DNA from: Thermoanaerobaculales bacterium
Lineage (GTDB): Bacteria; Acidobacteriota; Thermoanaerobaculia; Thermoanaerobaculales; Sulfomarinibacteraceae
Assembly: GCA_021107705.1 (NCBI GenBank)
Contig: JAIOSJ010000332.1
Location: forward strand, 1-33,646
Length of the DNA: 33,646 nucleotides
Reading direction: 5' to 3'
Position 1 is the first letter of the stretch. Each line of letters starts with the position of its first letter. A program made the position numbers and the translations under genes. The notes beneath the pieces were generated by a model, which was not told where the DNA came from, ran no database searches, and saw nothing but the letters and a program-made list of their open reading frames with translations. Positions 1-33,646 of the stretch are shown piece after piece.

Positions 1-1366
1 CGTCGGGAGAATAGACGGGCGCCCCGTCGTATGCCTCACTGTCGGTGAGGTTGCTGATGGATTCGTCACTGAGATCGATCTGGAAGATGTCGTACTGGCC
101 GTTCTTCACGCCTTGAAAAGCGATAAATTGCCCATCAGGCGACCACGCCGGCTGGCCGGCCTGTTCGATGGGCGCCTTGATTTCGATCTCACGCACAAGC
201 TTCTCCCGATACAGATCGAGGATCAAGAGGGTTCGAGTCCGCTCGGTTCGGGCGAACACCCCCAAATGGGTCCCATCCGGTGAAAAAGCTATGTCTCTGC
301 CGACCTTCGGGCCCACGGTAAGGGCCTGGGCAATGAGGTACCTGTATTTCGTTGTGAAGCCCTTGGTAACATTTTTAAAGATTCGTCGATCGGGCACTCC
401 AAAGACTGCAACGTCCACTTCGTCCTTTGCCGTGGTGAAGGCAGCGACAAGATCCCCGTTCGGCGAGGCGACCGGTGACAGCTCGGCAGTCGGACGCTGC
501 ACCCCGGAATAAAAGACCCCACCGAACTCTCGGGGCACCCCTCGGTGATCGTAGCCTTCATATCGGCGCCGCAGCCAGGATCTGAAGGCGGCGTCGAATT
601 CGTCGACCTCCATACGAAAGACTCTCTGCAACGGTCGGGAAATGTTTCCCCCTACGGTGTTGCGAAAAGAAAAGATAAATTCCCGAAGCCCTTCCTCTCC
701 CCACTCGGACTCCACAAATTCAAAAACCATGTGCCCGAGGCGGTAGGCAAAGAACCCGCTGATCGGTTGAGCAAGCGACGGCACTCGATCCGAAAGGGCC
801 GCGTCCCGCATATAGGCTTCATCCAGAGAGTCCTCGTCTTGGGCAAGGTATGAGGCCATTCCCTCCATGAACCATAGGGGTGGTCGCCTGTAAATCGCCC
901 GGCCCATTCGACCCTGGAAGAGGATTTCATACTGAAAAATGTGGGTAAGTTCGTGTTGGATCAGGGTCTGAAGCCCGTATTGGGGAAGATCCACCGGGAG
1001 AACCATCCGATTCCTGGACTGCGTCGCGAAGGCCCCGACTCCCTCCGGAATGAAACTGACGATGACGTTGGTCTGCTCGAATTCGGCATGGGTCGCGTAG
1101 ATGATCATCGGGATGGGCTTGAGGATCTGGAAGTTCAGACGCCGGGCCAACTCGTCGTAGGCACTTTCCGCAAAGGAGGCCACCTCGTCAAGCGAAGGCT
1201 CGGATCTGTCGTAGTAGGAGATCTGGAAATGAGGCGTGTCATACACCTGCCATTCGAAGGTGTCGTAGCGAATCTTGTTCTTGCCCCCCCTGAAATTTGT
1301 TTGAGCCGTAACCGGCGCCACCGCAACCAGAAGGGAAATTAACGCCAACCAAACACGCAACCTCAT
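1..1366 (-). CDS. Secreted peptidase MA-like zinc metalloprotease with C-terminal PD40 propeller (partial, runs off left edge)
   Basis: The frame is open from an ATG at 1366 to the window edge, about 455 codons, so the C-terminus is missing. A signal peptide is clear (MRLRVWLALISLLVAVAP, then VTAQ). The zinc motif HELTH lies at about residues 138-142, and WFMEGMASYL about 26 residues later supplies the third ligand Glu (about 168). This spacing is typical of gluzincins of the peptidase MA family. From about residue 260 there are WD40-like PD40 blades with the signatures FSPDGTHLGVF and AWSPDGQFIAF, as in TolB-type propellers. A GGGAG Shine-Dalgarno sequence precedes the ATG. It is the last visible gene of the minus-strand operon that starts near 5267, 63 nt after the preceding stop. 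Expected location is the periplasm or cell surface. The substrate is unknown, and proteolytic activity is inferred from the motifs only. Confidence 0.85.
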   Translation of the reverse strand, partial: MRLRVWLALISLLVAVAPVTAQTNFRGGKNKIRYDTFEWQVYDTPHFQISYYDRSEPSLDEVASFAESAYDELARRLNFQILKPIPMIIYATHAEFEQTNVIVSFIPEGVGAFATQSRNRMVLPVDLPQYGLQTLIQHELTHIFQYEILFQGRMGRAIYRRPPLWFMEGMASYLAQDEDSLDEAYMRDAALSDRVPSLAQPISGFFAYRLGHMVFEFVESEWGEEGLREFIFSFRNTVGGNISRPLQRVFRMEVDEFDAAFRSWLRRRYEGYDHRGVPREFGGVFYSGVQRPTAELSPVASPNGDLVAAFTTAKDEVDVAVFGVPDRRIFKNVTKGFTTKYRYLIAQALTVGPKVGRDIAFSPDGTHLGVFARTERTRTLLILDLYREKLVREIEIKAPIEQAGQPAWSPDGQFIAFQGVKNGQYDIFQIDLSDESISNLTDSEAYDGAPVYSPD

Positions 1367-1429
1367 GCAACTCTCCCATCCTGCAGTTCAAAACCGACGA
1401 AGGAAGCGGACCAATCAAATTCGCCGATC

Positions 1430-2149
1430 TCATTTGAACAAATACCTCTTGGCACGAATAAACCTGGGCACGAAGATAGCCAACAATCGATTATCCAGAG
1501 TGTAAAGATCGCTGAACATATCTGTGAAGACCTCGAGTTTTCGCTCCGACTTCTCCTGGAAGTCGGTGATCTGCTCACTGAAGACGACCTTTCCGTTCTC
1601 ACCGTCGAGAACGGTCACCAGGATGTCGTAACTGAAGCCCGTCTCTTCAATCAAAACCTGTCGAAAATAGGTCTTCCCATCCTGCGGTGAAACGTATTCC
1701 TCCGTCTGGTAACCCGCCCGGTCGAGGACGGCAACGTCGATGGCAGCGGTGACGATGTATTCAGCGCCGGTCTCCCGCCCGATGTCCATCCAAAAAGACG
1801 TGATCTGGGCCAGCTCCAATGGGTTTTTCGTCGGCAAATCGAGGTCCGCAATTGGATTCAGGACGGTGAGACGAGTCTCACGCCGAAGGAGTCGGCGCAG
1901 GTACCGGTCAAACTCGCGCGCCGCTATGACATCCAGGCCCTCAGCCTCAACTCCCTCGGCGCCGGGCTCCAGGAGAATGGGACCGACGTAGATCCGTTCC
2001 GTGCCTTCGAGCTTCATCTCAGGTTCGACCCTGAGCATAATTCGCAACTCCTTCGCATCGGCAACTCCGCCGAGAAAATGAAGGATGGCCAGGCTGAGGA
2101 AAGCCACTGAACAGAAAACCGCCGACCGTGGCCTACACACCTTCCGCAT
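1430..2149 (-). CDS. Secreted alpha/beta protein, possibly CsgG/LpoB-like
   Basis: This is a 239-residue exported protein. The frame is open further upstream (to 2383), but that stretch is basic, low-complexity and lies inside the TPR gene, so I chose the ATG at 2149. It is followed directly by a signal peptide (MRKVCRPRSAVFCSVAFLSL, cleavage likely after GVADA). The start overlaps the 3' end of the TPR gene by 17 nt, suggesting translational coupling. The mature part alternates strands and helices, with segments such as GAEYIVTAAIDVAVLD and FSYDILVTVLDGENGKVVF. This recalls the alpha/beta fold of CsgG, LpoB and TolB N-terminal domains, where short envelope proteins sense or build outer-membrane assemblies. 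The resemblance is by eye and weak. A lipobox cysteine is absent. It probably works with its operon partners at the envelope; no specific function can be assigned. Confidence 0.7.
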   Translation of the reverse strand: MRKVCRPRSAVFCSVAFLSLAILHFLGGVADAKELRIMLRVEPEMKLEGTERIYVGPILLEPGAEGVEAEGLDVIAAREFDRYLRRLLRRETRLTVLNPIADLDLPTKNPLELAQITSFWMDIGRETGAEYIVTAAIDVAVLDRAGYQTEEYVSPQDGKTYFRQVLIEETGFSYDILVTVLDGENGKVVFSEQITDFQEKSERKLEVFTDMFSDLYTLDNRLLAIFVPRFIRAKRYLFK

Positions 2150-2624
2150 TGCCGCCTCCTTCGCTGCTGGTCTTGTCCTCCACTTTCTGCGCGGCCTCAG
2201 TCGTTTCACCTTCTCCTTGCTTTTCTTCCGGATCGCCGGAAGCCGGTTCCCCCTTGTCCTTCTTGTCGACATAAGTCCGGACAAAATCTTCAAAGAGGTC
2301 GAAATTTCGCTTGATGTTGCGTTGGTTCTGCGCCAAGTCCAATGCCCGTTCATAGGCCGCCCTCGCCTTGTCATAGTCGCCAATCACCTCGAAGGACACT
2401 GCCAGGTTACTGAGGATCTTCGGATCATTCGGTCTGAGCCGATTCGCGCTCTCATAACGAACGTTGGCCTCCTGCCAATAGCCTCGTCGCGCCGCCTCAT
2501 AGCCTCGTTTGGCCTCAGAAGCCGCTGCTTTCTCGGACGACTGCTGTCCCTCAACCATGCCGGGACAGGCAAACAATAAGGCCAGAAGCGCCAGAGCTAC
2601 AGAAACTGATCTTCCTGGTCTCAT
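2133..2624 (-). CDS. Secreted tetratricopeptide-repeat protein with acidic tail
   Basis: This 163-residue protein has a signal peptide (MRPGRSVSVALALLALLFAC...). About two TPR units follow, visible as AKRGYEAARRGYWQEANVRY and NLAVSFEVIGDYDKARAAYE, each ending in the Ala-x-x-x-Tyr-x-x-Ala/Ser-Leu pattern. The last 45 residues are charged and low in complexity (Glu, Lys, Gly, Ser), likely disordered. A GGAGTCTGAAA spacer gives a good ribosome site for the ATG at 2624. It starts 12 nt after the GWxTD-VWFA gene and overlaps the next gene by 17 nt. In context it is probably a periplasmic adaptor of the same envelope system. The Cys in LFACPG could suggest a lipoprotein, but the surrounding residues do not make a convincing lipobox. 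Confidence 0.85.
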   Translation of the reverse strand: MRPGRSVSVALALLALLFACPGMVEGQQSSEKAAASEAKRGYEAARRGYWQEANVRYESANRLRPNDPKILSNLAVSFEVIGDYDKARAAYERALDLAQNQRNIKRNFDLFEDFVRTYVDKKDKGEPASGDPEEKQGEGETTEAAQKVEDKTSSEGGGNAEGV

Positions 2625-2636
2625 TTTCAGACTCCT

Positions 2637-5267
2637 TCAAAAACCGCCGGGAAAGTACCCGGAAATCGTCCTGACATCCATTCCTCTTCGATCGACTTTG
2701 ACCTTGATCTCCCGCATCTCCTCCGGCGGCCGGTTCGAGGTCGAGGTGTAGGCCAACAGGTACTGGGTTCGGAGTTCCTCGTCGATCTCTTCGTAGATTC
2801 TGTCCAACTCGTCCTTTCCGGAAATGAAAAAGGACCGGCCTCCAGTGATCTCGGCCAACCGCCTGAGCTGAAAGCGCGCCATGACCTTGGTTTTGGCAAG
2901 ATCGACTGCGATCGTATAGATCGTAACGCCGGATCGAAGGGCGAAGTCTTTCACGGCTTCGGAAGTGTATTTCGAAGAAGTATCTTCACCGTCAGTCACG
3001 ATCACCATCGCCTTGCGACCACGAACGCCGGAAAACTGGAAGAGCCCCATGATCGTTGCGTCATAGAAGGCCGTTGTTCGATCAGCATAAAGGGCAAGAA
3101 GGGCATTCTCCAGCGTGTCAAAATCAGCCGTGAAACTCGCGAGAATGTCCGGCTTATCGGAGAAAGCCTCGATGAATGCGCGATCCTTCGGTCGCAGTAA
3201 CTGCCGCAGAAACCCCATGACGACGCGCTGCACGGCCGGCAGCGTGTCCTGCATCGACCCCGATGAGTCAATAACGATCCCGAGTCGGATCGGGAGGTCC
3301 TGCTGCAAGGAAAAGTGAACGATCTCTTGCTCGACGCCGTCCTCCTCGACCCGGAAATTCTCCTTCTGAAGGTCCTTCACCGGCTTACCGGAACGACCCA
3401 GAACAGTGACGGGAAGCTCAACCGAAGTCACGTCGACCACGGTTCCGAATTCCGGTGCATTGACGAACTGCAGGTCCTCGGCCTGCGAACCATCATCGAG
3501 AACGGCGAGTGCCCTGAGATAGCCCATCTGTCCGGCAGCCCCAACCTGTACCCAAGCTTCAAAGGGCATCTGAAAGAGAGTCGTCAAGAGTCGATCATTC
3601 CAGTAGATCTCCAGCTTCTCGAGCGCGGCGTCCGTGGGAGTGTTCATCGCCACCCTGACCCTGAGCCGATCCCCGTTCACATCTCCAGGTGAGATCGGTT
3701 GGATACGAAGAAAGAAGCGCTCTCGGCCCACATTCAGCGCGATCTCTGCCCGGCCCAACTCCAATCCGTCGGCGCCATAACCTGTCGCCCTTACCGTCAT
3801 CAGTCTCGGCAGAACTCCAAGGTTCAGGTCAACCTCGAAGGGGGGCCGGTTCTTGGTGAGAATCTTTCGTTCATCCACAAAGAAACTCACACTCTGAACG
3901 TCCCTGCATGTCACAGCCTCGAACCTTTTTATGCCGCTCACAGCCTCACCGCCGGGCCCAACCAATCGGACAACCGGTTCCTCGTCATCCTCGGGGGTTG
4001 GGACTTCAATCGTCTCCAAAGCCGGCCTAATCACTCGTTCACTTTCCCTGGCCTTCAGAGCGTCCTGTAGGTCGGCTGTGAACTGTCGTTCGACCACCCC
4101 GGCGTGGGAGGAATGCACGTCCTCGATCTTGAGACGGACCGTGTAGTCACCGGGACGAACATACCGGTCAAGCAGGAGAACAAGTCGGTCGCCGGCCGTC
4201 GGTACGGAAAAGAGGTAGCGAAAGCGGTCGACCATGCGTTTGTCTTGAGAAATCTCACCGATGACATCCACCTGCACGACCTCGACCTCTCCGACCTGTG
4301 TCGTTCCCAGATCACCGGCCGAAAGTCCGAGGTCGAATGCCATACGTATCTTTCCCCCTCGGAGGCCGCGTTCCCTACTCTCCACGGTGAAGTCCAGAGC
4401 TTCGGCATCACCGTCCAGCAGTGCCGAAAACTCCATGAAACGATGGGCCGCCCCTTCCGCCCCGGTAGACTCCACCGAGGGCAGGTGGTACATGAGCCTC
4501 ATGAATTTCGGATCCCTCGCCCAGCGATCTGCACTGTTGATCATTCGCAGAATCTGCTCGCCATTGCTGCACCGGCTTTCAGGCCGGTCGAAAAAAGACC
4601 TGGCGCCACCGCTGGTGAGATTATCCCAGGCCATGAAAACGTAGAGTGCTTCTCTGCCGTCGAAACTGGACCAGAAGCGATAATTCCCGAGACCGCTCGG
4701 TTTGTAGAAAAGGGCAACTACCCCCTCGCCAAGACCCTCGATATAGCTCCAACCCCAGATCGTCAGAGGATGGAAGACCTGGTCGCATCGGACCACCAGT
4801 TCAAAATCCGGCGGTCCGTGGATCAGGAGAACCCGCGCCCTGTCATCGATCATGTGCCGGAACGACTCCCGGCACAGAAGAATCCTCTCTTCATAAATAC
4901 CGCGAAATTTCGAACCGTACCCCGTCTGGTGACCCCACAAGATCCATAGACGGTCGATGTAGGCTCTGCGTTGGGCTTCGGTCTCGAGCTTCAGGAAGGC
5001 CCTCTGCTGCTCCTTGGAAATGAGTGGATAAACTTCTTCGGTCAGCCACACTCTCCATCGTTCAGGCAGGTCCTTGACCTTCTTGGCCTGGCCGGCGTCC
5101 GCAACCGGGGCCATGACCGCCGCAATCAAAACTGCGACCGTGAACAGGGCAACAAACCGGTCACAGAGAATATCCCGGAAGCAAAGGATCGCGGATCGAT
5201 CAATCCGTCCGCCGCCCCCACGCCGGAATTGTCTTGCAATTCGTCGCTCTCTTGGCCTCAACGTCAA
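2637..5267 (-). CDS. GWxTD domain - VWFA fusion protein, exported
   Basis: This is an 876-residue exported protein. After a basic N-terminus and one hydrophobic segment (ALFTVAVLIAAVMAPVADA) comes a GWxTD-type domain of the kind common in Acidobacteriota (WRVWLTEEVYPLISKEQQ; RARVLLIHGPPDF). A beta-rich middle follows. From about residue 658 there is a VWFA domain with an intact metal-ion adhesion site: DSSGS at about 667-671, Thr near 731, and TDGED with Asp near 759. VWFA-MIDAS domains bind protein ligands through a divalent metal. The longest frame starts with TTG at 5267. A second TTG at 5261 sits about 6 nt after the AGAGGGG ribosome site and is at least as likely, so the exact start is open. 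It heads the four-gene minus operon. The partner is unknown; a surface-adhesion or envelope-assembly role is inference. Confidence 0.87.
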   Translation of the reverse strand: MTLRPRERRIARQFRRGGGGRIDRSAILCFRDILCDRFVALFTVAVLIAAVMAPVADAGQAKKVKDLPERWRVWLTEEVYPLISKEQQRAFLKLETEAQRRAYIDRLWILWGHQTGYGSKFRGIYEERILLCRESFRHMIDDRARVLLIHGPPDFELVVRCDQVFHPLTIWGWSYIEGLGEGVVALFYKPSGLGNYRFWSSFDGREALYVFMAWDNLTSGGARSFFDRPESRCSNGEQILRMINSADRWARDPKFMRLMYHLPSVESTGAEGAAHRFMEFSALLDGDAEALDFTVESRERGLRGGKIRMAFDLGLSAGDLGTTQVGEVEVVQVDVIGEISQDKRMVDRFRYLFSVPTAGDRLVLLLDRYVRPGDYTVRLKIEDVHSSHAGVVERQFTADLQDALKARESERVIRPALETIEVPTPEDDEEPVVRLVGPGGEAVSGIKRFEAVTCRDVQSVSFFVDERKILTKNRPPFEVDLNLGVLPRLMTVRATGYGADGLELGRAEIALNVGRERFFLRIQPISPGDVNGDRLRVRVAMNTPTDAALEKLEIYWNDRLLTTLFQMPFEAWVQVGAAGQMGYLRALAVLDDGSQAEDLQFVNAPEFGTVVDVTSVELPVTVLGRSGKPVKDLQKENFRVEEDGVEQEIVHFSLQQDLPIRLGIVIDSSGSMQDTLPAVQRVVMGFLRQLLRPKDRAFIEAFSDKPDILASFTADFDTLENALLALYADRTTAFYDATIMGLFQFSGVRGRKAMVIVTDGEDTSSKYTSEAVKDFALRSGVTIYTIAVDLAKTKVMARFQLRRLAEITGGRSFFISGKDELDRIYEEIDEELRTQYLLAYTSTSNRPPEEMREIKVKVDRRGMDVRTISGYFPGGF

Positions 5268-5376
5268 CCCCTCTTTAGCGGAAAAACCAAATCCCCTTTC
5301 CCAGTGTTACGCACATTCATCCTTCGATGTTACCCGAAGATACGTACAAAAAGACTCTTGGTTATAAAGGATTGAC

Positions 5377-7044
5377 TCAGGTCTGAAGCACACCAACCCT
5401 GAAAGGCGCGATGTAGCTCTGGTGAGCCGCTGCCGCAATACTGCGGGCGACGACGGCCCGTGTTTCACGGGGATCGATGATTTCGTCGATCCACTGCCGG
5501 GCAGCCGCGTAACGAGGTTCTGAGGCTGCGGCGTAACGAGCCTTGATCTCGTTCAGGAGATTCTCTTTCTCTTTATCCGTGATGTCCTTCCCACGGTTCT
5601 TCAGTTGGATGGCAAGCAAGGTCTTGGAGGCTTGATCTCCGCCCATGACCGAAATCGAAGCCGACGGCCAGGCATAGAAAAAGCGGGCGCCGTAGGCTCG
5701 GCCGCACATCGCGTAATTGCCGGCGCCGAAGGAGTTGCCCACAAAGACAGTGATCTTCGGCACCACCGAGTTCGCGACTACGTTCACGAGCTTCGCACCG
5801 TCTTTGATGATCCCCGCCTGCTCCGAACTGGATCCGACCATAAAGCCCGTCACATCCTGGAGGAACAGGATCGGGATACCCTTCTGGTTCATCAACTCGA
5901 TGAACCGAGCGGCCTTGTCGGCAGAATCGGAGTAGATCACCCCTCCGATCTGCATCTCCCTGTCGGTTTTCTCGAGCCCACGCCTGCGCTGGACGATTTG
6001 ACGCTGATTCGCAACGATCCCAACCGCCCAGCCTTCTATCCTCCCTGTCCCGCAGATGATCGTCTTGCCGAAGGTGGCCTTGTATTCCGTGAACTCAGAA
6101 TCGTCGAGCAGGCAGGCCAGCAAACCATGAGCGTCGTAGGCTTGCGCTCGGTTCACCGGTAATTTTCCCAGCACCTCATCCGGGTCGACAGCCGGCGGTC
6201 GTGGTTCCCTTCGGTCAAAAGGCGCCATCGTCGGGCGAGCCAGCTCTCCGATTCTCGCCCTGATGTGCTTCAAGGTACTCATCTCATCCGGGAAACGATC
6301 GTCCACGACTCCGGAGATATCCACCTGGACCTCCGCACCCCCAAGGCTCTCGTTGTCGATCTTCTCCCCAATGGCGGCTTGCACCAGGTGAGCGCCGGCC
6401 AGGAAGATGGTTCCGGTGCCCTCGACAATCAGCGACTCATCGGACATGATCGGCAGGTAGGCGCCACCGGCGACACACGACCCCATGATCGCGGAAATCT
6501 GATAGATGCCCTCCGCCGAAAGCCGCGCATTGTTGTAGAAAACTCGGCCGAAGTGTTCCCTGTCCGGAAAGATCTCATCCTGCAAAGGCAGAAAAACACC
6601 GGCCGAATCCACCAAGTAGATGATCGGCAGGCGGTTCTCCAGGGCTATCTCTTGAGCCCGGAGGATCTTTCGACAGGTCGCCGGAAACCACGCGCCCGCT
6701 TTGACGGTGGCATCGTTGGAAACAACAACACACTCGCGACCTTCGATCGTGCCGAGACCAGTCACAACCCCTGCCGCTGGGGCGCCGCCCCACTCTTCGT
6801 ACAATCCCCAGGCCGCAAAAGTGCCCAGTTCGTGGAAAACGCTCCCCTCGTCCACGAGAGCATCGACCCTTTCCCGAGCCAGCATCTTGCCCTGTTTCTT
6901 CTGCCGCTCAACCGCGCGCGCACCTCCACCTTCGGCGATTTGCACACGCTGCGCCTTGAGAACTCGGATCTCGTTCAGCCAGTGATCCTTATTGGTTTCG
7001 TAACCAACGTCTTTCGTGAACTTGGCATGAAGCTTGCGCGGCAT
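5377..7044 (-). CDS. Acyl-CoA carboxylase carboxyltransferase (beta) subunit, methylcrotonyl/geranyl-CoA-like
   Basis: The 555-residue protein covers both crotonase-fold halves of a biotin-dependent carboxyltransferase, which moves CO2 from carboxybiotin to an acyl-CoA. The N-half shows VDSAGVFLPLQDEIFPDREH, FGRVFYNNARLSAEGI and MGSCVAGGAYLPIMSDE, a pattern typical of 3-methylcrotonyl-CoA carboxylase beta rather than of propionyl-CoA carboxylase. The C-half shows GIVANQRQIVQRRRG, ILFLQDVTGFMVGSSSEQAG, FGAGNYAMCGRAYGARF and WPSASISVMGG. Length matches the family (about 535-560). The ATG at 7044 follows a strong CAGGGAGGTTTC ribosome site. The biotin carboxylase/carrier subunit is not in the window. 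AtuA-like genes at 21471-23194 belong to a family found with geranyl-CoA carboxylase, so geranyl-CoA is a possible substrate. The acyl specificity is not proven from sequence. Confidence 0.93.
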   Translation of the reverse strand: MPRKLHAKFTKDVGYETNKDHWLNEIRVLKAQRVQIAEGGGARAVERQKKQGKMLARERVDALVDEGSVFHELGTFAAWGLYEEWGGAPAAGVVTGLGTIEGRECVVVSNDATVKAGAWFPATCRKILRAQEIALENRLPIIYLVDSAGVFLPLQDEIFPDREHFGRVFYNNARLSAEGIYQISAIMGSCVAGGAYLPIMSDESLIVEGTGTIFLAGAHLVQAAIGEKIDNESLGGAEVQVDISGVVDDRFPDEMSTLKHIRARIGELARPTMAPFDRREPRPPAVDPDEVLGKLPVNRAQAYDAHGLLACLLDDSEFTEYKATFGKTIICGTGRIEGWAVGIVANQRQIVQRRRGLEKTDREMQIGGVIYSDSADKAARFIELMNQKGIPILFLQDVTGFMVGSSSEQAGIIKDGAKLVNVVANSVVPKITVFVGNSFGAGNYAMCGRAYGARFFYAWPSASISVMGGDQASKTLLAIQLKNRGKDITDKEKENLLNEIKARYAAASEPRYAAARQWIDEIIDPRETRAVVARSIAAAAHQSYIAPFRVGVLQT

Positions 7045-7111
7045 GAAACCTCCCTGAGACTACAGATGAACGATCATCATAACTGGTTTCCATCGGTTGT
7101 GGGCTACAACC

Positions 7112-7711
7112 TCATTCCGGCACCTTGCGGCTCTTCAGCTTACCCGATGTCACCCAACGGCCCTTCACGATCGGCGAATGATCGGCGAGCAATATCTCGA
7201 GTTGCTCCGGAGTCAGTTCTCCCAGGACATTCGCCTTGAGTATCAGAACTCCACCCTCGGCGAAATCCGCTGCGGCGCCGGCTCTTTCCCCGATCTCACG
7301 CGCCTTCCGGATATCCCCCGAGTGAAGAGCCTGGATGAATCTCTTCGTCGCCCCTCGGCGATCCTGCATCCGACTGGGCCATTCCCGGAGAAAATCCGCC
7401 ATGAATTCGTCCATACGTTTTTGCTGTTCGACCGCAAGAACCAGCTCATCGACCAATTCTTCCCGATGCCACCATGTCAGGTTCACAGCCTTCTCGATGT
7501 TGACACGAATCTGCGGGTTCACCTCTCGGTTATCGGGCTCTTCCTCTGGGGCGTCGACCGCTTCTGTTTCGGCAGGAGCACCTGCCTTCGATGAAGGATC
7601 CTCGCCAGGCCCACAACCTATGAATGCAAAACACAGCCCGACGGTGAAAGCACTTATGACAGCCGTTCGGGCCGTTAGTCGTATACCGCTCGGAAATTTC
7701 CAAAAAGCCAT
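7112..7711 (-). CDS. Periplasmic lipoprotein with CpxP/Spy-like helical domain
   Basis: The protein has 199 residues from the ATG at 7711, which follows a GAGGGGGTTTTG ribosome site. A TTG one codon upstream is less likely. The N-terminus is a lipoprotein signal: a hydrophobic run ending CFAFIGCG, with Cys as the predicted lipidated residue. An acidic linker follows, then a helical region (HREELVDELVLAVEQQKRMD, REWPSRMQDRRG) and LGELTPEQLEIL. These recall the LTxxQ motifs of CpxP/Spy/CnrX-type periplasmic proteins, which act as envelope-stress chaperones or metal sensors. The match is by pattern and partial. It lies upstream of the carboxylase on the same strand with a 67-nt gap, and it is divergent from the large sulfatase-like gene at 7820. 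I infer a role in envelope stress but cannot name a partner. Confidence 0.75.
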   Translation of the reverse strand: MAFWKFPSGIRLTARTAVISAFTVGLCFAFIGCGPGEDPSSKAGAPAETEAVDAPEEEPDNREVNPQIRVNIEKAVNLTWWHREELVDELVLAVEQQKRMDEFMADFLREWPSRMQDRRGATKRFIQALHSGDIRKAREIGERAGAAADFAEGGVLILKANVLGELTPEQLEILLADHSPIVKGRWVTSGKLKSRKVPE

Positions 7712-7819
7712 CAAAACCCCCTCAAACCGAACGACAGTTCCTGACGCCCTGCGCTATAGTACGCGAGTTCATCCGCTCCCGAAAGCGATGACAAATAACT
7801 GGAATAACGGATTTTGCTC

Positions 7820-10588
7820 ATGAAGATCAAAGGTTGGCGTCGGTTTGCGGGTTTCTCTCTCGTGTTTGTGGCCCTGATTGTCGCCTGGATGGCCCTGCGA
7901 CCCTTCTTCCGGGAATCGGCTCCTGTTCCGAAACAGGAGATTCCACGAAAGGCTCAGAGTTTTGTGCTTATTACCCTCGATACCACGAGGGCCGACCGCC
8001 TCAGTTCTTACGGTGCAGAGGATGTCGAGACTCCCGCGATGGAGAGTCTGGCCAAGCGAGGTGTGCTTTTCGAGAATGCCTATGCGGTAGCCCCGATTAC
8101 GCTGGTCTCTCACACCAGCATGTTGACCGGGCTCAACCCACCAAGGCACGGTATTCGAAACAACGGTATTCACCATGTCGCCGACGAGATCACCACCATC
8201 TCGGAGATCTTACGTGACGAGGGTTTTCGAACCGCGGCATTCGTCTCGGCCGCCGTTCTCGACCATCGATACGGGTTGGACCAGGGTTTCGAGGTCTTTG
8301 ACGATGACCTCTCTCAGGGTGGGAACCGCAGAGCCAGAATGGTTCCGGACCGGCCGGCCGGATCGACAGTGGATGCCGCCCAGCTGTGGCTCGATGAAAT
8401 TGAGCCTGATGAGAGATTTTTCCTGTGGGTTCATTTCTACGATCCACACGCAGTCTATTCGCCCCCCCCACCCTTCCGAGACACCTATCGAGAACGCCCT
8501 TACGACGGCGAGATCGCCTATATGGATTCCCAAATCGGCCGGTTCCTCCAACACCCTCGTTTGGCGGATGAACACGATGTCGGCGTCATCGTGGTGGGTG
8601 ATCACGGTGAGAGCCTCGGTGAGCACGGCGAGGAGACCCATGCCCTCCTGGCGTACGACTCCACATTGCACGTTCCTCTCATCCTACGCACACCTGGTGG
8701 GCCGGAGGGCTGTCGAAGTCCGCTACCAACTGGAGGGGCAGACATCGCACCAACCATTCTCGACCTTCTCAACCAGCCGATCCCGACCGATCTGGACGGC
8801 ATGAGTATTGCCACTCTTCTGGCTGAACCGAAGAATGACCGCGCCCTCTACGCCGAAACCTATTTGCCGTATTACACCTATGGCTGGGCAAAACTCAAGG
8901 TCTTCCGCCGGGGAGGTTTCAAATTGATCCTCGGCCCGGGAAACGAGCTGTACGACACCAATCGAGACCCGCTGGAACTCACGAACCTGATCGACCGATA
9001 CCCGAACGAGGCCCACGACCTCATCCAACTCCTCCAAGAGTACGAGGCCCAGTGGGGTGATGCTGAGCACGAGGCGTCAATGACCCTTGACCAGGAGTCG
9101 ATGGACCAGCTCCGCAGCCTGGGATATCTGGCCATTGGCTCGGGACCCGAGAAAATCGAAGGAGAGCGGCCAAACCCGCGGGACATGGTGGATCTGCACG
9201 TCGGACTCGAACGAGCCCGACGCTTCGCCTCGAGCGAACTCTATAGCCAGGCCATCGCCCAACTCCGATTGGTTCTGGAACGTGATCCAGGCAATCTCGC
9301 CGCCCTCATCGATCTTGCAACCAACCTCCTGGAGATCGACGAGTTGGACGAGGCCGCCGAAATCGCTCAAGAAGCAATTTCCCGTGATCCAAATTACAGT
9401 CGTTCCTATATCCTGATGGCAGCAATTGAAATTGAGCGCCGGCACCCGGAAAAGGCATTGGTTCTCTTGAACAGCGCCCTGGAAATCGATCCGCGCCACG
9501 TCGAGGCCCTCTTGCGTAAGGCCCATCTCCTCAAGAGAATCGGACGCCTGTCAGAGATGAGGGGGCTCCTGGAGGCGGCGCTGGTCGAACAGCCGGATCA
9601 ACCTAATCTGGAGATCACCTACGCCAAACTGATCGAGATCCCGAGCGGGAAGGATTCGGCCGCTGAAGAGCGAATTCGCAAGGCCCTGGCCCGCGATCCC
9701 TATATCGCAACCGGTTGGAAGATCCTCGGTGAGATCCTCTTGAAACAGGGCCGCGAAACTGAGGCCCTGGACCTCTACCGGGAAGGTTTGAGTCGCAAAC
9801 CCGACTCCCACGAAATCCACGCCGATCTCGGGCTTCTCTTGGCCAAACTCGGACAAGGAGGCAAGGCCGTGCCGCACCTTCGAGAAGCCATCCGTCTCGG
9901 TCCGGTCTTTCGTTCGGACCTTCACGTAGCTCTCGGCGCCATAGCCTCCCAAGGTGGGGGCTTCGAAGAGGCCCAACGCCACTACGACCTCATTCTCGAA
10001 AAGGAACCCAACCACCCAGCCACCCGCAATAATCGCGCCATCGCTCTCTACAGGCTCGGGCGTTTCCGGGAAGCGAAAGAGGAGCTCGAAAGCGTTCTCA
10101 AGGAAAACCCAAACTATGCCGATGCCGCAAACAACATGGCCGCTATCGCAGTCGACCTGGGTGACTGGACGGCGGCCGAGAGATGGGCGTTGCGCACCCT
10201 CGAGCTCGAACCGAGGGCCTATGAAGCCTGGAACAACCTCGGAGTTGCCCACGATGAGTCGGGGAACCATCAACAGGCCCGCAAAGACTTCGAAAAGGCC
10301 CTGGACATTCAACCGGACTATCAGCCCGCAAAGATCAATCTCGGCATCACCCTGGCTCGAATGGGCCTCAGCCGAGAGGCGGCCGCTGTATTCGAGCAGG
10401 CGCTGGCCGCCGGCCCGGCCGACCCGACAATCAACCTCGAACTCGGGGATCTCTATGCCGGACCACTGGCAAATATGAAACGGGCAAGGGCCCACTACAA
10501 CGCATTCATTGCGGTGGCGCCCAATCATCCACGAGCCACAGAGATCCGACGGACACTGTCCACCCTGAGTGCCCCGGACGGTCAGTAA
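7820..10588 (+). CDS. Membrane-anchored alkaline-phosphatase-superfamily (sulfatase-like) hydrolase with TPR repeats
   Basis: The protein has 922 residues from the ATG at 7820; a TTG two codons upstream has no better ribosome site. A single N-terminal membrane segment (about residues 11-27) anchors it. The sulfatase-like domain begins LITLDTTRADRLSSYG, with Asp54 a likely metal ligand. The nucleophile motif reads TLVSHTSMLTG, which places Thr at the position where true sulfatases carry the Cys or Ser converted to formylglycine. Further metal ligands appear in FYDPH and VGDHGESLGEHGE. From about residue 450 to the end there are roughly ten TPR units. The Thr nucleophile points to a phosphodiesterase or phosphotransferase rather than a sulfatase. 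TPRs suggest protein partners. The gene stands alone between divergent and convergent neighbours. Similar fusions are frequent in Thermoanaerobaculia (family knowledge, not checked here). Confidence 0.9.
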   Translation: MKIKGWRRFAGFSLVFVALIVAWMALRPFFRESAPVPKQEIPRKAQSFVLITLDTTRADRLSSYGAEDVETPAMESLAKRGVLFENAYAVAPITLVSHTSMLTGLNPPRHGIRNNGIHHVADEITTISEILRDEGFRTAAFVSAAVLDHRYGLDQGFEVFDDDLSQGGNRRARMVPDRPAGSTVDAAQLWLDEIEPDERFFLWVHFYDPHAVYSPPPPFRDTYRERPYDGEIAYMDSQIGRFLQHPRLADEHDVGVIVVGDHGESLGEHGEETHALLAYDSTLHVPLILRTPGGPEGCRSPLPTGGADIAPTILDLLNQPIPTDLDGMSIATLLAEPKNDRALYAETYLPYYTYGWAKLKVFRRGGFKLILGPGNELYDTNRDPLELTNLIDRYPNEAHDLIQLLQEYEAQWGDAEHEASMTLDQESMDQLRSLGYLAIGSGPEKIEGERPNPRDMVDLHVGLERARRFASSELYSQAIAQLRLVLERDPGNLAALIDLATNLLEIDELDEAAEIAQEAISRDPNYSRSYILMAAIEIERRHPEKALVLLNSALEIDPRHVEALLRKAHLLKRIGRLSEMRGLLEAALVEQPDQPNLEITYAKLIEIPSGKDSAAEERIRKALARDPYIATGWKILGEILLKQGRETEALDLYREGLSRKPDSHEIHADLGLLLAKLGQGGKAVPHLREAIRLGPVFRSDLHVALGAIASQGGGFEEAQRHYDLILEKEPNHPATRNNRAIALYRLGRFREAKEELESVLKENPNYADAANNMAAIAVDLGDWTAAERWALRTLELEPRAYEAWNNLGVAHDESGNHQQARKDFEKALDIQPDYQPAKINLGITLARMGLSREAAAVFEQALAAGPADPTINLELGDLYAGPLANMKRARAHYNAFIAVAPNHPRATEIRRTLSTLSAPDGQ

Positions 10589-10601
10589 GCTCGAACCGGC
10601 C

Positions 10602-10631
10602 AAAGAAAAAACCGGGCCCGAAGGCCCGGTT
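10602..10631 (-). terminator. Rho-independent terminator for the IPTL-CTERM-like gene
   Basis: Bases 10610-10618 (AACCGGGCC) pair perfectly with 10623-10631 across a CGAA loop. On the minus strand the 9-bp GC-rich stem is followed by a T-rich run (TTTTTTCTTT, 10611-10602). It starts 25 nt after the minus-strand stop at 10656. On the plus strand no T-run follows, so it should act mainly on the minus-strand transcript, although the hairpin also lies just past the convergent plus-strand stop at 10588. Confidence 0.9.
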
Positions 10632-10655
10632 GAGAAATTCGTTGGCCGGTCGAAA

Positions 10656-11450
10656 TCAGGCGGAACGCCTGAGAACGAAGACACCACCCAATCCGAGAAG
10701 GACAGCGAGAATCAACAGCCCGATCGTTGTAACTGTCGGAATGGCGCTCTGCAGCACGACCGTCGTACTGTTGACCAATCCGATTGCGTAGGAATCTGTC
10801 ACTGGTGAACCGTAATAGGTCTGCGTTGGGGCGGTCCAGATGTAGGAGGCGGCCCAAAAAGTACCGTAAGTCTGAAAGGTCGCCCCTGGCGGAATCAGGT
10901 ACGGCACGCCCGACGTCACCTGGGTCAGGTATGAATTTGAAGGTGTGTCGGTAAACAGCCAGAAGCTGACCGTAGCCGCTTGAACCTCGTAGGTTCCAAC
11001 GTCAGGGAAGGTGTGGGTGAAACTCCCGCGGAAGGAACCGGGATTGCCGGCAATCAGAGGCACGGTCGTGCCATCGACGGTTCCCGAACCGACACCCCAC
11101 TCAAGAGCATTAATATCCGGGTTCAACAGAGTTGCATAACCCCAACCGGACCAAGACCGGGCTTGATCACCCAACATGCCGAAGGGAAATTGGTGAGAGT
11201 TATAGTTGTATACGTAAGTAGGAGAGGTCCCGGTGGTAGTTACCGTCGTAAAGGTCCCGGTGGCGGTATTGACGGTTACATCGACATCTGCGGTCAATGC
11301 CTGTGGGTTGACACTGGTGGTCGCCACTCGGATCCCGGTAGGTCTGCGAGCATACTGGTACCCAATCGCATCCTGCGCCATCGCCAGGCTCTGCCCAACG
11401 GCCAGAAGTACGATGAGGACTATCGCGGTCTTAATAATCAAGCGCTGCAT
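10656..11450 (-). CDS. Exported protein with C-terminal IPTL-CTERM/PEP-CTERM-like sorting signal
   Basis: The frame is open to 11525, but the ATG at 11450 has a GGAGGAGAACGCCG ribosome site and starts a signal peptide (MQRLIIKTAIVLIVLLAVGQ, then SLAMA), giving 264 residues. The mature protein is Ser/Thr/Tyr/Gly-rich and beta-rich, with few charges. The C-terminus reads SAIPTVTTIGLLILAVLLG followed by LGGVFVLRRSA. It thus has an IPT-type motif, a transmembrane helix and a final Arg-Arg cluster, the tripartite layout of IPTL-CTERM/PEP-CTERM proteins sorted by exosortase-type enzymes in diderms. No such sorting enzyme is present here. Upstream is the small secreted gene at 11482, with a 31-nt gap, so the pair is likely co-transcribed. 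Function of the mature region is unknown. Confidence 0.8.
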   Translation of the reverse strand: MQRLIIKTAIVLIVLLAVGQSLAMAQDAIGYQYARRPTGIRVATTSVNPQALTADVDVTVNTATGTFTTVTTTGTSPTYVYNYNSHQFPFGMLGDQARSWSGWGYATLLNPDINALEWGVGSGTVDGTTVPLIAGNPGSFRGSFTHTFPDVGTYEVQAATVSFWLFTDTPSNSYLTQVTSGVPYLIPPGATFQTYGTFWAASYIWTAPTQTYYGSPVTDSYAIGLVNSTTVVLQSAIPTVTTIGLLILAVLLGLGGVFVLRRSA

Positions 11451-11481
11451 CGGCGTTCTCCTCCCAATCAATCCGGCCGCG

Positions 11482-11925
11482 TTACCGGCGTTCCAGAACG
11501 AGGTTCCGCGTTTGTCGGTCGGCACCGGACCCGCGCGTCACAACGAGATTCAAAATATCGGCCCCGGAAGGAGTCACTCGTATTTCGGCCTTCCGACGAA
11601 CCTTGGAATTCAAAACAGTGCGGGTGGAGATCACCAATTCGGATCCCTCCCAGACTGCCGTCATCAACCGAGCGGCTCCGCCCGGACCCTGAAGCTGCTG
11701 TTCGCTCCCGTCCGCGACGAATTTCATGGGACGGCCTCTTGCGTCCGAGTTGTCGATGTTCACTCGGAATTGGTCCCCGTGCTGCACGATGATGATCGAA
11801 GCTCCGCTTTCGCTTCCCTGGAAGGACCAGGTACCCGATAGATCGGCGGTAGCCGCACCTGCGCCCGCACAAAGGCCCAGGGCTGCGACCCCGATCAGGG
11901 CGCTCAGCCAAATCTTTCTCCTCAT
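11482..11925 (-). CDS. Small secreted lipocalin-like protein
   Basis: This 147-residue protein has a clean signal peptide (MRRKIWLSALIGVAALGLCA, cleavage after AGAGA). The mature part begins DLSGTWSFQGSESG and continues with short strands (ASIIIVQHGDQFRVNI, LMTAVWEGSELVIST, RKAEIRVTPSGADILNLVVT). This is the antiparallel meander seen in small lipocalin-like or calycin-type proteins annotated as extracellular binding domains. The AGGAGGTGAAAAT leader gives a near-perfect ribosome site. It is the first gene of a two-gene minus-strand unit with the IPTL-CTERM-like protein. A frame open upstream on another register has no signal peptide and was not chosen. No ligand can be deduced. Confidence 0.82.
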   Translation of the reverse strand: MRRKIWLSALIGVAALGLCAGAGAATADLSGTWSFQGSESGASIIIVQHGDQFRVNIDNSDARGRPMKFVADGSEQQLQGPGGAARLMTAVWEGSELVISTRTVLNSKVRRKAEIRVTPSGADILNLVVTRGSGADRQTRNLVLERR

Positions 11926-12076
11926 ATTTTCACCTCCTCATTCCCAATAAAACACTCAAAACGAATTGGACCGCAATTGAAATATTTCACACAACATTGC
12001 TGAGGCAATATTATCCCATCCACGATATTTCCGCCATAGTAAGATTCTATGGCTTTTGGTGAGGTGAGGAGCCGAG
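11926..12076. promoter_or_regulatory. Divergent intergenic region with AT-rich palindrome and two dyads
   Basis: This 151-nt region separates the minus-strand secreted gene (start 11925) from the plus-strand membrane gene (start 12077). It holds a perfect 12-bp palindrome TGAAATATTTCA at 11978-11989, a 5-bp dyad with TGAG loop at 11996-12009, and a 6-bp dyad (CCATAG/CTATGG) at 12034-12052. The palindrome has the size and AT content of an operator. No convincing -35/-10 pair could be assigned for either direction, so the regulator and promoters remain unknown. Confidence 0.4.
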
Positions 12077-13144
12077 ATGACATCCCTGGCAGTAAAGTTT
12101 CAAGAGCTTTTGAAGGACCGCGCCTTTCGGCTTTGGTTGATGATCCTCGCGCCGCCCTTTTTCCTGGCCGTTGTGTGGCTTCGGAGCTACCTCGAGATGA
12201 CTGTGTTCTCGGCGACGGACCGATTTTCCTATTACACCGGACTGCACCACATCTGTTGGTACTCAAGCACGATGCTGGCCATCGTGCTGGTGGTGCACCT
12301 TGTTTTGAGGCGCCCTGTTGAGCGGGCCATACTCTTCTTGTACGGCGTCGTAATTGTTGTCATTCCGCTTGGTTGGTCACTCGTTTCCGGTATTCCACTC
12401 GACCTTCAATACCTCAACGGGACGCCTCGGGAGATCCTGATTCAGATCGGCACACTCTCGATATCGGAGCCGAGGAATTGGCCCCTGGTTCCGGAACTGA
12501 TCCTCATCATCTTCGGCATGGGAGTTGTCGGGAGGATCCTTTCGGGCAGTTGGGTACGCGGCGCCCTTCTCAGCTCGGCTACAACAATCAGTCTCGCGGT
12601 GTTCGGTCTGACATGGTTCGGTCTGGCGGGAGGGAAGATTGCGGTTCTCACCTTCGCATCACGATTAATCAGGGGCCAGGCGCTTCAGGCCACGGCTTGG
12701 TTGGTCGTCGCGACATCCTTGGTTGGAGTGCTGCTCTGGCGCCACGGACTTTTCTCTCACGGACGGCGATCCTGGACCATCGCCGCCGTCATTGCAACTG
12801 AGGTGTGGCTGCTCTGGGTCATCGTTGTTTTGGGGACCGGTTGGTTCCCCTCAAGTTTCGACGCCGTGAGTACCGGACTCTTCCCCGCATCGACGACTCT
12901 GGTCGTCGTACGGTTTGTTCGTTCGGATCGTTCCCTCGTCACACCCGCAATCTGGGGCCTTCTTGCGCTGGTGCTGACACTCCAAGCGGCGACGCTGATG
13001 CCCATCATTCTCCATCGAGAGAGTGAACTCTACCGACCGAAATCATTCAATATCCGAAATCCCAACCGACGAGGCCACGATCTTCGGTCGATGGTTCCCG
13101 GCATTCTGCAGTCCACCCCCACCCCGCAAAAGGTCGAGGCGTGA
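12077..13144 (+). CDS. Polytopic membrane protein of unknown function
   Basis: This 355-residue protein has about nine hydrophobic segments, among them LWLMILAPPFFLAVVW, MLAIVLVVHLVL, LYGVVIVVIPLGWSLV, LVPELILIIFGMGVVG, LLSSATTISLAVFGLTWF, TAWLVVATSLVGVLLW and IWGLLALVLTLQAATLM. The C-terminus is basic and likely cytoplasmic. A GAGG/GAGGAG ribosome site precedes the ATG. Its stop overlaps the GTG of the UbiA-family gene by 4 nt (GTGA), which strongly suggests joint translation. I recognise no family motif. Because of the coupling, a partner role in prenyl or polyprenyl lipid handling is a reasonable inference, but nothing in the sequence shows an active site. Confidence 0.85.
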   Translation: MTSLAVKFQELLKDRAFRLWLMILAPPFFLAVVWLRSYLEMTVFSATDRFSYYTGLHHICWYSSTMLAIVLVVHLVLRRPVERAILFLYGVVIVVIPLGWSLVSGIPLDLQYLNGTPREILIQIGTLSISEPRNWPLVPELILIIFGMGVVGRILSGSWVRGALLSSATTISLAVFGLTWFGLAGGKIAVLTFASRLIRGQALQATAWLVVATSLVGVLLWRHGLFSHGRRSWTIAAVIATEVWLLWVIVVLGTGWFPSSFDAVSTGLFPASTTLVVVRFVRSDRSLVTPAIWGLLALVLTLQAATLMPIILHRESELYRPKSFNIRNPNRRGHDLRSMVPGILQSTPTPQKVEA

Positions 13145-14004
13145 AAGGCCGACAGTATCACCGGAAGTTCCTGCAGCCGCTCAACACCGCCTTGCTCTAT
13201 CTCGCCCTCTTTCGCCCCGATGCGGCGATCATCGCCTTTCTTTCCTACCTCGTCGGCGTCCAGTTGGCGGGTGGCGCCATCGCGTTGCTCGACATCGGCA
13301 TCGCTGCCCTGGTGTCACTGGTGTCCACAAATTTCATCTACACATGCAATTCGGTCGCGGACTGGAAAGAGGATATTGTCGCCCACCCCAACCGCCCGAT
13401 TCCCTCTCAGCGCCTCAGCCCTGATCACGCCCGGCGGTACGCCACCGGCCTGCTGTTTATCTCCGTGCTCTATCCCCTTCTTGTCGGTCGGGGCCCGACG
13501 ACCGTCGGTCTCTTTCTTCTACTGCCAATCCTCGGTCTCGCCTACTCGGCTCAACCGGTACGCCTCCGCCGGTGGCCGGGATTTGCGATCGTCGTCATCA
13601 GCATCGGCCTCGTCACACCCATCACGCTCGGCGCTCTGATGACCGATCCGAGAGCGCAGATCTTCCCGGTGACGGCTGCTCTATTCATGTTCTGTGTGAG
13701 CGTGGTTCCCTTGAAAGCGGTTGAAGAGGTTGCTGAAGACCAATCCACCGGCAGGCCCAACCTCTATTCTCGCCATGGTCTGAGACTTTTCCTTTGGACG
13801 GCCGCAGGCCTGAGTGTCATGACCGCTGTGGCGATCTTGAAGACCGATGGACCCATTCGAAACTTTCTTGTTGCCGCAGCCCTCGGCGCTCTCATGTGTA
13901 TGGTTCTATTTTCCTTCAAGAAAAACAAATCGGGTATTTACGCCACGATCATCCGCGTCGTCATCTTCGAAGGGGTGGTTCTCTTCTTCTTCCTCGACAC
14001 TTAA
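13141..14004 (+). CDS. UbiA-family prenyltransferase
   Basis: This 287-residue integral membrane protein starts with GTG at 13141, inside the 4-nt overlap with the preceding stop. The first Asp-rich motif of the UbiA superfamily is intact: NSVADWKED (N70, D74, D78; NxxxDxxxD), followed by the usual HPNRPIPSQRLS. The second motif is altered. Where many members have KDIEDVEGDxxxG, this one reads KAVEEVAEDQSTG (residues 192-204), so the first Asp is Ala and the next is Glu. About eight membrane helices are visible. UbiA enzymes transfer a polyprenyl chain to an aromatic or glycerol-phosphate acceptor, as in quinones, heme O, chlorophyll or archaeal-type lipids. The acceptor cannot be read from sequence. 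The antisense reductase remnant downstream is a family often paired with UbiA enzymes. Confidence 0.88.
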   Translation: MKGRQYHRKFLQPLNTALLYLALFRPDAAIIAFLSYLVGVQLAGGAIALLDIGIAALVSLVSTNFIYTCNSVADWKEDIVAHPNRPIPSQRLSPDHARRYATGLLFISVLYPLLVGRGPTTVGLFLLLPILGLAYSAQPVRLRRWPGFAIVVISIGLVTPITLGALMTDPRAQIFPVTAALFMFCVSVVPLKAVEEVAEDQSTGRPNLYSRHGLRLFLWTAAGLSVMTAVAILKTDGPIRNFLVAAALGALMCMVLFSFKKNKSGIYATIIRVVIFEGVVLFFFLDT

Positions 14005-14138
14005 GAAACCTCCCGGATTTTCAAGGATCGCGGGATGTCAAAGTCGCAGCCGATCAAACGAGCAGCCCGCCAGGCGGAACGCCTGCCACCACAACTTTTC
14101 TCCGGTATCCAAATTGTGCCGGTGAGCGTCCCGCCCGC

Positions 14139-14458
14139 TCAACCCATCGCGACGGCTTTTTTGGATGGGGCGAGCCGGCAGCGGCTCGTGGGAAGCTTCT
14201 CACCATGCAAAGACTTCGCTTCGGCGATAGCTGCGTTGAACGCCGGAATCGGCCCGCCCTCGGTCACCCTCCGCTTTTCTGCGTCGATTCCCAGTCTGGA
14301 GCACAGAGAATCGAGCATCTCCGATGCCCTCCCCACAGTGATTCGGCGACCCAATCTCGATTTTCCGGTCGAGGATGAGAACCGAACAACCATTTTCGGC
14401 TATCACGGTTGCCGCCCGAGCCCCGGCGGGCCCGGCGCCAACGACAATTGCGTCTCAT
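14139..14458 (-). pseudogene. Frameshifted, truncated remnant of a geranylgeranyl reductase-type FAD enzyme
   Basis: The 618 nt between the UbiA and GNAT genes hold no intact gene. On the minus strand, codons from 14454 to about 14314 read DAIVVGAGPAGARAATVIAE, then NGCSVLILDRKIEIGS and PNHCGEGIGDA. This is the FAD-binding Rossmann start (GxGPAG) plus the Cys-Gly-Glu-Gly motif of the geranylgeranyl reductase family. An ATG at 14458 is out of register with it by one base, and the register's own upstream codon is TGA. After GEGIGDA the likely continuation (MLDSLCSRLGIDAEKRRVTE) lies in another frame that stops at 14139. So at least two frameshifts are present, and only about 100 of an expected 350-400 residues can fit before the UbiA gene. 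It could partly reflect assembly errors, but these cannot restore the missing C-terminal two thirds. Confidence 0.65.
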
Positions 14459-14622
14459 TCTGTGTCGTTCAAATCCCTGCTGTCGATGGTGCTACACTCC
14501 GCTCTCGAGACGGTATCACGTCCCATGAATTCGACTCTGCCGCTCTCAAAAATTCGCTCATTGCTCGGCCCTACGGTTTTCACCAGGAATTTCTGCGTTC
14601 CGAGCATGTGTTGGAGCCCATT

Positions 14623-15543
14623 ATGAAGGTAAAGGTACGGAGAACGCATCGGGAAGAGCTACCGGGGATGGTTGTCCTGAGGGACGCCTCGCTGAATCCA
14701 CTCTACGGTTCGCCGAAAAACCAACGGGTCCTCGACCTGGACATGGAGGCCGATACTGAGCTGAACCATTTGATGACCCATGACCCGGACGGATTCTTCA
14801 CCGTTGTGGACAAGGATGAAACTCTGGGTTTCGCTTCGGCCTGTGTTCGGTCCCGCCAGCTGCTGATTTCCCAGTTGTGGGTCCTACCCCAACACCGTGG
14901 ATGCGGCGCCGGAGACGCCCTTCTGGCAAAAACCTTGGCCCACGGGGAAAGCTCCGGCACTCGGGAATTTTTCGCCTTGGTACCGGCTGATGGACCGATC
15001 CAGGGTTTACTTCTCGCACACGATTTCCGACCGGTCGTACCGGTCTTCCACTTCCGTATCAGCCAGGAACGGGCCGAAGAATTTGCGACTTCTCTGACCG
15101 CGATAATGCCCGGCAAAGAGATGACCGACGAACTCCTGGCCAGGACAGGTCAAACAGATGTCGATCGTATCGACCGTTTGACCCGAAATATCACCCGCGA
15201 AATCGACTATCAATTCTGGCTCAAGAGACGAGGTGCTCGAGTTGCCTTCGTCAGGCAGGGATCGCGAATCGCGGCCTACGGTTTCGGGGGTGCCGGGCAC
15301 GTCGGTCCGATTGCCGGGAGCACCGCAGATGCCACCCTGTGCGCGCTGGGCAGAGCCATAGAATTGGCCTTGGAGGAGCGACCGGACGGCGATGTCGACA
15401 TCCGCGTTTCAGGCGCCTTCACTGCTGCGATCGATTCCCTGATCGCGGCCGGCGGAAGGATCATCGCAACCTCAATGATCTACGGCAAAGGACTCAAGAT
15501 GGACTTCGATCGAGTCATTTTTGGACCTTCCTACCTGCCATGA
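14623..15543 (+). CDS. Tandem-GNAT-fold N-acetyltransferase-like protein
   Basis: The frame is open from 14035, but its first 196 codons run antisense to the reductase remnant. I chose the ATG at 14623, which has GGAG seven bases upstream, giving 306 residues. The N-terminal GNAT domain shows the acetyl-CoA pyrophosphate loop in VLPQHRGCGAGDALLAKTL (Q/R-x-x-G-x-G/A), preceded by the strand QLLISQLWVLP. The C-terminal half (from about residue 190; GARVAFVRQGSRIAAYGFG, ADATLCALGRAIELAL) repeats the fold but lacks the loop, as in tandem GNATs with one degenerate domain. Family members acetylate amines on small molecules or protein N-termini; the substrate is unknown. It is convergent with the sigma-54 regulator, 62 nt away. 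Confidence 0.78.
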   Translation: MKVKVRRTHREELPGMVVLRDASLNPLYGSPKNQRVLDLDMEADTELNHLMTHDPDGFFTVVDKDETLGFASACVRSRQLLISQLWVLPQHRGCGAGDALLAKTLAHGESSGTREFFALVPADGPIQGLLLAHDFRPVVPVFHFRISQERAEEFATSLTAIMPGKEMTDELLARTGQTDVDRIDRLTRNITREIDYQFWLKRRGARVAFVRQGSRIAAYGFGGAGHVGPIAGSTADATLCALGRAIELALEERPDGDVDIRVSGAFTAAIDSLIAAGGRIIATSMIYGKGLKMDFDRVIFGPSYLP

Positions 15544-15605
15544 ACGAGAACTTCGGTTCGCCGGGTGGCCCCTTCCTGACCAAAGGGTAAGTGCGCTGTC
15601 AGTCC

Positions 15606-18600
15606 TCAACCTATTCCCAGATGCCTCAGGTGATAGAGGAGAGTCTGGCGCGATATGCCGAGGTCTCGTGCTGCAGCGGTACGATTCCCGTCGAATCTCT
15701 CCAAAGCGCCTTGAATCAGTTCGGTCCGAAGCTTCTGGTGGGCATCTTCCCATCTTTGGGGAGATGCCTTTCGATCACCCGTCAAGGCGACCTTCGAGAA
15801 AAATGGCAGGTGCTGCGGAAGAACAACTCCTCCATCAGCCGCGAGAAGGACCGCCTCGACGACTCTCCGCAATTCCCGAACATTTCCCGGCCACTGATGG
15901 CGCCGCAACAGCTCCTCGGCCTCAGGGCTCCAACGGGCCCAGGAAAGACCCTTGTCTCGAACCGCCAGGTCAGCGAACAAATCGCGCAACAAAAATACGT
16001 CGTCCCCGCGTTCTCTGAGCGGTGGTATTAAAATTTCGACCGACACGATTCGGTAGTAGAGATCTTCACGAAAGACGCCGTCGGCAACCATCTGTTCCAG
16101 GTTTCGATGGCTCGCGGCGATGACCCTGACATCGACCTTTCGGGAACGACCGGACCCAACTCGGCGCACCTCGCCGGAATCCAAAAAACGCAACAATTTG
16201 ACCTGAAGAGGCAGAGCCAGATCGCCGATTTCATCAAGAAACAACGTGCCTCCGTCGGCTTCCTCGACCAGACCGGACCGATCGCGATCCGCACCGGTGT
16301 ACGCGCCCCGCACCGCCCCAAACAACTCCGCCTCGAAGAGTGTCTCTGCCACCGACGCAACGTTGACCGTGACATAGGCCCCTTTACGTTTCGACAGAGA
16401 GTGAATCGCCTGAGCCGCCAGATCCTTGCCGACGCCGGTCTCACCGGCGAGTAACACGGCCAGTCCTGAGGGAGCGACTTTCCGGAGATCTTTGACGGTT
16501 CTTCGTATGGATTGGCTGGTCCCAATGATGCTGAGATCTCCCCCGTTCTGTCCTGGTCCGCCCGAAGTCTTCATCGGTGTCATACCTACGACTGCGGAGA
16601 ACAGTCGCCATCCCCCGCTGGAGGAAGCCTTCGACCCGAGCGGTACCACCTCCAACGAGCCTCGCCGAACGGGGATACCCTCGTCGCCTTCACCCATATT
16701 CCAGATCTCTTCACCATCCAGCAGGTTTCTGACCTTGACACCTTGAACGCCAAGACCGTCCAAAATTGCTTGAAACTCCTTCGTCGCCAAGCTCTCAGGC
16801 GAACCGGTCTCGGCAAGACGCGCAACAGCCACGAAAAAATCTTCCCAATTCCCGCTTCCCTTGTCACGCAGCCCCTCTGCCCAGCCGTCCAGACCCTTTT
16901 CCTGCAGTAACGATGAACACCGTTGACAGATCTGAGGAGAGGGCCACTCCGGATCTCGGAGCAAGCTGTCGGCGAGAGCAATACTGAGGGCTTCGTAAAG
17001 ATCGACAGGAGAATCATTTTCGATCTCAGCAGGGCGTCCCCTATGGCGCGCCTCATCCACGAAGGCGGTGACCCGGGAAAGCTGCCACGGATCCCAGTTC
17101 ACCGGCACTCCGCCCTTCCCACCTTCAAACGCATCCAGGATCTGCAGCCACGCCTCTCCGTCCTCACCACCGCGGAGAAGGTGTTTCCGAGCTTGGACTC
17201 GACGACCCTCAATCAGTGCGAGGGCGCCTCGTAAAGACTCAACCCCTGCCTCTACCCTGGAGTCCCCGAGAGAATCCAAGTCTTCAGGGAAGGTCCCCAG
17301 CAGGTCTCTCAAACATTTCAATCGTCCCCGGCCCAAAGCAATCTGGCCTTCTGCAGTCATTCGGAGAGGGTGGTCCTGAGCCGCACCAGCCCGCACTCTC
17401 TCTTCGGCCCGATCAAGTTGCAGGCGTTCCACGTCAACCACGCCCAGGTTGAAGAGCGGCTTCTTAACCGTATGTAGAAAACCGGCAGCCTCCAAGAATC
17501 GCAGCGCCCTCAGCAGGTGGGTCGTCTCTGCCCGAGGATCTTCGGCAACAATCCCCAAATCCAAGTGGATCTGTCCCAGCCGCCCAGGTGATCGCTCGGT
17601 CTGGGCCAAGGCCGTGAGAATCTCTCTCGCTGCCTCTATCTGCTGCCCTTCCGTAAACTGAAGGGCGAGCTTGTGTTCGACAAGTCCTCGCAATTTGCTG
17701 TTGGCACCGACCATCTTGATCCGCCACTGCTCGTCTCTCAACTTCGCCGGTTCCAGGGCCGCCACACGGAGAATCTCATACCAACGCTTCAGTTCACCTC
17801 CAAGCCTTTCGATCGCACGATCCAGGAGATCTTCAGGCATCATTTCCAGTTCCAGGGATCGACGACCACGAATTCTGATGGCATGGATCGCCACTTCGGC
17901 GGCCACCCGCGGCGCCCGCTCAATAAGAGATTCGACCTCGCGAGATTCCGGCCTCCAGCCATCCTCCAAATCTTCGAGGTCAATCCACAAACGCCACGGC
18001 CGACCATCGACATCATTCAGCGCTGAACAGCCTTCCCGTGCTCCGGACAGATCGAGTTCGCCGAGCCCGGCCTCGACTCGGAGGGCGGCTACAGCCGGTC
18101 CAAGCTGTCCCGTTTCGACCTCGCCGAGCAATGTCCCTACCTCGAGATTCTCCAGGCAATCCAACTTGTTGCGCGCCCACGTTTCGAGTTCCCCGACTGA
18201 TTCACCGGCAAGTGCCAGGTGGAGAAGGCGGCGCGGGTCGCCGTCTGGAAAAAGATGGGCGACCTCTTCATGGAGCGGGTCTTTCCGGAGTTTTGGGGGA
18301 TCGGAGAGCCGCCAGAGATCTCCGTCAAAAACGACCTCCCCTTCAGAGGCGCGACGCGTGAGATCTTGGATTCCTCTGCCGCCGAGTCGGCCGAGGACGG
18401 GCTCCGGCAGTCCCTCCCGGCAGAGGCTCAAAAGCCGATAAACGGGATCCGCGGTAGCCTCCGACGACCCGGGAACCACCACGCTCTGTTGTTCAAACAG
18501 ACGACAGGCAGCGGTGGTGAGCGCCTCCCGATCCGCCAAGGCCCACGGATCGAAATACCCCTCATGAGCCTCCACCTCGCGACGTGCACGATCGAGTGAA

Positions 18601-19445
18601 ACCCCAGTCACGGCCAACTGCCGGCTCAGCGAGCCCGAACACCCTTCCGGAACCGGAGGATCCCACCCGGGCGGGAAAAGTCCGACGACAACGGCCGACC
18701 GCCCCTCCTCACGGGCCCAAATCTCCAGGGAGGCAAGACCCTCATGAGACAGCTTCCCCATGAGGACGGCAACCGCTCTCGGCCCCGCGTTCTTAGGTGG
18801 TTCATTGTCAGTTATCAGGTGGACCTCTCGCCCGCCCTCGCGAAGATCGGCCCACGCCGCCCCCGCGAGTCGCCCAGCGAGATCATCGCGCGAGACCTTG
18901 TAAAAGAGGATCTCACCTTCATCAGGAAGGATCAATTGCGGCCAGCGAAATGCCCAGAGATTTCGTCCAGTCACGGGATCGAGCGGCCGCTTCAGACCAC
19001 TCAGGCTTCTGCGAAGCGAACCTTCAAGAAAGAACCCCGCTCCCTCCACCGGCATGAGATCATGGATCGGCACCCCGGTTACCCGGCCGACAGCTTCAAT
19101 CACCGCCGCTCGCGTGGTTTCCAGCGCTCTGTCGCCGCCACCCAAACGCCGATGAACGGGCGTCAGGGGAACCGGAAACCCACCAAGGACCGCCTGGACT
19201 CCCCCAACTTTCCGATGAGCCCTTGCTCCCACAAGAGCAGCCCGACCCGGCCAAAGGTCAAATTCCGCGCCCAGGGCAGCGGCAGCCAACAACTGGACGG
19301 CGAGTCGCCGCCTTTCGGCCCTGGCCAAGGTCCGGATCGAAACAGATCCCTCGAGATCGGGTACGGCCTCGTCTTCGGCCGGTTTTGGGTTCGGGAACGC
19401 GGGATGATCCAGGAGCAGGGCGGCGGACAGCGGGCGACGACTCAT
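15606..19445 (-). CDS. Large sigma-54-dependent transcriptional activator with long helical-repeat N-terminal region
   Basis: The C-terminal 310 residues form a complete sigma-54 activator: Walker A GETGVGK at about 1001-1007, a GAYTGA loop at about 1047-1052 (the GAFTGA sigma-54 contact loop with Tyr for Phe), Walker B LFLDEI at about 1068-1073, arginine finger region FREDLYYR near 1125, and a Fis-type helix-turn-helix (NRTAAARDLGISRQTLLYHL) at about 1254-1277. There is no response-regulator domain. The first 960 residues are mostly alpha-helical with TPR-like repeats. A winged-helix-like stretch lies around residues 330-400, and no nucleotide-binding P-loop is seen in this half. The layout suggests a STAND-like or protein-sensing input. 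The ATG overlaps the aroA stop by 4 nt (ATGA). Which promoters it drives is unknown; no -24/-12 element was found with confidence. Confidence 0.88.
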   Translation of the reverse strand: MSRRPLSAALLLDHPAFPNPKPAEDEAVPDLEGSVSIRTLARAERRRLAVQLLAAAALGAEFDLWPGRAALVGARAHRKVGGVQAVLGGFPVPLTPVHRRLGGGDRALETTRAAVIEAVGRVTGVPIHDLMPVEGAGFFLEGSLRRSLSGLKRPLDPVTGRNLWAFRWPQLILPDEGEILFYKVSRDDLAGRLAGAAWADLREGGREVHLITDNEPPKNAGPRAVAVLMGKLSHEGLASLEIWAREEGRSAVVVGLFPPGWDPPVPEGCSGSLSRQLAVTGVSLDRARREVEAHEGYFDPWALADREALTTAACRLFEQQSVVVPGSSEATADPVYRLLSLCREGLPEPVLGRLGGRGIQDLTRRASEGEVVFDGDLWRLSDPPKLRKDPLHEEVAHLFPDGDPRRLLHLALAGESVGELETWARNKLDCLENLEVGTLLGEVETGQLGPAVAALRVEAGLGELDLSGAREGCSALNDVDGRPWRLWIDLEDLEDGWRPESREVESLIERAPRVAAEVAIHAIRIRGRRSLELEMMPEDLLDRAIERLGGELKRWYEILRVAALEPAKLRDEQWRIKMVGANSKLRGLVEHKLALQFTEGQQIEAAREILTALAQTERSPGRLGQIHLDLGIVAEDPRAETTHLLRALRFLEAAGFLHTVKKPLFNLGVVDVERLQLDRAEERVRAGAAQDHPLRMTAEGQIALGRGRLKCLRDLLGTFPEDLDSLGDSRVEAGVESLRGALALIEGRRVQARKHLLRGGEDGEAWLQILDAFEGGKGGVPVNWDPWQLSRVTAFVDEARHRGRPAEIENDSPVDLYEALSIALADSLLRDPEWPSPQICQRCSSLLQEKGLDGWAEGLRDKGSGNWEDFFVAVARLAETGSPESLATKEFQAILDGLGVQGVKVRNLLDGEEIWNMGEGDEGIPVRRGSLEVVPLGSKASSSGGWRLFSAVVGMTPMKTSGGPGQNGGDLSIIGTSQSIRRTVKDLRKVAPSGLAVLLAGETGVGKDLAAQAIHSLSKRKGAYVTVNVASVAETLFEAELFGAVRGAYTGADRDRSGLVEEADGGTLFLDEIGDLALPLQVKLLRFLDSGEVRRVGSGRSRKVDVRVIAASHRNLEQMVADGVFREDLYYRIVSVEILIPPLRERGDDVFLLRDLFADLAVRDKGLSWARWSPEAEELLRRHQWPGNVRELRRVVEAVLLAADGGVVLPQHLPFFSKVALTGDRKASPQRWEDAHQKLRTELIQGALERFDGNRTAAARDLGISRQTLLYHLRHLGIG

Positions 19446-20740
19446 TTGGCATCAACCTTTCCGGTCCCGATGAGACTCGTCCAGCGGCCCCAGAAATCCG
19501 GAAAACTCTTACCGACACACTCGGCGTTGTCGAGAGACAGCGGCCCTGCAGCCAATGCCGTGACCGCCATCGCCATCGCGATACGATGGTCTTCCGCCGC
19601 CGTCACCAAACGAACCTCGCGCGGCCGGCGACTCACCGTTTCCAGGATCTCAAATCGGCTCTCCTCAACCCGAACCCGGGCGCCGAGGCTCGTGAGGTTA
19701 TCCACCATGACCTGGAGGCGGTCACTCTCCTTGTGAACCAGGTTGGCCAATCCCTCAAGGCGGGAACCGGGCAGACGACAAGCCGAGACTGCCGCCAAGA
19801 GAGGGAAGGCATCCGGACACGCCTCCAGATCAGCGAAGATCGGCCTCCTGACGCCTCCGCCGGCAACCAAGCTTTGACCGTCAAACCGAATGACCATGCC
19901 CGCACTGCCGAGGATCTCACAAATGACCCGGTCACCCTGCGGACTCCTCTTGTTCAGAGGCCTCACCTCGACCTCACCCCCAGCCACCGCAACGGCGCCG
20001 AGTGGAAAGGCTGCCGCCGACCAATCTCCTTCAACCTGGTAGCTCGTCTTTCGAAGACCCCCGCTGGAGACTTCCCATTCTCTGAATTCTTTACTGTGCC
20101 GGAAGACACCGCCAAAGGCATCCAAGATCACAGCCGTCAGTTCGAGATAAGGCGCCGAGGGCAGAGGCCCCTCGATCACCAGGGTCAGACCATCACAGAA
20201 TGAAGGCGCCACGAGCAACAGGGCCGAGACGAATTGGGAGGACATCTCAGGTCGCATGCTGACTCTTCCGCCATCCAGTGAACGCCCCTCGACCGTCACC
20301 GGGAGCCCCCCGTCAGGACCGACCGCCAACTGAGCCCCAAGCTGTTCAAGGCCGGCGATGAGCGGTCCCATCGGCCGTTGCCGCAACCTATTGGTCCCGT
20401 CGACGACGAATCGCCCGGGGACCGACGCCAGAAGAGCCAGAATCAAACGGGCGCCGGTGCCTGAATTCCCCAGGTGAACCCTCACCTCTTCAGTTTTCTC
20501 GCTCCTGGAACCAACCTGGATCTTCCCTGCAGTCCACTGCACAGGCCATCCCGCCTCAGAAAGAGCCTGAGCCAAAAGCCTGGTGTCCTCACAATCGAGT
20601 GGTTCGAGAACGGTCCCTCCGCCCGCAACCGCGGCGGCGATCAGGGCTCGATTGGTCAGAGATTTCGATGTCGGGACCTGCATCGAGCCCCCGAGATCGG
20701 CGACCGGTCCATGCAGCACCCTTTCTTGAGAGCGCCTCAA
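19442..20740 (-). CDS. aroA: 3-phosphoshikimate 1-carboxyvinyltransferase (EPSP synthase)
   Basis: AroA joins shikimate-3-phosphate and phosphoenolpyruvate in the sixth step of aromatic amino acid synthesis (cytoplasm). The 432-residue length fits the family. Motifs present: VPTSKSLTNRALI at the N-terminus (usual PGSKSxxNR), LGNSGTGARL for the PEP-loop, RQRPMGPLIAGLEQLGA, EMSSQFVSALLL, EGDWSAAAF, LVHKESDRL and AEDHRIAMA. The PEP-loop reads NSGTGAR instead of the NAGTAxR common in class I enzymes. The start is TTG at 20740 in a 4-nt overlap (TTGA) with the lpxH stop. An internal ATG would remove the conserved first strand. Its stop overlaps the start of the sigma-54 regulator by 4 nt, so it is in the middle of a run of five overlapping genes. 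Confidence 0.95.
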   Translation of the reverse strand: MRRSQERVLHGPVADLGGSMQVPTSKSLTNRALIAAAVAGGGTVLEPLDCEDTRLLAQALSEAGWPVQWTAGKIQVGSRSEKTEEVRVHLGNSGTGARLILALLASVPGRFVVDGTNRLRQRPMGPLIAGLEQLGAQLAVGPDGGLPVTVEGRSLDGGRVSMRPEMSSQFVSALLLVAPSFCDGLTLVIEGPLPSAPYLELTAVILDAFGGVFRHSKEFREWEVSSGGLRKTSYQVEGDWSAAAFPLGAVAVAGGEVEVRPLNKRSPQGDRVICEILGSAGMVIRFDGQSLVAGGGVRRPIFADLEACPDAFPLLAAVSACRLPGSRLEGLANLVHKESDRLQVMVDNLTSLGARVRVEESRFEILETVSRRPREVRLVTAAEDHRIAMAMAVTALAAGPLSLDNAECVGKSFPDFWGRWTSLIGTGKVDAK

Positions 20741-21474
20741 GGGCCAACCTCGGCTTTCGCAACCAATTCAGAATCAGCGAACGACCATGCACCTTTGTCG
20801 TCAACGATCAGGACTGTTCGGCTTTCCAACCACGCGGGGACGACCATGGCCAGTCTGTGACCGATCGAATACTCCCAAAAAGTGTGAAAATGGCCCCACA
20901 GCATCACATCAACACCTTCTGAGAAAGCCGAGGCCGCGTTCTCCCTCAGGGCTTCAACCGGCTTGGTATAGCGATATTTTCGGTTGGTCGTTGCGAGGCG
21001 CGCCTCCATGGTTCGAACGATTCGCACGGCCAGGGCCGACGGCAGCCATCTGGCCCAGACCCGTGCGGGGAGAGATTTCGACAGCCTCGACCAAAACAGG
21101 TATTGGAAATCGCGCTGGTTGACCTTGTCCCCGTGAATGAGCCGGTAGTGGACTCCTGCCGAGGAAAAGTCAAAACTCAGGCCGGAACTGTCCACCCGCG
21201 ACGCCAACTCCCGTTCGCTGAGAAAGAAATCCCGGTTGCCCTCAATCAGGTGAATCTTCATTCCATCGGCACGCAAGTCGTCCCACACAGCAAGAACTTT
21301 TCGCACCGAGGCCGTCCAGAACTTGGACATGCCGATCAGATATTGAAAGGTGTCGCCGAGGTAGATGATCTCTTCAAACCCTGCGTCAGAGGCCCGTCGA
21401 AGCAGATCCTCCATGGCGTCGGCATCTCCCGGCAGTGTGCCCACGTGAGAATCGGCAATGATCAGTCGTTTCAC
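20737..21474 (-). CDS. lpxH: UDP-2,3-diacylglucosamine pyrophosphatase LpxH-like metallophosphoesterase
   Basis: All five calcineurin-type metal motifs are present: IADSHVG (DxH), YLGDTFQYLIG (GDxF), EGNRDFF (GNRD, the LpxH form of GNHD), IHGDKVN (HGD) and WGHFHTF (GHxH). Length is 245 residues against about 240 for E. coli LpxH. LpxH hydrolyses UDP-diacylglucosamine to lipid X in lipid A synthesis at the inner membrane, which agrees with a diderm host that also carries kdsC and lptE in this window. The start is GTG at 21474, overlapping the upstream stop by 4 nt (GTGA). Some LpxH-like proteins in non-enterics have other substrates, so the exact role is likely but not certain. Confidence 0.88.
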   Translation of the reverse strand: MKRLIIADSHVGTLPGDADAMEDLLRRASDAGFEEIIYLGDTFQYLIGMSKFWTASVRKVLAVWDDLRADGMKIHLIEGNRDFFLSERELASRVDSSGLSFDFSSAGVHYRLIHGDKVNQRDFQYLFWSRLSKSLPARVWARWLPSALAVRIVRTMEARLATTNRKYRYTKPVEALRENAASAFSEGVDVMLWGHFHTFWEYSIGHRLAMVVPAWLESRTVLIVDDKGAWSFADSELVAKAEVGP

Positions 21475-21839
21475 ACCTGCATGGTACCCCGAACGGCCGC
21501 CGGCCGCTTCGACTCAAAATCGTCGGGAACGTCAATCTCCATCTGCAGCATGCCTTGAGCGTGGGTCTTTCCCTGGGCGTCGGTGATCACGGACTCGGTC
21601 CCCCCGCCCCCGAGACTGTCATGCAAAATGAAGTTCAACGCCAAAAGGTTCGGCACCTCATAACGGATGACCTTCCCTCGGCAAATAGAGGAAAAATGCT
21701 CTTTGACCCGTTCTGCCGTAACTTCGGAGCACAGAATCTCATACCCCCGACTGCTGTAGGCAATCAGACCGACATTCGAGCCGTCACCTTTGTCGCCGGA
21801 CCTTGCGTGGGCGATTTCCGCCAGCACTATTCTCTTCAT
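21471..21839 (-). CDS. AtuA-like small protein (C-terminal ferredoxin-fold domain as a separate chain)
   Basis: This 122-residue protein starts with ATG at 21839, overlapping the large AtuA-like gene by 4 nt (ATGA). It begins RIVLAEIAHARSGDKGDGSN and continues VGLIAYSSRGYEILCSEVTA, VIRYEVPNLLALNFILHDSL and GGGGTESVITDAQGKTHAQG. The RSGDKGDxxNVG and LGGGG pattern is the domain found at the C-terminus of one-piece AtuA proteins (about 600 residues). Here the two parts are encoded as separate, coupled genes, which is known for this family. The proteins probably form a complex. AtuA is linked to citronellol/geraniol degradation in Pseudomonas, but its exact reaction is not settled. Confidence 0.85.
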   Translation of the reverse strand: MKRIVLAEIAHARSGDKGDGSNVGLIAYSSRGYEILCSEVTAERVKEHFSSICRGKVIRYEVPNLLALNFILHDSLGGGGTESVITDAQGKTHAQGMLQMEIDVPDDFESKRPAAVRGTMQV

Positions 21840-23194
21840 GATCCCACCTCGACGACCGACACTTCAGGGGTGACCCGGTCCCGCCCCATCAGGGCCGGCC
21901 AGTAGGCAACGATCTCCTGAGGTTTGGGGCGCCCACCGGCAAACCCGGTGACTCCCGGCGGACCCGAGGTCACGAGAGGCGCGATCTCTTTGCCGAAGCG
22001 ATCAACCTTTGCCCGGTTCGAGTCTTTAACGGCCAAGCGTAAAACGACCTCAGGCGGCTGCTCTGGGGCGGCGACGATACCTTCATGCACCACACCCACA
22101 CCGAGAAATTCCTGGTGCGTTTGGTCAAAAGTCACCCCCGCCATTTTCAGCCGATCCCAGACGATCTCGGCACAGAGTTTCGCCTTTGCATGGGCGTCGG
22201 GACCGGAAACGACCAGCTGGCCAACGGCTTTGTACCCTGCGAGGTAAGAGATTGAGACCTTCAGAGTCTCGGTGGGGGCTGCACCGCGGACACCGCTCAC
22301 ACGCACCCTATTCGGGCCATCCTGGGCAATTTGAATCGACGTAAAGTCAACGACACAGTCAGGGGTTATGTAGTTGGTGGGATTGCCCATCTCATACAAC
22401 AACTGTTCCGAGACCGTATCGACGGTCACCAGACCACCCCTTCCCTCATGTTTGGTGATGACCACACCACCATCGGCGCTCACTTCCGCAATCGGATAGC
22501 CGATATCGGCCATATGCGGCACTTCCCACCACCGCGTGAAATTGCCTCCGGTCGCCTGTGCTCCACATTCGAGAATGTGTCCGGCGATGGTTCCGAGAGC
22601 CACCGCGTCGTATCCCTTCCACTTGAACTCGTGCAGGATCGGCGCAAGCACCAGGCCCGGATCGGTGCAACGGCCGGTGATAACGATCTGAGCGCCCTGA
22701 TCCAGGGCCTGAACGACGCCATCCGTCGGCATGTAGACATTGGCCGCGAGGATCTCCCTCTCCTGGTCGAAAAGTCCCTCGCCGGTTTCCATGTTCGTGA
22801 ATTTCTCCCCAGCATCCCTCAGTTCCTGGAGCCGGTTCAAGATGTCATCCCCGGCGACGGTCCCGATCTTCATGTCCTTCACGCCGTGCCGCCTTGCAGC
22901 ATCAAGAACACGATCTCGACATGCTTGAGTGTTCACTCCACCAGCATTCGCAACGATGCGAATGCCCCGCTCAGAAACCTCCGGAAACACTTCATCAACG
23001 AACCGTACAAAGTCCGTGGCGTAGCCACGCTCAGGATTTCTCACCTTCTGCCGCTGCATGATGGACATCGTGACCTCGGCGAGATAGTCCATCGTGATGT
23101 AGTCGATCGGACCACCGCGCAGCAACCGGATCGGAGCGTCCACACTGTCGCCCCAGAATCCTTGGCCGTTGCCTATTCGAACAGATGACGCCAT
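21836..23194 (-). CDS. AtuA-family (DUF1446) acyclic terpene utilization-like protein
   Basis: The frame runs to 23245, but the ATG at 23194 has an ideal GGGAGGATTCA ribosome site and begins ASSVRIGNGQGFWGDS, the conserved start of the family, giving 452 residues. Other family segments are IDYITMDYLAEVTMSIM, GIRIVANAGGVNTQACRD, QIVITGRCTDPGLVLAPILH, AGHILECGAQATGGNF and YPIAEVSADGGVVITKHEG. The strong conservation suggests an active enzyme, probably acting on an acyl-CoA or related intermediate in terpenoid or branched-chain degradation; the chemistry is not established. It is the first gene of the five-gene overlapping operon. The carboxylase beta subunit 14 kb away is a plausible pathway partner (inference). 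Confidence 0.9.
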   Translation of the reverse strand: MASSVRIGNGQGFWGDSVDAPIRLLRGGPIDYITMDYLAEVTMSIMQRQKVRNPERGYATDFVRFVDEVFPEVSERGIRIVANAGGVNTQACRDRVLDAARRHGVKDMKIGTVAGDDILNRLQELRDAGEKFTNMETGEGLFDQEREILAANVYMPTDGVVQALDQGAQIVITGRCTDPGLVLAPILHEFKWKGYDAVALGTIAGHILECGAQATGGNFTRWWEVPHMADIGYPIAEVSADGGVVITKHEGRGGLVTVDTVSEQLLYEMGNPTNYITPDCVVDFTSIQIAQDGPNRVRVSGVRGAAPTETLKVSISYLAGYKAVGQLVVSGPDAHAKAKLCAEIVWDRLKMAGVTFDQTHQEFLGVGVVHEGIVAAPEQPPEVVLRLAVKDSNRAKVDRFGKEIAPLVTSGPPGVTGFAGGRPKPQEIVAYWPALMGRDRVTPEVSVVEVGS

Positions 23195-23215
23195 TGAATC
23201 CTCCCTGTGGAAACG

Positions 23216-23233
23216 CACCCTCATCCGAGGGTG
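23216..23233 (-). promoter_or_regulatory. Leader hairpin upstream of the AtuA-like gene
   Basis: CACCCTC (23216-23222) pairs perfectly with GAGGGTG (23227-23233) across a 4-nt loop. On the minus strand the hairpin ends 21 nt before the AtuA-like ATG, with the GGGAGGA ribosome site in between. It could be a 5' UTR stabiliser or a regulatory stem. No T-run follows, so it is not an intrinsic terminator. Confidence 0.4.
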
Positions 23234-23260
23234 GCCACAACACATCGTTACGAAATTATC

Positions 23261-23276
23261 GGCGTATTATTACGCC
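23261..23276. repeat. Perfect inverted repeat just after pssA
   Basis: GGCGTA (23261-23266) pairs with TACGCC (23271-23276) across TTAT. It starts 2 nt beyond the pssA stop codon and lies about 67 nt upstream of the AtuA-like start on the same strand. It may be a weak 3' hairpin of the pssA message or an operator for the AtuA-led operon. No T-tract follows on the minus strand. Confidence 0.4.
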
Positions 23277-23277
23277 A

Positions 23278-23985
23278 TCATGCTGATTGATCTTCAAGTC
23301 GCCGATCCTGAATCCATGCCGCCACAAGAATCAGTGCATTCCAAACGTTCCACCAGATAATCGTATTCCAGCACGGATTGAATATCACGACGAGATAGTT
23401 CACGATTCCGACAAGCAACATCACCGTGACCAAGTTTCGTCCCTTAAGATTCGGCATCTGGATTCTCGAGACCATCAATCCCGCCACCATCAACACCAGC
23501 AGAATCACATGGGCCGGCCGCACCTGATCTCTGATAAGAACCGCCACCATGAGGTAAGAAGCCGCAACCGGAACCGGCGCGCCAATGGTTCGGCGTTCCT
23601 TGGCGTGAGCGTCACTCGAGATATTGAAACGAGTCAGGCGGAGAACGGCGCACAACAAATAGACGAGGGCCACCGTCAGCCCGAACGGCGCCATATCACG
23701 CAAAATGGCGTGGTAGACAAGAAATGCCGGTGCCGCCCCAAAGCTCAGAGCATCCGAGAAGCTGTCCATTTCCTGTCCGAATTCGGAGGTGGCATGCAAC
23801 CAACGAGCGATGTTTCCGTCCAGCGTATCCAATACGATCGCCACCACAAGGAGGTACACCGCCAAGTCATACTTTCCATCGGCGGCCATGACCATCGAGA
23901 TGAAGCCGCAAGAGATATTCGCAGCCGTCACCCCATTTGGAGCGAGGTAGCGATACCGCGGAACAGGGGGTTGATCGTCGTTCAT
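23278..23985 (-). CDS. pssA: CDP-diacylglycerol-serine O-phosphatidyltransferase
   Basis: PssA makes phosphatidylserine from CDP-diacylglycerol and serine at the inner membrane, the first committed step to phosphatidylethanolamine. The CDP-alcohol phosphotransferase motif is perfect: D56-G-x2-A-R-x8-G70-x3-D74-x3-D78 in LDGNIARWLHATSEFGQEMD followed by SFSD. About seven membrane helices follow, in a 235-residue protein. Segments NGVTAANISCGFIS at the N-terminus and LTRFNISSD and GAPVPVAASYL later are typical of the bacterial type II PssA subclass. The ATG at 23985 is preferred over an in-frame upstream extension that runs into the cyclophilin fragment. No good Shine-Dalgarno is seen; TATCCT lies 6 nt before the ATG (see findings). 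pgpA nearby serves the other phospholipid branch. Confidence 0.92.
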   Translation of the reverse strand: MNDDQPPVPRYRYLAPNGVTAANISCGFISMVMAADGKYDLAVYLLVVAIVLDTLDGNIARWLHATSEFGQEMDSFSDALSFGAAPAFLVYHAILRDMAPFGLTVALVYLLCAVLRLTRFNISSDAHAKERRTIGAPVPVAASYLMVAVLIRDQVRPAHVILLVLMVAGLMVSRIQMPNLKGRNLVTVMLLVGIVNYLVVIFNPCWNTIIWWNVWNALILVAAWIQDRRLEDQSA

Positions 23986-24007
23986 GTCGTCAGGATAGCA
24001 TTTCAGC

Positions 24008-24268
24008 TCACTGACCTCCGCCCTTTTCGACAACGATTTCGGCGCTGATGATGGAGTCCAGTTTCGAAAATTCTGCCTCCAGGTAGGCATTGCCCTCTGA
24101 AGCTATGCGGGCCTGGCTCGGCCCCTTACCTTGTGGGGCGCCCTCTCCGTATCCTGAATAGAGGCTGTCAACGACATCCATACCTTCGATCACGGCCCAA
24201 TCAATGAAACGCTCAAACAACCTCCTTCCAGTCGCGATCTCACGAAGCAGCATTCCGCCTCCGTTCAA
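24008..24268 (-). pseudogene. Chimeric fragment carrying the C-terminal end of a cyclophilin
   Basis: The last 50 or so residues (EGMDVVDSLYSGYGEGAPQG, then KGPSQARIASEGNAYLEAEF) closely match the C-terminus of the complete cyclophilin at 25029-25703. The catalytic core of the isomerase is absent, so it cannot be an active isomerase. Upstream, the same frame stays open for another 30-40 codons beyond 24268, back to a TGA near 24372, with unrelated sequence (LLREIATGRRLFERFIDWA) that I do not recognise. The only starts are TTG at 24268 and an ATG five codons later. It ends 22 nt before pssA. Best read as a remnant of a duplicated or recombined gene; a small expressed chimera is possible but less likely. 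Confidence 0.7.
24051..24180. repeat. Direct repeat, copy 1 (cyclophilin 3'-end duplication)
   Basis: This 130-bp segment aligns without gaps to 25054-25183. I count 14 differences by hand, about 89% identity. Similarity drops sharply at the outer (3') side. The two copies are in the same orientation, 1003 bp apart, and flank pgpA. Confidence 0.85.
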
Positions 24269-24378
24269 TGTTAAGAAATGACCGAGAAAATCGGCACATG
24301 CTTCTGAAAATCCAAGACCTTGAGACTCGAGCTGTTCGAGGATACACTCTGGTAGCGCAATATTGCTTCACTTGGATA

Positions 24379-24406
24379 TTTACTAACGTATTAGTAATGC
24401 TATAAC
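24379..24406 (+). promoter_or_regulatory. Candidate promoter with overlapping dyad upstream of pgpA
   Basis: TTTACT (24379-24384) and TATAAC (24401-24406) are separated by 16 nt and resemble a housekeeping -35/-10 pair. They lie in an AT-rich stretch about 65 nt upstream of the pgpA ATG. A dyad TACTAA-CGTA-TTAGTA (24381-24396) overlaps the -35 box and spacer, as a repressor site would. The assignment rests on pattern only. Confidence 0.4.
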
Positions 24407-24470
24407 GCAGTTTTTGAATGCTTTTCGATACCAGTAGCGAAAAACGCAGACTAATATAGGAGATTCAAAA

Positions 24471-24995
24471 ATGAAAAATGCCGCTCACTGGGTTGCGACG
24501 ACTTTTGGCCTCGGCGATCACCTGCCGGCGCCCGGCACCTTTGCCGGTTCTCTTCCGACAGCCTGTCTGTGGCTCTGCCTGGCCTTGTTCTTGGGACAAT
24601 CCCCATGGTTGTTCGTTTGGACCACAGTTGCGATGACCACAGCGGTGGTTGCGGGAATCTGGGCGGCGGAGGTGGAGATTGAGAGGCGAAACAACAAAGA
24701 CCCCGGCCCGGTCGTCATCGACGAAGTGGCCGGCCAGTTGCTGACCTACCTTTGCGCCCTTCCTCTGTGGTTTCTCCAAGGACCGGCCGATATCGCCATG
24801 ATGGCTGGGGCAGGTTTCGTGCTCTTTCGAATTTTCGACATTCTCAAGCCCTGGCCCATAGGACGCCTCGAGAGATTCAAGGGAGGACTCGGCGTGATGG
24901 CAGACGATCTCGGTGCAGGTGTAGCAGCCGGAATAGTCCTCGGCCTCGGACAACCCTTCTTTACAAGGATCGTTTCAATTGTAAATTTGGTTTGA
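24471..24995 (+). CDS. pgpA: Phosphatidylglycerophosphatase A
   Basis: PgpA removes the phosphate from phosphatidylglycerol-phosphate in the inner membrane, the last step to phosphatidylglycerol. The 174-residue protein has the family's N-terminal LPAPGTFAGSLP, the central DPGPVVIDEVAGQLLTY with the acidic metal-binding residues, and the C-terminal FRIFDILKPWPIGRLE followed by GGLGVMADDLGAGVAAG. Four hydrophobic helices are visible. The ATG follows an AGGAG site nine bases upstream. It is convergent with the cyclophilin gene (33 nt apart), and the 200-nt region before it contains the candidate promoter and dyad. Pairing with pssA nearby groups the two phospholipid head-group branches. Confidence 0.95.
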   Translation: MKNAAHWVATTFGLGDHLPAPGTFAGSLPTACLWLCLALFLGQSPWLFVWTTVAMTTAVVAGIWAAEVEIERRNNKDPGPVVIDEVAGQLLTYLCALPLWFLQGPADIAMMAGAGFVLFRIFDILKPWPIGRLERFKGGLGVMADDLGAGVAAGIVLGLGQPFFTRIVSIVNLV

Positions 24996-25028
24996 AGAAA
25001 TTAGATACTTCCATCAAATCCTACTCCG

Positions 25029-25703
25029 TTACCTGATCAAATCGGTAACAATTATGGAGTCCAGTTTCGGGAAATCAGCCTCCAGGTAGGCATTGCCCTC
25101 TGAAGCTATGCGAGCCTGGCTCGGCCCCTTGCCCTGTGGAGCGCCCTCTCCGTATCCCGAATAGAGGGCGTCAACCGCCTCCATCCCCTTGACAACCTTG
25201 CCGAACGGAGAGAATCCGTAGCCGTCCAGGTAGCTGTTGTCGGCGTAGTTCACGAAGAACTGTGTCGTCCTCGAGTTCGGCGCATTGCTCTTGGCAAAGG
25301 AGACGAAGCCTCTGCGATTGCTTTGGACCATGGGATCGTCACCAATGGTCGCCTTTCTCCATGCCGCGTCGATCTTGGGGTTACCGTTGAAACCAACCTG
25401 AGCCATGAAAGGTTTGGGTTCACGGAGCACCCGGTAAAAGGCGGCGCCGTCATAAAAACCGACCTTGACGAGATTAAAAAATCGATCAGCCCCCATCGGA
25501 GACCAGTCCCGATGGACCTCAATCACGAAATCCCCCGCTGAGGTGACGATCTTGACCTGGAACTGGTCCGGCGCTTTTAGGTTCGCAGCAGCTGGATCGG
25601 TCAATGGTGAATTCTCTTTCTCTGCGGCGTTTACACCGGGTGCCGCCGCCACGACGAGCAAGAGCGCCAAAGAATATGCAATCAATCGAGAATTAAGGTT
25701 CAT
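25029..25703 (-). CDS. Exported cyclophilin-type peptidyl-prolyl cis-trans isomerase
   Basis: The ATG at 25703 follows a GGGGGA ribosome site and starts a signal peptide (NLNSRLIAYSLALLLVVAAA, then PGVNA), giving 224 residues. The cyclophilin core shows VTSAGDFVIEVHRDWSPMGA, DRFFNLVKVGFYDGAAFYRV, FMAQVGFNG, RGFVSFAKSNAPNSRTTQFF and LDGYGFSPFGKVVKGMEAVD. The catalytic Arg in FYRV and the Phe-Met-x-Gln stretch are conserved. The enzyme should assist folding of periplasmic or secreted proteins. The C-terminal extension SGYGEGAPQGKGPSQARIAS, common in this subgroup, is the part duplicated at 24051-24180. It is divergent from metG with 75 nt between the starts. Confidence 0.93.
   Translation of the reverse strand: MNLNSRLIAYSLALLLVVAAAPGVNAAEKENSPLTDPAAANLKAPDQFQVKIVTSAGDFVIEVHRDWSPMGADRFFNLVKVGFYDGAAFYRVLREPKPFMAQVGFNGNPKIDAAWRKATIGDDPMVQSNRRGFVSFAKSNAPNSRTTQFFVNYADNSYLDGYGFSPFGKVVKGMEAVDALYSGYGEGAPQGKGPSQARIASEGNAYLEADFPKLDSIIVTDLIR
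25054..25183. repeat. Direct repeat, copy 2 (inside the intact cyclophilin gene)
   Basis: Copy 2 of the 130-bp direct repeat described at 24051-24180. It encodes the C-terminal tail of the complete cyclophilin and is the likely parent or a conversion partner of the fragment. Confidence 0.85.
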
Positions 25704-25778
25704 CAGGTCCCCCGTTGTAGTCATTCACTGTTGCTGAGGTGCTATATTCCCATCTCCCGCTTGGGAAAGGGAGAGCTT

Positions 25779-27719
25779 GTGCCCAGACAAACCTACTACA
25801 TCACAACCCCTATTTACTACGTCAACGACATGCCGCACATCGGCCACATCTACACAACCGTCATGGCCGACATCTTTGCCCGGTACCACCGTCTCTCCGG
25901 GCGAGAGGTCCGCTTCCTCACGGGAACCGATGAACACGGCCAGAAGATCGAGAAATCGGCAGCGGCCCAAGGTCTTGAACCCATTCAACTTGCAGATAAA
26001 GTTGTCGAGAGATACAAGCACCTCTGGGAGGTCCTGAACATCTCCCACGACGACTTCATTCGTACGTCTCAGCCACGCCACCAGGCCGGCGTCGCGGAGA
26101 TGATCAAACGGATTCATGCCTCGGGAGATATTTTCAAGGGCGAATATCAGGGCTGGTACTGCGCAGGCGCCGAGGCATTTGTCCCCGATTCTCAGGTTGA
26201 AGACGGCAAGGACATCGAGAGCGGGTACCCAGTCGAACGGCTTTCCGAACCCAGCTGGTTTTTCAAGCTGTCGGCTTACCAAGACAGGCTTCTGACCTGG
26301 TACCGAGAAAACCCCGAGTGCATCAAGCCCAAGAGCCGCTACAACGAGGTTCTCCGGTTCGTCGAGGGGGGCCTCAGGGATCTGTCCATTTCACGCACCT
26401 CGGTTAAATGGGGCGTGCCCTTCCCCGAGGATCCGGAGCACGTCGTCTACGTCTGGCTCGACGCCCTGACCAACTACGTTTCGGCCCTCGGCCTCGGCAG
26501 CGAGGACTCGAGCCTCTTCGACGAGTTCTGGCCCGCTCAGATCCATCTGGTCGGCAAAGACATTCTTCGATTTCACTGCGTCTATTGGCCGGCGTTCCTG
26601 ATGTCGGCAGGCATTCCCTTGCCCAAGATGATCTTCGGCCACGGCTGGTGGATGAAGGACGAAACGAAGATGTCCAAGTCATTGGGCAACGTGGTGAGAC
26701 CTGATCACCTCATCGAAAAATTCGGTACCGATTCCCTGCGTTACTTTCTTGCGCGGGAGATGGCCTTTGGACTGGATGCAACATTCTCCGATCAGGCTTT
26801 TCTGGAGAGATTCAACGCAGACCTCGCCAATGCTCTTGGAAACACGGCTTCACGGGCCGTATCGATGACTGGGAGATTTCTCGATTCGCAAATTCCACGA
26901 GATGGGGATTGCGGCCCCATTCCGGAGGTCGCCCGAAACACCGTCGAGAAATACATCTCCCATATGGAGAAACTGGAACCTCACCGCGCTCTTGAAACCA
27001 CGTGGCAACTGCTCTCGGCAATCAACGTCTTTATCCAGGAGCGTCAGCCTTGGGCTCTGGCAAAGAAGGGTGATGAGGGCCGAGCGGGCCTCGAGGGAAC
27101 CCTCTACGGCGCCCTTGAAGGACTTCGTATCGCATCCCTGCTCATCGAGCCTTTCATGCCGGATACCGCAAAGGCCCTCCGCACACAGCGCGGAGCGACC
27201 GACCTGCCGACGAATCTTGCAGCGGCACCCGAATGGGGCGGCCTCAAAACGGGGCAGGCAATCGGTGAAACCACTCCTCTCTTTCCCAGGGTGGAGATCA
27301 AGAAAGCGATGCAAGAGATGGCGCTTCAAGACGAACAAAAAGCCGACGAAAAATCTTCGGCCGCACAGGGCTCCGAAACCGACGAGTCCGAAGACCTCAT
27401 TCCCATCGATGATTTCGCCAAGGTGAAGCTTGTGGTCGGCGTGGTCAAAGAGGCCGAGAGAGTGCCGAAATCGAAGAAGTTGGTGCGCCTGATGGTGGAC
27501 CTGGCCGAACCCGAACTCCGTCAGATCGTCGCAGGGATCGGTGCAAAATACGCCCCGGAAGACCTCCTGGGCCGGCGCATCGTCGTCGTGTCCAACCTCA
27601 AACCGGCCAAACTGATGGGGGTCGAATCACGGGGCATGTTGCTGGCGGCATCACTGGATGGCGACCCGGATCTCCTCTCGCCCGACGGTGAGGTCCCACC
27701 GGGGACTGGGGTGCGGTAG
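25779..27719 (+). CDS. metG: Methionyl-tRNA synthetase
   Basis: MetG charges tRNA-Met (cytoplasm). The 646-residue protein has the class I signatures HIGH at residues 20-23 and KMSKS at 297-301, the family strand TYYITTPIYYVNDMPHIGH, and a C-terminal EMAP-II/OB tRNA-binding domain (IDDFAKVKLVVGVVKEAERV, KLMGVESRGMLLAAS) after a charged linker. The start is GTG at 25779 with AGGGAG upstream; a longer TTG-started frame adds 16 residues without similarity. The zinc-knuckle insert keeps only one of the usual cysteines: WYCAGAEAF where WYCxxCExF is common, and DIESGYPVE where CPxHGxPVE is common. The enzyme is therefore predicted to have lost zinc binding. Confidence 0.97.
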   Translation: MPRQTYYITTPIYYVNDMPHIGHIYTTVMADIFARYHRLSGREVRFLTGTDEHGQKIEKSAAAQGLEPIQLADKVVERYKHLWEVLNISHDDFIRTSQPRHQAGVAEMIKRIHASGDIFKGEYQGWYCAGAEAFVPDSQVEDGKDIESGYPVERLSEPSWFFKLSAYQDRLLTWYRENPECIKPKSRYNEVLRFVEGGLRDLSISRTSVKWGVPFPEDPEHVVYVWLDALTNYVSALGLGSEDSSLFDEFWPAQIHLVGKDILRFHCVYWPAFLMSAGIPLPKMIFGHGWWMKDETKMSKSLGNVVRPDHLIEKFGTDSLRYFLAREMAFGLDATFSDQAFLERFNADLANALGNTASRAVSMTGRFLDSQIPRDGDCGPIPEVARNTVEKYISHMEKLEPHRALETTWQLLSAINVFIQERQPWALAKKGDEGRAGLEGTLYGALEGLRIASLLIEPFMPDTAKALRTQRGATDLPTNLAAAPEWGGLKTGQAIGETTPLFPRVEIKKAMQEMALQDEQKADEKSSAAQGSETDESEDLIPIDDFAKVKLVVGVVKEAERVPKSKKLVRLMVDLAEPELRQIVAGIGAKYAPEDLLGRRIVVVSNLKPAKLMGVESRGMLLAASLDGDPDLLSPDGEVPPGTGVR

Positions 27720-27755
27720 ACCGATTTCTCAAGGGGTTTTCTGGGAGCTTCTCAC

Positions 27756-28259
27756 CTACTTCCCTCGCGGCACCCTCTCATAGGCGAGAAAAGTGTAGGG
27801 CCAGATATTTTTTTCATCTCCTTGGTGGTGCTCTTCCTCGGTAATGACCCAGGCACTTCCGTCGAATTTCGGAAAGAACGTGTCCGCTTCAAACTCAGCA
27901 TGGATGCGGGTAAAGTACATCCGCTCGACCACGTCGAGAGCCTCGCGGTACAGACTTGAGCCTCCCGCGACGAAAGGCTCATCGTCTCCGCGCGCGGTCC
28001 ACAGAGCCTCCCCAAAAGAGTGAACCACGACGACACCATTAACACCGGGGTCATAGCCTCGGTCCCGAGTCACGACGACCATCGTTCGTCCCGGAAGGAT
28101 CACACCCACCGACTCCCAGGTTCGTCGTCCGATGATCAGGTGGTGGCCCATCGTCAGACGTTTGAAATGTCTGAGATCCGCGGGTAGACGCCAGGGAAGG
28201 GCGCCATCTTTGCCAATGGCGCCATTGGCGTCGACTGCGACAATGAGGGATCCGCTCAT
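27756..28259 (-). CDS. folA: Dihydrofolate reductase
   Basis: FolA reduces dihydrofolate to tetrahydrofolate with NADPH, restoring the cofactor used by ThyA. The 167-residue protein matches the family length. It has the N-terminal [20 protein letters not shown], the catalytic acid Asp28 in [13 protein letters not shown], the NADPH-binding [15 protein letters not shown], and [13 protein letters not shown], and the C-terminal [15 protein letters not shown]. The ATG overlaps the thyA stop by 4 nt (ATGA). The usual thyA-folA order and coupling make the assignment secure. It is convergent with metG, and the 36 nt between their stops show no clear terminator. Confidence 0.97.
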
Positions 28260-29050
28260 ACGGCCACCGACGCCTTGATGTGCGGTTGGGCCTCGTACCC
28301 CTCAAGCCGGAAATCGTCAAAGCCAAAATCCTCGAGCACCCGCACTGCGGGATTCAGGATCATCCTGGGTAGAGGGCCAGGCGCCCTTTTCAGTTGAAGA
28401 CGGGCCTGATCCAGGTGATTCAGATAGAGGTGAGCATCACCGAAAGTATGAATGAACTCCCCCACCTCAAGCTCACACACCTGCGCAACCATCAGGGTCA
28501 AAAGACTATAGGAGGCAATGTTGAACGGAACCCCAAGGAAAACATCCGCACTGCGTTGGTAGAGTTGACAGGAGAGGCGGCCGTCCGCCACGTAGAACTG
28601 GAACAGAACGTGACACGGCGCAAGTGCCATGTGATCGAGTTCAGCAACATTCCAAGCGCACACGAGGTGCCTCCTGGAATCCGGATTCATCTTGATGTCG
28701 TGGATAACTTTCGATATCTGGTCAATCTTCTGGTCATCCCCGGCCGGCCATGAGCGCCATTGAGCACCGTAAATCGGACCGAGATCACCGTTGTCGTCGG
28801 CCCATTGATCCCAGATTGAAACCCCGTGGTCCTTTAGATAGTCGATGTTGGTTTCTCCACGGAGAAACCACAGCAACTCATAAATGATCGAGCGAAGGTG
28901 CAGTTTTTTTGTTGTCAAAAGCGGAAAGGTCGTACGAAGGTCGAAACGCATTTGATAGCCGAAAATGCTCAAGGTTCCCGTGCCGGTGCGGTCCTCTTTG
29001 CGCTTTCCGGTCTCCAAAATATGACCAAGGAGATCGAGGTAGGGTCGCAT
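28256..29050 (-). CDS. thyA: Thymidylate synthase
   Basis: ThyA methylates dUMP to dTMP using methylene-tetrahydrofolate. The 264-residue length and numbering are the same as in E. coli ThyA, with the nucleophile Cys146 in [12 protein letters not shown]. Further signatures are [53 protein letters not shown] and [15 protein letters not shown]. The ATG at 29050 directly abuts the kdsC stop (29051), and the thyA stop overlaps the folA start. The dihydrofolate it produces is recycled by the next gene product. No oddities were seen. Confidence 0.98.
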
Positions 29051-29626
29051 TCACCGATCTCCATGAGCCACGCTGTCCAGGGCCATCCAGCCACGGACAA
29101 GTTCGGACCACCGATGTTGAGACTTCAAGATCAACTCTGCCACCTCACGAACCGCACCCCGACCCCCGTCCGCCCCACAGACCAGATCACAGACCGCGGC
29201 AACATCAGGAGCGGCATCTCCCGGACAGGCCGAGAACCCGGCACGGAGGATCATCGGAAGATCGGGAAGATCATCACCGATCACCGCGGTCTCCCGATCT
29301 TCGGCCGAATCTGAATTCTTCTGCAGACGGGCAAGATCCTCCAATTTGTTCCGCGAACCAAGGACGACCATATCCTCCGCCAACCCGAGTTCCTTCAGGC
29401 GAAAAGCTACGCCTTCACTCGATCGACCCGAGATGATTCCGACGGCGATCCCAGCTTCCATCAACAATCGAATTCCAAGACCATCACGGACATTGAAGGA
29501 CTTCCCGATCTCACCCTCGGAGCCGTAAATCAGGCTTCCGTCCGTCAAGACTCCATCGACGTCGAGAACGAGAAGACGGATCGGCTGCAGGCGCTGGCGA
29601 ACATCAGAAGGTAATCGGCTTGGCAT
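29051..29626 (-). CDS. kdsC: 3-deoxy-D-manno-octulosonate 8-phosphate phosphatase (KdsC-type HAD)
   Basis: KdsC dephosphorylates KDO-8-phosphate in the synthesis of the LPS inner-core sugar KDO (cytoplasm). This 191-residue HAD phosphatase has motif I LDVDGVLTDG (Asp22 nucleophile, Asp24), the family's FNVRDGLGIRLL, motif II GIISGRSS and motif IV GDDLPDLPM. It has no cap domain, as expected for the tetrameric C0 type. The ATG at 29626 lacks a clear Shine-Dalgarno but has a TAGCAT six bases upstream. Its stop is immediately followed by the thyA ATG with no gap. It lies 82 nt after lptE. Other short HADs (e.g. NeuA-linked) look alike, but the LPS context favours KdsC. Confidence 0.9.
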   Translation of the reverse strand: MPSRLPSDVRQRLQPIRLLVLDVDGVLTDGSLIYGSEGEIGKSFNVRDGLGIRLLMEAGIAVGIISGRSSEGVAFRLKELGLAEDMVVLGSRNKLEDLARLQKNSDSAEDRETAVIGDDLPDLPMILRAGFSACPGDAAPDVAAVCDLVCGADGGRGAVREVAELILKSQHRWSELVRGWMALDSVAHGDR

Positions 29627-29708
29627 GGGCTCATGCTACCACCGCCTTGCCCCAAACCAGAGCGCAAGAGATGGCGCAGCTCGCCGCCAGTCAGCGCTTG
29701 ATTTGGGC

Positions 29709-30236
29709 CTAGAAACCCTCCAAGACCGCAGTCACCAGAGCGCGGGCCAAATCCTGCGAGACAACCTCCATGGCCTGCACCTGACGGTCAAAATAGTCAA
29801 CCGCAGAAACATCGACATCATAGGAGGTCCTTCTCGAAAATGCCTTGTCCTCCCACAATACGATGGGTTCCTCGCCTCGGATATCGACAAGCCGAGCCGA
29901 TACCGTAAGGGTCATCTGATATTCCGTCGCTCTCCCATGGTCATCAAGTGCCACCGGAACCATAGTGATGCTTTGCACGACGCCCTCGATCGCAAGTTGG
30001 GCTCGGTCCCGCCGTTCGAGCAGCTCAAATCGCCGTCGCCGCACCCACTCGCGGGCCAATGCCTCATCCAAGCGTTGGTCAACGTCCGGCCACGAAGTCA
30101 GATTCGAAAACTTGTCCAAATAGAGAAGTTTAAGATCCTCAGGCAGAAAACTCGAAGTCCCCACAAGGTGATAACCGCAACCCCACAGCCCTCCGACACC
30201 AGCCAAGAGCATTGCAACTATTAGGCTCTTACACAT
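29709..30236 (-). CDS. lptE: LPS-assembly lipoprotein LptE-like
   Basis: The frame extends to 30458, but that part overlaps carD and is Arg-rich. The ATG at 30236 starts a lipoprotein signal (MCKSLIVAMLLAGVGGLWGC) whose Cys is followed by GYHLVG, the C-G-Y-x-L start typical of LptE, giving 175 residues. The later LYLDKFSNLTSWPDVDQRLD and EYQMTLTVSARLVD fit the family's alpha/beta fold. LptE plugs the LptD barrel and inserts LPS into the outer membrane. It sits 32 nt after carD and upstream of kdsC, so LPS export and KDO synthesis share a transcript. LptE sequences diverge strongly, so the call rests on the lipobox, length and context. Confidence 0.85.
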   Translation of the reverse strand: MCKSLIVAMLLAGVGGLWGCGYHLVGTSSFLPEDLKLLYLDKFSNLTSWPDVDQRLDEALAREWVRRRRFELLERRDRAQLAIEGVVQSITMVPVALDDHGRATEYQMTLTVSARLVDIRGEEPIVLWEDKAFSRRTSYDVDVSAVDYFDRQVQAMEVVSQDLARALVTAVLEGF

Positions 30237-30268
30237 TGGGAGAAAAGACCTCAAGAGCACGGCCTCAA

Positions 30269-30784
30269 TCAGTCTTCGCCCTTGGTCTCGGTTTCGCCCA
30301 TATGTTCCTGGAGAATCCCGTCGATCTCGGAATCTACCTCCACAGCATCGCGCCCTTCCACTTCCGCAACCTCGTAAACGAGAATCATCCGAGCCTGGTC
30401 GAACATTTTCCGTTCTCTGAAGCTTAAGGTCTTTCGGCCGGCGACCTCCGCGAGACACAACAACACATCCACTACGCTCACAAGATCCCCGGTCTTCAGC
30501 CGTTCCAGGTTGGCTCGATAACGGTCTTTCCAGTCCCCGTTTTCCCCGACCTCATTGGCTCGAAGCCGACGAAGACTTTCCCCGACATCTGCCTTGTCGG
30601 AGAGGGCTCTGAGCCCAACCCTTTCGACATTGCCGACCGGAACCACCACCTTCGAATTCGTTGCCATCAGGCGGAGGTTGTAACACTCCATCGTCATACC
30701 TGCCAGGCATTCCTCGGAAATCGACTCGACAACCGTCACACCCTGGCTTGGATACACTACCTTGTCACCAACTTTGAATATCAC
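30269..30784 (-). CDS. carD: CarD-family transcription regulator
   Basis: CarD proteins bind the RNA polymerase beta subunit and DNA upstream of the -10 box and stabilise open promoter complexes. The 171-residue protein starts with the RNA-polymerase-interacting Tudor-like domain (FKVGDKVVYPSQGVTVVESI, CYNLRLMATNSKVVVPVGNV) followed by the helical DNA-binding domain (DWKDRYRANLERLKTGDL, LLCLAEVAGRKTLSFRERKM). The start is GTG at 30784 with AGGGGG upstream. An acidic tail (GETETKGED) ends it. It leads the minus-strand cluster to lptE, kdsC, thyA and folA. The putative promoter is at 30819-30849. Confidence 0.95.
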   Translation of the reverse strand: MIFKVGDKVVYPSQGVTVVESISEECLAGMTMECYNLRLMATNSKVVVPVGNVERVGLRALSDKADVGESLRRLRANEVGENGDWKDRYRANLERLKTGDLVSVVDVLLCLAEVAGRKTLSFRERKMFDQARMILVYEVAEVEGRDAVEVDSEIDGILQEHMGETETKGED

Positions 30785-30818
30785 GAACGCCCCCTAGCTA
30801 CCGTTGGTGCGGCTCTTC

Positions 30819-30849
30819 ATTTTAACATTGCCACGGCAGGGGGCACCAA
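30819..30849 (-). promoter_or_regulatory. Candidate promoter of the carD cluster
   Basis: On the minus strand TTGGTG (30849-30844) precedes TTAAAA/TAAAAT (30825-30819) by 18-19 nt, and the carD GTG lies about 35 nt downstream. The 104-nt gap to the preceding gene on this strand makes a promoter here plausible. Pattern evidence only. Confidence 0.35.
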
Positions 30850-30888
30850 GAAATCAATGATCGAAAACCAGTTTCGAAAGCGGACTGA

Positions 30889-31536
30889 TCAAATGCCGCA
30901 TTTCTCTCCACAGGATGGACAGGCGAGAGCGTCTTTTCGAAGCGGGCCACCGCACGCCCCACAGACACCCGGTCGATCGTCGAACTTCCGGACGACGACA
31001 AGCCCCAACATGACCGCCGATCCCATTCCCACAATAGCCAACGGAGGTGCCAGCACCGCACTCCCGGACACAAAGACGGAGGCGCCGGCCTCGCCGAGGC
31101 TCGCCACCCGAGCTGCGCCCTCGTGGACATTTTCAGCGACCTCCCTAAAGGGCCGCCTGATGCGGTTTCGCAGCCAGTGAACGGCGCCTGCCGTTCCTCC
31201 TCCCAATACTCCCGACACACCAAGGTGCATAAGATCGGCATCCACCGCTCCTGTCGCAGCGGCAAAGGCAATGAAACCCGCAACGACCTTGGGAAGGTAG
31301 GCCACCAGATCCGAGTATTCACCCAGTTCTGGAACCGAATCGACCAGTATCTCCAATACCACGAGAATTCCGAGCACGACCATGACCGGCGGACTCGCGA
31401 TCCAGGCGAAAGATCCACTCAACTCGAAGTATGGCGTGTAATGAAAGCCACCAAGCACAAGCAACGGGATGAATGCTTTGGCGCCGGCCCCTCCAGCCAG
31501 TCCAAAAGCCGTCATCAAAGTCATGATCGAACTCAT
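30889..31536 (-). CDS. DUF4126-like membrane protein with C-terminal zinc ribbon
   Basis: The ATG at 31536 follows an AGGAGGAAACA ribosome site, giving 215 residues; an upstream in-frame start has no such site. The body has about five hydrophobic segments (LMTAFGLAGGAGAKAFIPLL, VMVVLGILVVLEILVDSVPE, VVAGFIAFAAATGAVDADL, PPLAIVGMGSAVMLGLVVV). The Gly-Ala-rich start and DSVPEL are typical of DUF4126 membrane proteins. The C-terminus adds a zinc ribbon: CGACGGPLRKDALACPSCGE, two CxxC pairs 12 residues apart. Such ribbons bind zinc and often mediate protein or nucleic-acid contacts. It follows the zinc-ribbon membrane gene at 31556 by 19 nt, so they are probably one unit. No enzymatic motif is seen. 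Confidence 0.82.
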   Translation of the reverse strand: MSSIMTLMTAFGLAGGAGAKAFIPLLVLGGFHYTPYFELSGSFAWIASPPVMVVLGILVVLEILVDSVPELGEYSDLVAYLPKVVAGFIAFAAATGAVDADLMHLGVSGVLGGGTAGAVHWLRNRIRRPFREVAENVHEGAARVASLGEAGASVFVSGSAVLAPPLAIVGMGSAVMLGLVVVRKFDDRPGVCGACGGPLRKDALACPSCGEKCGI

Positions 31537-31555
31537 TGTTTCCTCCTGCGTTCCG

Positions 31556-32197
31556 TTAGAGACCCGGCCGGAACAAATACGACACCGACCAACCAACCAA
31601 CGCGACAGTTACCACCAGAAATACGATCACACCGAGGGTCAGCAGAAACAGCACCGACAGCACCACCCGTTCCCACAGTGCGAGGGGTATTTTTGCTTTT
31701 TCCCTCCACAAGCTCCAAAGAACATAGTTGTGAGCCGACCAGGTGAGAGCGGCGAAGGTCAGTCCTGCCGATAGCGCCCCCACAATCGGGACAACCGCCG
31801 CACCGTATCCGATGCCCCCCGCCCACAGAAAGGCCAAACGTACCATCCATCTCGAAAAGAACCTCCTCGAGGGCCTGAGATAACGCCTCGCGTCCCGAAT
31901 CAGGATGAACCTCACCGCGATCAGATGAGCCACCACCATCAGGGGTATGACCACCGCCGCACCTACATGAGTGAAAGGCACGAGTAGCCCTATTCCAACG
32001 GTCAGTGGCGTTCCGATTCCGACAAAATTCCGAAAACGAGCCTCTTGCGCCCCCTTCAACCCTTCATAACGCAGATCAAGGAGTGAAAGTTCCGAACCGT
32101 TATCTGCTACGAGGGAATGGCGGCAGTAGGCACAGAGCAATGCTTCCCCCTGCTCTCGGGACAAAGGTTCGCAACACCAGGGGCAGATCTTCGCCAT
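31556..32197 (-). CDS. Membrane protein with N-terminal zinc ribbon
   Basis: This 213-residue protein opens with a zinc ribbon (ICPWCCEPLSREQGEALLCA followed by YCRH; two CxxC pairs about 13 residues apart) and continues with about five membrane helices (FVGIGTPLTVGIGLLVPFTH, AAVVIPLMVVAHLIAV, RLAFLWAGGIGYGAAVVPIV, VLSVLFLLTLGVIVFLVVTV). I recognise no further family. There is no good ribosome site before the ATG, but a TATACT sits 7 nt upstream, so the message may be leaderless (see findings). It is 19 nt before the DUF4126-like gene. Two neighbouring membrane proteins with ribbons at opposite ends suggest a joint complex, which is inference. Confidence 0.82.
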   Translation of the reverse strand: MAKICPWCCEPLSREQGEALLCAYCRHSLVADNGSELSLLDLRYEGLKGAQEARFRNFVGIGTPLTVGIGLLVPFTHVGAAVVIPLMVVAHLIAVRFILIRDARRYLRPSRRFFSRWMVRLAFLWAGGIGYGAAVVPIVGALSAGLTFAALTWSAHNYVLWSLWREKAKIPLALWERVVLSVLFLLTLGVIVFLVVTVALVGWSVSYLFRPGL

Positions 32198-32272
32198 CGA
32201 CGTAAGTATAGAGTGCTCAAGGTCAGGTAAGACCGGCCTCTCAAGGAATCCTCTCCACCTAAGGAAAACGGG

Positions 32273-32455
32273 CTATCTTCGCAGGTTCCACACCAAAGTC
32301 GTCTGGATGGAGAAATCGGGTGGGAGGCCCATCCCAGGGAAATCCTCTCCCAGGGAATATCTGAAATTCCACCCCTTGCCGATGCTCATTCCCAAACCAA
32401 GGGCGAATTCACCACTGATCAGACCTTCACGTCTGAATCGGTGGGTTCCTCCGAT
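32273..32455 (-). other. Short open frame resembling the C-terminal strands of an outer-membrane barrel
   Basis: The 220 nt between the cysteine desulfurase stop and the zinc-ribbon gene contain an open frame between two TAG codons, with no good start (one internal ATG would give 38 residues). It reads GLISGEFALGLGMSIGKGW, NFRYSLGEDFPG, then FSIQTTLVWNLRR at the end. Alternating hydrophobic/polar residues and aromatic closing strands fit the tail of an outer-membrane beta-barrel. It overlaps the desulfurase 3' end by 37 nt. It may be a decayed 3' fragment; chance cannot be excluded. Confidence 0.35.
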
Positions 32456-33609
32456 CTACAAAATCTTTTCCCCGGCCCGACTTCCCGAATTACCCCGAGA
32501 ATCCGCTCGGCGCCCTCTTCCACTTCAGAGTCTGTCGTAAACCTGCCCAATGAGAGACGAATGGTCGCCCGACAGATTTCCGTTCTCAGTCCCATGGCCG
32601 TCAAAACCGGCGACAGAACCACATCATCGCCATGACAGGCGGCCCCTGCCGACGCCGCAACCTCATCTCTCAGCCGATCAAGCAATAAACTCGATTCGAT
32701 CCCAGGGAAGGCCACACTCAAAGTATTTGGTAGCCGTCTTTCCCGATGACCATGCACCAGCAGTCCGGGAAAACCCCCGGCGAGCAGCCGGCGCAGTCGA
32801 TTCCTCAGACGCTCGAGCCGCGACATTTCCGGGCCAAGCTCTCCCTCAATCAAACTGAAAGCAGCGCCGAGGCCTACCAGGCCGAGGACATTCTCAGTGC
32901 CCGGCCGCAATCCCCTCTCATGTCCGGCACCCCGGATCAGGGGGTCGAGAGAAACTCCGGAACGAACAAAGAGAGCGCCGACTCCTTTTGGGGCATACAG
33001 CTTGTGGCCGGCCACGGAAAGGAGATCAACCCCCAATTCTTCAACATTTACCGGTACTTTCCCGACCGCCTGTGCCGCATCGGTATGCAGCAGGATCCCT
33101 TGCTTTTTGCATATCTCGGAGATCTCCGCCAGCGGCTGAAGAGTCCCGACCTCGTTATTGGCCAGCATCACACTGACCAAAAAAGTTTCCGGCCTCAGGG
33201 CGCCTTCAACATCCACCGGATCGACGCGCCCCCACTCATCGACTCCGACGATCGTCAATGAAATCAAGCCGCGCTCTTGAAGCGAACGAACCACTTCCAT
33301 GATCGCGGGATGCTCCACCGCAGAGGTCACAACATGTCCGCCACCACCTCGCGGCAAGAGCCCATGTATGGCCATGTTGTTCGATTCAGTCCCCCCCGAG
33401 GTGAAAATGATCCCTTCGGACCGACAACCGATGCCTTCTGCGACCTGGCGCCGGGCATTTTCCACGGCTTCTCGTGCCTGCCGCCCCGCGAGGTGCACTG
33501 AGGACGGATTGCCGAAAAATCCGGTCAAAAAGGGCCGCATGGCACGGGCGACGCGAGGGTCGATCGGCGTGGTGGCGTTGTAGTCAAAATATATGAAATC
33601 GTCCTTCAT
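32419..33609 (-). CDS. Cysteine desulfurase, NifS/IscS family
   Basis: This 396-residue PLP enzyme releases sulfur from cysteine for Fe-S clusters, thionucleosides or other cofactors (cytoplasm). It has the family start IYFDYNATTPIDPRV, GGTESNNMAI, AVEHPAIMEV, LANNEVGTLQPL, HTDAAQAVGKVPV and the PLP lysine Lys203 in SVAGHKLYAPKGVGALF. The active-site loop reads AASAGAACHGDD with Cys325, instead of SSGSACxS of housekeeping IscS. The region RGAGHERGLRPGTENV is typical. An AGGGAG ribosome site precedes the ATG. No iscU, nifU, mnmA or selD neighbour is visible, so the sulfur acceptor is unknown. Confidence 0.94.
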   Translation of the reverse strand: MKDDFIYFDYNATTPIDPRVARAMRPFLTGFFGNPSSVHLAGRQAREAVENARRQVAEGIGCRSEGIIFTSGGTESNNMAIHGLLPRGGGGHVVTSAVEHPAIMEVVRSLQERGLISLTIVGVDEWGRVDPVDVEGALRPETFLVSVMLANNEVGTLQPLAEISEICKKQGILLHTDAAQAVGKVPVNVEELGVDLLSVAGHKLYAPKGVGALFVRSGVSLDPLIRGAGHERGLRPGTENVLGLVGLGAAFSLIEGELGPEMSRLERLRNRLRRLLAGGFPGLLVHGHRERRLPNTLSVAFPGIESSLLLDRLRDEVAASAGAACHGDDVVLSPVLTAMGLRTEICRATIRLSLGRFTTDSEVEEGAERILGVIREVGPGKRFCRSEEPTDSDVKV

Positions 33610-33646
33610 AACTCATCTCCCTCACCAGCCTACACTTCCAACAGGA

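Follow-up and report, generated by a model that had tools for sequence, protein, structure and literature searches.

The window analysed here is the whole stretch of 33,646 nucleotides of contig JAIOSJ010000332.1, from a Thermoanaerobaculales bacterium (Acidobacteriota). Four genes (G1 to G4) are located at its beginning (Table 1). The first-pass annotation had described them as tightly packed on one strand, with export signals on all four products. Packing and common strand are real: G1 and G2 are separated by 12 nt, G2 and G3 overlap by 17 nt, and 63 nt separate G3 from G4. G4 is incomplete, since the window starts at the first base of the contig and the gene runs off that end; its remainder could not be located in the rest of the assembly. 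GC content by codon position was gene-like in all four genes, and purine-rich ribosome-binding sites were found 5' of G2, G3 and G4. The start of G3 was placed at the ATG at position 2149; an open reading frame of 317 residues starting from the TTG at position 2383 was rejected as too long. Promoter and terminator scans of the locus gave signals at chance level only. Hydrophobic signal-like N-termini were recognised by eye in all four products, in line with the announced export signals, the start of G1 being uncertain.

Table 1. Features at the locus, with positions in the window.
Feature	Position	Strand	Residues	Basis or remark
G1, exported GWxTD-like/VWFA protein	2637..5267	(-)	876 aa	counted from TTG 5267; true start possibly further in
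G1, divergent GWxTD-like domain	4755..5048	(-)	74-171	TIGR04514, 17.0 bits
G1, VWFA domain	2652..3437	(-)	611-872	TIGR03436, 181.4 bits
G2, exported TPR protein	2133..2624	(-)	163 aa	
G3, exported alpha/beta protein, predicted FlgT/PelC/CsgG/TolB-N fold	1430..2149	(-)	239 aa	no named sequence family
G3, conserved hairpin DRxGYxTEEYxSPxDGxTYxRQVxxExTGF	1634..1723	(-)	143-172	invariant or near-invariant columns in two alignments
G4, truncated by contig end	2..1366	(-)	first 455 aa	peptidase MA-like domain and propeller start
G4, predicted gluzincin-type peptidase domain	509..1279	(-)	about 30-286	alignment and orthologue model
G4, HELTH (HExxH) zinc motif	941..955	(-)	138-142	invariant in 45/45 aligned
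G4, third zinc ligand	863-865	(-)	E168	invariant in 45/45 aligned
G4, propeller part (PD40, truncated)	2..508	(-)		PF07676, 40.7 bits; TolB-like in full-length model, Z 26.9

G1 had been announced as a GWxTD-VWFA protein. The VWFA part is firm: the score with TIGR03436, the model of acidobacterial VWFA proteins, passes the cut-off of 81.25 bits, and the DxSGS and TDGxD motifs, which we take to be of MIDAS type, are present in G1 and in its relatives. The score for the GWxTD part is below the TIGR04514 cut-off of 28 bits, and the literal GWxTD letters are replaced. Since a relative with 36% identity to G1 reaches 70.5 bits with TIGR04514, above the cut-off, this domain is considered a divergent homologue. 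G1 shares its domain make-up with proteins of these two families but lacks the literal motif. A search of open-licence papers for the GWxTD domain yielded nothing, and we know of no function for either the TIGR03436 VWFA proteins or the TIGR04514 domain.

The Pfam match of G2 to TPR is firm, which confirms its initial description as a TPR protein. The partner protein G3 had been called CsgG/LpoB-like. No family was matched in Pfam or NCBIfam, the CsgG, LpoB, FlgT and TolB sequence families included (the best Pfam scores, LptE and FlgT_M at E 0.03, were below cut-off and NCBIfam gave no match), and a search of solved structures with the G3 profile returned nothing significant. The predicted model of G3 was matched to FlgT (Z 13.1, 152 aligned residues, 2.8 Å) and PelC (Z 11.4), followed by LpoB (Z 9.7), CsgG (Z 8.9) and TolB-N (Z 8.9); LptE is also among the proteins sharing this predicted fold. 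According to the model, G3 thus has the FlgT/PelC/LpoB/CsgG/TolB-N fold, and because no family match accompanies it, the likeness to CsgG and LpoB is retained at the level of the fold and dropped for sequence family. PelC, LptE, CsgG, FlgT and TolB-N work at outer-membrane complexes. G3 represents an unnamed protein family, found in single copy in all 43 genomes that have it among 59 close relatives.

The N-terminal domain of G4 displays an HExxH motif and a downstream glutamate, and is predicted to be a gluzincin-type peptidase of clan MA, with presumed catalytic activity. The residues H142, E143, H146 and E172 (orthologue numbering) are invariant in the 45 aligned G4 sequences. The domain measures 257-259 residues in 43 further full-length relatives. 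HExxH was found in 75 out of 75 G4 proteins extracted from 80 loci of named genomes, and together with a downstream Glu-Gly in two sets of G4 from outside the class (19/19 and 20/20). Assignment to a described family was less clear. Peptidase_MA_2 scored 26.8 bits in the window fragment, below the Pfam cut-off of 32.4 bits, and no match to M48 was obtained for it in Pfam or NCBIfam scans. A search of solved structures with the G4 profile retrieved TolB and, weakly, BamA, with no match for the peptidase domain.

In relatives, complete G4 is about 970 residues long: the peptidase domain is followed by a TolB-like propeller and then by a 16-strand Omp85 barrel without POTRA domains. As the relatives show, the missing part of the window G4 probably corresponds to the rest of the propeller and such a barrel, which the window itself does not reach. 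The model of the orthologue from locus L118 (mean pLDDT 85.6, pTM 0.82) has, by our own count, the 16 long strands of an Omp85-type barrel within residues 612-965. Its propeller was matched to TolB (Z 26.9) and its barrel to TamA (Z 26.0) and BamA (Z 25.5). The L101 copy of the same protein scored 26.9 bits with PF01103 (cut-off 24) and 20.1 bits with Peptidase_MA_2; in the full-length G4 of L112, the other relative scanned, no Pfam match to Peptidase_MA_2 or Omp85 appeared at E 0.01. No POTRA match was obtained at E 0.01 in two full-length G4 proteins, and the propeller directly precedes the barrel in the model. The RG motif of Omp85 barrels, at a position presumably corresponding to loop 6, is present as R837 and G838 in 43 of the 44 sequences extending that far. 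G4 had been taken for a soluble zinc protease with a propeller; both domains are there, but the full-length relatives are barrel proteins of the outer membrane. FhaC/TpsB barrels are absent among the 50 structure matches listed for the G4 model, which excludes nothing. Outside the phylum, a single plasmid record spans most of the G4 query, a 633-aa protein of Salinibacter ruber with peptidase and propeller that is too short for a barrel.

TPR, G3 and G4 are found in this order on one strand in 79 of the 80 named-genome loci, the sole exception (L167) having G3 at a contig edge. Across the phylum, G3 is present in 68 of 199 sampled genomes, all of them also carrying G4. When the two were paired by eye, G4 followed G3 immediately in 52 of these genomes. 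In the other 16, the top G3 hit, at E 1.4e-11 or weaker, and G4 are not neighbours; one genome assembled as a single contig has TPR-G3 about 930 kb away from G4. Among the 59 close relatives, G4 adjoins G3 in 42 of the 43 genomes with G3. A G4-profile match accompanied by no recognised G3 was obtained in 43 further genomes, several being near full length and others propeller only. Genomes can do without the module: of 20 sampled from the window's family, 11 (several of them incomplete) lack G3 and full-length G1. Only TPR, G3 and G4 are near-universal in the neighbourhood, where the other families were annotated in part. The conserved unit is these three genes. The neighbours dprA, topA and purQ, considered as possible members, were rejected as background that is mostly lost out of class, dprA being divergent.

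Each of the 59 genomes has a separate match to TIGR03303 (BamA), which passes the cut-off in 55. A separate TIGR02800 (TolB) match at E 1e-40 or better is present in 56 of them (16 over cut-off), genomes devoid of the module included. A replacement of BamA or TolB by G4 is ruled out by their separate presence, and because both canonical proteins exist on their own, the trio is considered accessory. Tentatively, and with a confidence falling somewhat short of even, we propose that the TPR-G3-G4 trio of Acidobacteriota works at the outer membrane as an accessory machine for protein handling, a barrel gate with built-in proteolysis comparable to BAM plus BepA. G4 would be anchored in the outer membrane by its barrel, with propeller and zinc peptidase domain in place of POTRA on the presumed periplasmic side. 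The TPR protein and G3, which form one polypeptide in some lineages, would dock beneath the barrel and present exported clients, which may be inserted into the G4 barrel or passed through it (the presumed direction of transport). The peptidase could trim the clients or destroy the failed ones, as BepA does on BAM in E. coli. Exported VWFA proteins whose genes lie close to the trio could be such clients in some lineages. The BepA-like quality control is suggested by analogy only; BepA is a zinc peptidase that promotes or degrades LptD on BAM (PMC8423444). A broader and rather doubtful version would be a separate class of Omp85 machines, in Acidobacteriota at least, in which POTRA is replaced by zinc peptidase and TolB-like propeller, a TPR protein and one of PelC/TolB-N fold (sometimes a single protein) together make up the accessory ring or adaptor, and the barrel gate cuts what it handles while maturing or secreting VWFA-type surface proteins.

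The strong background synteny of the class, where dprA accompanies 68 of the 80 loci, would be compatible with a conserved gene order devoid of joint function. Out of class, however, dprA is kept in 7 of 40 regions versus 33 of 40 for the trio (20 of the 40 having been chosen for already adjacent G3 and G4, and some being short), and TPR then G3 are fused in one stop-free open reading frame in 8 of the 40, which makes this explanation hardly credible. A surface or periplasmic machine, as first suggested for all four genes, is thus supported for three of them, which are kept together beyond the class. In the window's family, 9 of 20 genomes carry G1 (full-length or contig-cut, E 1e-140 or better), and exactly these carry G3; G1 is beside the trio in 6 of the 80 named-genome loci, all 6 from that family (less than 1 kb was available upstream in 4 of the 80, where G1 could not show). 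This co-occurrence would fit a functional unit of four genes with the GWxTD-VWFA protein as essential subunit. In the sister family, however, all 12 sampled genomes holding both carry G1 and G3-G4 on separate contigs (the contigs being fragments), and G1 is also absent from the flanks of the named loci of that family. The independent scattering named at the outset as a refutation was therefore found for G1 and not for the trio; an obligate subunit G1 is ruled out by synteny, and the four-gene reading, very improbable in our view, is largely refuted.

Of 39 out-of-class genomes, 16 have other VWFA genes close to the trio, where 1.2 would be expected; counted by family, the figure is 7 of 27 (1.1 expected). 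In four out-of-class loci (L201, L221, L223 and L227), as in the window's family, the VWFA gene is on the same strand immediately upstream of the trio; those one gene away (L213, L222, L224 and L225) are weak matches of 72-88 bits, two of them below cut-off. These genes speak for a secretion system, namely a two-partner-type Omp85 translocon exporting VWFA or other surface proteins delivered by TPR-G3 and released or matured by the peptidase, and the Omp85/TpsB superfamily includes translocases (PMC4104836). Against it, VWFA is near the trio in only 6 of the 80 named-genome loci, all of the window's kind, the other 74 showing neither G1 nor another VWFA gene within the available stretches (of unequal length), and the barrel resembles TamA and BamA. 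A VWFA neighbour is therefore recurrent and not obligatory, and secretion as the main role is judged unlikely. A still less probable role is polymer export or envelope tethering, with G3 forming a ring of PelC or FlgT type beneath the barrel, TPR as scaffold in the manner of polysaccharide export by PelB-PelC, and the propeller binding a Pal-like partner. The best fold matches of G3 are in its favour, and in the outer-membrane complex PelBC twelve PelC make up a ring on the periplasmic side (PMC12141448), but the near-universal neighbours are TPR, G3 and G4 alone, and an Omp85 barrel with an invariant zinc peptidase site is ill-suited to a polysaccharide pore.

The proposed accessory protein-handling machine was compared with known systems, using excerpts of the cited papers. 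WD40-Omp85 proteins have a TolB-like N-terminal propeller and a POTRA-less Omp85 barrel, are reminiscent of a BamA-BamB fusion and are of unknown function (Heinz and Lithgow 2014, PMC4104836); they were still not well characterised in 2024 (PMC11116518). G4 corresponds to this definition and adds an N-terminal gluzincin-type peptidase domain and two constant partner genes, neither of which is mentioned in the excerpt of PMC4104836. The 'Metallo' subfamily of the same article is defined by PF00149, which in Pfam is a calcineurin-like phosphoesterase, unlike the G4 peptidase. In PlpD, a patatin-Omp85 protein, an enzyme domain also precedes the barrel and remains periplasmic, but this domain is patatin-like and combined with POTRA, whereas G4 combines a metallopeptidase with a propeller and lacks POTRA (PMC11116518). 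No description of the G4 peptidase domain with its partner genes was found among the listed titles and abstract starts of open-licence literature; we found no study of the trio with such a G4, whose role is a guess. One WD40-Omp85 branch is hereby given an invariant peptidase site, a pair of constant partner genes and recurring neighbours that may be clients, by which its function becomes directly testable. The gene cluster is conserved in a part of the Acidobacteriota, a large phylum of soil bacteria.

The outer membrane of Acidobacteriota has, to our knowledge, been little studied. In E. coli, BAM plus BepA unites the same elements, namely an Omp85 barrel, a propeller (BamB), a TPR protein (BamD) and a zinc peptidase (BepA). 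In G4, however, POTRA are lacking, peptidase and propeller are within the barrel polypeptide, canonical BamA is separate and M48 is unmatched. PelB-PelC and FlgT share the fold of G3, and PelB consists of TPR plus barrel, an arrangement with a PelC-type protein that resembles the trio; that barrel is of another type, a peptidase is absent, and no polymer or flagellar gene is near-universal beside the trio. TolB of Tol-Pal has the propeller in common with G4 and its N-domain fold with the separate protein G3, but is encoded elsewhere, and G4 adds peptidase domain and barrel. The fold would allow a 'split TolB', with G3 as the N-domain and the G4 propeller as the C-domain, which is kept as a lead because FlgT and PelC fit G3 better.

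Four closely packed genes were read on the minus strand between positions 1 and 5267 of the window. They code for an exported GWxTD-like/VWFA protein (G1), an exported TPR protein (G2), an exported alpha/beta protein (G3) and a peptidase MA-like protein with a TolB-like propeller (G4). Codon-position GC was gene-like for all four, and ribosome-binding sites back G2 to G4. The window spans the entire contig C249, one of 444 in the assembly, and G4 is therefore truncated at the contig end.

Coordinates of the window genes, of frames lying between TPR and G4 genes in other Acidobacteriota, and of the domains of a modelled G4 orthologue
Feature	Source	Position	Strand	Length	Remarks
G1	window	within 1-5267	-	876 aa	
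G2	window	within 1-5267	-	163 aa	
G3	window	ATG 2149	-	239 aa	17 nt overlap with G2
G4	window		-	at least 455 aa	cut at contig end
ORF in G3 slot	L207	7739-8488	-		lipobox-like signal; below G3-profile threshold
ORF in G3 slot	L208	7185-7799	-		lipobox-like signal; below G3-profile threshold
ORF in G3 slot	L215	3863-4675	+		lipobox-like signal; below G3-profile threshold
Peptidase domain	L118 G4 model	about 34-290			
Propeller	L118 G4 model	about 291-600			
Barrel, 16 long strands	L118 G4 model	612-965			

The conserved unit was found to be the TPR-G3-G4 trio. Among 59 close relatives, 43 genomes carry G3, each in a single copy, and in 42 of them it adjoins G4; in the 43rd (G019) it is truncated by the contig end. 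Of 20 relatives, the 13 with TPR are also those with G3. When named genomes were scanned with the G3 alignment, 102 loci were confirmed, of which the best 80 were analysed. These were taken as in-class from record titles, mostly Thermoanaerobaculia, Thermoanaerobaculales, Holophagae, Holophagales or Acidobacteria(-ota), and include some labelled 'uncultured bacterium' and one each labelled Terriglobia, Vicinamibacteraceae and Deltaproteobacteria. G4 lies downstream of G3 in all of these 80 loci and TPR upstream in 79. G1 is upstream in only 6, all of the window's kind and the only loci of the 80 with a VWFA gene; at 4 loci there is less than 1 kb of upstream sequence. With antisense shadow ORFs excluded, the next commonest neighbour family is a divergent gene (67/80), and profile search identified the divergent neighbour as dprA at 68/80 loci.

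Across the phylum, G3 was detected at E 1e-5 or better in 68 of 199 sampled genomes, all 68 of which also contain G4. Paired by eye, G4 is directly downstream of G3 in 52 (gap of at most about 320 bp); in the other 16, all with a weak G3 match, it lies elsewhere. A G4-profile match with no recognised G3 was obtained in 43 further genomes, some about full length and some confined to the propeller. Outside the class, 40 regions from 39 genomes were sampled, the first 20 for diversity and the second 20 for an adjacency of G3 and G4 that had been seen beforehand. The order TPR-G3-G4 holds in 33 of the 40, and is visible in profile matches in 14 of the first 20; the background neighbour dprA is left in 7 of the 40. 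TPR and G3 form one stop-free frame in 8 regions. In L207, L208 and L215 a G3-sized, unrecognised frame separates TPR from G4, and is probably a very divergent G3. L209 and L211 have G4 and lack G3, L210 (same genome as L209) has TPR-G3 and lacks G4, and L234 is cut at the contig start.

In the window, G4 matched Pfam PD40 and, under the cut-off, a peptidase-MA-like family. Uncut relatives have open frames of mostly 945-1213 aa. Two full-length proteins were scanned with Pfam and NCBIfam: that of L101 gave PD40, a TolB propeller and Omp85 (26.9 bits, above the Pfam cut-off), and that of L112 gave PD40 and the TolB propeller, with no Pfam Omp85 and, from NCBIfam, an Omp85 match below threshold. 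A model was made of the L118 orthologue, which has 74% identity with the window's G4 over the part common to both; its pLDDT is 85.6 and its pTM 0.82, and structure comparison related its propeller to TolB (Z 26.9) and its barrel to TamA (Z 26.0) and BamA (Z 25.5). No POTRA was seen in these three proteins. H142, E143, H146 and E172 are invariant in 45/45 aligned rows, and HExxH with a downstream Glu-Gly recurs outside the class (19/19 in the first set, 20/20 in the second). Over 43 relatives the peptidase domain keeps a constant length (257-259 aa), unlike the propeller (304-346 aa) and the barrel (343-386 aa). A search of the rest of the window's own genome did not recover the missing C-terminus; a barrel is therefore predicted for the window's G4 from its relatives.

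In some genomes a further G4-like protein, more divergent (29-34% identity with the part of G4 in the window), is encoded apart from the G3-G4 pair (e.g. G043:C56:17671, G046:C5:15748 and G040:C82:9517). A 633-aa protein of Salinibacter ruber plasmid pSR116 (L217, 5902-7803), annotated 'basic secretory protein-like', is 27% identical over peptidase and propeller and too short for a barrel.

G2 matched TPR profiles in Pfam. G3 matched no named family in Pfam or NCBIfam; 23 columns are invariant among 17 sequences, and its AlphaFold model (pLDDT 86.9) has the fold common to FlgT, PelC, LpoB, CsgG, TolB-N and LptE. In G1 the VWFA part matches the acidobacterial family TIGR03436 (181 bits), and the GWxTD-like domain is divergent, under the cut-off in the window and over it in a relative. 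Shorter proteins at G012:C319:17126-18211 and G015:C89:19622-20530 match the GWxTD-like first half of G1 only (49-53% identity), the VWFA part being absent from the match. A VWFA paralogue resembling G1 on contig C76 of the window's own genome (922-2475) is broken up over two reading frames, so that it is either frameshifted or affected by an assembly error.

The tie of VWFA genes to the trio is looser. In the sister family, G1 is on another contig than G3-G4 in 12/12 genomes with both. Outside the class, the profile of the G1 VWFA part matched in 16 of 40 regions, one per genome, and none of these neighbours has the GWxTD part. TIGR03436 matched all 16 (9 among the matches listed genome-wide, 7 in a further scan), those of L213 and L225 below cut-off. 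In L201, L221, L223 and L227 the gene immediately precedes TPR on its strand; in L213, L222, L224 and L225 it lies about 0.8 kb upstream, again on the strand of TPR. It is on the opposite strand in 8 regions, adjoining TPR in L231 and L237, 1.7 kb away in L229 and 2.5-5 kb away in L197, L198, L228, L230 and L235. Given 1-27 TIGR03436 copies per genome, 1.2 matches were expected in the 39 genomes against 16 observed; by family, 7 of 27 stand against 1.1 expected, possibly representing fewer independent events since the families are mutually related. In L120, of the window's family, a further VWFA gene lies downstream and is oriented towards the trio (10511-13111, minus strand).

The module has the same set as BAM with BepA (barrel, propeller, TPR, zinc peptidase and small alpha/beta partner), here in one module. 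A replacement of BamA or TolB by G4 was rejected, as both types exist besides it: TIGR03303 matched in 59/59 genomes (55 over cut-off) and TIGR02800, at E 1e-40, in 56/59 (16 over cut-off), including genomes without the module. Two precedents bear on its working. In the available text of PMC11116518, the enzyme domain ahead of the Omp85 barrel of PlpD can remain periplasmic; in that of PMC8423444 and PMC13067283, BepA on BAM promotes or degrades its client. By analogy with both, the G4 peptidase and propeller would lie on the periplasmic side, with TPR-G3 possibly docking beneath the barrel, and the module is proposed to assemble or mature exported proteins with proteolysis built in. The main rival is that it serves secretion. 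Under the assembly proposal, VWFA proteins would be candidate clients. The WD40-Omp85 subfamily is already known, and uncharacterised (PMC4104836); the available text of that source and the open-licence literature searched gave no mention of a G4 peptidase domain or partner genes for it.

The system is dispensable in the window's family, since 11 of 20 sampled genomes, several of them incomplete, lack both G3 and full-length G1. Elsewhere in the window, a 1279-aa sigma-54 activator (15606-19445, minus strand) has about 970 residues ahead of its AAA+ domain without a Pfam match at E 1e-5, and a 924-aa protein with a hydrophobic N-terminus (7814-10588, plus strand) fuses a sulfatase/phosphodiesterase-type domain to a long TPR run.
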